64,000 nt of DNA from an uncultured Owenweeksia sp. (GCA_937146805.1 CAKZRR010000028.1:62001-126000); one strand, 5' to 3'; positions 1 through 64,000 are shown, counted from the first letter of the stretch. Translations and numbers: made by a program. The notes: generated from the letters alone by a model not told the origin.

Positions 1-1
1 C

Positions 2-1513
2 GTTCCTGTGTATCCTACTATCTCTAGTGCCGATTACAAGTTCATTTTTTCAGATGCGGAAGTGAAGTACTGTTTTGTTTCAGACAGGGCTTTGTACGAT
101 AAAGTGATGGCCATCAAAGAGGAAGTTCCTTCTTTGGAAGAGGTGTTTATTTTTGAGGAAGAACCCGGTGTCCGAAATTGGAAGGAAGTATTGGAGTTAG
201 GCAAAGCCAACCCACAGCACCAAGCAGAGTTAGAAAAGCGCATGGAGGCGGTGCAGTATGAAGATTTGGCAACGTTGATTTATACCTCGGGAACTACGGG
301 TTTTCCTAAAGGTGTAATGCTGGCGCATAAAAATTTGGTCTCTAATGTGGTGGATAGTTGTGTACGCATACCTTCTATTAAAAACACCAAGGCATTAAGT
401 TTTTTACCCATTTGCCACGTGTTTGAGCGCATGCTTACCTATTTGTATATGTACCAAAGTGTGTCCATTTACTTTGGTGAATCAATTGATAAAATTGGCG
501 ATAATATTAGGGAGGTTAAACCCGAACTGTTTGCAGCGGTACCACGATTACTCGAGAAAGTATACGATAAAATTGTTAGTAAAGGATCGGAGTTAAGCGG
601 ACTTAAAAAGATGCTGTTTTTTTGGGCCGTAGAGGTTGCCAAAGATTACGAAGAACATGCAGGTGAAGGTTTTTATGAATTTAAAAGAAAAATTGCTGCT
701 AAGTTGATTTTTAGTAAGTGGCAAGAAGCTTTGGGCGGAAATATAAAGGCGATTGTATCAGGAGGTGCGGCTTTAAACCCAAGCCTTAATGCCATTTATA
801 CAGCAGCTGGTTTTAACATCCAAGAAGGTTATGGTTTAACCGAAACTTCTCCAGTAATATCGGTAAACGGACCAGATGATAAAACTAAAATTGTAGGTTC
901 AGTTGGCATGCCAATACCTAATGTAGAAGTGAAAATTGAGGAGGATGGAGAGATAATGTGTAAGGGACCCAATGTAATGATGGGCTACTATAAAAACCCA
1001 GAGCAAACTGCTGAAGCGTTTACGGATGGCTGGTTTCATACGGGAGATATTGGTGAATGGCTAAACGGTAATTTTTTGCGAATTACAGATCGTAAAAAGG
1101 AAATGTTTAAAACCTCTGGAGGAAAGTATGTAGCTCCGCAGGTACTCGAAAACAAGCTTAAAGAATCAAGATTTATTGAGCAAGTAATGGTAATTGGTTC
1201 AGGAGAGAAACACCCCGCGGCCTTTATTCAGCCTGATTATGAGTTTGTAAAAAGTTGGGCTCGTAAAAAGGGAATTGCTCATGAAAGCATTGAAGATTTG
1301 GCTAAAAACAAATTGGTTAAATCCAGAATTGCCGAAGATGTGGAGCTAATCAACGAAACCTTTGGTAAATCCGAGCAAATAAAAAAGTTTGAACTAACCA
1401 CCGATGTTTGGTCGGTAGATGCGGGACATTTAACACCAAAATTAAGCTTAAAGCGGAAAGCCATTTTAGCTAAATACCCTGATTTGTATAAGACAATTTA
1501 CTCTGAAGAGTAA
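2..1513 (+). CDS. Long-chain acyl-CoA synthetase (AMP-forming), 5' end outside window
   Basis: Activates long-chain fatty acids to acyl-CoA via acyl-AMP, the entry step to beta-oxidation. The frame is open to the left edge, so roughly the first 90-100 residues of a ~600-residue family member are missing; the GTG at position 8 is internal, not the start. Seen: the AMP-binding P-loop TSGTTGFPKGVML near residue 93 of the visible part, the adenylate motif GYGLTETSP near 274, GWFHTGDIG near 341 and the C-terminal lysine-bearing region DRKKEMFKTSGGKYV. The eukaryote-like spacing fits the long-chain (FadD15/Faa) type rather than medium-chain ligases. It precedes fadN-fadA-fadE on the same strand, consistent with fatty-acid catabolism. 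Confidence 0.9.
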   Translation, partial: VPVYPTISSADYKFIFSDAEVKYCFVSDRALYDKVMAIKEEVPSLEEVFIFEEEPGVRNWKEVLELGKANPQHQAELEKRMEAVQYEDLATLIYTSGTTGFPKGVMLAHKNLVSNVVDSCVRIPSIKNTKALSFLPICHVFERMLTYLYMYQSVSIYFGESIDKIGDNIREVKPELFAAVPRLLEKVYDKIVSKGSELSGLKKMLFFWAVEVAKDYEEHAGEGFYEFKRKIAAKLIFSKWQEALGGNIKAIVSGGAALNPSLNAIYTAAGFNIQEGYGLTETSPVISVNGPDDKTKIVGSVGMPIPNVEVKIEEDGEIMCKGPNVMMGYYKNPEQTAEAFTDGWFHTGDIGEWLNGNFLRITDRKKEMFKTSGGKYVAPQVLENKLKESRFIEQVMVIGSGEKHPAAFIQPDYEFVKSWARKKGIAHESIEDLAKNKLVKSRIAEDVELINETFGKSEQIKKFELTTDVWSVDAGHLTPKLSLKRKAILAKYPDLYKTIYSEE

Positions 1514-1530
1514 GGCTTAAAAACAGTGTT

Positions 1531-2073
1531 ATGCAGTACGCGGCTATTTTAAGAGGTATAAATGTAGGCGGTAAGCGCAAAGTTTTAATGGTAGATTTAA
1601 AGCAACTGCTGCAGAAATATGGCTTTCAAAATGTACAAACTTATATTCAAAGTGGTAATGTAATTTTTGATTGGAATGGCAACGAAACGAACGAGCAGCT
1701 AGCGACTAAAATAAAAGAACGGCTGCTAGAGAAATATGGTTTTGAAGTACCGGTTTTGGTGCGTACGGCAGATCAAATAAAAGAAGCAATAGCAACCAAC
1801 CCGTATGTAAAGTCGAAGAAACCCATCGAGAACCTGCATCTTACCTTTTTGCAAACCATACCCGAAAAGGATAGGTTAGCGGAAATTTCGACTTACGATT
1901 ACCCACCTGATATGTGTCAGATTATAGATGGAAACGTGTTTGTATGCTGTGCCAACGGCTACAGCGCCAGTAAATACACCAATCAATTTTTTGAGAAAAA
2001 GCTAAAAGTAGCCGCCACTACCCGAAACTGGAAGACGGTGCTTAAGCTGGCCGAATTAATGAATGTTAAATAA
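1531..2073 (+). CDS. DUF1697 family protein
   Basis: A complete 180-residue protein matching the DUF1697 family in length and in its N-terminal signature (AAILRGINVGGKRKVLM, then the YIQSGNVIFDW strand near residues 38-48). The family is a soluble alpha/beta protein without an assigned reaction. It lies 17 bp after the acyl-CoA ligase and is probably cotranscribed with it; an intrinsic terminator follows at 2143. The ATG at 1531 is the only sensible start, directly before the conserved strand. No membrane segment or signal peptide is visible. A role in lipid metabolism is suggested only by position. Confidence 0.85.
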   Translation: MQYAAILRGINVGGKRKVLMVDLKQLLQKYGFQNVQTYIQSGNVIFDWNGNETNEQLATKIKERLLEKYGFEVPVLVRTADQIKEAIATNPYVKSKKPIENLHLTFLQTIPEKDRLAEISTYDYPPDMCQIIDGNVFVCCANGYSASKYTNQFFEKKLKVAATTRNWKTVLKLAELMNVK

Positions 2074-2142
2074 GGCTGATGAAAGTCATTTATTTATACA
2101 TTTGAGTTTCAAATATTTGCTTGCCGCTTTCGCGGAATGTAT

Positions 2143-2168
2143 AATGAGGGTCTAAACCTCATTTTTTT
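2143..2168 (+). terminator. Intrinsic terminator after the ligase/DUF1697 pair
   Basis: The stem ATGAGG/CCTCAT with a loop of about 7 nt is followed directly by a run of seven T. It closes the upstream transcription unit about 70 bp after the DUF1697 stop and isolates it from the MarR promoter region. Confidence 0.75.
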
Positions 2169-2208
2169 AACGAGCAAATAAATCTTCTATAAAGGTTTAA
2201 AAAAAAAG

Positions 2209-2249
2209 GCAATTTTATTATGCACGCATAATAAAATTGCGTATATTGG
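2209..2249 (+). promoter_or_regulatory. MarR-type operator dyad overlapping the marR-fadN promoter
   Basis: Positions 2209-2240 form a perfect inverted repeat with 15-bp arms (GCAATTTTATTATGC and its complement) around a central AC. A Bacteroidota-like -7 element, TATATTGG, lies at 2242-2249, so the dyad covers the -33 region. The inner core TATGC-AC-GCATA begins 23 bp before the -7 element. The same core at the same 23-bp distance occurs before fadE (6364). Inference: autoregulatory operator of the adjacent MarR protein. Confidence 0.75.
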
Positions 2250-2268
2250 CGTACCTAAACTACGCATA

Positions 2269-2724
2269 TTGAAACCAGAAGAAACGATAGATTTTCATAT
2301 CAAAAAAACGTGGCAAAGTATTGCCCGTATGTATAACGAGGAAGCACAAAAGTACGGAGGTACTATGGCTACAGGTTATGTTTTGTTAAACATAGATTTA
2401 GAAAAAGGAACGCCCTCTACCGCCTTGGGTCCTAAAATGGGTATGGAGGCTACAAGTTTATCTCGTACTCTTAAAAGTATGGAAGACCGTGGGCTTATCA
2501 CGCGAAAGCGTAACCCAAAGGATGGAAGAAGCGTATTGATTTGCCTTACTGATTTTGGAAAGATAAAGAGAGAGGATGCGAAGTTGGCCGTGCTTCAGTT
2601 TAATGAGGTAATACAGGCTAAAATTGGAAAAAAACGATTGACATCATTTTTTAAAGTGATGGGAGAAGTAAATGAATTGATTGCAACAAAAAAAATATAC
2701 GGAGGTGATGACGCGAACGATTAA
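2269..2724 (+). CDS. MarR family transcriptional regulator of the fad genes
   Basis: A 151-residue winged-helix regulator with the MarR layout: N-terminal dimerisation helix, recognition helix in MGMEATSLSRTLKSMEDRGL (about residues 61-80), then the wing RKRNPKDGRSVLICLT with the conserved DGR. It starts with TTG at 2269, 28 bp after the large dyad; no in-frame ATG lies further upstream in this intergenic region. The end of the gene overlaps the start of fadN by 17 bp, so the two are translated from one message. Inference: a repressor of beta-oxidation genes responding to fatty acid or acyl-CoA, supported by the shared operator core upstream of fadE. The ligand is not visible from sequence. 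Confidence 0.88.
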   Translation: MKPEETIDFHIKKTWQSIARMYNEEAQKYGGTMATGYVLLNIDLEKGTPSTALGPKMGMEATSLSRTLKSMEDRGLITRKRNPKDGRSVLICLTDFGKIKREDAKLAVLQFNEVIQAKIGKKRLTSFFKVMGEVNELIATKKIYGGDDAND

Positions 2725-5113
2725 GAAAGTAGCTGTTTTAGGATCGGGAATTATGGGCTCACGCATTGCGTGCCATTTTGCCAATATTGGGGTACAAGTA
2801 TTGTTGTTAGATATTGTTCCTAAGGAGTTGCTACCAGCCGAAAAGGCCAAAGGCTTAACTCTACAAAGCAAACCGGTGCGCAACAGGTTGGTAAACGAAG
2901 CTTTAAAGAGTACCTTAAAAAGTAAGCCAAGCCCTATTTATAGCACTGATTTTATACAGCGCATTGATACGGGTAACTTTGAGGATAACCTGGGACAAGT
3001 AGCCGAGGCCGATTGGATTATAGAAGTGGTAGTTGAAAGATTGGATATAAAACAACAGGTTTTTGAGCAGGTTGAAAAGCACCGAAAAATAGGGAGTTTA
3101 ATATCTTCAAATACTTCTGGCATTCCTATAAATTTAATGACAGAAGGGCGCAGCGAAGATTTTAAGAAACATTTTTGCGGCACACACTTCTTTAACCCAC
3201 CTCGTTATTTAGAGCTTTTAGAAATCATTCCCACCAAAAGTACCTTGCCCAGTGTGGTAGATTTTTTAATGCATTTTGGTGATAGATTTTTGGGTAAAAC
3301 TACTGTATTGGCCAAAGATACGCCTGCTTTTATTGCCAATAGGGTGGGTATTTTTGGTATTATGGATTTGTTTCACAATGCACAGCAACTTGGGCTTAGT
3401 ATTACCGATGTAGATAAACTTACAGGGCCTATTATTGGCAGGCCTAAGTCGGCTACTTTTAGAACGGCCGATGTGGTGGGCTTGGATACCTTAATGCATG
3501 TTTCAGAAGGTTTGCACCAAGCGGTAAAAAATGATGAACGCAATACCACTTTTGCCTTACCTGAGTTTTTGCAAACTATGAAAGCCAATAACTGGCTGGG
3601 TTCTAAAACGGGACAGGGTTTTTATAAAAAGGTGAAAGGCGAAAATGGCAAATCGCAAATATTAGCCTTGGATTTAAAAACCTTGGAGTATGGAGCACAG
3701 GTAAAAACAAAGTTTCCTGTTTTTGAGCAAACTAAAACCATTGATAAAGTTATTGACAGGTTTAAGGTACTCGTGGCCGCTAAGGGAGCTGCAGGAGATT
3801 TTTATAGGAAGTCCTTTGCCGGCTTGTTTGCTTATGCTTCCAATCGTATTCCCGAAATATCAGATGAGCTTTTTAGAATAGACCAAGGCATGCGTGCTGG
3901 TTTTGGTTGGCAGCATGGTCCTTTTCAGATATGGGATGCCATAGGAATTGAAAAGGGATTGCAGTTATTAGAGGATGAAGGCTTAAAGGCCGGTTCTTGG
4001 GTTGGCGATATGTTGAAAGATGACCAAAGCAGCTTTTATAATATGAGTGAAGGTGTTTTGCAATATTATTCTATTCCTGATAAGGAAATGAGGGCTGTGC
4101 CGGGCAGCGAAGACTTTATTGTTTTGGATAATATTAGAGCAGAAAAAACGATTTGGAAAAATACTGAGTGTTCTGTTTTGGATTTGGGCGAAGGCATTTT
4201 ATGCGTAGAGTTTCAGTCAAAAATGAACAGCCTAGGTAGCGGTGTTTTAGCGGGTATTAATGAAGGAATAGAGCTAGCTGAAAAAGAATACAAGGGAGTA
4301 GTGATTGCCAATCAAGGCGAAAACTTTACGGTGGGCGCCAACCTAGCTATGATTTTTATGATGGCCATTGAGCAGGAGTACGATGATTTGAATTTTGCCG
4401 TAAAATATTTTCAAGATACCATGATGCGTATCCGCTACAGCGATATACCGGTAGTAGTGGCACCACACAGCATGACTCTTGGAGGTGGTTGTGAAGCAGC
4501 ATTACATGCCGATGCAGTTCAGGCGGCAGCCGAAACGTATATGGGATTGGTGGAGTTTGGTGTAGGTGTAATTCCTGGCGGTGGCGGTAGTAAGGAGATG
4601 ACCAAACGTGCCTCGGATAGATATGTTAAAGATGATGTGGAGCTAAATGCCTATCGCGAAAATTTGATAAACATTGCTCAGGCCAAGGTTTCTTCTTCTG
4701 CTTACGAAGCTTTTGAATTAGGTTATTTGGTAGAAGGGCGTGATAAAATTTCAATGAACAAGCATCGCCTAATCGCTGATGCCAAGGCTTCATGTTTATC
4801 AATGGCCAATCGAGGATATAAACCACCTACCAAAGAGAAAAATATTAAGGTATTGGGTAAGCAAGCCTTGGGTACTTTTATGGTAGGAGCGCACCAAATG
4901 TGGGAGGGTGGTTATGCTACAGCCTACGAAAAAATGATGGTAGGTAGATTGGGTGAAGTGTTTGCTGGTGGTGATTTGAGCGAAGCTACCCAGGTAAGTG
5001 AGCAATATTTATTAGATATGGAAAGGAAGGTTTTTGTGGAGCTTTGTGCTCAAAAAAGCACCATGGAACGTATTCAACATATGCTGCAAACAGGCAAGCC
5101 ATTAAGGAATTAA
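2708..5113 (+). CDS. fadN: 3-hydroxyacyl-CoA dehydrogenase / enoyl-CoA hydratase fusion (FadN type)
   Basis: A bifunctional beta-oxidation enzyme of 801 residues: NAD-dependent 3-hydroxyacyl-CoA dehydrogenase first, enoyl-CoA hydratase second, the domain order of Bacillus FadN and opposite to E. coli FadB. Seen: Rossmann motif VLGSGIMGSRIACHFAN (from residue 10), HCDH signature around THFFNPPRYLELLEIIP, and the crotonase part after about residue 500 with VGANLAMIFMM and the oxyanion-hole segment TLGGGCEAALHAD near 590 and GVIPGGGGSKEM. I chose ATG 2708 because it begins the Rossmann strand properly; an upstream ATG at 2681 lies deep in marR. GGAGGTG precedes 2708 at very short spacing. It is the first structural gene of a fadN-fadA-fadE cluster. 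Confidence 0.93.
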   Translation: MTRTIKKVAVLGSGIMGSRIACHFANIGVQVLLLDIVPKELLPAEKAKGLTLQSKPVRNRLVNEALKSTLKSKPSPIYSTDFIQRIDTGNFEDNLGQVAEADWIIEVVVERLDIKQQVFEQVEKHRKIGSLISSNTSGIPINLMTEGRSEDFKKHFCGTHFFNPPRYLELLEIIPTKSTLPSVVDFLMHFGDRFLGKTTVLAKDTPAFIANRVGIFGIMDLFHNAQQLGLSITDVDKLTGPIIGRPKSATFRTADVVGLDTLMHVSEGLHQAVKNDERNTTFALPEFLQTMKANNWLGSKTGQGFYKKVKGENGKSQILALDLKTLEYGAQVKTKFPVFEQTKTIDKVIDRFKVLVAAKGAAGDFYRKSFAGLFAYASNRIPEISDELFRIDQGMRAGFGWQHGPFQIWDAIGIEKGLQLLEDEGLKAGSWVGDMLKDDQSSFYNMSEGVLQYYSIPDKEMRAVPGSEDFIVLDNIRAEKTIWKNTECSVLDLGEGILCVEFQSKMNSLGSGVLAGINEGIELAEKEYKGVVIANQGENFTVGANLAMIFMMAIEQEYDDLNFAVKYFQDTMMRIRYSDIPVVVAPHSMTLGGGCEAALHADAVQAAAETYMGLVEFGVGVIPGGGGSKEMTKRASDRYVKDDVELNAYRENLINIAQAKVSSSAYEAFELGYLVEGRDKISMNKHRLIADAKASCLSMANRGYKPPTKEKNIKVLGKQALGTFMVGAHQMWEGGYATAYEKMMVGRLGEVFAGGDLSEATQVSEQYLLDMERKVFVELCAQKSTMERIQHMLQTGKPLRN

Positions 5114-5169
5114 AATTATTTAAAAGCCACAGTGCTTTTGTATTAATAGCATAAAAAAAACAGAAAGTT

Positions 5170-6348
5170 ATGCAAGAAGCATATATCGTTTCAGCTAAAA
5201 GAACAGCCGTAGGAAAATCAGGTAGGGGAGTTTTTCGTTTTACACGACCAGATGATTTGGCGGCAGGTGTAATTAAAAATATAATGGACGAGATGCCACA
5301 ATTAGAGGCTACTCGTATAGATGACGTGATTGTAGGTAATGCCATGCCGGAGGCCGAACAAGGTTTAAATATGGGGCGCTTGGTATCTCTAATGGGCTTG
5401 TCAACCGATGCAGTGCCGGGTGTAACGGTAAATCGCTATTGCGCTTCGGGGCTTGAGGCGATTGCTATAGCTACGGCCAAAATAAAATCAGGAATGGCTA
5501 ACTGTATCGTAGCGGGTGGAGCTGAAAGTATGAGCTACATTCCAATGGGGGGTTATAAAGTGGTGCCAAATTACCAAACCGCAAGTGCCAACCCAGATTG
5601 GTACAATAATATGGGTTTAACAGCAGAGGCGGTGGCCGATAAGTATAAAGTAAGCCGTGAAGATCAAGATGCCTTCGCCTTAGAATCGCATAATAGAGCG
5701 CTAAAAGCTATTGCCGAAGGGCGCTTTAAGGATCAGGTTGTGCCCATTGAGGTAGAGCAAGTTTTTTTAGATGAAAATGAAAAAAGGCAAGTCAAAAAGT
5801 TTACTGTTGATACGGATGAAGGCCCTCGAAAGGGTTCTAATTTAGAAGCTCTAGCCAAATTACGACCTGTATTTGCAGCCAAAGGCTCTGTAACGGCTGG
5901 CAACTCTAGCCAAACATCAGATGGAGCAGCTTTTGTAATGGTGATGAGTGAGGCTATGGTAAAAGAATTGGGCTTAGAACCCATTGCTAAATTGGTAAGT
6001 TATGCAGCTATGGGAGTGCCGCCTCGTATTATGGGTATCGGTCCTGTTAAAGCTATACCAAAAGCCTTAAAACAGGCAGGAATGAATCTGAATACAATTG
6101 ATTTAATAGAGCTAAATGAAGCTTTTGCATCGCAAAGCTTGGCTGTATGCCGTGAGCTTGGTTTAAACCAAGAAATAGTGAATGTAAATGGTGGAGCAAT
6201 ATCTATGGGGCATCCGCTGGGATGTACAGGCGCAAAATTGAGCGTTCAAATTTTTGATGAGCTTAAAAGGCGAGATAAAAAATATGGAATGGTGACCATG
6301 TGTGTGGGAACAGGCCAGGGTTCGGCTGGTATTTATGAGATGTTGTAA
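5170..6348 (+). CDS. fadA: Acetyl-CoA C-acyltransferase (3-ketoacyl-CoA thiolase)
   Basis: Thiolytic cleavage of 3-ketoacyl-CoA to acetyl-CoA and a shortened acyl-CoA, last step of the beta-oxidation cycle. At 392 residues it has the standard thiolase length. All three catalytic residues are visible: nucleophile Cys91 (NRYCASGLE), His348 (MGHPLGCTGA) and Cys378 (CVGTGQG). The NEAFA motif lies near residue 317. It sits 56 bp after fadN and 60 bp before the operator-bearing promoter of fadE, so it belongs to the same beta-oxidation cluster. Biosynthetic thiolases share the fold, but the context favours degradation. Confidence 0.95.
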   Translation: MQEAYIVSAKRTAVGKSGRGVFRFTRPDDLAAGVIKNIMDEMPQLEATRIDDVIVGNAMPEAEQGLNMGRLVSLMGLSTDAVPGVTVNRYCASGLEAIAIATAKIKSGMANCIVAGGAESMSYIPMGGYKVVPNYQTASANPDWYNNMGLTAEAVADKYKVSREDQDAFALESHNRALKAIAEGRFKDQVVPIEVEQVFLDENEKRQVKKFTVDTDEGPRKGSNLEALAKLRPVFAAKGSVTAGNSSQTSDGAAFVMVMSEAMVKELGLEPIAKLVSYAAMGVPPRIMGIGPVKAIPKALKQAGMNLNTIDLIELNEAFASQSLAVCRELGLNQEIVNVNGGAISMGHPLGCTGAKLSVQIFDELKRRDKKYGMVTMCVGTGQGSAGIYEML

Positions 6349-6361
6349 AAATAATAAAATA

Positions 6362-6395
6362 TATTATGCACGCATAGCTTTAAGTCGTACATTTG
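6362..6395 (+). promoter_or_regulatory. fadE promoter with MarR-type core operator
   Basis: TATTATGCACGCATA at 6362-6376 is identical to the centre of the dyad before marR; the outer arms are not conserved here. A consensus -7 element TACATTTG lies at 6388-6395. The core TATGCACGCATA starts 23 bp before the -7 element, exactly as in the marR promoter. A canonical -33 TTG is lacking in both, which fits promoters whose -33 region is occupied by the operator. Confidence 0.7.
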
Positions 6396-6435
6396 CCGGC
6401 TCAAAGCAGTGCATTTTAACTTAAAATGTAACGCT

Positions 6436-8241
6436 ATGTCAGAAAACATGTTAAACGAGGATTACTTAAAAGGAGGAGAATTTATAATTCGCGACACGGT
6501 TTGCGAAGAGATATTTGTACCCGAAGATTTCTCGGAGGAACAGCGTATGATGGCAGAGGCCACTACGGAGTTTATGGACAAAGAAGTGGTACCCAATCGT
6601 GAGCGATTTGAAAATAAGGACTATGCCTTTACCGAAGAGCTAATGAAAAAGATTGGCGAAATGGGCTTATTAGGAATTACGGTTCCTGAAAGTTTAGGCG
6701 GATTGGGAATGGATTTTAATACCTCCATGCTTATCACCGATCGTATTTCTGGAGCAACAGGTTCTTTGTCAACGGCCTATGGGGCTCATACAGGTATTGG
6801 CGTGTTGCCTATTTTGCTATATGGTAACGAAAATCAGCGAAGTAAATATTTGCCAAAGTTGGTAACTGGTGAGTGGATGGGGGCTTATTGCCTTACTGAA
6901 CCAGGTGCCGGTAGTGATGCCAATAGTGGTAAAACTAAGGCTGTATTAAGTAGTGATAAAAAGACCTATACACTAAACGGTCAAAAAATATGGATTTCTA
7001 ATGCGGGCTTTGCCGATGTTTTTACGGTTTTTGCGCGTATAGAAGACGATAAATATTTAACAGGATTTATAGTTGAAAAGGGAACTGGAGGGTTGAGCTT
7101 AGGTGAAGAGGAAAATAAGTTAGGAATAAGGGCAAGCTCAACCCGACAGGTCTTTTTTAACGATATGGAAATTCCTGCAGAGAACCTTTTAGGGGAGCGG
7201 AATGGTGGTTTTAAAATTGCTATGAATGCCCTGAATTATGGTAGAATAAAACTGGCAGTGGCTACTTTAGATGGTAACCGTAGAGTGATAAACCATGCGG
7301 TGAAATATGGTAATGAGCGCAAACAATTTGGCAGGGCCATTACTAGCTTTGGAGCCATTCAGCAAAAAATAGCCGATATGGTGACCCTTACATGGGCAGC
7401 CGAAAGTGCTGTTTACAGGGCAGGTCAAGATATTGATAATCATATAAAAAGATTGGAAGCCAAAGGTGCTTCTCCTGCCGAAGCCAAATTAAAAGGCGTA
7501 GAGGAATATGCCATTGAATGTGCTTTGCTAAAGGTGTTTGGATCCGAGGTAAATAGTTATGTTGTAGATGAAGGTGTGCAGATATTTGGTGGTATGGGTT
7601 ACAGTGCCGATGCTCCTATGGAAGCTGCCTATAGAGATGCTCGAATAGCCCGTATTTATGAGGGAACCAACGAGATTAATAGAATGCATAGCGTAGGTAT
7701 GCTTCTTAAAAAAGCCATGAAAGGTGAGTTGGATTTAATGACTCCAGCGATGGGTATTGCCAACGATTTAATGTCTATTCCTTCGTTTGATACACCCGAT
7801 TACACACAACTGTTTGCCGAAGAGAAAGAAATGGTGGCTAAATTGAAAAAGGCCTTTTTATTGGTGGCAGGAAAGGCAGTAGAAAAATTTACAGTTAATA
7901 TTGACGAAGAGCAGCAATTGCTTATGGATGCAGCAGACATGTTGATACAAGCCTACGTGGCTGAAAGTGCTGTTTTAAGAGCTGAAAAACTAGCTGCAAA
8001 GGAAGGAGAGGAAAATGTGGCAGAGCAAATTGCTATGGCAAAATTGAACTTACATTTTGCAATAGAAAAAGTAGGAACTGCCGGGCGCGAAGCTATTTAC
8101 AGCTTTGCTGAAGGAGATGAGCAAAAAATGTTGCTGATGGGTTTAAAGCGCTTTACCAAAGTTCAAAACCCGATAAACGTAAAAAATACCCGCAAGCAAA
8201 TTGCGGCCAAAATAATTGAAGAAGCTAAATATGTGTTTTAG
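6436..8241 (+). CDS. fadE: Acyl-CoA dehydrogenase (FadE/VLCAD-like, long form)
   Basis: FAD-dependent first oxidation of acyl-CoA to trans-2-enoyl-CoA. The 601 residues are longer than the ~380-residue basic family and match the Bacillus FadE / very-long-chain type with an extra C-terminal helical domain. Seen: AYCLTEPGAGSDANSG and WISNAGFADVFTVFARI (flavin and substrate loops near 155-210), GNERKQFGRAI, and the catalytic base Glu409 in RIYEGTNEINR. ATG 6436 (MSENML) is preferred over the upstream GTG 6409 because it lies at normal distance from the -7 element. Monocistronic: operator-promoter before it, terminator after it. Confidence 0.93.
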   Translation: MSENMLNEDYLKGGEFIIRDTVCEEIFVPEDFSEEQRMMAEATTEFMDKEVVPNRERFENKDYAFTEELMKKIGEMGLLGITVPESLGGLGMDFNTSMLITDRISGATGSLSTAYGAHTGIGVLPILLYGNENQRSKYLPKLVTGEWMGAYCLTEPGAGSDANSGKTKAVLSSDKKTYTLNGQKIWISNAGFADVFTVFARIEDDKYLTGFIVEKGTGGLSLGEEENKLGIRASSTRQVFFNDMEIPAENLLGERNGGFKIAMNALNYGRIKLAVATLDGNRRVINHAVKYGNERKQFGRAITSFGAIQQKIADMVTLTWAAESAVYRAGQDIDNHIKRLEAKGASPAEAKLKGVEEYAIECALLKVFGSEVNSYVVDEGVQIFGGMGYSADAPMEAAYRDARIARIYEGTNEINRMHSVGMLLKKAMKGELDLMTPAMGIANDLMSIPSFDTPDYTQLFAEEKEMVAKLKKAFLLVAGKAVEKFTVNIDEEQQLLMDAADMLIQAYVAESAVLRAEKLAAKEGEENVAEQIAMAKLNLHFAIEKVGTAGREAIYSFAEGDEQKMLLMGLKRFTKVQNPINVKNTRKQIAAKIIEEAKYVF

Positions 8242-8277
8242 TAAAGTTGAGTTAGTGGTTAACAGTTAATGGTAAGG

Positions 8278-8307
8278 CCCCAATCGCGCAAGCGGTTGGG
8301 GTTTTTA
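8278..8307 (+). terminator. Intrinsic terminator after fadE
   Basis: The stem CCCCAATCGC / GCGGTTGGGG (one wobble pair) around a GCAA tetraloop is followed by TTTTT. It ends the fadE transcript before acs. Confidence 0.85.
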
Positions 8308-8360
8308 TTTGAGATGAAGTAGCATCGTATATTTTTTTAGTTTTAGGGAAAATTATTTTC

Positions 8361-10265
8361 ATGCCCTATCAGATTACTTCCTTTAGCGAGTACCTCACCG
8401 AATACGATAAAAGTTGCCAAAACCCAGAATCTTTTTGGGCTGAAATTGCGGAAAACTTCACCTGGCAAAAAAGATGGGATACGGTATTGCAATGGGAGTT
8501 TGATACTCCTAAGGTAGAGTGGTTTAAAGGTGCCAAATTGAATATTACCGAAAATTGTTTGGATAGGCACTTGGTGAATAATGCAGATCAAACGGCTATT
8601 ATTTGGGAACCAAATAACCCAAATGAAGAAGCGCAAAAATGGAGCTATAAACAGCTGCATCAACAGGTTTGTAAAATGGCCAATGTGCTTAAAAAGCACG
8701 GAATACAAAAAGGAGATAAGGTTTGTTTGTACATGCCCATGGTGATAGAATTAGCGGTGGCTGTTTTGGCCTGCGCTCGCATTGGTGCTGTACACTCCGT
8801 AGTGTTTGCTGGTTTTTCGGCTAAGGCTTTGGCCGATAGGATTAATGACGCTCAATGTAAAATGCTTATAACTTCAGATGGAATAAACCGCGGTGCTAAG
8901 GTTATTCCCGCGAAAGGGTTGGCCGATGAAGCTTTGCAAAATTGCCCAAGTATAAAAACGGTATTGGTTAAGCGTTGCTCAAATTTAAACGTGAGTTGGA
9001 AAGAAAACTGGGATTTTGACTTAGATATTGAAATGCAGGAGGCACCTAATCAATGCGAAGCGGAACCCATGAACTCGGAAGATGAGTTGTTTATCTTATA
9101 TACTTCGGGAAGTACAGGAACACCTAAAGGAGTAGTACATACCTGTGGAGGTTATATGGTGGGCTCCGCCTATAGTTTTGCCAATGTTTTTCAGTACCAA
9201 AAGGGTGATGTGTACTGGTGTACAGCCGATATAGGTTGGATAACGGGCCACTCCTATATTGTATATGGACCGTTATTGAATGGTGCGACCACGGTAATGT
9301 TTGAAGGTGTGCCCACGTGGCCTGATGCGGGTCGTTTTTGGGAGGTGGTAGAAAAGCATAAGATTAATCAGTTTTACACGGCACCCACCGCAATTAGAGC
9401 ATTAATGGCTTGCGGAAATCAATTTGTAAAGGCTCATGATCTAAGTTCGTTAAAAGTGTTAGGTACCGTAGGCGAACCTATTAACGAAGAGGCTTGGCAT
9501 TGGTATAATGTTCAAATAGGAAAGAAGAATTGCCCAATTGTAGATACTTGGTGGCAAACTGAAACGGGCGCCATTATGCTTTCGGGTTTAGGAGGGTACA
9601 GTCCTACTAAACCGGCTCATGCTGGTTTTCCGTTGCCGGGAGTTCAACCAGTTTTATTAGATCAAGAAGGTGTTGAAGTTTTAGAGAATAATGTAGAAGG
9701 TTATTTGGCTGTTAAACACCCGTGGCCTAGTATGATACGTACCACTTACGGTAATCATGAGCGATGTAAAAACACTTATTTTTCGCAGTACAAAGGGTAT
9801 TACTTTACAGGAGATGGTGCTAAGCGTGATGAAAATGGAATGTTTAGAGTTATTGGTAGGGTAGATGATGTAATGAATATCTCGGGACACCGATTGGGAA
9901 CGGCCGAAGTGGAAGATGCCATTAACCAGCACCCAGGGGTGGTGGAAACCGCAGTGGTGGGTTACCCACATAGCATTAAAGGGCAAGGTATTTATGCTTT
10001 TGTTACCTGTTTACCAGGAATAGAACACAGCGATACTACCCGAACGGAAATTTTAGAAGCCGTAAGCGAGCACATTGGTAAAATTGCCAAGCCCGATAAA
10101 ATTCAGTTTGTAAAGGGTTTACCTAAAACAAGATCGGGAAAAATAATGCGTAGAATTTTGCGCAAAATTGCCGAAGGCGATACTAATAATTTAGGTGATA
10201 CCAGCACATTATTAGATCCCACGGTAGTGGAAGAAATAAAAAGTGGTGCACTAACTGGCCGCTAA
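8361..10265 (+). CDS. acs: Acetate--CoA ligase (acetyl-CoA synthetase, AMP-forming)
   Basis: Converts acetate, ATP and CoA to acetyl-CoA. A full-length 634-residue Acs: N-terminal family domain beginning PYQITSFSEYLTEYDKS, P-loop YTSGSTGTPKGVVHTCGGY near residue 247, WWQTETGAIM near 396, GRVDDVMNISGHRLGTAEVE, and the acetylation-sensitive lysine Lys594 in PKTRSGKIMRR. The gene follows the beta-oxidation cluster, fitting use of acetate and C2 units, but has its own upstream region after the fadE terminator. Its last 15 bp overlap the convergent response-regulator gene. Propionate-specific homologues are similar; acetate is the likelier substrate from the length and motifs. Confidence 0.95.
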   Translation: MPYQITSFSEYLTEYDKSCQNPESFWAEIAENFTWQKRWDTVLQWEFDTPKVEWFKGAKLNITENCLDRHLVNNADQTAIIWEPNNPNEEAQKWSYKQLHQQVCKMANVLKKHGIQKGDKVCLYMPMVIELAVAVLACARIGAVHSVVFAGFSAKALADRINDAQCKMLITSDGINRGAKVIPAKGLADEALQNCPSIKTVLVKRCSNLNVSWKENWDFDLDIEMQEAPNQCEAEPMNSEDELFILYTSGSTGTPKGVVHTCGGYMVGSAYSFANVFQYQKGDVYWCTADIGWITGHSYIVYGPLLNGATTVMFEGVPTWPDAGRFWEVVEKHKINQFYTAPTAIRALMACGNQFVKAHDLSSLKVLGTVGEPINEEAWHWYNVQIGKKNCPIVDTWWQTETGAIMLSGLGGYSPTKPAHAGFPLPGVQPVLLDQEGVEVLENNVEGYLAVKHPWPSMIRTTYGNHERCKNTYFSQYKGYYFTGDGAKRDENGMFRVIGRVDDVMNISGHRLGTAEVEDAINQHPGVVETAVVGYPHSIKGQGIYAFVTCLPGIEHSDTTRTEILEAVSEHIGKIAKPDKIQFVKGLPKTRSGKIMRRILRKIAEGDTNNLGDTSTLLDPTVVEEIKSGALTGR

Positions 10266-10640
10266 TAATTGTTTTAGTGCCTTAATGTCAACGGGTTTAA
10301 CAACGTAGTCTTGCACACTCGGATAGGATTTAACTTTTTCTTGGTCCGCCTCGCTTACAGAGGAGGTTACCACAAACAATTTAATAGTATCAATATCTGG
10401 GAAATTTTGGTATTCGTCTAAAAACTGCCATCCATCCATAATGGGCATGTTTAAGTCTAGCAGAATAAAATCGGGTAAACCAGATCCAGTACCAGCCAAT
10501 TCCTGTAAGCTTTCCAGCGCGGTTTCACCATCCGAAAAAACTTGGACATCGTGTGTTACGTTTTCAATTTCTAGAGTTTTGGTGATAGTATATTGATAAA
10601 TATCATCATCATCTACAATCCATACATAGGGTTTATTCAT
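10251..10640 (-). CDS. Receiver-only response regulator
   Basis: A single CheY-like receiver domain with no output domain. Seen: acidic pocket VDDDD near residues 9-13, phospho-acceptor Asp62 in FILLDLNMPIMDGW, conserved Thr/Ser in VVTSSVS and Lys in VVKPVD. I prefer the ATG at 10640, 4 bp past the kinase stop, over ATG 10655, which would overlap the kinase; both are possible. It is translationally linked to the PAS histidine kinase just upstream, so the kinase is its likely phosphodonor. Lacking an effector domain, it probably acts by protein contact or in a relay. The C-terminus overlaps the 3' end of acs on the other strand by 15 bp. Confidence 0.9.
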   Translation of the reverse strand: MNKPYVWIVDDDDIYQYTITKTLEIENVTHDVQVFSDGETALESLQELAGTGSGLPDFILLDLNMPIMDGWQFLDEYQNFPDIDTIKLFVVTSSVSEADQEKVKSYPSVQDYVVKPVDIKALKQLLAAS

Positions 10641-10644
10641 GTTG

Positions 10645-12171
10645 TCAAGCGTCATTAAAATCTATACTAAATGTGCTACCTTTATCTACTTCACTTTGGG
10701 CATATATACGGCCACCAAGGGCTTCCACCTGAGTTTTGGTCATAAATAAACCAATACCCTTGGCATCTTTATTTTTATGAAACGTTTTACGGAGGCCAAA
10801 TAGTTTAGCTCCTTGTTTTTCTAAATCAACACCTAGCCCATTATCCTTAACATGTAGCGAAACACGGCCATCATTAATTCGGCTGTACACCGTGATGCTG
10901 GGAATGCGATTGGGTGACGAGTATTTTAAAGCGTTGGAAATGAGGTTTAAAAAAATACTTTCTAAATAACTAGGCAAGTATTTTACCTCTGGGGCCTCAC
11001 TAAAATCACCTTCGATGTGAGCCTTTTTGTTTAGGATATCTCCCGATAAAATTTGTTTGGTCCGTTCAAAAACAGAAGAAAAAGAGAGAGGCACTAAGCG
11101 GGCTTCCTTTGCTTCATTGTTAATACGTACGGCATCTACCAACTCGTTTAGGGTTTCGGTAAGATGCTCTAATACCACTTCAAATTTCCCAAAAATTTCA
11201 TCTCGTTCCTGGCCTGCTTCCAATAACTTGTGCATGTTCATTAAAGCCTGTAAATTACTTACAGGCGCTCGTAAATTATGTGATGCTATATGGGCAAAAT
11301 CGGCCAGTTTCGTGTTTTGTTTCTTAAGTTTTAGATTTAGACCTTCCTTTTCGGTAATAGCAGCTTCTAGTTTTTGCAAACTTTCTTTTCGTAAGGTAAT
11401 GTCCTCAATTTGAGAAACAAAGTGAAGTGGCAGTCCATCCGTATCTCTAACCAAAGAAACACTTAAGTTTACCCAAACCGTTTTACCAGTTTTATGGAAG
11501 TATCTTTTTTCCATTTGGTAGGTTTTTATCTCGCCAGCCAGCATTTGCCCAAGCTGATTAACGTCTAAATTCAAGTCATCGGGGTGGGTTACATCCTGAA
11601 AAGTTGTTTTGAGTAATTCATCCTTGGTATAACCTAAAATCTGAGAAACCTTATTGTTTACTTTCAGCCATCTACCTTTAGTAGAAACCAAAGCCATACC
11701 AATAGCCGAGTGTTCAAAGGCTCCTTTAAAGCGCTCTTCGCTTATTTTTAAATGGCTTTCCTGGGTTTTATATTCACTTATATCTATATGAGCACCAGAT
11801 ATTATAAGCGGATTTCCTTCCTCATCACGTTGTGTAATTTTACCGGTGCATTGTATCCATACGCTGCTTCCATTTTTATGCAGATAGCGCGCATTTTCTT
11901 TAAAAGGTATTTCTCCGTTGCTGCTAATATGGTCGCCAATAGCTTTTTCAATTAGGTGCGCATCTTGCGGATGAACTAACTTCTGCCAAGTTTCAGCACT
12001 TCCTTCTAATTCAAGTTCTTCATATCCAAATAAAGCTTTAAAGGATGGGCTTAGATAGGCTTCTCGAGTTTGTGTATTCCAAATCCAAAATCCAGCCAAG
12101 GATTGCTCCAGAATATTTCGAAATAAACTGGGGTCTTTAAAATCACTGAAAGCCTCTTGAGTTGTACTCAT
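10645..12171 (-). CDS. PAS-domain sensor histidine kinase (soluble)
   Basis: 508 residues with no membrane segment. Two PAS_3/PAC modules occupy about residues 15-135 and 143-265 (each ends in a typical PAC strand: ISGAHIDISEYK, VSQIEDITLRKE). A coiled linker leads to the HisKA box with His298 in HIASHNLRAPVSNL, followed by HATPase_c with N-box LNLISNALKYSSP, G1 DNGLGVD and G2 GIGLFMTK. It is therefore a cytoplasmic sensor of an unknown signal. It is cotranscribed with the receiver-only regulator 4 bp downstream. The divergent neighbour at 12298 shares the upstream region. Signal and target cannot be deduced. Confidence 0.93.
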   Translation of the reverse strand: MSTTQEAFSDFKDPSLFRNILEQSLAGFWIWNTQTREAYLSPSFKALFGYEELELEGSAETWQKLVHPQDAHLIEKAIGDHISSNGEIPFKENARYLHKNGSSVWIQCTGKITQRDEEGNPLIISGAHIDISEYKTQESHLKISEERFKGAFEHSAIGMALVSTKGRWLKVNNKVSQILGYTKDELLKTTFQDVTHPDDLNLDVNQLGQMLAGEIKTYQMEKRYFHKTGKTVWVNLSVSLVRDTDGLPLHFVSQIEDITLRKESLQKLEAAITEKEGLNLKLKKQNTKLADFAHIASHNLRAPVSNLQALMNMHKLLEAGQERDEIFGKFEVVLEHLTETLNELVDAVRINNEAKEARLVPLSFSSVFERTKQILSGDILNKKAHIEGDFSEAPEVKYLPSYLESIFLNLISNALKYSSPNRIPSITVYSRINDGRVSLHVKDNGLGVDLEKQGAKLFGLRKTFHKNKDAKGIGLFMTKTQVEALGGRIYAQSEVDKGSTFSIDFNDA

Positions 12172-12297
12172 ACTGTTTGTTATGTTCTTATTGTAGAAGA
12201 GGGAGTAAATTTAGCTAAAAAACAACCCTTAAAAAAGAGCTGCGAGGCAGCAATTTTTGCTGATGGCGTATTGCTAATAATGATTAATTTCGGCCTT

Positions 12298-13179
12298 ATG
12301 ACCGATGCCCCGCAAAAGCAGAGTAGCATTAAAAAAGCACTAAAATTAATTCTTAAGGTAGGGTTGAGTTTGGGAGCCATTTTTATTATTTACCAAAAGG
12401 TAGATGTAAATGAAGCCATGGTGTATTTACGAAAAACGCATTGGGGTTATTTGTTTTTGGGCTTTTTAGCTTTTGTAGGTTCCAAGGCATTTGGTGCGCC
12501 ACGTATTAACAGGTTTTACCGCTCACAGGGTTTGGTTATTACCGATGTGTTGAGTACTAAACTCTATTTTTTAGGCATGTTTTACAATTTGTTTTTGCCT
12601 TTAGTTGGAGGTGAGGGGTACAAAGCATTTTGGCTAAAAAAGCGATATGATGTAAAGGTGAAAACCTTGGTGTGGTCGGCATTGTTAGATAGAGCCAGCG
12701 GATTGGTAGCCTTGGTAATGTTAACCGTATTGTTTTTTATGCAAAGCAGTTTTGACTTGCCCTATAAGTGGTTAGCATTACTATTAATTCCACTCACCTA
12801 TTTGGGGCAGTTTTTGGTAATGAAATGGTTTTTTAAATCCTTCGTTTCTGCTTGGTTAAGCACTAGTTTGTATTCGTTAGGGGTGCAATGCTGCCAAGCT
12901 ATTACCGTATATTTAGTAGTACTGTCTTTAGGTATTGATGCTAATATTTTAGATTATGTTTTCGTATTCTTGTTAGCCACCTTTGCTTTTATTATTCCTA
13001 TGGTAGGGGCTCGCGAAATGGCTTTTGTTTTTGGAGCTGATTACTTGGGTTTAAACACTGAAATATCACTGGCTATTGGCTTACTTTTTTACTTATCCAT
13101 GGCACTTACGTCCTTGTTAGGAGCTAGCTTTTTACTGTTTCCTAAAAGTTTAGAAAAGCACGTACAGGTAGCCGATTAA
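12298..13179 (+). CDS. Lysylphosphatidylglycerol-synthase-type (UPF0104) membrane flippase-like protein
   Basis: An integral membrane protein of about 293 residues with roughly eight hydrophobic helices. Seen: GAIFIIYQKVD, the family-typical NLFLPLVGGEGYKAFWLKK (conserved PxxxGG...R/K region), LLDRASGLVALVML, and a late segment IIPMVGAREMAFVFGA. These are hallmarks of the LPG_synthase_TM / UPF0104 family, which includes the flippase half of MprF without its aminoacyltransferase domain. ATG 12298 (or 12280) is preferred because the longer reading frame runs back into the kinase start. It converges on and overlaps the ArnT-like gene by 4 bp. The lipid moved, if any, is unknown. Confidence 0.8.
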   Translation: MTDAPQKQSSIKKALKLILKVGLSLGAIFIIYQKVDVNEAMVYLRKTHWGYLFLGFLAFVGSKAFGAPRINRFYRSQGLVITDVLSTKLYFLGMFYNLFLPLVGGEGYKAFWLKKRYDVKVKTLVWSALLDRASGLVALVMLTVLFFMQSSFDLPYKWLALLLIPLTYLGQFLVMKWFFKSFVSAWLSTSLYSLGVQCCQAITVYLVVLSLGIDANILDYVFVFLLATFAFIIPMVGAREMAFVFGADYLGLNTEISLAIGLLFYLSMALTSLLGASFLLFPKSLEKHVQVAD

Positions 13180-14816
13180 AGCTTCACCAAAACGTAATTT
13201 CTCTTTTGCCAATCATCCCACAAAACAAATAAAGGTTCATCGCTGTACTTGGCTACGCGTTTGGCCATTATTAAGTGGTATGCGCCCTTAACGGGTTTTT
13301 CTACTAACTGTAAAATAGTTTCATTTTGCCTACTAATGTAAAAAGGCACTTGATAGGCCATTAAAGGCGCGATGGTAATATCTAAATCACCAAAATGTAA
13401 GGGGCCAAAAGAGGCATCGGTGATGGAAGTGTATTTTTTACCCAGGATATAAATAGGTTTATTTTTAGTGATTTTTTGCAACTGCGGAATAACGTGGGTG
13501 TAGTAGGCGGTGTTTGTATTAGAAGCCCTAGCGGGAAGATAGAGCACATTAAAAGCCAGGCGGCCAATAATTAATACTAATACCAAGTTTAGGAGGGAGC
13601 TACTGTTTTTAAGATACCACCAAGCAGCTGCTCCAAGCGCCATGGTGCAAGCTGTAATTCTAAGGATGGCATATGGAACTTGATCCATCGGGTTCCAAAA
13701 AAAGCTTGCTAAACAAAGTACGGGCAGTAAAATAGTGAGTCCTTTAAAAATGCTGAACACCCATTTTTTGGTTTTAGGTAAATCCTGATGTTTGGTATGG
13801 AAGTAATGCGAAAGAAGCAGACATAGAAAAGGCAAAAACATAAAAAGGTAGCGTGCCTTAAAATCTCCCGAAATCCAGTAAATAGGAATATTTACCACAA
13901 TAAAAAGAGCTGAGAATAAAATAAGCGGATTGGACTTTAAACTTTTAAAGAAGCCTTTAAAAAAGAAAAACGCAGCCAAAAAACTCCAAGGCAACAATAA
14001 AACGCCTACCCTTAGCGGGAAGGTAAAAGTACCCATAATGGTTTCCATAATAGGGGTTTCCGCTCCCGTTCGTTGCGAGGCTTCCTTAAATTGCCTAAAC
14101 AAAAAGGCCCATACATCTGCCTGCTCGGCATATAGCCAAAAGTAGCTTCCGGTAACAGCTACTAAAAGTACAATGCCAAATACATGTTGCCAGCTAAGTA
14201 ATAGTTTAAAATCGCGATAAGCAATGGCCATGCCTGTAAGAGTAAGCGCCTGAAAAGCCAAGGAGGGCAAGCCCTTGGTTAAAAAGCCAAGTGCAACAAA
14301 TAGGTAGCTCCATAAAAAAAGCCAACCGTATTTTTTTTGTTGGTAAAAATGAAAAAGTCCAAAAACTTGGAGAAAAACAAGCAGTGAATAAAACAAATCA
14401 ATTTCGCCACTATTTACCGAACCGTAAAAAAGCAACTCGCCACCGGTTAAAAAGGCCAAGCTCGCTATGAGTGCTGTTTCTCGGGCTACATATTTTTTAA
14501 AACCTAAAAAACAAAGCAAACCTAAAAAGAGGTAAGCTAGCAAAGAAGGCAGGCGAACAAGCCATTCATCAAAGCTGCCAAAAAGATTAAAAGCACCAGC
14601 CATAAGCCAATTAAAAACAGGGGGCTTGTTGTAGTAAGGTAAACCATTTAAGCTAGGCGAAATGTAGTTTCCGCTTAAAACCATCTCTAAGGAAACCACG
14701 GCTCTGCGTGGTTCTTCGGCTCTTAACTCAATTAGGTTTTGCCAGCCTAAAGTGGCTACCAAAAGCAGAATAATACTGACGGTAAGGGTTCTTTTTGAGG
14801 AAATACTTTGGTACAC
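13176..14816 (-). CDS. ArnT/PMT-like membrane glycosyltransferase
   Basis: A 546-residue integral membrane protein with about 11-12 helices. The N-terminal periplasmic loop carries LIELRAEEPRRAVVSLEMV and GNYISPSLNGLPYYNKPPVFNWL, the acidic/arginine-rich pattern and the W-x-x-x-Y-x-KPP element of the ArnT and protein O-mannosyltransferase family, which transfer sugars from polyprenyl-phosphate donors. A GEIDLFYSLLVFLQ segment near residue 150 matches the second conserved loop. Inference: it modifies lipid A, another lipid or protein at the outer face of the inner membrane. It overlaps the convergent UPF0104 gene by 4 bp. Confidence 0.82.
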   Translation of the reverse strand: MYQSISSKRTLTVSIILLLVATLGWQNLIELRAEEPRRAVVSLEMVLSGNYISPSLNGLPYYNKPPVFNWLMAGAFNLFGSFDEWLVRLPSLLAYLFLGLLCFLGFKKYVARETALIASLAFLTGGELLFYGSVNSGEIDLFYSLLVFLQVFGLFHFYQQKKYGWLFLWSYLFVALGFLTKGLPSLAFQALTLTGMAIAYRDFKLLLSWQHVFGIVLLVAVTGSYFWLYAEQADVWAFLFRQFKEASQRTGAETPIMETIMGTFTFPLRVGVLLLPWSFLAAFFFFKGFFKSLKSNPLILFSALFIVVNIPIYWISGDFKARYLFMFLPFLCLLLSHYFHTKHQDLPKTKKWVFSIFKGLTILLPVLCLASFFWNPMDQVPYAILRITACTMALGAAAWWYLKNSSSLLNLVLVLIIGRLAFNVLYLPARASNTNTAYYTHVIPQLQKITKNKPIYILGKKYTSITDASFGPLHFGDLDITIAPLMAYQVPFYISRQNETILQLVEKPVKGAYHLIMAKRVAKYSDEPLFVLWDDWQKRNYVLVKL

Positions 14817-14896
14817 GTAGTAAGTTTTGGCTTTGGGTAAAATTAAAAAACCCAGCTAACCGTGCTAGCTTATGGGCGCTTTATTATTTTCGCTTT

Positions 14897-16120
14897 ATGA
14901 TACACATTAAACCCTTTAAAGCTATTCGTCCGCCTCGCGATAAAGCTTATTTAGTTGCTACTCGTTCGTACCTGTCTTATTCGGAAGAAGAATTGGATGA
15001 AAAACTGGATAACAACCCCTATACTTTTTTACATGTAATTAATCCCACCAAGGCGCGTAGTTTACCCTTTGGCAAGGAGAAGTATGAAGCGGTAAAAAAG
15101 TGTTTTCATAAATTTAGTGATGCGGGTGTTTTTGCTCAAGATAAAAAAGCCAATTACTATTTATACCGCCAACAAAAAGGCGCCAATGAGTATGTAGGCT
15201 TAATAGCTGCTGTAGCCGTACAAGATTATGTAGAAGGACGCATTAAAAAACATGAAAACACGCTTACGCAACGCGAAAAAATGTTTACCGATTACCTAGA
15301 AACTACTGGCTTTAATGCTGAGCCAGTATTACTTACCTACCAAGATGACTTGGAGCTAAATAAAATTTTTGCTGCGTATTTACCTACCCGTTCGGAGTAT
15401 GAATTTACGAGTACCGATAAGGTTTTGCACCAACTTTGGTTAATTGAAGATGAAGCGCACTTAAGTACTATTACGGATAGGTTTAGCAAGCAAGAGGCTT
15501 TGTATATAGCCGATGGTCATCACCGCAGTGCCAGTTCGTCTCAACTAGCTAAAAGAATAGGGGCAGAGAAAGCGGGTGATCACCAGTATTTTATGGCCTT
15601 TTTAATTGGGGAGGAGCAAATGAAAGTGTATGAGTTTAACAGGTTAATTAAAGGTAGTAATGGAAAATCTGTTCCTGAAATATTGGCCGAACTTAAACGA
15701 AATTTTTTGGTAGAACCTAAAGGTAAAGAAGCCTGTCAACCCGAAAAGCTACATGAAATTTCGATGTATATAGCGGGTAATTGGTATAAGCTGGTGCCGC
15801 AAACTGGTACGTTTGACCCTCAAGATCCCATTGGGAATTTGGATGCAGAAATCCTAAGTCAAAGAATATTAGATCCCGTCTTAGGCATCAAAAACTTGAA
15901 AACCGATAAACGAGCTTCTTTTTTACCAGGTACCGATGGATTAGAGGGCTTGAAAAATGCCGTGGACAGAGGAGAGTATGATGTAGCTTTTGCTTTGTAT
16001 CCTATTTCGGTAAACCAAATAAAACGAGTGGCAGATGCCCAAAAGGCCATGCCTCCTAAAAGTACCTATATTGAACCTAAGCTACGCAGTGGTTTAATTG
16101 TGTACCCTATTGGCGAGTAG
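14897..16120 (+). CDS. DUF1015 family protein
   Basis: 407 residues, the usual size for DUF1015. Diagnostic elements: PFKAIRPPRDKAYLVA at the start, FLHVINP near 50, YLYRQ near 93, and the strongly conserved YIADGHHRSAS segment near 208 that looks like a nucleotide or metal site. The function of the family is not established. ATG 14897 is chosen because the family begins exactly there; the reading frame extends further left but overlaps the divergent glycosyltransferase start. No signal peptide or transmembrane helix is visible. Confidence 0.88.
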   Translation: MIHIKPFKAIRPPRDKAYLVATRSYLSYSEEELDEKLDNNPYTFLHVINPTKARSLPFGKEKYEAVKKCFHKFSDAGVFAQDKKANYYLYRQQKGANEYVGLIAAVAVQDYVEGRIKKHENTLTQREKMFTDYLETTGFNAEPVLLTYQDDLELNKIFAAYLPTRSEYEFTSTDKVLHQLWLIEDEAHLSTITDRFSKQEALYIADGHHRSASSSQLAKRIGAEKAGDHQYFMAFLIGEEQMKVYEFNRLIKGSNGKSVPEILAELKRNFLVEPKGKEACQPEKLHEISMYIAGNWYKLVPQTGTFDPQDPIGNLDAEILSQRILDPVLGIKNLKTDKRASFLPGTDGLEGLKNAVDRGEYDVAFALYPISVNQIKRVADAQKAMPPKSTYIEPKLRSGLIVYPIGE

Positions 16121-16217
16121 TTTTTGATCTGAATTTGAAAAATTTTTGGGTTAGCGGTATTTCGAAGATTAGCTAATTGATATGCTTTGACTTAGGATTC
16201 GTGGGTTTAAAATTCAC

Positions 16218-18536
16218 CTAAAAAGAAACATTTACCCCGGCCACTAGATTGAAACCTAAATCATCCGCAAAATATCGTTGGCGGTTCAGGTAATCGCGGT
16301 AGGTTTTGTTGAGTACGTTCTCAGCCCGTAAAAAAAGATTCACTCTCAGTTTTTTTAATTGCCTTTCGGCAGAAACCTTAATGCCAAGTAAATAGTAACC
16401 AGCAGGCGCTGTGGTAAAATCCTGAGCAGGAGTCACATTTTTTTGCTCAAATACATACTTGTTGTTAATCTGAAACTCCATTTTTTGAAACTTTCCAAAT
16501 TGCGGAATTTGATAGTTTAAAGCCCCATGTAAGTTATTGGAAGGCATGTAAACCAAGCCTGTTTTTTTCTTTTGATCCTTGCCATCTAAAAAACTGTATT
16601 TGCCTACCATATTAAATTGATCGGTAATTTGATAAGTGGCAGCCAAATCAAACCCGGCCAATAGCGCATCGGTTTGTTCGTATTTAAATACCGGAAAAGC
16701 ACCGCGTATGGTAAGCCTAAATTCATCTTGCGGATTAATAAAAATATAGTCAGCAATTTGCTGTACATAAACTAGCGCTTCAATAAACAGTTTCTTTTTT
16801 ACCATACCCTTTACAGATAAAGTATTTTTAAGAGAAGTTTCGCTAGTTAAATTTGGATTTCCTTCCTCTATGCCTCCAACGCCTTGGTGTAACCCGTTGC
16901 TGTATAGTTCGTTAACTTCTGGGTTTCGTATAGCATAGCCTATGTTATAGCTCGCCTTCCATTTTTTGGCTAGTTGATAGCTTAGGCCACCTAAGGCACT
17001 CACATTAGCATAGTTATTTTGGTATCTAACCACTTCTCTAGGTAGGCTGGTAGAAATGGCAGCCACATTTCTAGTTTCCGCATCATAGCGCCCACCAAAT
17101 TGGTAGCTAACTTTTTTTAAGCGCTTACTAACAATGGCAAATAGTCCGTATTTATAGCTAATGTAATCGGGTATTAAGGGTAGTATTCCCGTTTCCGGGA
17201 GATTGATATTATCCACGCGATTGGCTTGTACGCCTGTTTTTAGTTCCCAATTTTTAGGCAAGTAGTTTTGGTATTTTGCTTCAATAAAGTGTGTGAGTTG
17301 TTCTAAGCTTAGGGCAGGTAATTCAGATCGGCCACTTCTTCGCACATCAAATTCTTTTCGCAAATTATACTGCCCAGCATAGGTGAAATTGATTTGCTGC
17401 TTATCGGTAAGACGATACTGAGTGTGGAACTTTAACAATTGATGATTTACTTTTTGGCGAGGAGAACCGATGGAGTAAGAGAAGTCATCTTCCGTAAAAA
17501 ACGGAATGTCACGTTCAAGTGCGGCCTCTAAATCTGTAAGGTTACCAATGTGTGAACCTCTTAAAACACCTACTTCGGTGTTAAATGAGCTGAGGTATAA
17601 ATCGCTAAACCATTTTTTGTTCCAAGTTTTTTCTAGCTGTAAAGCTAGGTTGGCTTCTTGGCTGCCCGTATTGCGCAAAAAGTATTGGGGTGTTTTTCTG
17701 TCGCCACTTTTTTTTAGGGTACCCACTAAGCGCCAAGCTCCTATTTTGCCATGTTGTTGTAAACTAAGATTCAAACCGCTTCCCAAGCCATTGGTTTCAA
17801 AAAAATAACGGGTTTCTCCGTGTAAATGAGGTTCAGGTTTTATCCTTTCGGGTTCAACCAACACGATACTGCCTAACGATCCACCAAGGTATTCGGCAAC
17901 ACCAACGCCTTTTATTACAGTAATTCTATTGGCAACCAAGGGGTCAATTTCGGGGCTGTGGTCAATACCCCATTGTTGCCCGCTTTGTGCAACACCGTTA
18001 TTAAGTATGTTCAATCGGTTTCCGTAAAGGCCATGCACCACAGGTTTAGAAATTCCACTACCGTTTTTTATTGTGCTTACGCCCGAAATATTTTCCAGCA
18101 TGGTACCCAGGTTCTTATCTGAGTTTTGAGCGATGCTTTCAGAGTTGAGCGAGTGTGTTTCTTGCGTACCCACTTTATCCGATTTACTAATAATGGCCAC
18201 CTCATTTAAAAGCTGACTGCTATGGTCTAATAACACCGTTATGGTGGTGTCTTTTGAAATGGTAAGATACAAGTTTACCGCCTCGCAACCAATGTGGCCA
18301 AAGGTAAGGTGATGGTCTCCAGGGCAAACAGAGGTTATAGTAAAGTAACCTAGCTGATTTGAAACAGCGCCTTTTTGCAGCTCTTTAGCATAAATAGTAG
18401 CTTGAGAAATAGGAACACCCGTATTCAGGTCTTTTATAAAACCTGAAATACGGATGTCGCAATTTTGACCCGTAGTATTGGTAAGTACTAAAGTGGCTAG
18501 ATAAAAAGCCAGTAGGTATTTACTGTACAACCACAT
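16218..18536 (-). CDS. TonB-dependent outer-membrane receptor
   Basis: About 772 residues: a signal peptide (LLAFYLATLVLTNTTGQ), a carboxypeptidase-regulatory-like (CarboxypepD_reg) domain with ISGFIKDLNTGVPISQATI, a plug domain (LNSESIAQNSDKNLGTMLENISGV...VHGLYGNRLNILNNGVAQSG), then a 22-strand-type beta barrel ending in aromatic F (NLVAGVNVSF), as required for outer-membrane insertion. It imports an unidentified nutrient using TonB energy. The ATG at 18536 is chosen because it begins the signal peptide; this start overlaps the upstream lipoprotein gene by 17 bp, so the two are coupled. Pairing with that lipoprotein family is common in Flavobacteria. Confidence 0.9.
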   Translation of the reverse strand: MWLYSKYLLAFYLATLVLTNTTGQNCDIRISGFIKDLNTGVPISQATIYAKELQKGAVSNQLGYFTITSVCPGDHHLTFGHIGCEAVNLYLTISKDTTITVLLDHSSQLLNEVAIISKSDKVGTQETHSLNSESIAQNSDKNLGTMLENISGVSTIKNGSGISKPVVHGLYGNRLNILNNGVAQSGQQWGIDHSPEIDPLVANRITVIKGVGVAEYLGGSLGSIVLVEPERIKPEPHLHGETRYFFETNGLGSGLNLSLQQHGKIGAWRLVGTLKKSGDRKTPQYFLRNTGSQEANLALQLEKTWNKKWFSDLYLSSFNTEVGVLRGSHIGNLTDLEAALERDIPFFTEDDFSYSIGSPRQKVNHQLLKFHTQYRLTDKQQINFTYAGQYNLRKEFDVRRSGRSELPALSLEQLTHFIEAKYQNYLPKNWELKTGVQANRVDNINLPETGILPLIPDYISYKYGLFAIVSKRLKKVSYQFGGRYDAETRNVAAISTSLPREVVRYQNNYANVSALGGLSYQLAKKWKASYNIGYAIRNPEVNELYSNGLHQGVGGIEEGNPNLTSETSLKNTLSVKGMVKKKLFIEALVYVQQIADYIFINPQDEFRLTIRGAFPVFKYEQTDALLAGFDLAATYQITDQFNMVGKYSFLDGKDQKKKTGLVYMPSNNLHGALNYQIPQFGKFQKMEFQINNKYVFEQKNVTPAQDFTTAPAGYYLLGIKVSAERQLKKLRVNLFLRAENVLNKTYRDYLNRQRYFADDLGFNLVAGVNVSF

Positions 18537-19086
18537 TAAAGGTAACCTCAATATCGGTTTCGCCACCTGCGTTTGTAATGTCACCATCCTTAACGCCAAG
18601 GGCTCCTTTGTTCGGTTTATGTTTTAAAGTAATAGTAAGGGTAGAGGCTCCAGTCGTAGTAGTTGTTAGTGTTGTAATAATCCCAACAGGATTGCTATTG
18701 CCATCGGCATCGTTGTATGAAACGCTTAAATCACTTGTTGAACTTTGAAAAAAGAACTGGTGCTCATTGGCTTCAGCACTAACCTCCAAGGTAATATCCT
18801 CTGCAGGACTTTCTAGCTCATTAAGCAATTGTATTGAGCCTGTGTAGGTAGTTTGGCTACTTAATGTATCTTCAGAAACTGTTGGTTGGTTTCCAAAATC
18901 ACCATCCAAATCCTGAAAAGAAAAAACGATGGGGGTTCCTCCAGCACTAGGTGTTAGGGTATAGGTAAGGGTAGTAATAACCTCTTCTTCGTTAGGAATA
19001 ACAGGATCCTTAGGTTCATCTTTTTCGCAAGAAGAGATAAACAGTAAAAGGCCGCTTAAAATAAGGGTTAGCTTAAGTTGTTTCAT
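18520..19086 (-). CDS. Small surface/periplasmic lipoprotein partnered with the TonB receptor
   Basis: 188 residues with a clear lipoprotein signal: a hydrophobic stretch followed by the lipobox LLFISSC with Cys20, then an acidic linker. The mature part is all-beta, rich in Thr, with conserved-looking blocks LNELESPAEDITLEV, ANEHQFFF, DADGNSNPVG and GDITNAGGETDIEVTF. I recognise this as the family often named type 1 periplasmic-binding-fold superfamily protein in Flavobacteria, usually beside a TonB receptor, as here. Inference: a ligand-binding accessory of the receptor. First gene of a two-gene operon. Confidence 0.78.
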   Translation of the reverse strand: MKQLKLTLILSGLLLFISSCEKDEPKDPVIPNEEEVITTLTYTLTPSAGGTPIVFSFQDLDGDFGNQPTVSEDTLSSQTTYTGSIQLLNELESPAEDITLEVSAEANEHQFFFQSSTSDLSVSYNDADGNSNPVGIITTLTTTTTGASTLTITLKHKPNKGALGVKDGDITNAGGETDIEVTFNVVVQ

Positions 19087-19109
19087 TTTTTTGATTTTTT
19101 ACAACGCGG

Positions 19110-19139
19110 CAAAAGTAAATATTGGAACGATTAAATCGT
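19110..19139 (-). promoter_or_regulatory. Promoter of the lipoprotein/receptor operon with palindrome
   Basis: On the minus strand TACTTTTG (19110-19117) matches the Bacteroidota -7 consensus 23 bp before the start codon. No -33 TTG is present; at the place where it should lie is the 13-bp palindrome ACGATT-A-AATCGT (19127-19139). Inference: an activator or repressor site controlling nutrient-responsive expression. Confidence 0.45.
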
Positions 19140-19355
19140 GTTAACCCATTGATAAATTTTTGATTTAACGGAGAACCGAATTTAGAGGTTTAACAAACCG
19201 AGTTTGAAGAATCAAAAAAATGAGATAACTCAAAAAATTGAGTAAAAAAGAGTGTATGTAGCCAAAGGACAAAATGAGCTTGTTTTCTCATGCTTATTGT
19301 TAGTTTTATCGTCTCCAAATAGATAAACAAGGTAACACCAGTAGGTGTGTAGTTA

Positions 19356-20120
19356 ATGAGGCAGCAGGTTATTTTTAATTTTAAAAGAGATATATCGGAG
19401 ATAGAAGTTCCTGTTACACTCAATAACCCATTTGGTGGCGATTTCCCTGAAATAGCTCGAATAGCGGCCAGCGAGTTTCAACAATTTATTGGGGCAGATA
19501 GCGAAGATTGGGATTACGATTTTAAAACCCAAAAGGGAAAAATGTTTGGGGTTTTAGTGATTCAAAAAGCAGATAAAACATTGGGTTATATAGGCGCTAT
19601 TTCGGGCAAGCTACCAAGCAACGCTACAGCTAATAGGTTTGTGCCTTCCATTTTTGATGATGCCACGGATGACTTTTTTATTAATAAAGGGATGAAAGAG
19701 TTAAAGGAAATAGGGAGTAAAATAAATAGTTCAAATAACCAACGGGAAATTAGCAGATTAACGGAAAGGAGGAAGCAAAAATCCTTTGCTTTACAACAAC
19801 GGCTTTTTGAGAATTACCGATTTTTAAACCTATTGGGAAAGGAGAAGAATGCCTTGCAAATATTTTTAGATTTTTGGCAAGGAAATCCGCCCTCTGCGGC
19901 TGGGGAGTGCGCAGCACCCAAGTTGTTGCAGTTTGCTTTTAAGCAAGAGTTAAAGCCAGTGGCTATGGCCGAGTTTTGGTGGGGCAATCCGCGTAAGAGT
20001 ACTGAAAGAAAACATTTGAGTTTTTACCCAGCTTGTAAAAATAAGTGCCGGCCCATTTTAGAGTTTATGTTGAATGATAATGAGTTGTTTAATAAAATAG
20101 GCAATGATATAGTTGTATGA
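19356..20120 (+). CDS. Isolated N-terminal domain of an RluA-type pseudouridine synthase (catalytic domain absent)
   Basis: The 254 residues match the N-terminal extension of the long Bacteroidota RluA-family enzymes: KMFGVLVIQKADKTLGYIGA, SGKLPS, FVPSIFDD, a basic coiled helix (SRLTERRKQKSFALQQRLFENY), then GNPPSAAGECAAPKLLQFAF, AMAEFWWGN and FYPACKNKCRPILEFML. In the usual protein the RsuA/RluA catalytic domain follows immediately; here the frame stops 17 residues after ILEFML and the next ~140 bp contain no catalytic remnant. It is either a domain-only protein or a truncated gene. The reading frame itself is intact and the conserved Cys residues are kept, which argues against old decay. 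Confidence 0.72.
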   Translation: MRQQVIFNFKRDISEIEVPVTLNNPFGGDFPEIARIAASEFQQFIGADSEDWDYDFKTQKGKMFGVLVIQKADKTLGYIGAISGKLPSNATANRFVPSIFDDATDDFFINKGMKELKEIGSKINSSNNQREISRLTERRKQKSFALQQRLFENYRFLNLLGKEKNALQIFLDFWQGNPPSAAGECAAPKLLQFAFKQELKPVAMAEFWWGNPRKSTERKHLSFYPACKNKCRPILEFMLNDNELFNKIGNDIVV

Positions 20121-20262
20121 TTTTCAATTAAGATTACCTATTAAAAGAAAAATGGTGCTGAGAATATGTATGATGTTAATACTACTGATGCCGTTACTAT
20201 GGAGCTATTGTGCTTCATTTAACGTAAAATGAGGATTTATTAAGTTAAAACGAAAAAAGAGT

Positions 20263-21105
20263 TTGAATAAGATTAAAAAAACACATCTGATACACAGAGT
20301 TATCTTAATGGTAGTCATTACTTGCTTACTCATTTCATCAAGTATGATACTTTTATTCGGTGAAAACATTTATAACGTGAACTCTTCGGGAATTCTTACA
20401 ACATTTATCTGGATTACTGTAATGGCAGGGATATGGATTATATTACTTTCAACAATCATACTAGTTATTGTTGTCATAAATTATAGACTTAAAAAGCGTG
20501 AATTCTGGAAGTCACACAAAGTTGAGGTGTTCTTATCTGTATTTTCTATTTTGGGATTACTAACTGTGTATTTTAGTAATTTGAAGGTTTGGACTCAAGA
20601 AAATGTTGAGCAAGTCGAGTCGGATTTTTTTAAATACATAGTATCTCTTGATCAAATACCTCTTCCATTAAACACTAATCCATTAGGAAGTATTCCTGAA
20701 TTATCAAAGGAATTCGATAAAAGTAGCTTTCAAAAATATAAGCACATTGGTGCAAGCTGGCCTCTCGGGATTTGTTACAAAGACGAAAAAATTATTGCAG
20801 TTATTGATTGTTCCATTGGAGATTATGGACCTGTTCCATTCTTGACTACCTATGACTTAGAAGGAAATAAAATCGACTCAACAGGATTTTATAAGAAAAG
20901 TGGTCAAGACATGGGTTACTGGGCAATTGAATACTTGACTTTTAAGGCTAACAGAACAATCGTTGTGCTTGATACCGTGAAGCTTTGGAATATGAATGAA
21001 GAGGAATCGGATGTTGTAGAAGAAAGTATGAAAATGACAACAGGGAAGATGGTTTATCGAGTTTTGGGAAATGGAAATATTGAGGCGGAAAATATTGATC
21101 ATTAA
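20263..21105 (+). CDS. Hypothetical membrane protein
   Basis: 280 residues, TTG start. Three hydrophobic segments at about 12-32, 45-72 and 87-105, then a ~170-residue soluble part. I recognise no family. Composition is noticeably more AT-rich than the surrounding genes, and the gene follows the truncated pseudouridine-synthase-like ORF directly, suggesting an acquired patch. An alternative start at the Met near residue 16 would still keep the first membrane segment. Function unknown. Confidence 0.6.
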   Translation: MNKIKKTHLIHRVILMVVITCLLISSSMILLFGENIYNVNSSGILTTFIWITVMAGIWIILLSTIILVIVVINYRLKKREFWKSHKVEVFLSVFSILGLLTVYFSNLKVWTQENVEQVESDFFKYIVSLDQIPLPLNTNPLGSIPELSKEFDKSSFQKYKHIGASWPLGICYKDEKIIAVIDCSIGDYGPVPFLTTYDLEGNKIDSTGFYKKSGQDMGYWAIEYLTFKANRTIVVLDTVKLWNMNEEESDVVEESMKMTTGKMVYRVLGNGNIEAENIDH

Positions 21106-21117
21106 TAGGATTGTTTC

Positions 21118-21146
21118 TTGATTTAGATGAGGTGATTTTATCTTTG
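21118..21146 (+). promoter_or_regulatory. Bacteroidota-type promoter before the GNAT gene
   Basis: A TTG (-33) at 21118-21120, an 18-bp spacer and TATCTTTG (-7, consensus TAnnTTTG) at 21139-21146, ending 30 bp before the ATG of the acetyltransferase. Confidence 0.6.
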
Positions 21147-21176
21147 TAAATTCTGGGCTTAATCCAATATCAAACA

Positions 21177-21740
21177 ATGACCACCCAAATATTAACTACT
21201 AGAACAAGGTTGCTATTAATCGAGTTGTCGGATTTAGATTCGATTCATAAACTCCATTTGTTGCCAGAAACCGATGAATTTAATGCGCTAGGAATTCCTG
21301 AGAGTTTAGCCGAAACGAAGGCGATTATTGAACCCTGGATTGCTGAAAATAATCGAAGCAATATCAAGAATTACACCTTGAAAATAGAAGACAATTTGAC
21401 GTGTGACTTTATGGGTTTGTTTGGATTAAAACTCGGTAATGAAAAATACAAGCGAGGAGAAGTATGGTTTAAAATACATGTGGATTATTGGAATAGAGGA
21501 TTGGCCACCGAAGTTTTGGCTAAAATGTTGGATTACGGATTTGACGAACTAAATCTCCACAGAATAGAAGCGGGATGCGCAGTAAACAATGTGGGTTCTA
21601 TTAAAGTGTTAGAAAAAGTGGGCATGATACAAGAAGGAAGAGGAAGGCAGGTATTACCTTTAAAATCAGGTTGGTCGGATAACTTTGAATACGCAATTTT
21701 GGAAACGGACTATCTAAAACTAAATACGCAAAAAAAGTAA
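21177..21740 (+). CDS. GNAT family N-acetyltransferase (RimJ/RimL-like)
   Basis: 187 residues. The family pattern of ribosomal-protein/amino-acid acetyltransferases is visible: TRTRLLLIELSDLDSIHKLH at the start, the middle strand GEVWFKIHVDYWNRGLATEVLAKMLDYGF with the acetyl-CoA pyrophosphate loop (about residues 97-120), and HRIEAGCAVNNVGSIKVLEKVGMIQEGR near 137-160. It acetylates an amino group of an unknown substrate using acetyl-CoA. A promoter lies just upstream; the DUF3784 gene follows after 9 bp and is probably cotranscribed. Confidence 0.88.
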   Translation: MTTQILTTRTRLLLIELSDLDSIHKLHLLPETDEFNALGIPESLAETKAIIEPWIAENNRSNIKNYTLKIEDNLTCDFMGLFGLKLGNEKYKRGEVWFKIHVDYWNRGLATEVLAKMLDYGFDELNLHRIEAGCAVNNVGSIKVLEKVGMIQEGRGRQVLPLKSGWSDNFEYAILETDYLKLNTQKK

Positions 21741-21749
21741 AAAACTAGT

Positions 21750-22055
21750 ATGATTTTAATAGCAGTTCTTTTTATAGTACTCGGGATTTTAATAAAATAT
21801 GGAAAAATGTATTTTTTAATTGCCGGTTATAACACAATGAGTCAGGAAGATAAAGAGAAGTACAACATGGAAAGGGTGGCCAATGTGTTTTGGCATGGTA
21901 TGCTCGGAATGGCAATCATCATAATAGTTGGTTACCTCATTTCTGCATTTGGCGTTAATTCAAATATTCAAAATTATACTTTTGGCTTGGCCATGATTAC
22001 GGGAGTGCCGTATCTATTATTTGCGTCTAATTCTGTTAAGTCTAAAAGTAAATAG
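21750..22055 (+). CDS. DUF3784 small membrane protein
   Basis: 101 residues, three hydrophobic helices. The motif LIAGYNTMSQEDKEKYN between the first two helices is the hallmark of DUF3784 (a family also seen in Firmicutes). Function unknown; it lies 9 bp downstream of the GNAT gene and is presumably in the same transcript. No signal peptide other than the first membrane segment. Confidence 0.82.
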   Translation: MILIAVLFIVLGILIKYGKMYFLIAGYNTMSQEDKEKYNMERVANVFWHGMLGMAIIIIVGYLISAFGVNSNIQNYTFGLAMITGVPYLLFASNSVKSKSK

Positions 22056-22212
22056 CCTTACGATAACTGGTAAATAAGTGAATCAAATTATTGAAAGCAG
22101 ATTAAAACCCACCCACGGTTGATAAAGTCTCAAAGAAACTGGACTAAGCCAGTAATTGGGCATTAGATTTGCTTAGGCAACAATTGAACAACTCTAATAC
22201 ATAGTTTCTGCT

Positions 22213-22878
22213 ATGCGCGAAGAAATTCGAGACAATATTACGCAGCTAAAAAAAGTACTGCCCGCTCAAGTGCAGTTGGTAGCGGTAAGTAAAACCAAAC
22301 CCATCGAGTTTATTCGAGAGGCTTACCATGCAGGGCAACGCCATTTTGGCGAGAATAAAGTGCAGGAAATGGCCGAAAAACATGAGCGCTTACCAAGTGA
22401 TATTCAATGGCATATGATTGGTCATGTGCAAACCAATAAGATAAAACAAATGGCGCCCTTTGTACACTTGGTGCATGGTATGGACAAAGCCAAAAGGTTA
22501 AAGGAACTCAATAAGGAAGCACTTAAAAACAATAGGGTTATTGATTGCTTATTACAAGTGCATATAGCCGAAGAGACCACCAAGTTTGGCTTTTTACCCG
22601 AAGAGCTTACGCTGGAATTTGTACAAGAAGCGCAAAAGAATTCTCCCAATTTGCGAATTTGTGGCTTAATGGGAATGGCCACCTTTACCGAGTACAAAGA
22701 ACAAGTACGAAAAGAGTTTATGGGCCTAAAGGATTTGTTTGATAATTTACAAGCTAATTTGGATTGGCCTTATTTCAATATACTATCTATGGGTATGAGT
22801 GGCGATTATGAAATGGCTATAGAAACAGGTTCAACCATGGTACGCGTAGGTTCTAAAATTTTTGGAGGCCGATCTTAA
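22213..22878 (+). CDS. YggS/PLPBP family pyridoxal-phosphate homeostasis protein
   Basis: 221 residues, a PLP-binding TIM-barrel like the N-terminal domain of alanine racemase, without enzymatic activity in characterised members but needed for PLP and amino-acid balance. Seen: the PLP lysine in LVAVSKTKP (near residue 28), FGENKVQEM, WHMIGHVQTNKIK, and the phosphate-binding end SMGMSGDYEMAIETGSTMVRVGSKIFG. Complete and of normal length. The stop overlaps the convergent DUF5686 gene by 4 bp. Confidence 0.93.
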   Translation: MREEIRDNITQLKKVLPAQVQLVAVSKTKPIEFIREAYHAGQRHFGENKVQEMAEKHERLPSDIQWHMIGHVQTNKIKQMAPFVHLVHGMDKAKRLKELNKEALKNNRVIDCLLQVHIAEETTKFGFLPEELTLEFVQEAQKNSPNLRICGLMGMATFTEYKEQVRKEFMGLKDLFDNLQANLDWPYFNILSMGMSGDYEMAIETGSTMVRVGSKIFGGRS

Positions 22879-25346
22879 TGGATGTTTAATTTTCGGTAAT
22901 AGAGTAAGTTAAAATCAAAAGCAAGCAATAAGCTGGGTGTAAACTTACCACGGTTGTTAAAGCCACCTGCGGCTTCAAGCCGCAAGATCTTCGCAATGTT
23001 TTTAAAGCCCGCAGTAACTTCAAAATATTGATTCTTTTTAAAATTGTTGAGGTAATTTAAGCCAACAAAACCTTTGGCATGAGAGGCTCGTCCTGCCTTC
23101 CATTTTGAGAGCAACCAACCATTAAAATGATGCTCCAAATGAGCTTCGGCAAAGGAAGTGGCGGTGCTGTAATCGTAATATTGTAAGGTGCTAAATTGCC
23201 TAATAGGGTTTAATTCGTTTTCACTTTTTTTAAGATAAAAAACACGGCTGCCGTTAAAGTGCTTATAATCTATAAACGGGACTTTATTGCGTGAAAGAAA
23301 GCCACCACCGCCAAAATCCCATCGGGTAAAACCAGCATTACCGGCATAGGTTGTAAACGAAATGCCTAATTCACCAAAATGATATTGGCTGCTGCTAATG
23401 CTGCTAGGTATACCCTGGCGATAGTTTAATCGCAATAAAGGAGTGTTGCTTTTTAAGGGTCTTTTTTCGCCATTTATGAGCCAATATTGTTGCCCAAATC
23501 GGTAGGTAAAGTCGGCTTTAAAAGTAAGTGCTTGGTGTTTTTTAAAGGCCGGCCGGTTTCCTTCCCACGAAAGTGCCGGGTTATTTGGCGTAAGCCCCTC
23601 TTTATTACTTAAAGCTGATAGGCTGGCATGGTTAAAAATACTGTAACGAGATGCAAATTCTAAATGGCTGTTTAAACGTAAGCCTTTAAATAGCTCGAGT
23701 TCATAGCCGGTAGCACCATAGTTTTTACCATACAATTTAAGGTGGTTTTTTCCAACAAGCAAACTGTAAAAGGTATTCATAAAAGGAGAGATAGGCTCGT
23801 AGTCATTAAACTGATTTACCACCGAACCTAATTCAAAGTGCCATTTTTTGGGGTTTTTAAGGTCGTGACTCAATTCGCTTTTAAGTCTCGATTTAAATAC
23901 ACCATCACTAAACCCATAGCGTACCTCGGGTAACAAAACCCAATAATGTTTTGGTTTGTGCCATTCAATTGGCACTTGGTAATGTAAATAGGGTCCTTCT
24001 ACTGTGTTGTAACCTAAGGCTTTGTAAAATGGTTTGAGGTAAATATTAAAATTTTCAATTTGATAGTAGTTGCGTTTAAAAACAAACTTGGTAGGGTTTA
24101 ATTTTTTGGTAGCTTGATTTACGCGTGAGTATTTTCCTTTGTAAAACAGGGTTAGAGGATGGTTTTGGTATAATTGTTTTTCGCTAGAGTCTTGTAGTTT
24201 CTCCCAGTTAACATTCTCTACCGCACTACTATCAAACTGAAAAACAAAGGCATTTAGTTGAGTTTTTACAAGGCTATCAGTTTGCAGTTGTGCCCAACTT
24301 TCTATTTCATACAAGCCGCTGTATCCTATAATTTTATGGTAATAAAGGTGTCTGCTAAACTGCGCTAAGGGCAAAGGGCTCACAGGGTGGTATAGTTGCT
24401 CTACCACTAAGCTGTCAATTCCGTTAAGTTGCTGACTACCAGTTAAAGTAATTTGGGTGTAGTACAGTTTAAAGTTGTTGGTTCCAATTTCGAAAACTCC
24501 TTTGGTGCAGGCCGTACCATGGCGTTTAGGTTTAAAACCAATTCGTAGTATTTCTTGGTTGTTAAGGGTATAGCTACCTAAATTTTGGTAATTGTAAAAC
24601 CGAAGAGCCTTGGGGTGTAGCGGACTGTAAATTTTGGAATTTTGAAGTTGTGGGACAGTAAGAAACGGATTCTTTAAATTAAGTGGTTCGGCCGAATGGC
24701 TTTCAAAAAATTCGTTGGCTACAAGGCCAGCGGCATTAAAGCTTTGGGTACGTGTTTGTTGCTGTTCTAAGGTAAAATTTACTTTTTGGTTTGATAAGCT
24801 GCTGTAAGCAAGCCCCGTGTCTTTTTTGGCAGGAGCTAGTTTACCATTGAGTATTGGCAGATTAAAAGGAATTTGTGTTAGGTAAAATTTTTTCCGTTGA
24901 AATTGATTTTGCTGTTTTAACGTAAAATCGGTTGCAGCCTTTTGAGACTGAGCTTTAGCTAGGCGCACTACTTCGTAGGGATTGAGGTAGGTATTGGTTT
25001 GCAGCGAATCGAGGTAAATCACCAACTTTTCGTTGAAATTATAGGCTAAGTTTAGCTTTTTGGGGCTAAAGCCTGGAGCGTAAATTAGCACCGATTGTGG
25101 TTTTTGATGAATGGATACATCAAAGGTTCCATCATTTTGGGTAGCCACCAAAGTATCGGGCAAAAGGCACCAAACAAAGGCGCCTTCTAGTGGCTGGCCA
25201 GCGCTGTTTTTAACCATCCCATGTAAATGGAAAGCTTGGGCATAAAAACCCAGCAAAAGGAAGCTAGTGAGGAATAGAAAACGAATAGCCAGCGATTTTA
25301 ATTTTGGTGTGGGAAATTCGGAAATAAAAGGGAGTGTGGCAACCAT
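22875..25346 (-). CDS. DUF5686 outer-membrane protein with carboxypeptidase-regulatory-like domain
   Basis: 823 residues. A signal peptide (FLFLTSFLLLGFYAQA) is followed by a carboxypeptidase-regulatory-like domain (GMVKNSAGQPLEGAFVWC) and a long DUF5686 beta-barrel-like region with alternating aromatic strands and an aromatic C-terminal stretch. Typical Bacteroidota outer-membrane protein of unknown transport or assembly role. The start at 25346 overlaps the longest possible frame of the divergent nuclease gene; the two probably share a compact bidirectional promoter region. It is not a standard TonB receptor because no plug domain is visible. Confidence 0.75.
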   Translation of the reverse strand: MVATLPFISEFPTPKLKSLAIRFLFLTSFLLLGFYAQAFHLHGMVKNSAGQPLEGAFVWCLLPDTLVATQNDGTFDVSIHQKPQSVLIYAPGFSPKKLNLAYNFNEKLVIYLDSLQTNTYLNPYEVVRLAKAQSQKAATDFTLKQQNQFQRKKFYLTQIPFNLPILNGKLAPAKKDTGLAYSSLSNQKVNFTLEQQQTRTQSFNAAGLVANEFFESHSAEPLNLKNPFLTVPQLQNSKIYSPLHPKALRFYNYQNLGSYTLNNQEILRIGFKPKRHGTACTKGVFEIGTNNFKLYYTQITLTGSQQLNGIDSLVVEQLYHPVSPLPLAQFSRHLYYHKIIGYSGLYEIESWAQLQTDSLVKTQLNAFVFQFDSSAVENVNWEKLQDSSEKQLYQNHPLTLFYKGKYSRVNQATKKLNPTKFVFKRNYYQIENFNIYLKPFYKALGYNTVEGPYLHYQVPIEWHKPKHYWVLLPEVRYGFSDGVFKSRLKSELSHDLKNPKKWHFELGSVVNQFNDYEPISPFMNTFYSLLVGKNHLKLYGKNYGATGYELELFKGLRLNSHLEFASRYSIFNHASLSALSNKEGLTPNNPALSWEGNRPAFKKHQALTFKADFTYRFGQQYWLINGEKRPLKSNTPLLRLNYRQGIPSSISSSQYHFGELGISFTTYAGNAGFTRWDFGGGGFLSRNKVPFIDYKHFNGSRVFYLKKSENELNPIRQFSTLQYYDYSTATSFAEAHLEHHFNGWLLSKWKAGRASHAKGFVGLNYLNNFKKNQYFEVTAGFKNIAKILRLEAAGGFNNRGKFTPSLLLAFDFNLLYYRKLNIH

Positions 25347-25387
25347 TATTTAATAACGAAGGCTCTTTAATTTCTATATTCGCTGCC

Positions 25388-26647
25388 ATGTTTTGCGTAT
25401 TAGATATTGAATCATCTGGAGGGGCTTTTGGAAAGGAGGCAATTATTGAAATTGCTCTTTTTAAGTATGATGGCGAAGAAATTGTAGATCAGCTTATTAG
25501 TTTAGTGCATCCGCATAAGGAGATTCAGCATTTTGTAAGTAAAATGACGGGGATTACCAGTAAAATGGTGCTGCGTGCACCTAGGTTTCATGAAATTGCC
25601 AAGCGAATTGTAGAAATTACCGAGGGGTCTATTTTGGTGGGTCATAATGTGGAGTTTGATTACCGCATGTTACGTCAAGAGTTTGCCTTGCTCGGTTATC
25701 CTTTTGAGCTTGAAACACTGGATACCATTGAAACGGCTAGGGAGTTGATACCTGGTTTGCCAGCCTATGGTTTGCATAAGTTGTGTAAAGAGGTTGGTAT
25801 AGATCATAAAGAAAATCATCGAGCGGAAGGGGATGCGCGGGCTACCTTAGATCTTTTTAAAATGTTGCGTGAAAAAGACAATGAAAAAGGGATCAGTATT
25901 TTGGGGCAGAGTATTACTCAAAACAGCCACTTAAAGGATAAGATCAACGATTTATTAAGATCGGTAAAACAAAATAAGGGCATTTTTTATCTTCATAATT
26001 TAGAAGGGAAATTGCTGTACTTAAATGCCAGTAATAATATTAAAGGCAGTCTTAATAAGCTGTTTTTGGGAGATGATGCGAGCTCTAAAAAATTGGTAGA
26101 TCAAACGCATAGCGTACGAGTAGAAGGGGTAGGTAGTTGGATTTTGTCTCGTATTAAAAAGCAGAATGAGCTAGAAGTAGCGCATCCATCTTTTAATAGG
26201 GTAGGCAGCCTGCATTATGAGCAAGCATTATTGGTAGATAATCGCAAAGATTTACCCAAAATTACACAAAGGGCGGTTTCAAAATTGGGTGCAAAAAAAC
26301 CACTCACTTTGGTGCCGAGTCAACGATTAGCGGATAGAACGATGAGTATGTTTGCTCGTGTTTTCCCTACAGCCGAAGCTAGAAGAGAGGTGATAAGTTT
26401 GGTGCAGAATTTCCCCGAAAAAGGAGTTTTTGAAACCCGTGGAAGAGTGAAAACAGAGCGCTGTGCCTTGGTGGTAGAAAACTACCAACTTATAGGTTAT
26501 TACTATTTTAATTTAAACGATCAAATTGCTCGAATTGAGCAGTTAGAAAAAACTTTGACTCCCGTAAACTCTTGCCAAGCATTTACCGATTTGGTAAAAG
26601 TAGGTTTGCTGAGCGGAGAAGTAAAAAGGGCTCGTTCGTTTGCGTAG
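25388..26647 (+). CDS. DnaQ-like 3'-5' exonuclease fused to a degenerate GIY-YIG (UvrC-like) domain
   Basis: 419 residues. The N-terminal ~165 residues are a DEDDh exonuclease: Asp6/Glu8 in VLDIESSGG, VGHNVEFDYRML with the second Asp, and HRAEGDARATLDLF with His and Asp. After about residue 190 comes a UvrC/Cho-like region (GIFYLHNLEGKLLYLNASNN) that aligns with the GIY-YIG fold but has lost typical residues (GIFYL for GIYYF, YLNAS for YVGKS). The DnaQ-UvrC fusion architecture is widespread. Likely role: DNA repair or nucleic-acid trimming, with the exonuclease part as the probable active half. ATG 25388 begins exactly at the catalytic strand. Confidence 0.82.
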   Translation: MFCVLDIESSGGAFGKEAIIEIALFKYDGEEIVDQLISLVHPHKEIQHFVSKMTGITSKMVLRAPRFHEIAKRIVEITEGSILVGHNVEFDYRMLRQEFALLGYPFELETLDTIETARELIPGLPAYGLHKLCKEVGIDHKENHRAEGDARATLDLFKMLREKDNEKGISILGQSITQNSHLKDKINDLLRSVKQNKGIFYLHNLEGKLLYLNASNNIKGSLNKLFLGDDASSKKLVDQTHSVRVEGVGSWILSRIKKQNELEVAHPSFNRVGSLHYEQALLVDNRKDLPKITQRAVSKLGAKKPLTLVPSQRLADRTMSMFARVFPTAEARREVISLVQNFPEKGVFETRGRVKTERCALVVENYQLIGYYYFNLNDQIARIEQLEKTLTPVNSCQAFTDLVKVGLLSGEVKRARSFA

Positions 26648-26662
26648 TTGGGGCTGTAGTAC

Positions 26663-27286
26663 TTATTTTCCTTGTAAAAAATTAATAGCTATATACACAA
26701 TCACTTGATCGGTACGCGCATCGGTTTGGTAGGTTCGATTTTGTATTTCTACCGATTTAGCGGTATTGCTAAAAGCTCCTTCGTAGCGCATCCCAACGCG
26801 GTATTTTTTTAAATCAATTTGAAAAGCTGCCTGAAAGCCAAAGGAGCCATCTGTTAGGCTGTTATTAAAAACCGCTTGTTGTTCGCTTAGCGGAAAACTC
26901 AGCACGGGGCCAGTCATAATACTAATAGGACCAGCGGCTAATCCAACCAATATTGGTAAATCAAATCGGTTAAAGCTAAGCGTTACTTTTTTATCTTGAT
27001 TATTAGCATTAGTAGCTATAAACTTAGAGCGCACCTGAGTAAAAAGAGCTTCAGGTTGAATAAACACTGGGCCAGCTTGCAGCTTAGCAAACAGCCCCAA
27101 GTGATAGCCTAGGTTTCTTTTGGGGCTATATACTTCATCAATAAATTGTTGCCCATCAAAGTTTTTAAGCTCAATGTTTTGGAGATTGAAACCACCTTTG
27201 ATACCAAACTCTGCCTTTTGAGCGAGCAAAGTACATGTGCCGCCAATTAGCATAAGTGGTAGAACAAAATGTTTAAGCAAATTCAT
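26663..27286 (-). CDS. Outer-membrane beta-barrel protein (PorT-like family)
   Basis: 207 residues with a signal peptide (VLPLMLIGGTCTLLAQ) followed by alternating hydrophobic strands of the 8-stranded PorT/OmpA-barrel type: EFGIKGGFNLQNI, LGYHLGLFAKLQAGPVFIQPEALF, FNRFDLPILVGLAAGPISIMTGPV, KYRVGMRYEGAF, VIVYIAINF. An outer-membrane location is inferred. The substrate or partner is unknown; similar proteins are common in Bacteroidota and PorT itself belongs to type IX secretion, but this copy lacks enough signature to call it PorT. Confidence 0.78.
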   Translation of the reverse strand: MNLLKHFVLPLMLIGGTCTLLAQKAEFGIKGGFNLQNIELKNFDGQQFIDEVYSPKRNLGYHLGLFAKLQAGPVFIQPEALFTQVRSKFIATNANNQDKKVTLSFNRFDLPILVGLAAGPISIMTGPVLSFPLSEQQAVFNNSLTDGSFGFQAAFQIDLKKYRVGMRYEGAFSNTAKSVEIQNRTYQTDARTDQVIVYIAINFLQGK

Positions 27287-27478
27287 AAAGTCAAAAATAC
27301 GGTTAGTTTTTGCTGTTGATTGGAAGTTGTACTAGGATTAACTAACGAAAGAAATTAACAATTAAGTATAGGGTGAAAATGGAAGCTGGTGCAATGAAGA
27401 GCTGCTGACAGTTGGGTATATTAGCAACGTTGATCAGTTAAAATGCATCTATAATTTATAACCAATAAAATTTACTTG

Positions 27479-28168
27479 ATGATGAAAGTTTACTTGTTCA
27501 GTCTTTTAACCCTATTTGCTTTTGGAGAAACATTTGCCCAAAATTTATTGAAATGTGATAGCTTGGAGACCAATACCCCTAAAATATATTTGAGCTCTTT
27601 ACAGGATTCGGTGCTTTTTAGTTTTCAAAATACAGCTTCGAATGCGCAATCTTTAAGTCAAAATTTGTACGTAATACAATGGGTGAGTTTAACCGATAGG
27701 TCGGTAATTGATACGGTGATTCCAACGGCTAAGAGTCACCTGCTAACTTCTTATATTCATCCTAATCAAACTGTGAGATTGGATTTTACCTACGTTGCTG
27801 GAATTGCCCCTTTGAATTATTCGGTACAAGGTTATTACCATGTTTATGCAGGCACTAACGGTACATCCGATACCTGTAAAATACCTGTTGAGTTTGTTTT
27901 TGGCAGTATGTCCATTGATGAATCGCTGCCTTCCCAGAAATTCAGGTTTTATCCAAATCCGGCTGATGACGTAATTGATGTGGATGCGCAAATGAATGGA
28001 ACAATAAAGTTGCTTAATGCTTCGGGGAGAGAAGTGCTCTCAAGAGAGGTTTTGGTTTCGAAATCAACTAAGATTTATCTTGAAAAAATACCACAAGGGC
28101 TTTATATATTGCAGTTTTTGGATAGGGAGGGTAAAATAGTTGAAAGACAAAAAATGTTAAAAATATAA
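27479..28168 (+). CDS. Secreted protein with T9SS type A sorting domain
   Basis: About 229 residues: signal peptide (YLFSLLTLFAFGETFAQ), a ~120-residue beta-rich middle of unknown function, and a C-terminal type IX secretion sorting domain (FRFYPNPADDVIDV ... GTIKLLNASGREVLSREV ... IPQGLYILQFLDREGKIVERQKMLKI) starting near residue 155. It should be exported by Sec, carried through the outer membrane by T9SS and processed. The start could be either of two adjacent ATGs (27479 or 27482). The following gene starts on the next base after its stop codon. Confidence 0.85.
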   Translation: MMKVYLFSLLTLFAFGETFAQNLLKCDSLETNTPKIYLSSLQDSVLFSFQNTASNAQSLSQNLYVIQWVSLTDRSVIDTVIPTAKSHLLTSYIHPNQTVRLDFTYVAGIAPLNYSVQGYYHVYAGTNGTSDTCKIPVEFVFGSMSIDESLPSQKFRFYPNPADDVIDVDAQMNGTIKLLNASGREVLSREVLVSKSTKIYLEKIPQGLYILQFLDREGKIVERQKMLKI

Positions 28169-28711
28169 GTGAGCTTATCTAAGGAGATTTTAATAAAAAA
28201 TGTGATTACGCCAGTAGGAGAACTAATATTGGGCTCTTTGGGTTCTGAATTGTGCCTTTGCGATTGGCGCTATCGAAAACAAAGAACACAAATAGATCAG
28301 CGTTTACAGAAAATAGCAATGGCCAATTATAAGGAGGGAGAGACTGTTGTTATTGAGCAGGCGGAGAAAGAGTTAAATGAGTTTTTTAATGAAAAAAGAC
28401 AAAAGTTTACGGTTCCGTTACTGTTGTTGGGTAGTGAGTTTCAAAAAAGTGTTTGGCAACAATTATTAAAAATCCCTTACGGAGAAACAGTTTCGTATTT
28501 AGCTTTATCCAAGGCATTGGGAAACGAAAAAGCCATTAGAGCGGTGGCGGCTGCCAACGGGGCAAATGCGCTTTCCATTTTGGTTCCCTGCCACCGCGTG
28601 ATAGGCGCTTCGGGTGACTTGGTGGGATATGCAGGAGGTGTTGCCGCAAAAAAAAAGCTCCTTATGTTAGAAGGAGCTTTGCAAAACGGTCAAACGAGTT
28701 TGTTTGGCTAG
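28169..28711 (+). CDS. ogt: Methylated-DNA--protein-cysteine S-methyltransferase
   Basis: Repairs O6-alkylguanine by transferring the alkyl group to its own cysteine. 180 residues: N-terminal domain with [20 protein letters not shown], then the DNA-binding wHTH ([43 protein letters not shown]) and the active site [11 protein letters not shown] with acceptor Cys141. A GTG start is used, immediately after the TAA of the preceding gene; no better ATG lies before the conserved TPVGEL strand. The 3' end of the coding region doubles as the intrinsic terminator of purC on the other strand. Confidence 0.93.
28648..28680 (-). terminator. Terminator of the phoH-purC operon inside the ogt coding region
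   Basis: Read on the minus strand: a perfect 10-bp stem AAAGCTCCTT / AAGGAGCTTT with a 7-nt loop followed by further T residues (nine T in a row in total). It lies 28 bp after the purC stop codon and entirely inside the last codons of the convergent ogt gene. Confidence 0.8.
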
Positions 28712-29661
28712 GTTAGGTTTTGAAGAGCTTCGTTCACATTTTTGGTGATACGCTCTTCTACGTTTTCACTGGATACAAATTCAAATTTTTCGCCAATAAT
28801 TTTCTCGTAAAGTTCTACGTAGCGGCTAGAAACTAGTTCTACAAAATCATTTGTAAGCTCCGGAATTTCTTGGCCTTCTAGTCCTTGAAAGCCATTTTCT
28901 ATAAGCCATTGACGGACAAATTCTTTACTGAGTTGTTTTTGAGCACGGTTGTTTTTAAAATCCTCCACATAGCTATCCGCATAAAAATAACGGCTGCTAT
29001 CAGGTGTGTGAATTTCATCAATAAGAACAATGGTTCCGTCTTCCAGTTTTCCAAATTCATATTTGGTGTCTACTAAAATCAGCCCTCTGGTGCTGGCGTA
29101 TTCTTGCCCTTTTGCAAACAGCTTCTGAGTATAATCTTCCAAAGCCAAATAGTCAGCTTCGCTTACAATGCCTTGCTTTAAAATTTCTTCACGACTAATA
29201 TCCTCGTCATGGTCACCTTGCTCGGCTTTAGTACTTGGTGTAATAATGGGTTGTAAAAAGGCTTGATTTTCTTGCATGCCGTCAGGCAATTCAACACCGC
29301 AGAGTAAGCGGCTGCCTGTTTGGTAAGTTCTCCAAGCATGGCCCGTTAAATACCCTCTAATTACCATCTCTACCATAAAAGGTTTGGCTTTATGGCCGAT
29401 GGTTACCATGGGATCTGGACAGCTTATCTTCCAATTTGGAACTATATCACTGGTAAGATCTAAAAAGCGATTGGCTACCTGATTGAGCACTTGTCCTTTA
29501 TTGGGTATTTCTTTAGGAAGGATTACATCAAAAGCAGAAATTCGATTGCTGGCCACCATTACCAATAAATTGTTGTTTAAGGAATATACATCTCTAACCT
29601 TTCCTTGGTAAAAACCCGTTTGCCCTTCAAATAAAAGCGGACTGTTTTTTAACTCACTCAT
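28708..29661 (-). CDS. purC: Phosphoribosylaminoimidazole-succinocarboxamide synthase
   Basis: ATP-dependent joining of aspartate to CAIR in purine synthesis. 317 residues, the longer form seen in Bacteroidota and yeast rather than the ~240-residue E. coli type. Seen: [28 protein letters not shown] at the N-terminus, the signature [28 protein letters not shown] and [13 protein letters not shown] ... [17 protein letters not shown] overlap with the upstream phoH gene shows translational coupling; 4-bp overlap with convergent ogt at the 3' end. Confidence 0.95.
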
Positions 29662-30605
29662 TCTTTATCTTCCTTATCAAAAGCAGTTATTATATCTTTT
29701 ACTAGTGCGTGTCTTAACACATCCTTTCCATCTAAAAACACAAAGTGAATACCCTTAATATTGGTGAGTTTTTGGCAGGCATCTTTTAATCCCGATTTTT
29801 GTCTTGGCGGTAAATCTATCTGGCCCAAATCACCTGTAATTATAAACTTTGCTCTGGATCCCATTCGGGTCAAAAACATTTTCATTTGATTAGTGGTGGT
29901 GTTTTGGCCTTCATCTAAAATTACATAGGCGCCATCTAAAGTACGGCCACGCATAAAAGCCAATGGGGCAATTTGTATAATGCCTTGTTCTATAAAATAA
30001 CTCAACTTCTCCGAAGGAATCATATCGCGCAAAGCATCATACAGAGGCTGCATGTATGGATCCAGCTTTTCCTTTAAATCTCCGGGCAAAAAGCCAAGAT
30101 TTTCACCTGCTTCTACAGCCGGTCTTGTTAAAATAATTCGCTTTACTTCTTTGTTTTTTAGTGCTTTAACAGCGAGGGCAACCGCTGTGTATGTTTTTCC
30201 CGTACCTGCGGGTCCAATGGCAAAAAGCATATCGTTTTTGGCCATTTGGCTTACCATAGCTCGTTGGTTTAAAGTACGCGCCTTTATAGGGTTGCCACTA
30301 ACACCAAACAAAATGGTGTCATCCGAACCATGCTCGTCATCTTCTGGCGTAAGCATCTCATTTTGTAAAATACGATCTAGCTGATTTGGAGTTAAAGAGT
30401 TGTATCTATTAAGATGAGCAATGATATCTTCAATGGCTTTTTCAAACCTTTCGATACCTTCATTTTTACCGTTTACTTTTAAATTTAAACCCCTAGCGGT
30501 AATTTTTAAATTTGGAAAATTGGCCTTTATAACATTTAAGTATTTGTTATTACTTCCGTAAATATCTCTCGGATCGGCATTCTCAATTACTATGGTTCTT
30601 TCCAT
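29658..30605 (-). CDS. PhoH family P-loop ATPase
   Basis: About 315 residues: an N-terminal KH-like segment ([26 protein letters not shown]) followed by the PhoH ATPase core with Walker [29 protein letters not shown], Walker [12 protein letters not shown] and the sensor [17 protein letters not shown]. Members bind RNA and act in ribosome or RNA metabolism, though the name derives from phosphate starvation. ATG 30605 is chosen; one TTG codon precedes it in frame. First gene of the phoH-purC unit and divergent from the SAM hydrolase gene. Confidence 0.92.
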
Positions 30606-30638
30606 CAAAATTGTTGGTAAACTAATGTTTTGCCCGCG

Positions 30639-30667
30639 TTGGCTAGGGTTAAATTATTATACTTTTG
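30639..30667 (+). promoter_or_regulatory. Promoter of the SAM-hydrolase/gld gene cluster
   Basis: TTG at 30639-30641, an 18-bp spacer and a consensus -7 element TACTTTTG at 30660-30667, leaving a ~60-nt leader before the ATG at 30733. Confidence 0.65.
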
Positions 30668-30732
30668 AGTTACAAATTAACAACAAAATAGGCACTTTAA
30701 AAGAGGTGTTTAGCAACATTTGTAAACCATTT

Positions 30733-31527
30733 ATGCCCTTAATCACCCTTACATCTGACTATGGTATTAGCGACCCCTATGTGGCCGCTTTAAAGGGACG
30801 GATTTATGCGGAGAGCCAAACTGTACCGGTGGTAGATATTAGTCACCAACTAACCTTCTCAAACTTTATAGAGGCCGCTTATGTTTTAGGAAATACCTAT
30901 GCCCATTTCCCAAAAAAAACAGTGCATGTGGTAGCTTTTAATGAACTGGGTGGTTCCGGAAAATTATTAGCAGCAGAGCTAGATGGTCATTATTTTTTGC
31001 TGGCCGATAATGGTTTGCTGGGGCTTATTAATCCAGAGATGAAAATTAATAAAGTGATTGAAATTGATTTAAAACAAGCTCATTCTTTGTTTCCATCTAG
31101 AGATATTTTGCTGCCTGCTGCTTTGCATTTGCTGCGAGGAGGAAATATAGATTTGTTGGGTTTGCCGTTTGATAAATGGCTGAAACGAAGTTTAGGAGTG
31201 GCTAAGGTAAATGAGGATAAAAATCAAATTACAGGGGAGATTTGTTACATTGATAATAATGGGAATGTGGTGACCAATATTTCTAAAAAAATGTTTGTGG
31301 CCTTGGCTCACGGCCGAAAGTTTGAAATTAAACTTCCTAGAAATAGACAAATCACTGAGCTTAAATTAAACTACAACCAAGTTCCAAATGGTAGTGTTTT
31401 AGCGCTTTTTAATTCAATGGAAATGTTGGAGTTAGCCGTAAACGGATCAGAAAGTAAAGCCGTAAATGGGATAAGTAGTTTGTTGGGTTTATCGGTTAAA
31501 AATCAAATAGATATACATTTTAAATGA
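30733..31527 (+). CDS. SAM hydrolase / SAM hydroxide adenosyltransferase (DUF62)
   Basis: 264 residues. The family hydrolyses S-adenosylmethionine to adenosine and methionine; halogenating relatives (fluorinase, chlorinase) share the fold. Seen: ITLTSDYGISDPYVAALKGRI at the start, VVDISHQLTFSNFIEAAYVL, VHVVAFNELGGSG, the adenosine-binding ADNGLLGL and the C-terminal domain with YIDNNGNVVTNIS. The hydrolase-type Asp-Arg-His triad seems partly modified (FNELGG in place of the usual DPGVG), so activity is inferred. ATG 30733 is chosen because the protein core begins there and a promoter lies upstream. Confidence 0.85.
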   Translation: MPLITLTSDYGISDPYVAALKGRIYAESQTVPVVDISHQLTFSNFIEAAYVLGNTYAHFPKKTVHVVAFNELGGSGKLLAAELDGHYFLLADNGLLGLINPEMKINKVIEIDLKQAHSLFPSRDILLPAALHLLRGGNIDLLGLPFDKWLKRSLGVAKVNEDKNQITGEICYIDNNGNVVTNISKKMFVALAHGRKFEIKLPRNRQITELKLNYNQVPNGSVLALFNSMEMLELAVNGSESKAVNGISSLLGLSVKNQIDIHFK

Positions 31528-31817
31528 TAACTAGAATTGTAAAAATGACTTTTCAACCTGAAAAGGTGGAAGACTTTTTAGCCAACTTTCATAAAAACAA
31601 GGAGTCTATTAGAGGATTTGAAGGTTGTGAGCACCTAGAATTATGGCGAGACGAAAATCAAAATAATGTATTTTTTACCTATAGCTGGTGGCAAGGTGCT
31701 GAATACCTCGAAAATTACCGAAATTCGCAGCTTTTTGCAGGAGTTTGGAAATACACCAAAAGTTTGTTTAGCGATAAACCGCAGGCATGGAGTGTAAAGC
31801 AACAAGTTAAATTATAA
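31524..31817 (+). CDS. Antibiotic-biosynthesis-monooxygenase (ABM) domain protein
   Basis: 97 residues forming one ferredoxin-like ABM domain: ITRIVKMTFQPEKVEDFLANF, then FEGCEHLELWRDENQNNVFFTYSWWQ and the AGVWKYTKSLFSDKPQAWS tail. Small dimeric proteins of this type are quinol/heme-related oxygenases or unknown. ATGA overlap with the SAM hydrolase gene and 3-bp gap to gldF place it in one operon with them. Confidence 0.85.
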   Translation: MITRIVKMTFQPEKVEDFLANFHKNKESIRGFEGCEHLELWRDENQNNVFFTYSWWQGAEYLENYRNSQLFAGVWKYTKSLFSDKPQAWSVKQQVKL

Positions 31818-31820
31818 AGT

Positions 31821-32549
31821 ATGAGGGCATTATTGCTCAAAGAGATAAGGAGCTTTTTAAGTTCCATTACGGGATACATGGTGATAGTGGTATATCTGCT
31901 AATAAATAGTGGTATGCTGTGGCTTTTTAAAGGGCCATTTAATATTGTGGAGGGCAGTTATGCGAGCATCGATAGCTTGTTTTTAATATCTCCGTGGGTA
32001 TTTATGTTTTTAATACCCGCTATTACCATGCGTTTGTTTGCAGATGAGCGTAAAGCGGGTACTATGGAGCTTTTGCTCACAAGACCGCTTACGGATTTAC
32101 AAATTATTATGGCCAAGTTTTTGGCAGGCTTCATTCTAGTAGTTTTGGCAGTATTACCCAGTTTGGTGTATTATATTTCGGTGTATCAAATGGGTGCTAG
32201 CCCCGGTAATATTGATAGCGGAGGCACCTTTGGTTCTTATATTGGATTATTGTTTTTAGGTGCTAGTTACGTGAGTATTGGTGTGTTTGCTTCATCACTC
32301 AGTTCCAATCAAATAGTGGCTTTTTTAATAGGTGTTTTACTTTGCTTAATGATGTATGCAGGTTTTGAGCAAATGGCGGAGTTGGGCAGTACTGGAGCTG
32401 AATTGTTTGTGCTTAGCTTAGGTATTAACGAGCACTATATTTCTATGAGTAGAGGGGTAATTGATTCTCGAGATGTGCTCTATTTTGTGAGTGTAATAGT
32501 CGTCTTTGTAGCGGCTACACGAGTAGTAATTCAAAGTAGAAAGTGGTGA
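31821..32549 (+). CDS. gldF: Gliding-motility ABC transporter permease GldF
   Basis: 242 residues, six membrane helices of the ABC-2 type. Seen: LLLKEIRSFLSSITGYMVIVVYLLINSGMLW at the N-terminus, FLIPAITMRLFADERKAGTMELLLTRPLTDLQII (the conserved cytoplasmic coupling segment near residues 70-105), and the late IVAFLIGVLLCLMMYAGF helix. The direct neighbour gldG confirms identity. Together with the ATPase GldA, which is not in this window, GldFG forms an ABC transporter associated with gliding in many Bacteroidota. Confidence 0.93.
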   Translation: MRALLLKEIRSFLSSITGYMVIVVYLLINSGMLWLFKGPFNIVEGSYASIDSLFLISPWVFMFLIPAITMRLFADERKAGTMELLLTRPLTDLQIIMAKFLAGFILVVLAVLPSLVYYISVYQMGASPGNIDSGGTFGSYIGLLFLGASYVSIGVFASSLSSNQIVAFLIGVLLCLMMYAGFEQMAELGSTGAELFVLSLGINEHYISMSRGVIDSRDVLYFVSVIVVFVAATRVVIQSRKW

Positions 32550-34270
32550 TGAAGGGAAAAAAATTAAAAGATCTGATTCAGTTTTTTCTATTGCTAGCCA
32601 TTGTGGTAGTAGTAAATGTAATTGTATCAGTAAAGTTTTTTAGAGTGGATTTAACATCTGAAGGGCGCTATAGTTTATCGGATGCTACCAAAGATTTGCT
32701 TCAAAGTTTTGATGAACCTCTTTTGGTAAAAGTGTATTTACAGGGGAATTTTCCGGCAGATTTTCAAAGGTTACAGCGAGAAACAAAGCAAATGCTGGAT
32801 GAATTTAGAGCCTACAATAGTAATGTTGAGTATCAATTTATTGATCCTGCGGCCAGCGAAGACCCTAAAACAAATAGAGAGTTAGCAGACCAACTGCAAT
32901 ATAAAGGCTTAAAATCATACGAGCTAAATGTAAAGGAGAAAGACGGAAGTAGCGTGCAGCAGGTGTTTCCAGGTGCCATTATGAATTATGGAGAGAAGGA
33001 AGTGGCGGTTTCTCTTTTAATCGATCAGTTAGGCGTGAGTCCTGAGCGGCAAATAAATGCATCGGTACAAAACCTAGAGTACGCCTTGGCCAATTCAATA
33101 AAAAGTATGGTGGCCGCTAATAAACCAAGCATTGGGTTTTTGCAAGGGCATGATGAGTTAACACCGAGGCAAATGGCTGATTTTGCACGAATTCTATCTC
33201 AAAATTACAATGTAAGTGTGTTTGATTTGCGAAAGCTTGAGCAGGACAGTATTACAGGTGAAATTGACTTACAGGCGCATCAACGAAACTTAAATAGATT
33301 TAACGCTTTGGTAGTGGCAAAACCGCAAAAGGCGTTTAATGATTTAGATAAATTTTTGCTGGATCAGTTTGCCATGACGGGTGGGAAAATAATTTGGCTA
33401 CTAGATGCTGTATATGCAGATATGGACAGCCTAAGCGAAAACCCACAGTTTGTTTCATTCCCTATTTACGATAGACTCAACCTTTCGGATATGCTGTTTA
33501 AATACGGGGTGCGGGTTAATACCAATTTGGTGTTAGATAAAGTGGCGGCAGGTGTTTCGGATACGCGTCAAATTTATCCTTGGATTTATTTCCCAATGGT
33601 GATGCCGCAAGTTAATCACCCCATTACCAAAGAAATAAGTGGTATTAAATTAGAGTTTCCATCATCGGTTGATACCGTAAAAGCAGTAGGTGTTAAAAAA
33701 ACTGTATTACTGCGAAGTTCACCTTATAGCACCGTGTTGGCCACCCCGCATATTGTAAAAGTATCTACCTTATTTAAACCTCCGGGCGATGAGCGTTTTA
33801 AAGATAAAAATGTGCCTTTAGCCGTTTTGTTGGAGGGAGAATTTGAGTCGTCTTTTAAAAATCGCATAAAGCCAAAAGCAAGTAACGCAGGCGCTTTAAA
33901 GTTTAAGGAGCAAAGCCAAGAAACAGAAATGTTGGTTGTAGCAGATGGCGATATTGCTAGGAATCAGCTAAATATTATTAATCCAAATATTCCTAAAGGA
34001 GCACCGCTTCCATTAGGTTTTGATCAGTACACCCAGGCGCAGTATGGTAATTCTGATTTTTTAGAAAATGCCGTAGATTATATGTTGGATGAAACCGGTC
34101 TTATTAGTATTCGTTCACGTGAGCTAAAAATCCGCTTATTGGATGTGAATTCTGTAAAGCAAAATAAACTGTTTTGGCAGTTGGTAAATACGGTAGTCCC
34201 TATTGTATCTATTATTTTAATGGGTTTGATTTATCTATTTATCAGAAAAAGAAAATACACATCAGTATGA
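32549..34270 (+). CDS. gldG: Gliding-motility-associated ABC transporter substrate-binding protein GldG
   Basis: 573 residues: N-terminal membrane helix (FFLLLAIVVVVNVIVSVKFF), followed by the family block RVDLTSEGRYSLSDATKDLL and YQFIDP, a large extracytoplasmic domain (ABC_transp_aux), and a C-terminal membrane helix (IVSIILMGLIYLFI) before a basic tail. The ATG at 32549 overlaps the gldF stop by one base (TGATG), typical of coupled translation, so I reject the GTG at 32543. The stop overlaps the next gene by 4 bp. Confidence 0.93.
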   Translation: MKGKKLKDLIQFFLLLAIVVVVNVIVSVKFFRVDLTSEGRYSLSDATKDLLQSFDEPLLVKVYLQGNFPADFQRLQRETKQMLDEFRAYNSNVEYQFIDPAASEDPKTNRELADQLQYKGLKSYELNVKEKDGSSVQQVFPGAIMNYGEKEVAVSLLIDQLGVSPERQINASVQNLEYALANSIKSMVAANKPSIGFLQGHDELTPRQMADFARILSQNYNVSVFDLRKLEQDSITGEIDLQAHQRNLNRFNALVVAKPQKAFNDLDKFLLDQFAMTGGKIIWLLDAVYADMDSLSENPQFVSFPIYDRLNLSDMLFKYGVRVNTNLVLDKVAAGVSDTRQIYPWIYFPMVMPQVNHPITKEISGIKLEFPSSVDTVKAVGVKKTVLLRSSPYSTVLATPHIVKVSTLFKPPGDERFKDKNVPLAVLLEGEFESSFKNRIKPKASNAGALKFKEQSQETEMLVVADGDIARNQLNIINPNIPKGAPLPLGFDQYTQAQYGNSDFLENAVDYMLDETGLISIRSRELKIRLLDVNSVKQNKLFWQLVNTVVPIVSIILMGLIYLFIRKRKYTSV

Positions 34271-35283
34271 AGAACAAAAATCTAATATACCTTGTAGTAC
34301 TAGTAGTTTTACTGGCTGTAGCAGGTTGGTTATTGAGCAGCCAACCAACCGATAGCACCTTAGAACGAACACAGGATTATAGTTTTACTATTGAGGATAC
34401 AGCCGCCATTGATAAAATTATTATTAAGGATAAAACACCGGCTGAGATTACCCTTACGCGGGAGAAAAACAGATGGATGGTGGATGGTGAGTTCAAAGCC
34501 AGAGATGAGGCGGTAAACACACTTTTGGAAACCCTACATCGCATGCAAATGCGTAATTTTTTAGCAGAAAATATTAAGCCAACCGTAATTAAAAGGATGA
34601 CGGTATTTGGAAAGGAGGTACAGATATTTAAGAATGGACTGCTTTTTAAAACCATTTATGTAGGCACCGAAACGCATGATGAAATGGCAACTTATATGAT
34701 GATAAAAGGTTCGGACGCTCCGTATGCCGTTTACATTCCTGGTTTTAATGGTTATTTGTCCTCTCGTTTTTTTACCCAAAGTCATTTGTGGCGTAGCCGC
34801 GATGTAGCTTTAATGAAGGCCGGAGAAATTAAAGAGGTAGAAATGGTGTATCCTGATTCTTCGGCTAGCTCCTTTAAAATTTCCGTGTTTAATAGAGACA
34901 GCTTGTTTGTAACACAATCTAGTACGGGCAAGGTTTTAAGGAAGGTAAACCAAGTAAAGGTGAAGTTGTTTTTGGCAGCTCTTAGTAAGTTAAAGTACGA
35001 AGGAGCTATTTTGGCTACAGAACCTATTTCGCGAAAGCGAGACTCACTACTGGCTTCTACTCCAGTATTTTACTTGCAGTATAAAAATATGGATGGCAAA
35101 GCAACGCGCTTAGAAGGATATAAAATTAAAGGCCCTGCCGAGTCTTTTGATCCTGAGCGGGATGCGCCAGAATATGATTTAGATAGAATGCATGGCTTTA
35201 TTAATCAGGATAGGATGGTGCTGTTGCAGTATCATGGAATGAGGGGTGTTTTTAAGTCTGTAAATTATTTTACGAAACCCTAG
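34267..35283 (+). CDS. DUF4340-like membrane-anchored protein
   Basis: 338 residues with one N-terminal membrane anchor (LIYLVVLVVLLAVAGWLL) and an extracytoplasmic mixed alpha/beta region; IDKIIIKDKTPAEITLTREKNRWMVDGEFKARDEAVNTLLETL matches the repeated DUF4340 unit. The ATG overlaps the gldG stop (ATGA). DUF4340 proteins commonly follow GldG-type ABC_transp_aux genes, so it is probably an accessory of the GldFG system. ATG 34267 is chosen over an earlier start inside gldG. Confidence 0.8.
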   Translation: MKNKNLIYLVVLVVLLAVAGWLLSSQPTDSTLERTQDYSFTIEDTAAIDKIIIKDKTPAEITLTREKNRWMVDGEFKARDEAVNTLLETLHRMQMRNFLAENIKPTVIKRMTVFGKEVQIFKNGLLFKTIYVGTETHDEMATYMMIKGSDAPYAVYIPGFNGYLSSRFFTQSHLWRSRDVALMKAGEIKEVEMVYPDSSASSFKISVFNRDSLFVTQSSTGKVLRKVNQVKVKLFLAALSKLKYEGAILATEPISRKRDSLLASTPVFYLQYKNMDGKATRLEGYKIKGPAESFDPERDAPEYDLDRMHGFINQDRMVLLQYHGMRGVFKSVNYFTKP

Positions 35284-35387
35284 TTTATTGTTAAAAACAA
35301 TTCACAAAAATCAAAGGTCAAAGGCTGCAAATCAAATTATATTTGCCCTTAGTAAAGCCGTTTAGTTTTCTTTTAAAATACAAGCAA

Positions 35388-36509
35388 ATGAAGTTTATCG
35401 TATCAAGTGGAGCCTTATTAAAACAGTTGCAAATTGCCTCTGGGGTGTTAAATAACAATAATACTTTGGCCATTTTAGATAACTTTTTGTTTGATCTTAA
35501 AAAGAACGAATTACTTATTTCGGCTAGTGATTTAGAAACCACGATTAGTACTAGTATGGTAGTTGAGAGTGAGGATAATGGCTTAGCGGCTATTCCTGCT
35601 CGTATGATTTTAGATACTTTAAAGGCTTTACCTGAGCAGCCGGTAACTTTTATTTTAAATGAAAAAACCAATACGTTTGAACTAAGTTCGGATTATGGTA
35701 AATATTCTTTGGCCTATGTAGAGGGAGACGAGTTTCCTAAGTTGCCTGAAATGGAAGAAGTGAGTACCACTACTATTAAAGGTGAAATTTTGGCCAACGC
35801 TATTACTAAAACACTTTTTGCAGCAGGTAATGATGATTTACGCCCGGTAATGAGTGGTGTGTTTTTTCAGTTTACTTCAGATAGCTTAACATTTGTTGCA
35901 ACAGATGCGCATAAGCTAGTGCGTTATCGCAGAAACGATTGCAAGAGTGATAACACGGCTGAGTTTATTATGCCGCGCAAACCACTTACGGTTTTAAAAT
36001 CTACGTTGGCTACTATTGGCGAGGAGGTAACTATCCGTTACAACGAAACCAATGCACAGTTTCAGTTTGAAAATATTGTGCTTACTTGTAGGTTGATTGA
36101 TGGTAAATATCCTAATTATGAAGCGGTTATACCTAAAGAAAACCCGAATGTAATGGAGATTGAACGCAGTACCTTTTTAAGTTCGGTAAAGCGTGTTTCT
36201 ATTTTTTCGAATAAAACTACCAATCAGGTTCGTTTAAAAATGGCAGGTTCCGAGTTGCAAGTGTCAGCTGAGGATGTTGATTTTGCCAACAAGGCACACG
36301 AGCGTTTAACTTGTAATTACCAGGGAGACGACATGGAGATTGGCTTTAATAGCCGTTTTTTGGTAGAGATGCTAAATAATTTAGAGTCGGACGTGGTAAA
36401 CTTAGAAATGTCGGCTCCTAACCGCGCTGGAATTATTATCCCGATTGACGGAAATGAAGAAGGAGAAGACGTGCTAATGCTGGTAATGCCGGTAATGTTA
36501 AATAGCTAA
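35388..36509 (+). CDS. dnaN: DNA polymerase III beta subunit (sliding clamp)
   Basis: Ring-shaped processivity clamp, 373 residues with three similar domains. Seen: MKFIVSSGALLKQLQIASGVLNNNNTLAILDNFLF at the start, the central YVEGDEFPKLPEM and FVATDAHKLVRYRR, and the C-terminal LIDGKYPNYEAVIP ... EGEDVLMLVMPVML end. ATG 35388 gives the canonical N-terminus. It is located beside the gld genes rather than dnaA, a placement known in Bacteroidota. A ~105-bp gap separates it from the DUF4340 gene. Confidence 0.96.
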   Translation: MKFIVSSGALLKQLQIASGVLNNNNTLAILDNFLFDLKKNELLISASDLETTISTSMVVESEDNGLAAIPARMILDTLKALPEQPVTFILNEKTNTFELSSDYGKYSLAYVEGDEFPKLPEMEEVSTTTIKGEILANAITKTLFAAGNDDLRPVMSGVFFQFTSDSLTFVATDAHKLVRYRRNDCKSDNTAEFIMPRKPLTVLKSTLATIGEEVTIRYNETNAQFQFENIVLTCRLIDGKYPNYEAVIPKENPNVMEIERSTFLSSVKRVSIFSNKTTNQVRLKMAGSELQVSAEDVDFANKAHERLTCNYQGDDMEIGFNSRFLVEMLNNLESDVVNLEMSAPNRAGIIIPIDGNEEGEDVLMLVMPVMLNS

Positions 36510-36533
36510 GATAGCTACCAAACATTGTTGTCA

Positions 36534-37181
36534 ATGAATGTGTTGGTGATTGGCGATGTACACGGTTGTTTTTATACGTTAAAAAAACTCGTTAAAAAAC
36601 ATTGGAATCCCAATGAGGAAATTCTCATTCAACTCGGTGATTTAGTAAACAAAGGTCCCCATTCGGCTAAGTGCCTTAAGTATTGGCAAAAGCTAGAGAA
36701 AAAACATGCTGGTAAGTGTGTTCTTTTACGCGGGAATCATGAACAATTTTTGATTAATAATAGCAAAGGCTTGGGTGATATGATAACCGGAAAGCCTTTG
36801 GTATATCAATTAGAGTCGGCAGGTATCAGCCTTAAAAAAACACAGGCATGGCTTCAAGAAAAACCGCTTTTTTGGAAAAATGACCATTTGCTAGTTTCAC
36901 ACGCAGGTGTGGGTAAGCAGGTGGATAACCCTTTTAATGACAGTAATAAAGAGGGGGTTTTATATCAAAGAGGCCCGCTAAAATGCTTGGATAAAACGCA
37001 AGTAAAGGGTCATAATGTTTTAGAGGGAAACAAGCCTGTTTTTAACCCTGCCGAAAATGCGTGGTATATTGATACAGGAGCGTGGGTTAATAAATATTTA
37101 TCGGCTATACGCTTTACATCTCAAGGTAAAATGCTCAATATTATTAGAGAGGAGGTTAAGGGAAAAGACCAGGTGATTTAA
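36534..37181 (+). CDS. Metallophosphoesterase (Ser/Thr-phosphatase / ApaH-like)
   Basis: 215 residues. The full set of PPP-type metal and phosphate ligands is visible: GDVHGC (residues 7-12), GDLVNKGP near 37-44, RGNHE near 68-72, and later histidines in VSHAGVG and VKGHN. It hydrolyses a phosphoester; candidates are protein phosphoserine/threonine or dinucleoside polyphosphates. It starts 24 bp after dnaN and is probably cotranscribed. ATG 36534 begins exactly at the first strand. Confidence 0.9.
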   Translation: MNVLVIGDVHGCFYTLKKLVKKHWNPNEEILIQLGDLVNKGPHSAKCLKYWQKLEKKHAGKCVLLRGNHEQFLINNSKGLGDMITGKPLVYQLESAGISLKKTQAWLQEKPLFWKNDHLLVSHAGVGKQVDNPFNDSNKEGVLYQRGPLKCLDKTQVKGHNVLEGNKPVFNPAENAWYIDTGAWVNKYLSAIRFTSQGKMLNIIREEVKGKDQVI

Positions 37182-37279
37182 AATAGGGTGTTTTACGTAT
37201 TTCCTATTTGCCAAATGCTTTTCTATATTGTGCTCCAATTATTACCTAAATTTAAACCATTAAAGAACAGAGTTATTTT

Positions 37280-37858
37280 ATGAAAAAATTAGCAATTATT
37301 TTAAGTAGTGTTTTAGTGTTGGGATTGACAAGCAAAGTGCAAGCACAAGAATTTGAAGAAGGAACAAATATCATTAACCTGTCCATTGGGTTTGGTTCAG
37401 GCTTGTACAATGGTTTGGGGTATTCCTCAACAATTCCTGGAGTAGGAGTGTCCTTTGAACATGGTATTGTGGATGACGTGATTTGGGACGGAGTTAACAT
37501 TGGTGTTGGAGCCTATTTTGGTGTTTCAGGATCAAAGTTTGAAGTTGATAACCCTTTTACTGGAACAACTTATGGATATAAATACACCTATATTATTCCA
37601 GCAGCAAGAGGTGCTGTGCATTATAGTTTTGTAGATGGTTTAGATACTTACAGTGGAATTCATATTGGCGCTCAGGTTGTTACTAGTAGCGAAATCGGTA
37701 ATGTTCCACCAGTGGCTGCTGGCGCAAGCAAAGGAGGGTTGTATGCTTCAGGCTTTATTGGGGCACGTTACTATTTTACGGATAACATCGCTGCTTTAGT
37801 AGAGCTTGGCTCAGGGATTGCTTATTTTAACTTGGGCTTGACCTATCGCATGGATTAA
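37280..37858 (+). CDS. Small outer-membrane beta-barrel (porin-like) protein
   Basis: 192 residues: signal peptide (IILSSVLVLGLTSKVQAQ), then alternating strands (IINLSIGFGSGLYNG, PGVGVSFEHGIV, GVNIGVGAYFGVSGSKF, IIPAARGAVHYSF, YSGIHIGAQVV, LYASGFIGARYYF, IAYFNLGLTYRM) of an 8-strand barrel. Outer-membrane location inferred; function unknown. A terminator follows 22 bp after the stop, so it is likely monocistronic. Confidence 0.8.
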   Translation: MKKLAIILSSVLVLGLTSKVQAQEFEEGTNIINLSIGFGSGLYNGLGYSSTIPGVGVSFEHGIVDDVIWDGVNIGVGAYFGVSGSKFEVDNPFTGTTYGYKYTYIIPAARGAVHYSFVDGLDTYSGIHIGAQVVTSSEIGNVPPVAAGASKGGLYASGFIGARYYFTDNIAALVELGSGIAYFNLGLTYRMD

Positions 37859-37879
37859 AATAAAATCATTTAATAATTG

Positions 37880-37906
37880 AAAAACCCGTCAAATGACGGG
37901 TTTTTC
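37880..37906 (+). terminator. Intrinsic terminator after the porin-like gene
   Basis: Stem AAAACCCGTC / GACGGGTTTT, loop AAAT, then a T run. Symmetric A/T flanks could allow use from either direction. Confidence 0.85.
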
Positions 37907-38024
37907 TGTTTTTAGGACGGTCCTCGAGTGAGTAAAAACCACTTTTGTTTTAAGCATGGCTAATCGAAATCTAAGCCTTAATTTAGCGCCTTCAATTTTA
38001 CAATCAACACTAAAAATATAAATT

Positions 38025-39656
38025 ATGTCCAATGCCTATTTTGAGGTGCCTGTTGCCATAAACGAACCTGTTTTGTCATATGCTCCGGGTAGCGATGAGC
38101 GTATCGCATTACAGCGAGAGTATGACGCAATGTGGAATACATCCATTGAAATTCCAATGGTAATTAATGGCGTGCATACTTCTACCGGAAATATGCAACG
38201 CGTAATGCCTCCGCACGATCATTCACATAATGTAGGGTCTTACCACTTAGGAACTAGCGAGCATGTACATCAAGCCATTGAAGCGTCATTAGCGGCAAAA
38301 GAAAACTGGGAAAACACACCTTGGGAACAACGTGCGGCTATCTTCTTAAAAGTAGCCGATTTATTGGCTGGTCCTTACCGCGCCAAAATAAATGCGGCCA
38401 CCATGATTAGTCAAGGTAAGAATGCTTTTCAAGCAGAGATTGATGCCTCTTGCGAAATGATTGACTTTTTGAGGTACAACGTACAATACATGACCGAGAT
38501 TTATGCACAACAGCCTGAGTCTGGAGAGGGAGTATGGAACCGCTTAGAGTATCGCCCACTAGAAGGGTTCACCTTTGCAATTACTCCTTTTAATTTTACC
38601 GCTATTGCTGGAAACTTAACCACTTGCATGGCCATGATGGGCAATACAGTGGTATGGAAACCATCTTATAATCAAGTGTATTCGGCTAAAGTTTTGATGG
38701 ACGTTTTTGAAGAGGCCGGAATCCCTGATGGTGTAATTAATATGATCTTTACGGATCCTCAAGAAACAGCAGATATTGTTTTTGATCATCCTGATTTTGC
38801 GGGTTTACACTATACCGGTAGTACTTATGTTTTTAGAGAGATTTGGAAAAATATTGGAACCAATATCCATAAATACAAAACCTATCCACGCATTGTTGGC
38901 GAAACAGGCGGAAAAGATTTTGTGTTAGCACACCCCAGCGCGAATGCCAAAGAGGTGAGTTGTGGTTTGGTAAGAGGTTCGTTTGAATATCAAGGACAAA
39001 AATGCAGCGCGGCTTCCAGGGGCTATGTTCCTCAAAGTATGTGGGCAGAAGTTAAAGAACAAATGATTGCCGATTTAGAATCCATGACAATGGGGTCGCC
39101 AAGAGATTTTACCAATTACATTAATGCGGTAATTCACGAGCGCTCATTTGATAATATTACTTCATATATCGATGTAGCGAAGAATGCTGTAGATGCGGAG
39201 ATTATAGCAGGGGGAGGGTATGATAAATCAGTAGGCTACTTTATTGAGCCAACCATTATCGTGACAACCAATCCAAAATATACAACCATGAGCGAAGAGC
39301 TTTTTGGGCCAGTATTAACCATTTATGTGTATGAAGATAGCCAGTATGATGAGGTAGTTAGTTTGGTGGATGAGACTTCGGACTATGCCTTAACAGGCGC
39401 TTTATTTTCTAAAGATCGCTATGTTGTTACCGAAACGATGAAGCGCTTAAAGCATGCTGCTGGTAATTTTTATATAAACGACAAGCCAACTGGGGCTGTC
39501 GTAGGTCAACAACCATTTGGTGGTGCACGAGCTTCGGGAACAAATGATAAGGCCGGTTCATTATTAAATTTATTACGTTGGGTAAGTCCACGCACTATTA
39601 AAGAAACATTGGTTTCTCCAACGGATTACAAATATCCATTTTTAGGGGAAGATTAA
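38025..39656 (+). CDS. pruA: L-glutamate gamma-semialdehyde dehydrogenase
   Basis: Oxidises glutamate semialdehyde (from proline via P5C) to glutamate with NAD+. 543 residues, the length of stand-alone type-1 P5C dehydrogenases. Seen: FAITPFNFTAIAGNL, the general base Glu293 in VGETGGKDFVLAH, catalytic Cys327 in FEYQGQKCSAASRGYV, EELFGPVLTIYVY and PFGGARASGTNDKAG. The N-terminal DUF start (FEVPVAINEPVLSYAPGS) is typical. Monocistronic, with a terminator after it. Confidence 0.96.
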   Translation: MSNAYFEVPVAINEPVLSYAPGSDERIALQREYDAMWNTSIEIPMVINGVHTSTGNMQRVMPPHDHSHNVGSYHLGTSEHVHQAIEASLAAKENWENTPWEQRAAIFLKVADLLAGPYRAKINAATMISQGKNAFQAEIDASCEMIDFLRYNVQYMTEIYAQQPESGEGVWNRLEYRPLEGFTFAITPFNFTAIAGNLTTCMAMMGNTVVWKPSYNQVYSAKVLMDVFEEAGIPDGVINMIFTDPQETADIVFDHPDFAGLHYTGSTYVFREIWKNIGTNIHKYKTYPRIVGETGGKDFVLAHPSANAKEVSCGLVRGSFEYQGQKCSAASRGYVPQSMWAEVKEQMIADLESMTMGSPRDFTNYINAVIHERSFDNITSYIDVAKNAVDAEIIAGGGYDKSVGYFIEPTIIVTTNPKYTTMSEELFGPVLTIYVYEDSQYDEVVSLVDETSDYALTGALFSKDRYVVTETMKRLKHAAGNFYINDKPTGAVVGQQPFGGARASGTNDKAGSLLNLLRWVSPRTIKETLVSPTDYKYPFLGED

Positions 39657-39681
39657 ACCTTTAGAAATTTATAAGTTGAGT

Positions 39682-39713
39682 AAAATGGCTGTCTTTGGAC
39701 GGCCATTTTTTTT
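39682..39713 (+). terminator. Intrinsic terminator after pruA
   Basis: Stem AAATGGCTGTC / GACGGCCATTT (one mismatch) with a TTTG loop followed by a long T run. The remaining ~135 bp up to the next promoter hold no gene I can see. Confidence 0.85.
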
Positions 39714-39850
39714 GTGCGATCACTAGGGTTTCTGGGAGGATAAGTGAATCCTAGTAAACAGAGCTAGAGCTATTATTAAATGCAACATTCTGGTTTTAAA
39801 TGATTTAAAACCCAATGTTAACTCAGTGTTAATTTAGGGTTAATCAAAAG

Positions 39851-39881
39851 TTGGCGAATGGCAAGTTTTGTAGTACTTTTG
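39851..39881 (+). promoter_or_regulatory. Promoter of the MORN-repeat protein gene
   Basis: TTGG (-33) at 39851, a ~20-bp spacer and consensus TACTTTTG (-7) at 39874-39881, 25 bp before the ATG at 39907. Confidence 0.7.
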
Positions 39882-39906
39882 TTAAGTAAATATTAAAATC
39901 CACGTC

Positions 39907-40272
39907 ATGAAAAATCTTGTTCAACTGTTAGTTTTTGTTTTAGTAACAGCCGCATTCCCAGCAATGGCACAGCAGGCAGATACCTATACACAAGATGGAG
40001 AAACAGTTACTGTAACACGTTATTATGATGATGGTAGTGTGCGTGAACAAGGTAGTTATATGAACGATGTTCCAAATGGAAAATGGGTTCAGTTTAGCCA
40101 AGAAGGAGAAGTGATGATGGAGGCGTACTTTACAAACGGTAAAAAAGATGGAACATGGCTGGTTTACCGCGATAATGGTGCAACTTTAATTGAGATGGAA
40201 TACAGTAATAATATTTTAGCGGCTTCGCACAAATGGAAGTTGGAAGAAAGAAACATTGTTTCGGTTGATTAA
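39907..40272 (+). CDS. Secreted MORN-repeat (YwqK-like) protein
   Basis: 121 residues: signal peptide (LVFVLVTAAFPAMAQQ) and two to three MORN_2-type repeats (YYDDGSVREQGSYMNDVPNGKWVQF, EAYFTNGKKDGTWLVYRDNG, MEYSNN). Periplasmic or exported. Related proteins are annotated as YwqK-family antitoxins, but no toxin is adjacent and the signal peptide argues against that role here. Own promoter and terminator, so a single-gene unit. Confidence 0.85.
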   Translation: MKNLVQLLVFVLVTAAFPAMAQQADTYTQDGETVTVTRYYDDGSVREQGSYMNDVPNGKWVQFSQEGEVMMEAYFTNGKKDGTWLVYRDNGATLIEMEYSNNILAASHKWKLEERNIVSVD

Positions 40273-40295
40273 GTAAATCTTTAAATTATTTTTGA

Positions 40296-40324
40296 AGGTG
40301 CTCCCAAACGGAGCACCTTTTTTA
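40296..40324 (+). terminator. Intrinsic terminator after the MORN-repeat gene
   Basis: Perfect stem GGTGCTCC / GGAGCACC, loop CAAAC, followed by TTTTTT. Confidence 0.88.
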
Positions 40325-40334
40325 TTTGATACCT

Positions 40335-41093
40335 ATGCTAGTATTTATTTCTCCAGCCAAGAGCCTTGATTTTGAATCTAATAATCAAATTGGAGCGTTT
40401 GAATCGCCTTTTTTTTTAGAAGAGGCAGAGAAGGTAAACCGAAAAGTTAGAGCGCTTTCTAGAAAAAAATTACGGGAACTACAGTCAATCAGTCCCGCTT
40501 TAGCGGAGTTAAACCATACGCGAAACCAATCATGGGAAATAGATAAACATAAGCAAGGAAAGCAGGCAGTGTTGGCCTTTACGGGAGATGTATACCAAGG
40601 CTTAGAAGCTTCTCAATGGAGTGTTGAGGATATGGATTTCGCCAATCATAAGCTCCGTATTTTATCGGGCTTATACGGTATATTAAAGCCGTCTGATGTT
40701 ATTTTACCCTATCGCCTAGAAATGGGAACTAGCTTGCCAGTAGGAAGGCGAAAAAACTTGTATCATTTTTGGGGAGATAAGGTGAGTAAGTATTTTAAGG
40801 AGGAGTTGGCTGCCGAATTGCCGATAATAAATTTAGCCAGCAACGAATACTTTAGGGCGGTAGAGACAGCCCAAGTTAAGAACCCAGTAATTGACATTGT
40901 TTTTAAAGATTTTAACAAGGGAGACTATAAAATCATTAGTTTTTTAGCCAAAAAGGCTCGTGGAATGATGGCCAACTATATTGTAAAAAATAGGTTAAGT
41001 CAACCCGAAGAGCTTAAGAAGTTTAACATTTCGGGATATTATTTTGACGATAAAGCCTCGACAAATTGTAAATACGTATTTTTGAAGGATTAA
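40335..41093 (+). CDS. yaaA: Peroxide stress protein YaaA (DUF328)
   Basis: 252 residues. Family signature visible throughout: LVFISPAKSLDFES at the N-terminus, FTGDVYQGL, LRILSGLYGILKPSDVILPYRLEMGT, LYHFWGDKV, INLASNEYF and KARGMMANYIVKNRL. In E. coli YaaA lowers free iron and binds DNA during peroxide stress. ATG 40335 is chosen; an in-frame codon at 40326 would lengthen it by three residues. DUF6089 follows after 10 bp. Confidence 0.94.
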   Translation: MLVFISPAKSLDFESNNQIGAFESPFFLEEAEKVNRKVRALSRKKLRELQSISPALAELNHTRNQSWEIDKHKQGKQAVLAFTGDVYQGLEASQWSVEDMDFANHKLRILSGLYGILKPSDVILPYRLEMGTSLPVGRRKNLYHFWGDKVSKYFKEELAAELPIINLASNEYFRAVETAQVKNPVIDIVFKDFNKGDYKIISFLAKKARGMMANYIVKNRLSQPEELKKFNISGYYFDDKASTNCKYVFLKD

Positions 41094-41103
41094 TATTTAA
41101 CAC

Positions 41104-41775
41104 ATGAAAAGGATTTATACATTAGCTGCGCTACTATTTATTGGTGTTTCAAGCCTTTCGGCACAAAACCGAACAGCCTATTACGAGCTGGGTTTTGGAT
41201 TGGGAACACTAAACTACTCAGGAGATGTGGGAACCACCATAAGCTCCGAATCAATTTTAAATGAATTACGACCCAATATTGCTGTTTTTGGTAAAAAGCA
41301 CTTTAACAGTCATTTGGCCATAGGTTTACAGGCCAGTTATGGTTGGATTTATTCTGAGGATGGAAATCATTCGCATGCCAATAGGGGAGTGGAGTTTGAA
41401 ACAAGTATGTTTCAAATAAACCCATTTGTTGAGGTTTCTTTAATTCCTTTTGGAAAATATCAGTTGGAACAAAAATTCACGATTTTTATAAAAGCTGGCG
41501 GAGGTATGTTAGGTTACGATCCTAATCCAAAATCGGCCGTGGTTTACCCTGATGATTTTGAAATTCGCCAAAATGCTTATGGCACTTACAATTACTTTGG
41601 TGGTGGTGGTTTAAAGTTTAGGTTGAATTACACTACTATCTTAACGGTAGAAGCTTATTTCCACGGTGCAGGTACGGATGATTTAGATGGTGTTCTACAT
41701 TTAGATGCTACCGAACAGGGAGCAAATGATACCTATGGAGGTGTTATGATTTCGCTTAGCAAGGCTTTCTTTTAG
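41104..41775 (+). CDS. DUF6089 outer-membrane beta-barrel protein
   Basis: 223 residues: signal peptide (LAALLFIGVSSLSAQ), then ELGFGLGTLNYSGDVG, RPNIAVFGKKHFNSHLAIGLQASYGWIYSED and FFEVSLIPF-like strands ending in aromatic LSKAFF. The pattern G-x-x-NYSGD followed by the P-x-x-x-x-F barrel strand fits DUF6089. Function unknown. It overlaps the convergent lipoprotein gene by 4 bp. Confidence 0.72.
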   Translation: MKRIYTLAALLFIGVSSLSAQNRTAYYELGFGLGTLNYSGDVGTTISSESILNELRPNIAVFGKKHFNSHLAIGLQASYGWIYSEDGNHSHANRGVEFETSMFQINPFVEVSLIPFGKYQLEQKFTIFIKAGGGMLGYDPNPKSAVVYPDDFEIRQNAYGTYNYFGGGGLKFRLNYTTILTVEAYFHGAGTDDLDGVLHLDATEQGANDTYGGVMISLSKAFF

Positions 41776-43262
41776 TATTGACGTTCATGCGCTCCTAAGT
41801 CAGGAGTTCCGTTAAAACTTCTAAAATTTCCGAGAATATCAACTCCGTTGGTCATGGATCCATCTATTACGTTTCCTTGGTCAACGGCTTGGGAGTTTGA
41901 ATCTAACGCATATATATTGTTGGTGTAGTTCACAAAATCGGCCTGGCTGTTTATCCGTATATCTGTAAAAATACTTTGATCGCTCAGGTCGTAATCAATT
42001 TCATCGGGGTCTGTAGATGTCTTTAATAAGGCATTGGTCATTTGGTAATTTAAGGAGCCAGCCTCGTCATCTAGCACTGCAAATTCAATACTGTTATTGC
42101 CCGTAATAATACAATTGCCAAAATAGCAGCTTTCTAAATTCCTGACTAGTCTAAGAGGGTTCCCAGCTGTATCATTTACATCCAAATAATTGCTAATAGT
42201 TACAGCAGCAGTTGAACGGGTAGATTGATTCCAGTAATTAGCAAAGGTGCAATGCCTAAATTGATAGTTACCACCAAAGGCATAAAATAACTGAAGACCT
42301 GCATTGGCCACCACCGTGTTGTAAGCTTCCATATTTCCAAAGCCACCATAAATGCCGGTGCGGGAAGAATTAAGAATATGGCTATTAGTTATAGTTAAAT
42401 TAGGAACACTGCTGCTATCAACTCGTAAGGCCGTAGTGGCATTTTTTATCACAGCATTATTTATCACATTGTCTGTGCTTCCTCCTTGGATAAAAATACC
42501 TCCAAGCGCGCCACCCCATTGGCCAGGCGCATTTTCGTAAAAAGGTTCCAGTCTGTCACCCGTAAAGGTTACCGAATCACCTATTCCGCCAGTAGCGCCT
42601 TCGGCTACTTTTAAAGTAGCACCTTCAAAAACCCAAAGCCCACTGTTTTGATGAAAATACAAATCGGTACCACCATTAATGTTCAATTCGCCTCCTTCAT
42701 CTACAACACCGTAGCCATAAAACACGTGCGGTTTATCATTTGGAAGGGTGTGTGTGGTGTTGGTAATGATGGAATAGGGAATAATTGTTCCGCTTACCAC
42801 TATAAAATGCGTTGGAAAATGAAAATAGACATCTTGTGCTAAGGTTACTAGTTTTACATTTTGCTCTACACCTTTGTTTCTAAAAATAAGGCTATCTACA
42901 TATAAATGACTTTGGCTGGATCCGATAACCGAAGCCTTTACATCAATAAAGATATAGATGCTGTCTTTAGGCAGAATTTCAACTTTTTGATGTTGATTTC
43001 CAGAGTTACCATTTACATTAATCCGGTATTTACTGCTAGTTCCTCGCCCTAAAGAGATATTGTCAATCTCTACAATATCCGAACTTGGGTTGCGTACCTT
43101 TAGGGTATAAGTGCTTGATCCCACAGTTGTTATTACTGTATCTAAATACACCGTATCACTTGAAAAGCCTAGCTGAATTCCGCCACTGGCAACAGATTCC
43201 TTTTGACGACAAGAGGCCATTGCAAAAATAGCAAGGAGACTTAAAAGAAGTAATTTTTTCAT
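41772..43262 (-). CDS. Lipoprotein with right-handed parallel beta-helix
   Basis: 496 residues: lipobox LLAIFAMASC with Cys18, an N-terminal immunoglobulin-like region with DTVITTVGSSTYTLKVRNPSSDIVEIDNISLG, then parallel beta-helix repeats (VINNAVIKNATTALRVDS, LTITNSHILNSSRTGIYG, MEAYNTVVANAG) and a C-terminal LGAHERQY end typical of choice-of-anchor/pectate-lyase-like lipoproteins (NGVDILGNFRSFNGTPDLGAHE). Cell-surface location inferred; no catalytic residues can be assigned. Confidence 0.8.
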   Translation of the reverse strand: MKKLLLLSLLAIFAMASCRQKESVASGGIQLGFSSDTVYLDTVITTVGSSTYTLKVRNPSSDIVEIDNISLGRGTSSKYRINVNGNSGNQHQKVEILPKDSIYIFIDVKASVIGSSQSHLYVDSLIFRNKGVEQNVKLVTLAQDVYFHFPTHFIVVSGTIIPYSIITNTTHTLPNDKPHVFYGYGVVDEGGELNINGGTDLYFHQNSGLWVFEGATLKVAEGATGGIGDSVTFTGDRLEPFYENAPGQWGGALGGIFIQGGSTDNVINNAVIKNATTALRVDSSSVPNLTITNSHILNSSRTGIYGGFGNMEAYNTVVANAGLQLFYAFGGNYQFRHCTFANYWNQSTRSTAAVTISNYLDVNDTAGNPLRLVRNLESCYFGNCIITGNNSIEFAVLDDEAGSLNYQMTNALLKTSTDPDEIDYDLSDQSIFTDIRINSQADFVNYTNNIYALDSNSQAVDQGNVIDGSMTNGVDILGNFRSFNGTPDLGAHERQY

Positions 43263-43319
43263 ACGTAAGTAAACGAGGTGCGAACACCAATATTTTAAAA
43301 AGAAAGAGGGAAAGAAACT

Positions 43320-43351
43320 TTTGTTAAACCAATAATGTTACAATATATTTG
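43320..43351 (+). promoter_or_regulatory. Promoter of the L31 gene
   Basis: TTTG (-33, TTG at 43321-43323), a 20-bp spacer and a perfect -7 element TATATTTG at 43344-43351, 50 bp before the ATG. Confidence 0.75.
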
Positions 43352-43401
43352 CAGCCCTCAAAATGGTTGGGCAAAATCCTAGCTGCAAAGAAACAAGAAT
43401 T

Positions 43402-43656
43402 ATGAAAAAAGGCATACATCCAGACAACTATCGTTTTGTAGTTTTTAAAGATATGGGAACCGGAGACGAAATTGTTACACGCTCGTGTGTGGAAACTAGA
43501 GACTCTGTTGAAAAAGATGGCGTTACTTACCCATTGGTAAAGTTGGAAATTTCTGCTGCATCTCACCCATTTTATACTGGTAAGATGAAGTTGGTAGATT
43601 CAGCTGGTCGTGTGGATAAATTCCGTAACCGTTATAAGAAGTTTGGCAATAGCTAA
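43402..43656 (+). CDS. rpmE2: 50S ribosomal protein L31, type B
   Basis: 84 residues. [27 protein letters not shown] followed by [36 protein letters not shown] is the L31 signature. It lacks the CxxC zinc-ribbon cysteines of type A L31, so it is the zinc-independent type B form, the form usual in Bacteroidota. ATG 43402 is preferred over the earlier in-frame codon because of the A-rich ribosome site (AAGAATT) before it. Terminator follows. Confidence 0.96.
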
Positions 43657-43674
43657 AAAATCTTCAAAATATTT

Positions 43675-43712
43675 AAAACCCCGATACAGCAAAGCCGTGT
43701 CGGGGTTTTTTG
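43675..43712 (+). terminator. Intrinsic terminator after L31
   Basis: AAAACCCCGA...(G)TGTCGGGGTTTT stem with a ~10-nt apical part, followed by TTTTTT-G-TTT. Confidence 0.88.
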
Positions 43713-43743
43713 TTTAGTACATTAGCCCAATAAATTAGGCACA

Positions 43744-44898
43744 ATGAATATAATTTTGTTTGATGGTGCGCTGCGCAATCATCTTTTACCCTTTACCTAT
43801 ACAAGACCTGTTTCCGAGATTAGAGTGGGTATTCAAACTATTACCGAAAAATGGAAATGCCATTTTGAAGGCGATTTTTCGTTTGAAACAGAAGACTATT
43901 TATCGGTGAAATTCCCGAAAAAGGAATTGCAACAGAACGTTTGGATTAATGGTGCTTTATGTCCAAATGCCAATTTGGTTCGTGCGATTAAAGGCTTAGA
44001 TTTGGGTGAGAAATTGGAAAAGGACGGTGTTTTACTGGCAGCTAATTTGTTAAAAGGTGCAAATATTGAAGAGGCACAAGTAGTTTTATTTACTGATGAG
44101 GCCAGATTAATAGATAGGCCTTGGAAAATATTTTCAGAAAATGGAGCTGAATTAGAACTGGATTTTGATGAAATTACACGAGGTAGAAAATCGCAACTGC
44201 TTAGCGAAACGAATACCGTTTTGGGTGATCGTATTTTTGTTGAAGAAGGAGTGGATGCCGAATGTAGCGTGTTTAACAGCAAAACAGGTGCTATTTATTT
44301 AGGTAAAAACAGTACGGTTTTAGAAGGTTGTACTATAAGAGGAGGTTTTTCACTAGGAGAACATTCAGCCCTAAAAATGGGAGCTAAAATTTACGGGCCT
44401 ACTACGGTAGGACCACATAGTAAGGTAGGAGGAGAGGTAAACAATTGTGTGATTTTTGGATACTCCAATAAGGGGCACGATGGATTTTTGGGTAATGCTG
44501 TAATAGGCGAATGGTGTAATCTAGGGGCCGATACCAATAACTCTAATCTTAAAAATAATTATGATGAGGTACGTCTGTGGAGCTTTGAAAAGCAAGGCTT
44601 TGAAAAAACAGGTTTGCAGTTTTGTGGGTTAATGATGGGCGACCACAGCAAGTGCGGTATTAATACCATGTTTAATACTGGGACGGTAGTAGGTGTAAGC
44701 TCAAACATATTTGGCAGCGGCTTTCCCCGCAATTTTATTCCTTCGTTTAGTTGGGGAGGGGCAGCAGGTTTTACCGAATATAAATTAGAAAAAGCCTTAG
44801 CCACCGCTAAGTTGGTAATGGAACGAAGAGGAATTGATTTGGATGAGGTAGAATCAAATATTTTAAATCAGGTTTATGCAGAAAGTCGTAAACGTTAA
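43744..44898 (+). CDS. GlmU-like putative sugar nucleotidyltransferase (left-handed beta-helix)
   Basis: 384 residues. The C-terminal half is a hexapeptide-repeat left-handed beta-helix (VLEGCTIRGGFSLGEHSALKMGAKIYGPTTVGPHSKVGGEVNN, GNAVIGEWCNLGADTNNSNL, MFNTGTVVGVSSNIFGSG), as in GlmU. The N-terminal half starts NIILFDGALRNHLLPFTYTRPVSEIRVG, where the usual nucleotide-binding GxGTRM motif is absent, so nucleotidyl transfer is doubtful. This protein family regularly follows L31 in Bacteroidota. Role unknown; acyl- or acetyl-transfer to a sugar is possible. Confidence 0.85.
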   Translation: MNIILFDGALRNHLLPFTYTRPVSEIRVGIQTITEKWKCHFEGDFSFETEDYLSVKFPKKELQQNVWINGALCPNANLVRAIKGLDLGEKLEKDGVLLAANLLKGANIEEAQVVLFTDEARLIDRPWKIFSENGAELELDFDEITRGRKSQLLSETNTVLGDRIFVEEGVDAECSVFNSKTGAIYLGKNSTVLEGCTIRGGFSLGEHSALKMGAKIYGPTTVGPHSKVGGEVNNCVIFGYSNKGHDGFLGNAVIGEWCNLGADTNNSNLKNNYDEVRLWSFEKQGFEKTGLQFCGLMMGDHSKCGINTMFNTGTVVGVSSNIFGSGFPRNFIPSFSWGGAAGFTEYKLEKALATAKLVMERRGIDLDEVESNILNQVYAESRKR

Positions 44899-44976
44899 GC
44901 TGTGGCATAGCAATTGACCTAGTAGGTGTACAATAAATTATAAAGGCTAATCTCTGACAGATTGGCCATATTTCAC

Positions 44977-47466
44977 ATGAAATTCAACAAAATTTTGGAT
45001 ATAGACAGCTTGTCATTAGATACAATTTTAAACGATGATGCGGAATTTATTCCGTTAATGACGAATGAGGATGAAAATGAAATGGAGAAGGAAGAAGTGC
45101 CAGAGGTACTTCCTTTGATGCCTTTACGTAACACGGTACTTTTTCCGGGTGTGGTAATTCCAATTACGGCTGGCCGTGACAAATCCATTCAGTTATTGCA
45201 ACATGCACATCGCGAAAAAATGATGATTGGTGTGGTAAGTCAATTGGATGATAGCAATGAAAACCCAGGACCTGAAGATATTTATAAGGTAGGTACCATT
45301 GCCAAAATTATGCGCATGTTTAAAATGCCTGACGGGAATACTACGGTAATCTTACAGGGTAAAAAACGATTTGAATTAAAGGAAGTGGTGCAAAATGAGC
45401 CTTTTATGAAGGCTTCCATTACTGTTATTAGCGAGCAAAAAAAAGGAACGGAAAAAGCAAAATTTGGAGCCTTAATGGGATCCATTAAGGATATGGCTCT
45501 TAAAATTATTAAAGAGTCGCCTAGTATTCCGAGTGAGGCAGCTTTTGCTTTGAAAAATATTGAGAGCGATACCTTTTTGCTCAACTTTATTTCATCTAAT
45601 ATGAATTTGGATGTAGATAAAAAACAAGCTCTATTGGAAATTAGAGACCTTCAAGATCGGGCTAATACGGTGCTTAAGCATTTGCATGAAGAATTCAATA
45701 TGCTTGAAATGAAGAATGAAATTCAGGACAAGGTAAAGTTTGAATTTGATCAGCAGCAGCGCGAATATTTTTTGCATCAGCAAATGAAACAAATACAAGA
45801 GGAGCTGGGAGGAAACTCTACGGATGCTGAAATTGAGGAGTTTAAAGCTAGAGCAGAAGGTAAAAATTGGTCTCCTGAAATAAAGGAATCTTTTTGGAAA
45901 GAGCTCAAAAAAATGCAGCGTATAAACCCGCAAGTGCCTGAATTTAGCATTCAGCGTAATTACTTGGAGCTAATGCTTGATTTACCTTGGAATGAGTTTT
46001 CAAAGGATAAGTTTGATCTAAAAAGAGCAGAAAGGATCTTAAATAGAGATCATTACGGGCTTGATAAAGTTAAGGAACGTATTATTGAACACTTGGCAGT
46101 ATTAAAACTGAAAGGTGATATGAAGGCACCTATTTTGTGTTTATATGGTCCTCCAGGTGTAGGTAAAACAAGTTTGGGTAAATCGGTTGCTGAGGCCTTG
46201 GGTCGAAAATATGTTAGAATGTCCCTGGGAGGATTGCGCGATGAAGCGGAAATTAGAGGGCATCGAAAAACATACATTGGCGCTATGCCGGGCCGTGTAA
46301 TTAAGAATATTAAAAAGGTAGGAACGGCCAACCCCGTTTTTGTGTTGGATGAGATTGACAAGCTAGCCGCAACGGGTCATGGCGATCCATCTTCGGCTAT
46401 GTTAGAGGTTTTAGATCCAGAGCAAAATGCTAGTTTTTACGACAACTACTTAGAGTTAGGCTTTGACCTTAGCAAGATAATGTTTATCGCTACGGCTAAT
46501 AACTTGGGTTCCATTCAACCAGCTTTGCGCGATAGAATGGAGATTATAGAAATTAATGGCTATACAATAGAAGAGAAGGTGCAAATTGCGCGTAAATATC
46601 TTTTACCTAAGCAATTAGAAGAACATGGTTTGTCTAAAAAAGATTTGGCTGTAGATAAACGTACACTTGAATTTATAGTAGAGAATTATACACGCGAATC
46701 GGGTGTAAGGGGGCTAAATAAGGTGATGGCTAAAGTGGTGCGCTATGCGGCTAAAAATGTAGCGATGGAACTGGAATACCACCAAAAAGTGACGGTAAAG
46801 CATGTAGAAGAAATTTTAGGGGGTAAAAAGTTTAGCAAGGATAAATACCAAGGTAACAGCATTGCAGGTGTAGTTACCGGCTTGGCTTGGACATCTGTAG
46901 GTGGCGATATTTTGTTTATTGAATCCTCATTAAGTAGAGGTAAAGGTAAGCTTACCGTAACAGGAAACTTAGGAGATGTAATGAAGGAATCGGCCATTAT
47001 AGCAATGGCATATTTAAAAAGTAATGCCGATAAATTTAACTTGGACTACCGTCTTTTCGATTATTGGGATGTACATATTCATTTTCCTGAAGGAGCAACA
47101 CCTAAAGATGGTCCATCTGCAGGAATCACCATATTAACCTCTTTAGCCTCTTTGTTTACACAGCGTCAGGTAAAAAGTAATTTGGCCATGACGGGCGAAA
47201 TCACTCTTAGAGGAAAGGTATTGCCTGTGGGTGGTATTAAGGAAAAAATATTAGCAGCCAAGCGAGCTGGTATTAAGGAGATAATAATGAGTGAGGATAA
47301 TCGAAAGGATATTACTGAAATTAGAGAGGATTACTTAACGGGATTAACTTTTCATTATGTACAATTAATGACGGATGTAGTAGATTTGGCCCTTACCAAT
47401 AAAAAGGTAAAAAACGCCATTAAGGTTGATTTTCCTAATAGTGTTTCGGCTACAGCCGGAAAATAA
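44977..47466 (+). CDS. lon: ATP-dependent protease Lon
   Basis: Cytosolic AAA+ protease for damaged and regulatory proteins. 829 residues: LON substrate-binding domain ([20 protein letters not shown] near residue 47), coiled-coil ([17 protein letters not shown]), AAA+ module with Walker [10 protein letters not shown] (391-398) and Walker [11 protein letters not shown], and the protease domain with catalytic Ser714 (KDGPSAGIT) and Lys757 ([14 protein letters not shown]). The N-terminal ~45 residues are acidic, a common Bacteroidota extension. ATG 44977 is chosen over an in-frame TTG at 44962. Confidence 0.97.
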
Positions 47467-47523
47467 CAATTACAGATAGTAATTATTTGAAGCGATGTAC
47501 GTTGTAAGTATTATTTTGGCTTT

Positions 47524-48573
47524 ATGAAAAAACTCTTACCGCTTCTTCTATTAGGTTTTGGTAGCGTTCAAGCGCAACTTGGCGGACAATCAACTTTTCA
47601 ATTTTTAAATGTAGTTCCATCGGCAAGGGTGGCGGGGCAAGGTGGTAACGCTATTGCCAATACAGCTACAGATTTAAATTTTGCTCTTTGGAACCCAGCT
47701 TTGCTAAATCCTGACTTAAGTAAACAGGTGAGTATTAGCATGATTGATTATGTAAGTGATATTGTAATAGGAGAGGTTGGTTATGCTCAACATTTTGAAA
47801 AGTTAGGCACTTTTTCTCTTAGTACAAAGTACATATCCTACGGTGATTTTGATAGAACCAATACTATTGGTATAAAACAAGGAACCTTTACGGGTACTGA
47901 TTTAGCGGTGATATTAGGTTATGGGTATCAGCGAGATACCAATTGGAGTTTTGGGGCTAACCTAAAATACATCAACTCTAAGTTAGATGTGTACTCTAGC
48001 AATGCTATGGCTTTAGATGCGGCCATCAGCTATCAAATACCCAGTAAGCGAATGGCTTTTTCGTTAGTAGCTAAAAACATGGGTTTTCAGTTTGATGCCT
48101 TCCATGAGGAAAAAGAAAACCTTCCTTTCGAAATTCAAATGGGTTTTTCTAATAGGTTCGAGCATTTACCTTTGCGGTGGATGGTTACTTTGGAGCAGTT
48201 GGAAACTTGGGATTTACGCTATGATGACCCTAATAATGTTACGGTAAATCAGCTAACAGGCGAAATTGAAAAGAATGAGCCTTCTGTTTGGAATAATGCC
48301 TTACGCCATGTAGTTTTAGGTGCCGAATTTGCACCCACCAAAGGTTTTAATTTACAGTTTGGTTATAGTTTTAGACGAAAAAATGAACTGGATATAGACA
48401 CGAGAAGAACGTCCTCAGGAATTTCGTTTGGCGTGGGTATTAAAGTAAGTAAGTTCAGAATTAACTACGCTCGTAATAACTTGCACATTGCTGGGGGCGG
48501 AAACAACTTTAGTATTGTTACCCAGCTGCAGGACTTCAAAAAGAAAAAACCCAAAAATGTCCCAAGCAATTAA
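47524..48573 (+). CDS. porQ: Type IX secretion system protein PorQ
   Basis: 349 residues: signal peptide (LLPLLLLGFGSVQAQ) followed by the PorV/PorQ-type barrel start GGQSTFQFLNVVPSARVAGQGGNAIANTATDLNFALWNPALLN, the hallmark segment of PorQ. Outer-membrane beta-barrel; in T9SS organisms it works with the PorU-PorV-PorZ attachment complex that anchors cargo to A-LPS or the membrane. Its 3' end overlaps the start of cmk by 17 bp, a conserved porQ-cmk arrangement. Confidence 0.9.
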   Translation: MKKLLPLLLLGFGSVQAQLGGQSTFQFLNVVPSARVAGQGGNAIANTATDLNFALWNPALLNPDLSKQVSISMIDYVSDIVIGEVGYAQHFEKLGTFSLSTKYISYGDFDRTNTIGIKQGTFTGTDLAVILGYGYQRDTNWSFGANLKYINSKLDVYSSNAMALDAAISYQIPSKRMAFSLVAKNMGFQFDAFHEEKENLPFEIQMGFSNRFEHLPLRWMVTLEQLETWDLRYDDPNNVTVNQLTGEIEKNEPSVWNNALRHVVLGAEFAPTKGFNLQFGYSFRRKNELDIDTRRTSSGISFGVGIKVSKFRINYARNNLHIAGGGNNFSIVTQLQDFKKKKPKNVPSN

Positions 48574-49255
48574 CATTGCCATAGACGGATATTCCTCTAC
48601 CGGTAAAAGCACATTGGCCAGGCAATTGGCTGGAAAGTTGGGTTATCGTTATATTGATACGGGCGCTATGTATAGAGGTGTAACCTTATATGCTTTGCGT
48701 AAGGGCTTAATCATCAACGGGAAAGTATTACAGCAATTGGAGTTTGATTTACCACGCATACAACTCGAATTTATTCATAATAAAAATAGAGGTGCCTCCG
48801 ATTTGTATTTGAATGGAGAAAATGTAGAGGAGGCCATTAGAGAAATGATGGTGGCCAAAGCGGTGAGCAAGGTGGCCGCTGTAAGTAGCGTTAGAAAATA
48901 CTTAGTAGAGGCACAGCAAAAAATGGCTGCTCAAAAAGGAGTGGTAATGGATGGAAGGGATATTGGTACTGTGGTACTTCCTGAAGCCGAACTCAAAGTT
49001 TTTGTTACTGCCAGTCAAGAGATAAGAACTGAAAGACGCTATCAGGAATTAAAGCAGTTGGGAAAAGTATTGAGTAAAACTGAGGTAGAGGCCAATTTGA
49101 TGGAACGTGATTTGTTGGATACTACTCGAAAAGACAGCCCATTAAAACAGGCCAAGGGTGCTTTATTATTGGATAATTCGGGCTTAAGCCGAGAAGAACA
49201 ATTGGACTTGGTAAGAGGCTGGGTAGATGAAAGGTTAGCTACTTGCGCAGAGTAA
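48557..49255 (+). CDS. cmk: (d)CMP kinase
   Basis: Phosphorylates CMP and dCMP. 232 residues: P-loop IAIDGYSSTGKSTLAR (residues 6-21), YIDTGAMYRGVTLYAL, MDGRDIGTVVLPEAELKVFVTAS and the lid RRYQELKQLGK ... RDLLDTTRKDSPLKQA. ATG 48557, inside the end of porQ, gives the canonical N-terminus; longer frames would run through porQ. Convergent with the acyl-CoA-binding protein gene. Confidence 0.96.
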   Translation: MSQAINIAIDGYSSTGKSTLARQLAGKLGYRYIDTGAMYRGVTLYALRKGLIINGKVLQQLEFDLPRIQLEFIHNKNRGASDLYLNGENVEEAIREMMVAKAVSKVAAVSSVRKYLVEAQQKMAAQKGVVMDGRDIGTVVLPEAELKVFVTASQEIRTERRYQELKQLGKVLSKTEVEANLMERDLLDTTRKDSPLKQAKGALLLDNSGLSREEQLDLVRGWVDERLATCAE

Positions 49256-49264
49256 ATTCTGAGC

Positions 49265-49558
49265 TTAATTTTCTAACTCCATTAAAGATTTAATCAAAGT
49301 AACATAGCGTTCCATAGCCTCTTCTTTAGGCATACCTTCCAGTCGTTTCCAAGCATCGTGCTTAAAAGTTTCTACTACGTTAGATGATTCATTGGGCCTT
49401 TGGTGAGGATTGTCTCCTTCTAAAGCTTGCTTGTAAAAACTGTAGGCAATCAGCATATTGTCCGCAGTTTGCGGTGGTAAATTGTTTCCAATTTCCACAA
49501 ATTTTAAAAATTCCTTTTCAATATTAGTTTGCGGCACTACAGTTTGTAATTTGTTCAT
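49265..49558 (-). CDS. Acyl-CoA-binding protein (ACBP)
   Basis: About 97 residues, the size of a single ACBP four-helix bundle. Seen: NLPPQTADNMLIAYSFYKQALEGDN (YxxYKQAxxGD motif) and FKHDAWKRLEGMPKEEAMERYVTLI (KxxAWxxLxGxxxEEAMxxY), the two acyl-CoA-contacting signatures; RP lies between them (HQRPNE). It binds long-chain acyl-CoA in the cytosol and shuttles or buffers it. It is the last gene of the leftward operon containing psd and cdsA, 6 bp after psd, so it may feed phospholipid synthesis. ACBP is uncommon in bacteria. Confidence 0.88.
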   Translation of the reverse strand: MNKLQTVVPQTNIEKEFLKFVEIGNNLPPQTADNMLIAYSFYKQALEGDNPHQRPNESSNVVETFKHDAWKRLEGMPKEEAMERYVTLIKSLMELEN

Positions 49559-49563
49559 CAAAT

Positions 49564-50223
49564 TTACTTTAGTTCAGCCAAAATTTGCTCACCCCCTCTG
49601 GCTTTATCTCCTACTTTTACTAACACATTCGCGTCCGCGGGAAGTATTACATCCACCCTAGACCCAAACTTAATAAAACCGGCATCGGTTCCCCGTACCG
49701 CTTTGTGTCCATCTTTGGCATACATTACAATTCTTCGAGCCACGGCTCCAGCAATTTGCTTAAATAGAACTTCCTGTCCATCATCTCCTTCTACCACAAT
49801 AGTGGTGCGTTCGTTTAATAAACTCGATTTTGGGTGCCAAGCCACTAAAAAAGCGCCAGGATGGTACTTGGCATATTTTACCACACCATTAATAGGGTAA
49901 CGGTTTACATGCACATTAAGTGGCGACATGAAAATACTGATTTGAATTTTTTTGTCATTGAAATATTCTTGCTCTTCAATTTCAACTATTTCCACAATTT
50001 TCCCATCTGCAGGAGCGATTACTTGCTTTGGGCTGGCCTCCATGGCGCGTTTGGGGTTTCTAAAAAACTGGAGCACCAAAATGTAAATTCCAATAGAAAT
50101 AAGCAGAACAATGTTTTCTACCCATTCGTTTTGACTGAGCCAAAAAACCAAAAAATTGGTTAAACCTAAAATGATAAGTAGGCGTTGTAAAATCTTCTTC
50201 CCTTCTTGGTGAATGCGAATCAT
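49564..50223 (-). CDS. psd: Phosphatidylserine decarboxylase (short, archaeal-type)
   Basis: 219 residues, the short Psd class. Decarboxylates phosphatidylserine to phosphatidylethanolamine at the inner membrane. Seen: N-terminal membrane hairpin (LLIILGLTNFLVFWL and IVLLISIGIYILVLQF), FRNPKR, VIAPADGKIVEI, IFMSPLNVHVNRYPINGVVKY, and the self-cleavage site near the C-terminus GFIKFGSRVDV, where the Ser of GS becomes the pyruvoyl group. 4-bp overlap with cdsA upstream: coupled steps of the same pathway. Confidence 0.94.
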   Translation of the reverse strand: MIRIHQEGKKILQRLLIILGLTNFLVFWLSQNEWVENIVLLISIGIYILVLQFFRNPKRAMEASPKQVIAPADGKIVEIVEIEEQEYFNDKKIQISIFMSPLNVHVNRYPINGVVKYAKYHPGAFLVAWHPKSSLLNERTTIVVEGDDGQEVLFKQIAGAVARRIVMYAKDGHKAVRGTDAGFIKFGSRVDVILPADANVLVKVGDKARGGEQILAELK

Positions 50224-51044
50224 GTAAAGTAGTTTTCTATAATGCGGATGTAAAAATAAGCGGGGGGTAAAGCGAATAGGATACTATCAATCCGATCTAA
50301 CAAACCACCATGTCCCGGCATAAAATTGCCGCTGTCTTTTAGGTTAAATTGTCTTTTAACGGAGGATTCAAATAAGTCGCCCAAGGTGCCAAATATCACA
50401 GCTATTAGTGCAAATCCAAGCCATCCCCATAAGGGTAAAATGCCTAAAAAGTAAAAGAATAGGTAACTGGCAATTAAGGCTGCTACTAGACCACCAAAAA
50501 AACCTTCCCAGCTTTTGTTGGGCGAAACTTTAGGAGCTAATTTACGCTTGCCAATAGCACTGCCTACTAGGTAGGCAAAAGTATCGCTACACCAAATAAG
50601 TATAAATAGAGCTGCTAATAACCAAGGCGTAGGCTCGCCCAAATGCCAAGGAAATAAAGGTAGCAAAGCCATAGGTAAGGCAATGTATAATACACCCGTT
50701 AGGTAATGAAAAAGGGTAGTGGGTTGTTGATTGAGCTTAAGTGTGTGAGCTACAAAAAGCCCCATCAAAATCATGAGGCAAGCAAAAAGCATTATAGGTA
50801 AAATGGCTGGATTGCTAAAAAGTACTTCGCCCGAAAGGGCTACTAATAAACTGAGAAACGCCAGAGGTAAAAATAGCAATATGGCGCGTGGAGTATTGGG
50901 TACAAATTTGGACCATTCCACCAATGCTATGCTACCAACAAAGGCCGCCAACAGCAATTGACTATTAAATCCTGTAAAGCAACAAAGTAAAATCACCGCC
51001 ACGTAGGCAGCGCCACTAAGGCTTCGTGTTAGCATTTCGCTCAT
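50220..51044 (-). CDS. cdsA: Phosphatidate cytidylyltransferase
   Basis: Makes CDP-diacylglycerol from phosphatidic acid and CTP. 274 residues, about eight membrane helices. The CdsA signature is complete: SNKSWEGFFGG ... GTLGDLFESSVKRQFNLKDSGNFMPGHGGLLDRIDS with its acidic residues. Located between the LUD gene (4-bp overlap) and psd (4-bp overlap), giving a CDP-DAG to PE module together with a PssA that is elsewhere. Confidence 0.96.
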   Translation of the reverse strand: MSEMLTRSLSGAAYVAVILLCCFTGFNSQLLLAAFVGSIALVEWSKFVPNTPRAILLFLPLAFLSLLVALSGEVLFSNPAILPIMLFACLMILMGLFVAHTLKLNQQPTTLFHYLTGVLYIALPMALLPLFPWHLGEPTPWLLAALFILIWCSDTFAYLVGSAIGKRKLAPKVSPNKSWEGFFGGLVAALIASYLFFYFLGILPLWGWLGFALIAVIFGTLGDLFESSVKRQFNLKDSGNFMPGHGGLLDRIDSILFALPPAYFYIRIIENYFT

Positions 51045-51679
51045 TCGGTAATTTGATCTTCAATTAGCAAAAGATAAATTTCCTTGCTGCAAATAGCCCC
51101 TTGTGTGGCATCTGGGTTACTGCTTTTTATAGGTCCTTTTATCGTTGTAATTTGAGAAGGGATATCTCCTTTGTATTTGTTTCGAATGCCAGTAAGACCG
51201 GCTCGTAGGTTTTCTAAAATTTGACTAGTTTTTGCAATAGTGATAAACGTTTCAGGTAGCTCGTCTAACTTTTTACCCAATGTTTGCTTTGCGGTAATCA
51301 TAATTCCACCATTAAATGAAATTAAGTATTCGCAAGAAGAACAAAATGCATCTGCCTCGGTTAAGGGCTTAATATAATCTTTTAGACCTGCATTAGTAAG
51401 GATGCCTTCAAGATTACTGTTTTGACAAAAGATACCGTTTAAACCCGATTCAGGAATAATTTGCTCCAAATAGTGATAGGCATCTTTCTCATTTTCGCAG
51501 TATAAGAATTTACCACCAGAGGCAGTAAAATTTTTTACAAACGATAAATCTACCGGCTCTTTTTTCGAAGATCCGTAGGTTAGGCTGTTTTGTTCGTTTT
51601 CTTCCGCATCAGTGGGTTTGCCGCTTAATACGGTAAAAAATTTACCTAAGAAACCTTTCTTCTTATTTGTGTCCGCCAT
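51041..51679 (-). CDS. LUD domain protein (LutC/YkgG-like)
   Basis: About 213 residues. The C-terminal ~150 residues resemble the LUD domain of lactate-utilisation protein C: FCSSCEYLISFNGGIMITAKQTLGKKLDELPETFITIAKTSQILENL and the end TQGAICSKEIYLLLIEDQ. The N-terminal ~45 residues are a polar extension. No LutA/LutB partners are nearby; this stand-alone LUD gene sits between ftsH and cdsA, a position seen often in Bacteroidota, so its role is probably not lactate oxidation. ATG 51679 is chosen; the frame has a TTG one codon earlier. Confidence 0.8.
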   Translation of the reverse strand: MADTNKKKGFLGKFFTVLSGKPTDAEENEQNSLTYGSSKKEPVDLSFVKNFTASGGKFLYCENEKDAYHYLEQIIPESGLNGIFCQNSNLEGILTNAGLKDYIKPLTEADAFCSSCEYLISFNGGIMITAKQTLGKKLDELPETFITIAKTSQILENLRAGLTGIRNKYKGDIPSQITTIKGPIKSSNPDATQGAICSKEIYLLLIEDQITE

Positions 51680-51707
51680 CAAAGTTCCAGTTGCGGAGGT
51701 TAAAACG

Positions 51708-53801
51708 TTAAGCTTGTCCGGGTTTATCTACCGATGGTGCTGGTTCGCTTGTATCTTCAGTTTCAGGTATTGCTGGTGCTTCAACCGGAGCGGTGCTAGA
51801 TTTTACCTCAGGCTCCTCTCTTTGCCACTTTCTTTTACCAAAAACCTCCTCCAAATTTTCCTTAAAGATAACTTCTTTGTCTAATAGCATTTGAGCCAAT
51901 CTTCCAAGTTCTTCCTTGTGCTTTGTTAATAATTCTTTAGCCCTAATGTACTGTTGTTCAATGAGTTTTGATATTTCCTCATCAATGATTTGAGCGGTTT
52001 TTTCACTGTAAGGTTTGCTGAAACCGTAGTCATCTCCGCTTTGGCTATCGTAGTATGTGATGTTGCCCAATCTCTCGTTAAGTCCATATACAGTAATCAT
52101 GGCGCGGGCCTGTTTTGTTACTTTCTCCAAGTCACTTAAAGCTCCTGTAGATATTTTTCCAAACATTACTTCCTCAGCCGCACGGCCTCCCATGGTGGCA
52201 CACATTTCGTCTAACATTTGCTCGGTGGTAGTAATTTGACGTTCTTCGGGTAAATACCAAGCGGCTCCTAGTGATCGGCCTCGGGGGACAATGGTCACTT
52301 TAACTAAAGGAGCGGCATGCTCTAGCATCCAGCTAACGGTGGCGTGCCCTGCTTCGTGAAAAGCAATTACATTCTTTTCACCTTTGGTAATAATTTTGTT
52401 TTTCTTTTCCAGTCCACCAACAATTCGATCTACTGCATCTAAGAAATCTTGCGTATTGATAGATTTTTTCTCCTTACGAGCCGCAATTAGGGCCGATTCG
52501 TTGCAAACGTTGGCAATGTCAGCACCCGAAAAACCAGGTGTTTGCTTGGCTAAAAACTCAGCATCTACTTCTTCGCCTAGCTTTAAGGGAGCAAGGTGTA
52601 CTTTGAAAATTTCTTCACGCTCATTCAAGTCTGGTAAGTCAACGTAAATCTGTCTGTCAAATCTACCCGCACGCATTAAAGCTCTATCCAATACATCGGC
52701 ACGGTTGGTAGCTCCAATTACAATTACATGCTCTTTGGTGGCAAAGCCGTCCATTTCAGTAAGTAGTTGATTTAAAGTATTTTCTCTTTCGTCATTACCA
52801 CCACTCATGGAGTTTTTACCACGAGCTCTACCAATGGCATCTATCTCATCAATAAAAATAATAGAAGGCGATTTTTCTTTTGCCTGCTTAAACAAATCAC
52901 GTACACGTGAAGCTCCTACACCCACAAACATTTCTACAAAATCGGAACCTGACAGAGAGTAAAACGGAACTTTCGCTTCGCCAGCCACCGCCTTTGCCAA
53001 CAATGTTTTACCAGTTCCGGGAGGACCTACAAGTAAGGCACCCTTAGGTATTTTACCCCCTAATGAAGTGTATTTTTCAGGATCCTTTAAAAAGGAAACA
53101 ATCTCTTGTACTTCCTCCTTAGCACCTTCCAATCCGGCTACATCTTTAAAGGTAACTTTTACGTTGGTGTTTTTATCAAACAGCTGCGCTTTCGATTTTC
53201 CAATGTTAAAGATTTGAGCCCCAGCACCACCAGCACCACCACTCATTCTTCGCATTAAGAAAATCCAAAAACCAATCATTAAAATAAAAGGAACAATCCA
53301 AATTACATCACCCCAATAGTCCTTGCGCTCTTGGTAAGTTGGAATTATTTTATCGCCTTTTGCGTTTTCGTGTTCTTCGTAAAACTCTTCTAGGTTTGCT
53401 CTAAAAGCATCTTCGGGCATTTCAAAACTGTATTGAGGAGCGCCTGATGCACCACCACGAATTCCGTTGTCCTTCAGTTCTTTATACCTTTCCTTTTCAT
53501 CAAAAGCCTGGCTGGTAATAAAAACCTCAATTTCTTTTTCGTTAACAATACGTACCTGCTTTACATCGCCTTCCTCCAGCATTTCGCTAAACTGAGCAAA
53601 ATCGATAGCGGAGCTTTTTTGTGAGAAACTGCCAAAGATTTGAATGGCAATAAAAACAATGAAAATAGCCGCATAAATCCAATAGAAATTGAACTTACGG
53701 CCAGGGCCACCTGGTTTGTTGCCCGTGGGTTTCGAATTGTTTTTTGAAAATTGATCTTTCAACGAGTTTCGTTGTTTTTTATCTTTATCTGTGTTTTCCA
53801 T
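51708..53801 (-). CDS. ftsH: ATP-dependent zinc metalloprotease FtsH
   Basis: Membrane-anchored AAA+ protease for membrane and short-lived proteins. 697 residues: two membrane helices ([16 protein letters not shown] near 40-57 and [18 protein letters not shown] near 168), Walker [16 protein letters not shown] (about 258-265), Walker [12 protein letters not shown], the second region of homology, and the zinc site HEAGH at 482-486. The C-terminal tail is acidic/proline-rich and variable. 16 bp after rsfS and 28 bp before LUD: one operon with phospholipid genes, fitting its membrane-quality role. Confidence 0.97.
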
Positions 53802-53817
53802 GATTGTTTTTCAGAGC

Positions 53818-54195
53818 CTATGAGTGGTTTTCGAGTACGGTAATTTGAGCATCGCCCCAAAGGCTTTCTAGCTCATAAAATTCTCTAATGTCACTTTTAA
53901 AAACATGTACTACCGTGTTTACATAGTCCATTAATATCCAGTCGGCATTTTCCAAACCTTCAATATGCCAAGGTTTATCCTTTAGAGTTTCGCGCACCAC
54001 TTTTTCCACGCTATTGCTAATGGCTTTTACTTGCGTATTGGAGTTCCCTTCGGCAATTACAAAATAATCGCAAACGGAATTTTCAAGTTCAGTAAGGTTA
54101 AGGATGGTGATGTTAGAGGCTTTAATGTTTTCCATTCCATCGATAATAGTTTTTACTAATGGAGGGAATTGCTCTTGCGTGTTAACTTTTGTCAT
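53818..54195 (-). CDS. rsfS: Ribosome silencing factor RsfS
   Basis: 125 residues. Binds L14 on the 50S subunit and blocks subunit joining when nutrients are short. Family marks: IDGMENIKASNITILNLTELENSVCDYFVIAEGNSNTQVKAIS, WHIEGLENADWILMDYVNTVVHVF and REFYELESLWGDA. First gene of the leftward rsfS-ftsH-LUD-cdsA-psd-ACBP operon, divergent from birA across a ~100-bp region with a dyad. Confidence 0.95.
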   Translation of the reverse strand: MTKVNTQEQFPPLVKTIIDGMENIKASNITILNLTELENSVCDYFVIAEGNSNTQVKAISNSVEKVVRETLKDKPWHIEGLENADWILMDYVNTVVHVFKSDIREFYELESLWGDAQITVLENHS

Positions 54196-54213
54196 TTATG
54201 TATTTTACTAACA

Positions 54214-54257
54214 GCCAGTAAAATTAGCTAAAATACTGGCGTTACGGGTTATCTTTG
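54214..54257. promoter_or_regulatory. rsfS-birA divergent intergenic region with dyad and birA -7 element
   Basis: Positions 54214-54240 form an interrupted inverted repeat (GCCAGTA ... TACTGGC, 13 bp apart, A/T-rich centre containing TTAGCTAA). A perfect -7 element TATCTTTG lies at 54250-54257, 38 bp before the birA GTG; no good -33 is visible. The dyad could be an operator for either gene or a transcript-end hairpin. Confidence 0.45.
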
Positions 54258-54295
54258 CGGTAAATAAATACCGCTAAATCAAAATTAGTTTTAAT

Positions 54296-55030
54296 GTGAT
54301 AGGGCATCAAGTTGCAACTTTTTCATCGCTAGAATCAACCAATAGTCACCTCAAAAAAATGATTTCTGCTACGGCTATTGCCGAAGGTTTTGCGGTACGT
54401 GCCAAATATCAAACATTAGGCCGAGGACAAATTGGCAACACTTGGGTTTCCGAGATGGGCAAAAATTTACTTTTGAGTGTGTTTTTAAAGCCACAACGGC
54501 TACCTGTGCAACAGTACTTTTTTTTAAATATGTCAGTTTGTCTTGCGTTGGTGGATTGCTTGAATCACTTTGCCCAAGGGTTTATCCTAAAGTGGCCTAA
54601 TGATATTTTATTTGAAAAGAAAAAGGTAGCTGGAATTTTAATTGAGAATAGCATTGCGGGTGCCGCTATTCAACACAGTATTGTAGGTATTGGTTTAAAT
54701 GTAAATCAAAGGGTTTTTTCGGATAGCTTTAACCCTAAGGCAACATCTTTAGCAACCGTTTTAGGGAAAAGTATAGTGATAGAAGAAGTGCAAAAAAAAT
54801 TATTTGAACACCTTCAAATTCGGTATCAGCAACTACAGTTAGATGCAGGTTCTTTAAAATCAGATTATTACAATAATTTACACGGTTATCGCACGGAGGT
54901 GCCTGTATATTTAGATGGGCAGCCTCAAACTTTGCAAATAGAGGGCGTTGCCGATAACGGGCAACTACAAACCACCATAGGCGGGCTGCAAAGAACTTTT
55001 GATTTTAAGGAACTGCGATTCCTTTTTTAA
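54296..55030 (+). CDS. birA: Biotin--[acetyl-CoA carboxylase] ligase
   Basis: 244 residues, the catalytic form without the N-terminal HTH of E. coli BirA, so no repressor function. Seen: FSSLESTNSHLKKM, AKYQTLGRGQIGNTWVS (biotinyl-AMP loop GRGQ.G), LKWPNDILFEKKKVAGILIEN and GIGLNVNQ. A GTG start at 54296 precedes the conserved IGHQV strand; no ATG is available before it. It converges on the SRPBCC gene with a 4-bp overlap. Confidence 0.94.
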   Translation: MIGHQVATFSSLESTNSHLKKMISATAIAEGFAVRAKYQTLGRGQIGNTWVSEMGKNLLLSVFLKPQRLPVQQYFFLNMSVCLALVDCLNHFAQGFILKWPNDILFEKKKVAGILIENSIAGAAIQHSIVGIGLNVNQRVFSDSFNPKATSLATVLGKSIVIEEVQKKLFEHLQIRYQQLQLDAGSLKSDYYNNLHGYRTEVPVYLDGQPQTLQIEGVADNGQLQTTIGGLQRTFDFKELRFLF

Positions 55031-55425
55031 AGGGTTTCCATTTTATCGGCCAGCGTTTCAATAAAGCTTTTAAGAGGGCGCTCTACCATCATTTTTAGCA
55101 TTGGGTTAAAATTCCCTTCAAAAGAAAATTGCACTTCACAACTGTTTTCATCTACAGCTGTAATATGGCTGCTTAAGCTAAAGTCAAGTTTGCTGCTGGC
55201 TGCCTTAAATTTAATAAGGCTGTGCGGTGTTTTTTCTTCCAATACCAATCGTACCTCGGGCATACCTTTCATTCCAAAAAGAAAGGAGGTTTCATCGGCT
55301 TCAAATTTGGTGACATTCTCGGGCATGGCCTTGCCAAAATTGTTAAAGTCTTCCAGAATACTGTACATTTCGGTAGCGGGTTTTGCAACCTGTACTGTTT
55401 TAGATTTGATGTTGGTACCGCTCAT
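55027..55425 (-). CDS. SRPBCC-fold protein (polyketide cyclase/START-like)
   Basis: 132 residues. N-terminal strand SKTVQVAKPATEMYSILEDFNNFGKAMPENVTKF is characteristic of SRPBCC proteins; the C-terminal long helix MLKMMVERPLKSFIETLADKMETL closes the hydrophobic pocket. It should bind a hydrophobic ligand; which one is unknown. Downstream of pyrE by 19 bp on the same strand, so probably cotranscribed. Confidence 0.85.
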   Translation of the reverse strand: MSGTNIKSKTVQVAKPATEMYSILEDFNNFGKAMPENVTKFEADETSFLFGMKGMPEVRLVLEEKTPHSLIKFKAASSKLDFSLSSHITAVDENSCEVQFSFEGNFNPMLKMMVERPLKSFIETLADKMETL

Positions 55426-55444
55426 AATTTTGCTTTTTTAGGTT

Positions 55445-56089
55445 TTAAACTCCGCTCCAGGTAGATGGGCTTTTACGCCAGTTTTCCAGCGTATGCGTAA
55501 GAGATGGTTCAAGGCTACCTGTGCTGGTGGCTTGCTCAATTAAAAAATGATAGTTACTAAGGGTAAAAAGCTCACATTGTGCTTGCTCAAAATTGGCAGT
55601 GGCCACATCAAATCCATAGGTAAATACGGCTGCCATTCCCAATACTTCGGCCTTGGCTTGGCGCAAGGCATCTACAGCTTTAAGGCTGCTGCCACCGGTG
55701 CTAATCAAATCTTCAATAACCACCACTTTTTGGTTGGCCTGTAATTGCCCTTCAATTTGATTTTGCCGACCATGGCTTTTGGCTGTAGGGCGCACATAAA
55801 CAAAGGGTAGGTTAAGCTCTTGCGCTACCAATACACCCATAGCAATGGCGCCTGTGGCCACTCCAGCAATAACTTGTGCTTCGGGATATTTTTCGGCAAT
55901 AGCTTTGGCCAATTGCTGTTTCACAAAATCGCGTGCCGCAGGGTGGCTCAAAATAATGCGGTTGTCGCAATAAATGGGCGATTTCCATCCGCTGGCCCAT
56001 GTAAAAGGCTCAGAGGGTTGCAGTTTAATTGCCTTAATTTGCAGCAGTTTTTCGGCCGTATTTATAGCCGTTGTTTCATTAAAAATCAT
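55445..56089 (-). CDS. pyrE: Orotate phosphoribosyltransferase
   Basis: Transfers phosphoribosyl from PRPP to orotate in pyrimidine synthesis. 214 residues: PFTWASGWKSPIYCDNR near residues 27-43, IAGVATGAIAMGVLVAQELNLPFVYVRPTAKSHGRQNQIEG, and the PRPP loop VVVIEDLISTGGSSLKAVDAL near 122-142. Divergent from the Nudix gene with an 8-bp gap, so the promoters must overlap the neighbouring coding regions. Confidence 0.95.
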   Translation of the reverse strand: MIFNETTAINTAEKLLQIKAIKLQPSEPFTWASGWKSPIYCDNRIILSHPAARDFVKQQLAKAIAEKYPEAQVIAGVATGAIAMGVLVAQELNLPFVYVRPTAKSHGRQNQIEGQLQANQKVVVIEDLISTGGSSLKAVDALRQAKAEVLGMAAVFTYGFDVATANFEQAQCELFTLSNYHFLIEQATSTGSLEPSLTHTLENWRKSPSTWSGV

Positions 56090-56097
56090 GGGGTCAA

Positions 56098-56703
56098 ATG
56101 TATAAAGTTTTCATCAACGATTCGAGTATTACCTTAGTTAGTAAACATGAAATTTTGCCCACAAAAATGGGGCTTATTGGAAATGTAAAAGCGTTACTAA
56201 AGCAAGCTGAAAAGATGGAAATGAACGAACAAGCCGAAGCAGTTACTTGGCTTTGCGATGACTTAGAGGGTGACTGGGCTGGCTTTTGCGATCAATATAC
56301 TTTGGTAGAAGCTGCGGGTGGGGTAGTGCAAAACCAAGCTAACGAGCTATTGTTAATTTACAGGTTGGGTAAATGGGATTTGCCCAAAGGTAAAATTGAA
56401 GTAGGAGAGAACCGAGCCGAAGCCGCTTTACGCGAAGTAGAGGAAGAGTGCGGTTTGCTAGATATTAACCTGGGGGCTGTTTTGCCGACTACCTACCATA
56501 CTTATGTGTTGCGAGGGCAACGAATTTTAAAACCCACTTATTGGTATAAAATGACAACTACTTATAAAGGTAAGTTGGTACCTCAAACAGAAGAAGATAT
56601 TAGTGCTGTGCGTTGGGTGCCTATAGCCGAAGCCCAAAGTTTAATGAAAGAGAGTTATGCGAGTATAGCAGAGTTGATGCGTGTGTATTGGGCAGGTGAA
56701 TAA
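56098..56703 (+). CDS. Nudix hydrolase
   Basis: 201 residues. A complete Nudix box GKIEVGENRAEAALREVEEECGL lies at about residues 97-119, preceded by GGVVQNQANELLLIYRLGKWDLPKG. The N-terminal ~70 residues form an extra domain seen in Bacteroidota homologues. It hydrolyses a nucleoside diphosphate linked to another moiety; substrate unknown. It is the last recognisable housekeeping gene before the cassette region. Confidence 0.92.
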   Translation: MYKVFINDSSITLVSKHEILPTKMGLIGNVKALLKQAEKMEMNEQAEAVTWLCDDLEGDWAGFCDQYTLVEAAGGVVQNQANELLLIYRLGKWDLPKGKIEVGENRAEAALREVEEECGLLDINLGAVLPTTYHTYVLRGQRILKPTYWYKMTTTYKGKLVPQTEEDISAVRWVPIAEAQSLMKESYASIAELMRVYWAGE

Positions 56704-56768
56704 GGGCGGGTTTTAGCACAGTTCTTTGCCGCCATTAGCGCTTTCCGTTTTTTTTTCAAAACTCCGTC

Positions 56769-57092
56769 TTAATCCACAAAAGTTTCCCTTATAATATCTT
56801 TACATTTCTGTATTTCAGATCTCGTCAATTTGTCAAACGTTTTTAATATTCGAGATTTGTCAATTGTCCGAATTTGGTCGATTGCAATCATTCCTTTTTT
56901 TTGGAGATACTTTACTTTAATTCTGGTAGGATAACCTTTTAAGTTTGTTGTCATTGGAGCAACTACAATGGTTCTTAAAAACTTATTAATTTCGTTTGGC
57001 GAAACAATTACGCAAGGTCTTGTTTTTTTAATTTCACTACCAATAGTTGGGTCAAGATTTACAAGTACGATTGAATATTGTTCTAATTCCAT
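56769..57092 (-). CDS. MazF/PemK family endoribonuclease toxin
   Basis: 107 residues. MazF fold markers: YSIVLVNLDPTIGSEIKKTRPCVIVSPNEINKF (the EIxxxRPxxVxS motif), TIVVAPMTTNLKGYPTRIKV and GMIAIDQIRTIDKSRI with the conserved D-Q-xR-TxD. It should cleave mRNA when freed from its antitoxin. It overlaps the antitoxin gene by 10 bp and depends on its promoter. Position at the distal edge of the cassette array and an own promoter are typical of integron toxin-antitoxin cassettes, but I could not find a clear recombination site around it. Confidence 0.9.
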   Translation of the reverse strand: MELEQYSIVLVNLDPTIGSEIKKTRPCVIVSPNEINKFLRTIVVAPMTTNLKGYPTRIKVKYLQKKGMIAIDQIRTIDKSRILKTFDKLTRSEIQKCKDIIRETFVD

Positions 57093-57328
57093 TCCTCAAA
57101 ATTTTCGTCCTCGAAAACATCATTGAATAATAATCGATCATCGTTATTATCATGCATTTTTTCAAAAGCTTTTTCCCAGTTTTTTCTCGGGGTACTAATT
57201 GGTTTAATGATTATTTGACCTTTCTCCAAAATCATTTCGACCTTGTCCTTTATATTATATTTTTCTAAAATAGTCTTACTTAAACGTAGTCCTTTAGAAT
57301 TTCCTATTTTTATAATTGCCGTTTCCAT
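57083..57328 (-). CDS. MazE/AbrB-type antitoxin
   Basis: 81 residues: a swapped-hairpin AbrB/MazE DNA-binding domain at the N-terminus (METAIIKIGNSKGLRLSKTILEKYNIKDKVEMILEKGQIIIKPI), then an acidic C-terminal tail (DNNDDRLLFNDVFEDENFEEW) that would wrap the toxin. Directly upstream of and overlapping the toxin gene. The consensus promoter upstream is the expected autoregulated site. Confidence 0.9.
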   Translation of the reverse strand: METAIIKIGNSKGLRLSKTILEKYNIKDKVEMILEKGQIIIKPISTPRKNWEKAFEKMHDNNDDRLLFNDVFEDENFEEWN

Positions 57329-57347
57329 AATTCAAATTTCGTAATTA

Positions 57348-57378
57348 CAAAGTTATTACAAAATATTTAGCTCACAAA
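57348..57378 (-). promoter_or_regulatory. Promoter of the toxin-antitoxin module
   Basis: On the minus strand TTTG (57375-57378), a 19-bp spacer and TAACTTTG (57348-57355) form one of the best consensus Bacteroidota promoters in the window, 19 bp before the antitoxin ATG. Confidence 0.8.
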
Positions 57379-57454
57379 GTTTTTCCGTATTAATGCAAAC
57401 GATTAAATAAAAACTGGCATAGCTTGGGTTTGTTTGTTATTGGCAACAGTTTTA

Positions 57455-58645
57455 TTAATAAATCTCATTTTTGGAAATGTTCAAATCCGTCAACTTGATT
57501 AGAAGTTTACCGATTTCGGCAAAGGTTGAGTTATTTGGTGTCCATCGGTCAACTATTTGATATTGTCCTTCTTCTATGCCTTCAATAATCCAATTTGAAC
57601 CATCAAAACCAGTATCGCTAGATGTTGTTTCTAGGTTCCAGAAATCCGTATTGTCCAGGCATTGGGTAAATTTCATCCACTCAGATTCCATTAAAATTCT
57701 TTGGTTAAGATTAACAATACGGTTTGAAGAGTTTCCTTCACCTCCTTCAATTATTTTCCAAGTGAGCTCAATTAGAGTCTCATTTTTTCGAATTGATATA
57801 GTAACTGGATTATGGAATGTTCTTAGCCATATAAACCGAATAACAATATCATCATTGTTAGCGCAAAGTTTCTCTTCACCAAACGCAACTAATGCATTTG
57901 AATATGTAGTTAATTTCCTTTCTGTAGCCCGAGCTATCCTTTGTAAGTCATATGTGAAATTTGATTGCCAATTATTCGGGAGGTTGATAAAGTCATCTAA
58001 AGGAAATTCATAGGGATAGTCAATTTGATAACACCAATTTTGATTGTTACTTCTTAAGAATTGTTGATAATAAATACTGTCACCGACAAGAAATGAAATT
58101 TGGTAAATGGGAAGCCTTAAACTATTATAGTAGGTTGAATCATATTTAATGGCGTTAGTCATATTTTCTCTAGCCCTTTTTGCGATTTTAATGCTATAAC
58201 TGATAGAGTCATTTTTATAAAAGCGTTGTGAATGTCTGTAAAGTGTCTTTGCATATAGAAAATAGCCTATGGCATTTGTGGAATCGATAAGAAGAGCATT
58301 ATTTAAATCAGCATAGCTAATTGTGTCTTTTGATGAAAGAGCCCAATGATTAAATTCGGCACTTAACAGCCATGGCTCTGGCTGATTAGGATATTTTTCC
58401 TTAAGTCTTTTAAAGAACCGTTTTTTTCTTTTTAATTGATTATTTTGATCATATGAATCCGATAAGTAAAAACATGCCGAGCTATTAAATGGATCAATTT
58501 TGAATATCTTCTTAGCGAGCTCTTCAGCATTTCGGTAATCTCGGTATTCATATTTCTGAAATTCCTTAATCAGACTGTCTATGCGTTGTGCATTAGTTGA
58601 GTATGAAATGATCAAGAGAGCTATAACAAATATGTATCTATTCAT
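57455..58645 (-). CDS. Cassette gene: secreted hypothetical protein with TPR-like N-terminal half
   Basis: 396 residues. Signal peptide (YIFVIALLIISYSTNAQ), then a helical tetratricopeptide-like half (YRNAEELAKKIFKIDPFNSSACFYLSDSYDQ, QPEPWLLSAEFNHWAL, ALLIDSTNAIGYFLYAKTLYRHS) and a mixed C-terminal half with Trp- and Asp-rich segments. No catalytic family recognised. AT-rich like the rest of the array. Its start lies 6 bp beyond the attC-like hairpin at 58651-58704. The 126 bp between its stop and the antitoxin start hold the TA promoter and a weak A/T hairpin; no clear recombination core is visible there. Confidence 0.75.
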   Translation of the reverse strand: MNRYIFVIALLIISYSTNAQRIDSLIKEFQKYEYRDYRNAEELAKKIFKIDPFNSSACFYLSDSYDQNNQLKRKKRFFKRLKEKYPNQPEPWLLSAEFNHWALSSKDTISYADLNNALLIDSTNAIGYFLYAKTLYRHSQRFYKNDSISYSIKIAKRARENMTNAIKYDSTYYNSLRLPIYQISFLVGDSIYYQQFLRSNNQNWCYQIDYPYEFPLDDFINLPNNWQSNFTYDLQRIARATERKLTTYSNALVAFGEEKLCANNDDIVIRFIWLRTFHNPVTISIRKNETLIELTWKIIEGGEGNSSNRIVNLNQRILMESEWMKFTQCLDNTDFWNLETTSSDTGFDGSNWIIEGIEEGQYQIVDRWTPNNSTFAEIGKLLIKLTDLNISKNEIY

Positions 58646-58650
58646 AATTA

Positions 58651-58704
58651 TTGCGAGCGGTTAGTGTAAAATGCGTTTTAATGCATTTTTACACAGTGTT
58701 GTGT
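58651..58704 (-). repeat. Short attC-like recombination site
   Basis: Read on the minus strand: core ACACAAC (58698-58704), then GTGTAAAAATGC (58683-58694) pairing with GCATTTTACAC (58664-58674), i.e. an 11-bp stem with one unpaired extra A on the first arm. Such a single extrahelical base in an otherwise palindromic arm is a trademark of integron attC sites, where it marks the strand to be recombined. The second core near 58651 is not a recognisable GTTGT and has probably drifted. The stop codon of the upstream gene (58678-58680) lies in the hairpin loop. Confidence 0.6.
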
Positions 58705-59235
58705 ACTGGCCTTTTTCAATTTATACTTTTCTTGCTCCTTTTCAGAGAATAAAATCGTCAAGTGGTCAGCCCAATAACTCAGGGAAGAATCTTCTTTGAT
58801 TTCGAGAGCAGAAACCCAAATATTTTTGTCATTTTCAAATTTCAATTCCCAAGATTGAGGAAGATAATTTGTAGAAGATGATTGGCATTCATCCCAATAA
58901 ACATTTATCTCAACAAGGCTATTGTTAATTAACTCAGTCCAAGATTCGTTTTGCGATACCGCCATCGTTTTTATTCCTTCTCGATAATCTAATTTTTTCA
59001 GTTGTTCGATTCCAATGCCATAACAATAGAACTCATTATCCCATTTAATCTGAATCAACTCCTTATTATCTAATTCCAGTATAACATTCATATCTATCGA
59101 GTGACAGGAATCGGAAACCTTCCAATATTCCTCACCATTTTGATAATCTAATTCTTCATAATACACGTTCTGGATTTTTCGTCCAACAAGTGCTCTTTGA
59201 ATTAAATTGTAATATGCCTGTTCTTTTTTAGTCAT
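58678..59235 (-). CDS. Cassette gene: hypothetical soluble protein
   Basis: 185 residues, acidic, no signal or membrane segment. Predicted alpha at the N-terminus (KKEQAYYNLIQRALVGRKI), then mostly beta strands with many aromatics (NVYYEELDYQNGEEYWKV, IQIKWDNEFYCYGIGI, SWELKFENDKNIWVSALEI). Resembles the general style of immunity/SMI1-like or DUF cassette proteins but I cannot assign a family. Its 3' end reads into the attC-like hairpin so the last residues (STQHCVKMH) come from the site. It starts 12 bp from the core of the long repeat R1. Confidence 0.7.
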   Translation of the reverse strand: MTKKEQAYYNLIQRALVGRKIQNVYYEELDYQNGEEYWKVSDSCHSIDMNVILELDNKELIQIKWDNEFYCYGIGIEQLKKLDYREGIKTMAVSQNESWTELINNSLVEINVYWDECQSSSTNYLPQSWELKFENDKNIWVSALEIKEDSSLSYWADHLTILFSEKEQEKYKLKKASTQHCVKMH

Positions 59236-59246
59236 TTCTTGCTTGT

Positions 59247-59606
59247 AGACAACAAGTTAGTAAACGTAACTGAGTTGCGTTTATGTTTCCTTTATCCAGC
59301 TCCCAATATAGCACATGTGCATAATGTATTACATGGATAAAAGGAGGTTTTTAGTGTACGTAGTTTCTAAGTAAACAGCTTTCGCTTTTCATGCCAATTG
59401 ATGGGGTTTAGCAAAATGTATGAAAGCGGGAAAATCACATGGCTTAATACCACCCGTCTTTCATTGGCTCTTTGTAGGCCTATTTACCTCACCTAATTTT
59501 TGCTAGAAAAACTACTGACCCAAAAAACAAAAAGCCCGCTAAGGGCTTTTACTAAATCAGTTATTTTGAGTTGGGAGGGGTTGTGCAACAGCTACTTTTG
59601 TTGTGG
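59247..59606 (-). repeat. Long cassette-junction repeat R1 (~360 bp, attC-like cores)
   Basis: First of four copies. Outer cores on the plus strand are GACAAC(AAG) at 59247 and (TTTT)GTTGTGG at 59600-59606, like the short sites. Inside, in plus-strand order: a near-palindrome TAAACGTAACT-G-AGTTGCGTTTA, a stem CCTTTATCC / GGATAAAAGG, a GAAAGCGGG / CCCGTCTTTC hairpin, an intrinsic terminator, and TTGGGAGGGGTTGTGCAACAGC. Copies R1-R3 align end to end with scattered substitutions. The gap between the flanking genes holds nothing else. Confidence 0.85.
59522..59550 (-). terminator. Terminator inside long repeat R1
   Basis: On the minus strand AAAAGCCC-TTAGC-GGGCTTTT followed by TGTTTTTTG, 11 bp after the stop codon of the J-domain-like gene, whose last codons lie in the repeat. 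Confidence 0.8.
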
Positions 59607-60151
59607 GCAGTGATTTTTTCTATTTTGTCTTTCTTGAATTTTGTGATTCCGTGGTTATGCATGAGTATTCCAATTGTCATGACTGGAAGAGATATCAAAA
59701 GAACTTTCCAGTCGCCATTGCTCAAATAGTATCCTATTGTCACTATTCCGGCCAATATCAAAAAGATGCCAGTCGCTACCCATCCATAATTTACTTCCAT
59801 TAAGAGTCCCAAAAATTCAAGTCCAGCATCGTCCATTGGATATTTTTTCAATGGCCTGGTTATCATTTCAGGTTTGTTCTTTTGTTGCTCTAACAGTTTT
59901 TGGGCTTTCTTTTCTTTTCTCTCGACAACTGCCAAGTACTTTGGATTTATTGTCTTGTTACTCTTTTGCTGTTTGAAAGCAAGGTCATAAAATTTTCTGC
60001 TGGAGTCCTGAAGGACGAGATAGGATGTTAGAACTTGTTCTCGCGTTGGTCGGTCTAAATCTGTTTGTAAATATCTCTTTCTAAATTCTTTGAATATCTT
60101 GAGAGAACTCGCGTCTGTCGGTACTTTTAATATGTCGTAGTAGTCGTTCAT
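59561..60151 (-). CDS. Cassette gene: J-domain-like protein lacking HPD, with C-terminal membrane hairpin
   Basis: 196 residues from the ATG at 60151 (a TTG start at 60169 inside the repeat core would add six residues). Residues 1-60 look like a J domain: DYYDILKVPTDASSLKIFKEFRKRYL ... TREQVLTSYLVLQDSSRKFYDLAF, but the HPD motif needed to stimulate Hsp70 is missing (YLQTDLDRPT at that place). A charged coiled segment follows, then two hydrophobic helices (WVATGIFLILAGIVTIGYYL and VLLISLPVMTIGILM). The last 11 residues (SCCTTPPNSK and the residue before) and stop come from the long repeat. Function unknown; co-chaperone activity is unlikely. Confidence 0.72.
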   Translation of the reverse strand: MNDYYDILKVPTDASSLKIFKEFRKRYLQTDLDRPTREQVLTSYLVLQDSSRKFYDLAFKQQKSNKTINPKYLAVVERKEKKAQKLLEQQKNKPEMITRPLKKYPMDDAGLEFLGLLMEVNYGWVATGIFLILAGIVTIGYYLSNGDWKVLLISLPVMTIGILMHNHGITKFKKDKIEKITAHNKSSCCTTPPNSK

Positions 60152-60160
60152 TTTTATTGC

Positions 60161-60521
60161 CCACAACAAGTTAGTAAACCTAACTCAGTTACGTTTATAT
60201 ATCCTTTATCCTGCCTCCAATATAGCACATGTATATAATGTATTACATAGATAAAAGGATGGTTTTTAATGTACGCAGTTTCTAAGTAAACAGCTTGGTC
60301 TTTTCATACCAATTGATGGGGTTTAGCCAAATGTATGAAAGCGGGAAAGCCACATGGCTTAATACCATCCGTCTTTCATCGGCTCTTTGTAGGCCTATTT
60401 GCCACACCTAATTTTTGCTAGAAAAACTACTAACCCAAAAAACAAAAAGCCCGCTAAGGGCTTTTATTAAATCAATTATTTTGAGTGGGGAGGGGTTGTG
60501 CAACAGCTACTATTGTTGTAG
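60161..60521 (-). repeat. Long cassette-junction repeat R2 (~361 bp)
   Basis: Second copy. Plus-strand outer cores CCACAAC at 60161-60167 and GTTGTAG at 60515-60521. Contains the same ordered elements as R1; the palindrome is TAAACCTAACT-C-AGTTACGTTTA (one mismatch) and a minus-strand TACATTTG occurs at ~60331. It separates the J-like gene from the next cassette gene. No open reading frame with evidence of selection is found in it. Confidence 0.85.
60437..60465 (-). terminator. Terminator inside long repeat R2
   Basis: Minus strand AAAAGCCC-TTAGC-GGGCTTTT plus T-rich tail; about 70 bp after the stop of the 60533-61201 gene. Confidence 0.8.
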
Positions 60522-60532
60522 CCATGTGCTTT

Positions 60533-61201
60533 TTATTCTTTTATCCATTTGACTGTTGCAACAGCATCTTTCCATTGTTCTGCTATTGCTCCGTCAGTCT
60601 GATAGTTGAAATAGTTTTCAAAGTCATATAAAATGTCAACTACATCCTTGAAGTCATTCAATGCGAGAATTTCAAGTCTGCCCAAAATTTCTTCGGGATT
60701 GTCAAGGTTTCTCGTTCCTTTCAAGTTCCTTAATTCAATTAAGAAACTGTCTGCTTTTGATTCATCTATGTCCACCTGTTCAAATGCAGGTTTTTGCTCT
60801 AACACAACAAGTTCGTTTTCTTTGACAAAAATCTGTTGAAGTCCAATTTCAACTTGTTCCCATTTCCAATTTTCTCCAGCGGGCAGATATTTTAATTCCG
60901 TGATTGTAAGTTCAAGTTCGTCTTTCTTTACAATGCAGTTTTGAACGGCTCCATATTCTACAAGTTGTTCACCTGTTTTGCAATTGAATACGTTAAACTC
61001 TGAAATCAAAACTTCGTTTTCGCTTAATCTTTCCTGTTCGTATCCGCAAACAGAAAGGGTCGTTCCGTTACTAAATTTTATTGTCAAGCTCGGTTTGTCA
61101 GATTCTGAAGAGCCTATTCCGTTAAAACATCCACAGTCGGTCGATTGGGCAGTAACAGTAATTGAAATTATCGTCAATATGATTGTTAGCAGTTTCGTCA
61201 T
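60533..61201 (-). CDS. Cassette gene: secreted hypothetical protein
   Basis: 222 residues from the ATG at 61201. Signal peptide LLTIILTIISITVTAQ, then a cysteine pair STDCGCFNG, beta-rich residues 30-130 (SLTIKFSNGTTLSVCGYEQ, VLISEFNVFNCKTGEQLVEYG) and a helical C-terminal half. Periplasmic or exported. No family recognised. A longer frame to 61273 would translate the attC-like site and is rejected. The gene ends 12 bp before the outer core of R2. Confidence 0.72.
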   Translation of the reverse strand: MTKLLTIILTIISITVTAQSTDCGCFNGIGSSESDKPSLTIKFSNGTTLSVCGYEQERLSENEVLISEFNVFNCKTGEQLVEYGAVQNCIVKKDELELTITELKYLPAGENWKWEQVEIGLQQIFVKENELVVLEQKPAFEQVDIDESKADSFLIELRNLKGTRNLDNPEEILGRLEILALNDFKDVVDILYDFENYFNYQTDGAIAEQWKDAVATVKWIKE

Positions 61202-61212
61202 TTTTGCATTGG

Positions 61213-61281
61213 TTACAACGGTTCGGCTATGGTGTCGTTGGCGGCCCAAAGGGCGACAATGCACTATAGCCATTGTTGTGC
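61213..61281 (-). repeat. Short attC-like site (69 bp)
   Basis: The clearest site. Minus strand: GCACAAC (61275-61281, immediately after the TAA of the upstream gene), then GGCTATAGTG ... CACCATAGCC as complementary arms (one mismatch), an inner TGTCG/CGACA pair, a GCCC-TTT-GGGC tip, and finally GTTGTAA (61213-61219). Two inverted core sites around imperfect arms, ~70 bp long and directly after a stop codon, is the attC architecture of integron cassettes. Confidence 0.75.
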
Positions 61282-61758
61282 TTAGTTGTTTTGTTTTATC
61301 AGAAGTCCAAGACAGATAAATGGGACAATATGAAAAATTGCTGTCACGTATATCATTGATTTTGGAATTTGCTGTTTGTTGAATTTTTTAAAGTGTGTTT
61401 TATATTTATCCTTTCTCCATAGTATAGTCTCGTTAAAGATTATTGAGGTAAGACAAGCCACAACAAGAATAGCAATTAAGTTTAGTTCAAAATTTATTCT
61501 AAGAGGCGTCAACAATAGTATTATAGCCCAAGTTAAACTCCATAACATCCATCTATATGCCCAACGTGAATCTCCATTTTTATCTGGATTATTTCGTGGG
61601 ATTAAATGCCATTTTTCAACAAGCTTAACTCTTTTTTCAGGAATCGGTAAAAGTCTCATTAGCCATAGTAGAGGTTTGATTATAATATTGTTGGACAACC
61701 AGTTCATACCTCTTAGAGTGATATAGAATATATAGTTATAAAACAGTGAAATGGTCAT
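61282..61758 (-). CDS. Cassette gene: hypothetical membrane protein
   Basis: 158 residues, three or four hydrophobic segments: one near residues 1-38, AYRWMLWSLTWAIILLLTP near 66-84, LIAILVVACLTSIIF near 92-107 and SMIYVTAIFHIVPFICLGLLI at the end. A basic stretch (ILWRKDKYKTHFKKFNKQQ) should face the cytoplasm. No family recognised. The ATG at 61758 is 15 bp from the core of long repeat R3; the stop codon abuts the short attC-like site. Confidence 0.68.
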   Translation of the reverse strand: MTISLFYNYIFYITLRGMNWLSNNIIIKPLLWLMRLLPIPEKRVKLVEKWHLIPRNNPDKNGDSRWAYRWMLWSLTWAIILLLTPLRINFELNLIAILVVACLTSIIFNETILWRKDKYKTHFKKFNKQQIPKSMIYVTAIFHIVPFICLGLLIKQNN

Positions 61759-61772
61759 TTTTCATTTATTAA

Positions 61773-62132
61773 GCACAACAAGTTAGTAAACTTAACTGAG
61801 TTGCGTTTATGTTTCCTTTATACTGCCTCCAATATAGTACATGTGCATAATGTATTACATAAATAAAAGGAGGTTTTTAATGTATGTGGTTTTTAAGTAA
61901 ACAGCTTAGGCTTTTTCAAGCCGATTGATGGGGTTTAATCAAATGTACGAAAGCGGGAAAGCCGCTTGGCTCAATACAAAGGGCCTTACATTGGCTCCTT
62001 GTAAGCCTATTTGCCTTGCCTATTTTTTGCTAGAAAAACTACTGACCCAAAAAACAAAAAGCCCGTTACGGGCTTTTATTAAATCAATTATTTTGAGTTG
62101 GGAGGGGTTGTGCAACAGCTACCATTGTTACC
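61773..62132 (-). repeat. Long cassette-junction repeat R3 (~360 bp)
   Basis: Third copy. Plus-strand outer cores GCACAAC at 61773-61779 and GTTACC at 62127-62132 (second core diverged). Same internal order as R1/R2; terminator tip altered to GTTAC, showing compensating change (GCCCG/CGGGC). The left palindrome is less perfect. The C-terminal 14 codons of the upstream gene lie inside it. Confidence 0.85.
62048..62077 (-). terminator. Terminator inside long repeat R3
   Basis: Minus strand AAAAGCCCG-TAA-CGGGCTTTT then TGTTTTTTG; 11 bp after the stop codon at 62088. Confidence 0.8.
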
Positions 62133-63179
62133 AGCAGTATTTATTTTTCCTTCTAAAAAGTCATTTTCAACCGCCCATTTGTGCAACTTATCATATCTTA
62201 TTTTTACAGAAGCAGGGAGCTGATCAATTGATTCAGCCTGATACATTGTTAGTTGATTTTTCTCGTAACTTTTCATTCCTTGCCTTTCAATTTCCCTTTT
62301 ATCCATATCAACAATCTGATTCTCTACATCATTTTCCGTCATTTCAGGTAAGCTCTCTATCCATTCCATGAAATTAATTGTCTCTGGGTCTTCGGATGAA
62401 ATAGTAGAAAGAATTTTAAAGTCATTATTTTTCAAATACTTTTTTAGCTTCTGAATCTGAAACCCTTGTAAATGGCTGAAAGAGGGAATATCTATGCCAA
62501 ATTTTCTACTATAATCATAACTAATCATTCCGTTTGGGAATTTTAATAAATGAAGTGTCATTACAATTGTAACAATTTCCTCAAATGTCTCTACCCATTT
62601 TAAGACATAATCTTGCTCAAAAGTTTGACAATTAGATTTTAGTCTGCCTAATCTGTTTGAATATAATTGACCTTTTGTGTGAACGTAGTTATGTAAATAA
62701 TTAAGATTAAGTAAGCGCTGTTTTAAATCACTATTTTTTTGAAATTTTTGTATGTTTTCATTCTTAATAAGAATTTTCCATATGTCAGTTATTCTTGGAG
62801 TATTTGCTTCCTTACTATCTTCAGAGTTAAGCCATTTTTGTACAGCGTTGTGACCATCATCATTGATATTGTAATACACAGATAAAAGCCCAAGTTCAAG
62901 TACACTACGTAGGGATGACATTGATTGCTTGTAAAGTCCAAAGCACATTTGACTAAATGAAATTTGTGATTCTTCCCAAGACTCTACATAAGGAAAGTTG
63001 TGACCAGACCAGAAACTATCAATAGTTGTAGGTATGATATCTAAAGCAGAATGATACAACCAAGACAGTTCACTTATTTTATCACTAATTTCCTTATTGG
63101 ATTCCAAGTATTCATTAGTTTTTTCATAAACGTTAATACTTGTGTCAGGGTCATATGTAAATGGAAGAAACTTCTTCAA
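62088..63179 (-). CDS. Cassette gene: hypothetical alpha-helical protein
   Basis: 363 residues with a TTG start at 63179 (an in-frame TAA lies just upstream and no early ATG exists). Soluble, helical; segments such as SELSWLYHSALDIIPTTID, MCFGLYKQSMSSLRSVLELGLLSVYY and LLNLNYLHNYVHTKGQLYSNRLG (H-N-Y-x-H in a helix) recall DUF5677/abortive-infection-like helical bundles, but I cannot assign it. The terminal residues GSCCTTPPNSK are encoded by repeat R3 and are shared with the J-like cassette protein. Cassette ends GCTACCAGC and GCTGGTAAC are complementary. Confidence 0.7.
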   Translation of the reverse strand: MKKFLPFTYDPDTSINVYEKTNEYLESNKEISDKISELSWLYHSALDIIPTTIDSFWSGHNFPYVESWEESQISFSQMCFGLYKQSMSSLRSVLELGLLSVYYNINDDGHNAVQKWLNSEDSKEANTPRITDIWKILIKNENIQKFQKNSDLKQRLLNLNYLHNYVHTKGQLYSNRLGRLKSNCQTFEQDYVLKWVETFEEIVTIVMTLHLLKFPNGMISYDYSRKFGIDIPSFSHLQGFQIQKLKKYLKNNDFKILSTISSEDPETINFMEWIESLPEMTENDVENQIVDMDKREIERQGMKSYEKNQLTMYQAESIDQLPASVKIRYDKLHKWAVENDFLEGKINTAGNNGSCCTTPPNSK

Positions 63180-63203
63180 TATGTTTTATTGCTGGTAGCG
63201 CCA

Positions 63204-63383
63204 AGCTATGCGTAGTACGGATTTACGAAGCCGAAACTCCCAACCTTGCACTTAGCCGAGGCTTTACATTTTGTATTTATTTTCTCTGTCAAAATACCAA
63301 ATTAAAGTCTTGGCGGACTTCATTGAGTGAACGGATTTTCATTTGTGACGGAAACCCGCATTACGCATCAGCTATTGTTGTGC
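63204..63383 (-). repeat. Medium-length attC-like site (~180 bp)
   Basis: Minus strand: core GCACAAC (63377-63383), arm AGCTGATGCGTAATGCGG (63356-63373) complementary to CCGTACTACGCATAGCT (63204-63220) with one extra G on the first arm, enclosing a ~135-nt variable part. The second core is degenerate. It fills the 209-bp gap between two cassette genes; I see no gene in it. Confidence 0.6.
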
Positions 63384-63388
63384 TGCGT

Positions 63389-63784
63389 TTATTTATGTTT
63401 TACGGGTTCGGTATATACTTTTATGTTTTTCAATTTTTCCCAAGTAATTGAATCTATTCCTTTTGCTTCGTCAATTACCTTTTCAATCATATCATCTGAC
63501 ATTTTGGTTTCTAATTCATCATACAAGTCAATAAAACTCGGAAGTAAATCAAAATCTTCCTCTCTACTACACCGTATACCTATTGCGGGATAAGCCGAGC
63601 CAAACGGATTTTCAAAAGAAATCAAATCGAATTCAGTCGATGTAGGAAAATATTTGAACCAAATTGGGAGTTTTGTTCGGAATACGTCCAAGCAAGAAAT
63701 TATTAAATTCATGTCCCAATTTAACTTCTCATAAAACGGAAGCTCTACAGGTAAATATCCTCTCTTATTAATCGTCCTCTTCAT
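63389..63784 (-). CDS. Cassette gene: hypothetical protein
   Basis: 131 residues from the ATG at 63784; a GTG at 63799 would start inside the core of repeat R4 and is rejected. Soluble, acidic: LPFYEKLNWDMNLIISCLDVF, WFKYFPTSTEFDLISFENPF, then PAIGIRCSREEDFDLLPSFIDLYDELETKMSDDMIEKVIDEAKG. Overall look of a small immunity- or SMI1-like fold but no family can be named. It ends 6 bp before the core of the medium attC-like site and begins 12 bp from R4. Confidence 0.68.
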   Translation of the reverse strand: MKRTINKRGYLPVELPFYEKLNWDMNLIISCLDVFRTKLPIWFKYFPTSTEFDLISFENPFGSAYPAIGIRCSREEDFDLLPSFIDLYDELETKMSDDMIEKVIDEAKGIDSITWEKLKNIKVYTEPVKHK

Positions 63785-63795
63785 TTTTTGATGCC

Positions 63796-64000
63796 GCACA
63801 ACAAGTTAGTAAACGTAACTCAGTTACGTTTATATTTCCTTTATCCTGCCTCCAATATAGCACATGTACATAATAATTACATAAATAAAAGGAGGTTTTT
63901 AATGTACGTAGTTTCTAAGTAAACACCTTAGGCTTTTATGTCTTTATAAAACCTATAGTCTCACAACCTCGGGTACAAAAGGCCTGTAATCTCCTTTATG
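63796..64000 (-). repeat. Long cassette-junction repeat R4, partial
   Basis: Fourth copy, with core GCACAAC at 63796-63802. Alignment to R1-R3 holds to about 63937, then the sequence is unrelated, or continues beyond the window in a diverged form. Its inner palindrome at 63810-63832 is perfect: 11-bp arms TAAACGTAACT around a single C. The rest of the window to 64000 contains no gene I can support. Confidence 0.75.

Follow-up and report, generated by a model that had tools for sequence, protein, structure and literature searches.

An integrase-less cassette array in an uncultured Owenweeksia sp. and a probable integron-like system of Bacteroidota with a non-IntI recombinase

The additional domain of IntI defines integron integrases and is held essential for attC recombination. 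Chromosomal integrons such as the Vibrio superintegron combine a tyrosine recombinase carrying a SAM-like N domain (PF13495) and PF00589 with an attI crossover at G|TT, a promoter before the array, attC sites in which hairpin arms and unpaired spacers accompany RYYYAAC/GTTRRRY boxes and of which many are 121-129 nt long, and co-oriented, mostly unknown genes, and these characters, the promoter as a putative one, recur in the Bacteroidota loci reported here. In the reverse integrons of Treponema denticola, which were described as integrons with intI, the integrase points in the direction of its cassettes and the attI-attC junction is GTT (PMC4909258), again as in the Bacteroidota loci. Clusters in which several attC sites and cassettes lack a nearby integrase, termed CALIN when at least two attC sites are present, are common, and from Bacteroidota only In0 elements were formerly known, followed by one complete integron in Salinibacter (PMC9024848). 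The available part of Smyshlyaev et al. 2021 (PMC8138268) recognises an integron-like subgroup of simple tyrosine recombinases in which the insertion is not fully conserved, and that part ascribes no attI/attC or cassette array to the insert-less members. IntegronFinder accepts an integrase only with an IntI-specific profile (PMC9668308), so that an insert-less lineage would be passed over. No earlier description of the system was found in a literature search outside of which lay preprints and most subscription journals, and no link to the insert-less recombinase was found in a study of Bacteroidetes LexA.

The window analysed here is a stretch of 64,000 nt (G000:C28:62001-126000) from an uncultured Owenweeksia sp. 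whose 3.16-Mb assembly comprises 58 contigs and is 98.9% complete. The last 6.6 kb of the window hold seven minus-strand ORFs in a row (57,398-63,802 with their sites), in agreement with the original prediction of consecutive leftward genes. The same prediction had the genes as mostly unrecognisable, and none of the seven reached Pfam gathering or NCBIfam cut-offs; two had sub-threshold Pfam matches (TPR in cassette 7 and DnaJ in cassette 5), and an Rfam gathering scan of the whole window gave no match. From the start of the array leftwards, the features are as follows.

63800-63937, minus strand: platform A, putative promoter and attI-like leader, predicted crossover GTT at 63802-63800; array start beside coaD
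63389-63784, minus strand: cassette 1 ORF, 131 aa, no family
63197-63379, minus strand: attC-like site 1, 183 nt; arm score 14 against a cross-pair mean of 6.5; fold z -3.4
62088-63179, minus strand: cassette 2 ORF, 363 aa, TTG start as listed; final codons inside long repeat B
61777-62129, minus strand: long repeat B, terminator 62057-62077 and promoter/attI-like half, GTT at 61779-61777
61282-61758, minus strand: cassette 3 ORF, 158 aa, no family
61217-61277, minus strand: attC-like site 2, 61 nt; arm score 11 against 5.0; fold z -4.1
60533-61201, minus strand: cassette 4 ORF, 222 aa
60165-60520, minus strand: long repeat C, terminator 60445-60465 and promoter/attI-like half, GTT at 60167-60165
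59561-60151, minus strand: cassette 5 ORF, 196 aa, sub-threshold DnaJ-like match
59251-59604, minus strand: long repeat D, terminator 59530-59550 and promoter/attI-like half, GTT at 59253-59251
58678-59235, minus strand: cassette 6 ORF, 185 aa, no family
58656-58700, minus strand: attC-like site 3, 45 nt; arm score 10 against 5.1; fold z -3.6
57455-58645, minus strand: cassette 7 ORF, 396 aa, sub-threshold TPR match
57398-57438, minus strand: attC-like site 4, weak; fold z +0.6
57083-57328, minus strand: MazE-like antitoxin, PF04014 0.0016, below cut-off
56769-57092, minus strand: PemK/MazF toxin, PF02452 5e-27

Core boxes of the types GCACAAC and GTTGT are present where they had been predicted. 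In six of the seven window cassettes the start box (R', GTTRRRY-like) and the end box (R'', RYYYAAC-like) are reverse complements, with agreement at 8-10 of 9-11 positions in cassettes 1-6. The R'/R'' pairs are GTTGTGCGGCA and CGCAGCACAAC in cassette 1 (9/11), GCTACCAGC and GCTGGTAAC in cassette 2, GTTGTGCTTAA and CTAAGCACAAC in cassette 3 (10/11), GTTGTAACCAA and ATGGCTACAAC in cassette 4 (9/11), GTTGTGGGCAA and TGCCCACAAC in cassette 5, and GTTGTCTACAA and CAGTACACAAC in cassette 6 (8/11). Across 24 cassettes of this genome, whose ends were not picked by eye, complementarity of own R' and R'' summed to 194 against 170.3 +/- 3.9 for shuffled partners (z = 6.1; maximum 185 in 20,000 shuffles). 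Three of the four short sites in the window fold better than dinucleotide shuffles, and site 2 reads ACAAC-AAT-GGCTAT...ATAGCC-GAACC-GTT. For 25 attC-like sites of this genome and its relatives the own-arm score was 310 against 151.6 +/- 9.8 when permuted, the z of 16.2 being inflated because the 3' ends of the sites were picked by eye; their mean fold z was -2.9, loops ranged from ~10 to ~120 nt, many sites were 121-129 nt in length and a frequent form was RYYYAAC-N1-3-stem...stem-AAAC(C)-GTTRRRY. Complementary boxes and folding arms, as expected of integron attC sites, are thus present, and the prediction of integron-type cassettes arrayed between R''/R' sites on a Bacteroidota chromosome is supported. 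Some details count against the explanation preferred below: site 4 does not fold, the R' and R'' of cassette 7 are unmatched, and GTT is mutated to GCT in two window R' boxes, namely GCTACCAGC after site 1 and that of cassette 7 after site 3. Site 4 shares ~90% identity over ~49 nt with a site in genome G020.

The prediction of inverted-repeat spacers held for the short attC-like hairpin sites and had missed the second kind of spacer in the window, a repeat of ~350 bp that unites a terminator with a promoter/attI-like segment. Found by repeat search and BLAST, this long repeat begins, along the gene direction, with a half that opens on RYYYAAC and bears an intrinsic terminator; its second half is a leader ending ...ATAAACGTAACTGAGTTACGTTTACTAACTTG|TT, with the next gene directly after. 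Platform A is this right half standing alone; over ~135 nt it shares 91-93% identity with other platforms of the genome, and conservation stops at GTT. Leader copies occur in 22 places in the genome, 19 of them with a complete 3' end, and every complete leader is directly followed by a different gene, conservation ending exactly at GTT. The bases thereafter vary (GGGC, GTAG, AACC, GGCG, GTGC...), as expected if the cassette supplies TTRRRY. The 5' ends are ragged around a common core of ~98-115 nt, with some longer versions of ~460 nt. Platforms in this genome carry TATATTTG or TATATTGG as putative promoter box, and it counts against the preferred explanation that those of the window are TATATTGG and not TATATTTG. 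So does the distribution of the leader DNA, which among 149 genomes was found in its own genome only (0/148 others). A search of the complete genome G131 for copies of its attI gave one, so dispersal of platforms is peculiar to the present genome as far as tested.

The array had been taken for a distal end, with the integrase and attI to the right of the window. It instead begins at the attI-like platform of 63,800-63,937, and to the right of the window the contig, read to its end at 138,526, holds coaD and other ordinary genes over 12.5 kb, with no recombinase there or in the array. At the left end the predicted toxin-antitoxin pair was recovered; it consists of a PemK/MazF-type toxin and an antitoxin with a weak likeness to MazE, and lies between the array and a Nudix gene (56769-57328); no intact R'' of its own was seen. 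Nudix and coaD are convergent neighbours in relatives, with a gap of 16-43 bp in several (23 bp in L063, an Owenweeksia MAG, and no more than 43 bp in another eight) and of hundreds of bases to kilobases in other genomes. In the window the two conserved genes therefore enclose a block of 7.3 kb, and this block starts at its own leader, at 63,800. Matches of its cassette DNA in close relatives were limited to terminator-half and attC pieces, and the cassette 4 protein has sparse, weak homologues in 7 of 395 Bacteroidia genomes, its own genome counted.

In relatives a recombinase, a putative promoter, attI (GTT ~100 nt past the stop) and cassettes follow each other on one strand, the recombinase pointing the same way as the cassettes, as in reverse integrons; the window array, with its four attC-like sites and no integrase nearby, has the composition of a CALIN. 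A profile built from 15 recombinases matched 194 of 395 Bacteroidia genomes (E <= 1e-80) and 89 of 296 genomes in a sample of the phylum. The motif TA[TA]A[AG]N1-3AGTT lies downstream of the recombinase stop in 31 of 46 loci, mostly at +89..+111, and in 3.6% of control windows; the 46 loci were not selected for the motif and no ends were picked by eye. A Bacteroidota-type promoter box, TAnnTTTG, was found at +7..+15 from the stop in 21 of 47 loci, against 3.2% of controls. A putative attI with a G|TT crossover thus adjoins the recombinase in relatives, and the window platform stands without one.

These linked recombinases carry PF13495 and PF00589. In the region of the IntI additional domain they have 15 residues compared to 58 in VchIntIA (2A3V), so the ~40-residue IntI-specific insert, a defining feature of integrons, is missing, and in all 30 readable members KDR and HxLRH lie 58-59 residues apart, compared to 100 in a Vibrio integron integrase. 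Further differences from chromosomal integrons are ~90 extra N-terminal residues, the orientation of the recombinase along its cassettes and a separate position in the tree, where IntI and Xer fall outside a single clade of 36 members (100/99), long branches being a caveat; the lineage equally sets the system apart from Treponema reverse integrons and from CALIN. An AlphaFold model of L077 (pLDDT 72), in which the N-terminal ~95 residues are of low confidence and unplaced, is Xer/IntI-like as far as the core is compared (Z 22.6 for XerA, 22.2 for archaeal Xer and 21.4 for VchIntIA). A HARP-like N-terminal domain was considered as the binder of attC hairpins and dropped, having matched in only 1 of 15 members. 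The 'tyrosine recombinase/integron integrase' model NF040815 scored the recombinases at 215-224 bits, around its cut-off of 220. The components are integron-like in working, and the one defining feature on which canonical membership fails is the IntI domain.

The genome with the window encodes two Xer-type recombinases (C18, C13) and three C-terminal remnants of the family. Behind each remnant come an attI-like site and then a cassette; R'/R'' agreement in these cassettes is 11/11, 10/11 and, in the third, only 7/11. At one of the dispersed leaders (L035:16,535-16,596) a decayed recombinase tail ends ~91 nt before the crossover (L035:16428-16596), which is the geometry of complete systems. From this distance the leader is best taken for a promoter-attI segment that belongs to the recombinase system and was copied around the genome. 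A complete homologue of ~380 aa is present in congener G003, and a decayed copy in a congener with a complete genome counts against the preferred explanation. So does the lack of a complete recombinase in the genome with the window, where the system may no longer be active. The best TIGR02249 match in the genome (C1:245-1054) was considered as integrase and set aside, an IS91-type transposase, judged by eye, following it.

Comparison of relatives shows gain, loss and exchange of cassettes at attI in those genomes, though not for the window itself. L196 and L197, which come from different genera, match at 100% over 1,414 nt up to ...GGGTATAAACAAGTT (AAGTT|) and continue with different cassettes, and L347 and L349 (84%) break at ...CTATATACTAGTT. 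Breaks no more than a few bases away from this position were seen in L348/L353, L211/L336, L211/L345, L347/L350, L203/L208 and L331/L332, the last pair being weak because L331 is a contig end. Contig ends within 5 kb of the recombinase were frequent downstream (55/85) compared to upstream (5/65, P = 2e-13); 12 of the downstream ends lie 61-180 nt past the recombinase stop, the attI zone, and four contigs end exactly at AGTT(A). Such ends fit population variation at the crossover.

Site anatomy, the boxes and hairpins, fixed geometry, linkage to a recombinase, exact breakpoints and the sharing of cassettes, all read from sequence, make it very probable that the window array belongs, as an outpost without an integrase, to an integron-like system of Bacteroidota. 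Its tyrosine recombinase of ~380 aa would catalyse the joining of attI to an attC folded from a single strand, at G|TT. As insertion and excision would both occur there, cassettes would enter one way round, behind the promoter, each beginning TTRRRY and ending in RYYYAAC and a hairpin (attC), and the box TAnnTTTG would start their transcription. In the present genome the recombinase persists only as tails and seems to have been lost or left unassembled, and the promoter-attI segment appears to have been copied to ~20 places, at each of which a separate promoter, frequently accompanied by a terminator, would serve a single cassette or a few. Such dispersed platforms, found in one Bacteroidota genome, are not a character of Treponema reverse integrons, and an attI-like promoter platform kept by each sub-array distinguishes the window from CALIN. 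The window array would then be a tandem row of four platform units that was inserted between the Nudix gene and coaD.

A canonical chromosomal integron with its IntI integrase elsewhere or lost, which would make the array an ordinary CALIN, agrees with the R''/R' boxes, folded sites, common orientation and G|TT junction, and intI-less clusters are common, as noted above. This is nevertheless improbable, since no IntI above the curated cut-off was found in this genome or in 148 relatives, the recombinase beside such sites is without the IntI insert and in a clade of its own, these attI/attC sites have so far been met only beside the non-IntI recombinase, and an attI with a tail remnant of that clade exists in this very genome.

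The ~20 dispersed leader copies, whose 5' ends are ragged and whose longer versions share up to ~460 nt, and a near-perfect palindrome, TAAACGTAACTGAGTTACGTTTA, would also suit a MITE- or REP-like family of 350-bp repeats that brings promoters and terminators, the cassette appearance being incidental. That each complete leader precedes a different gene with conservation ending exactly at GTT, that R' and R'' are complementary within their own pair and that a recombinase remnant lies at the canonical distance render such an origin very improbable. Hardly any credence is given to movement of the cassettes by the housekeeping XerC/XerD through dif-like sites, in place of the recombinase now left as tails. 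Two Xer-type enzymes are indeed encoded, and platform and terminal half form an inverted-repeat core like that of a Xer site, but in relatives a dedicated recombinase is linked to the cassettes and lies at a constant distance from them, and the sites are long hairpins rather than 28-bp dif-like sequences.

Beyond the window, it appears likely that Bacteroidota own an integron-like capture system without the IntI domain, which about half of the sampled Bacteroidia species carry and which finders have missed because they require that domain, with ~20 dispersed platforms in at least one genome. If so, attC recognition is possible otherwise than through the IntI additional domain, and integron-type capture reaches much of a phylum in which surveys report almost none (PMC9024848).

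At least one cassette resembles a lincosamide resistance gene, and the system thereby bears on the circulation of resistance genes in environmental and host-associated Bacteroidota. The encoded lincosamide nucleotidyltransferase is Lnu(H)-like and of full length (452 bits against a cut-off of 540), and the gene is the first cassette behind three dissimilar platforms. Its R' is shared by two of the three copies and the R'' CTACCGC[TC]AAC by all three, and the attC tails differ.

The tyrosine recombinase family of the Bacteroidota also has a plasmid-borne member:

L310 (NZ_CP041688.1), recombinase on a Chryseobacterium plasmid

Here the recombinase is followed by an attI motif (..ATATAAACAAGTT) and by co-oriented genes, and with this arrangement on a plasmid the system can be mobile. 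Recombinases with 47-53% identity to the family over 185-235 aa were found on Acinetobacter plasmids (matches H2, H3 and H5), and a cross-phylum transfer is possible.

In three species with three dissimilar recombinase/attI platforms, the first cassette was each time a Lnu(H)-like lincosamide nucleotidyltransferase:

L219:2845-3615, Lnu(H)-like cassette; homologous cassettes in loci L342 and L344

attC arms of AAATAAAC/GTTTATT-like sequence recurred with different cassettes in different genomes, hinting at one family of related sites:

L012:18329-18450, attC
L225:1501-1542, attC
window 57398-57438, weak attC-like site

In the Owenweeksia genome (G000), two shortened recombinase ORFs were found on contig C1:

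C1:4392-4652, mini-recombinase ORF, 86 aa (L011)
C1:37607-37822, mini-recombinase ORF, 71 aa (L012)

Both join an MPNQ.VIQ start to the catalytic tail at an identical junction and have the promoter in common, which suggests a single deletion with subsequent duplication. The two ORFs are possibly kept as small proteins.

Two unrelated cassette ORFs of the window run into the ~350-bp repeat:

window 59561-59600, cassette ORF end overlapping repeat
window 62088-62130, cassette ORF end overlapping repeat

Both end in the C-terminal tail SCCTTPPNSK, and their final codons therefore come from the repeat.
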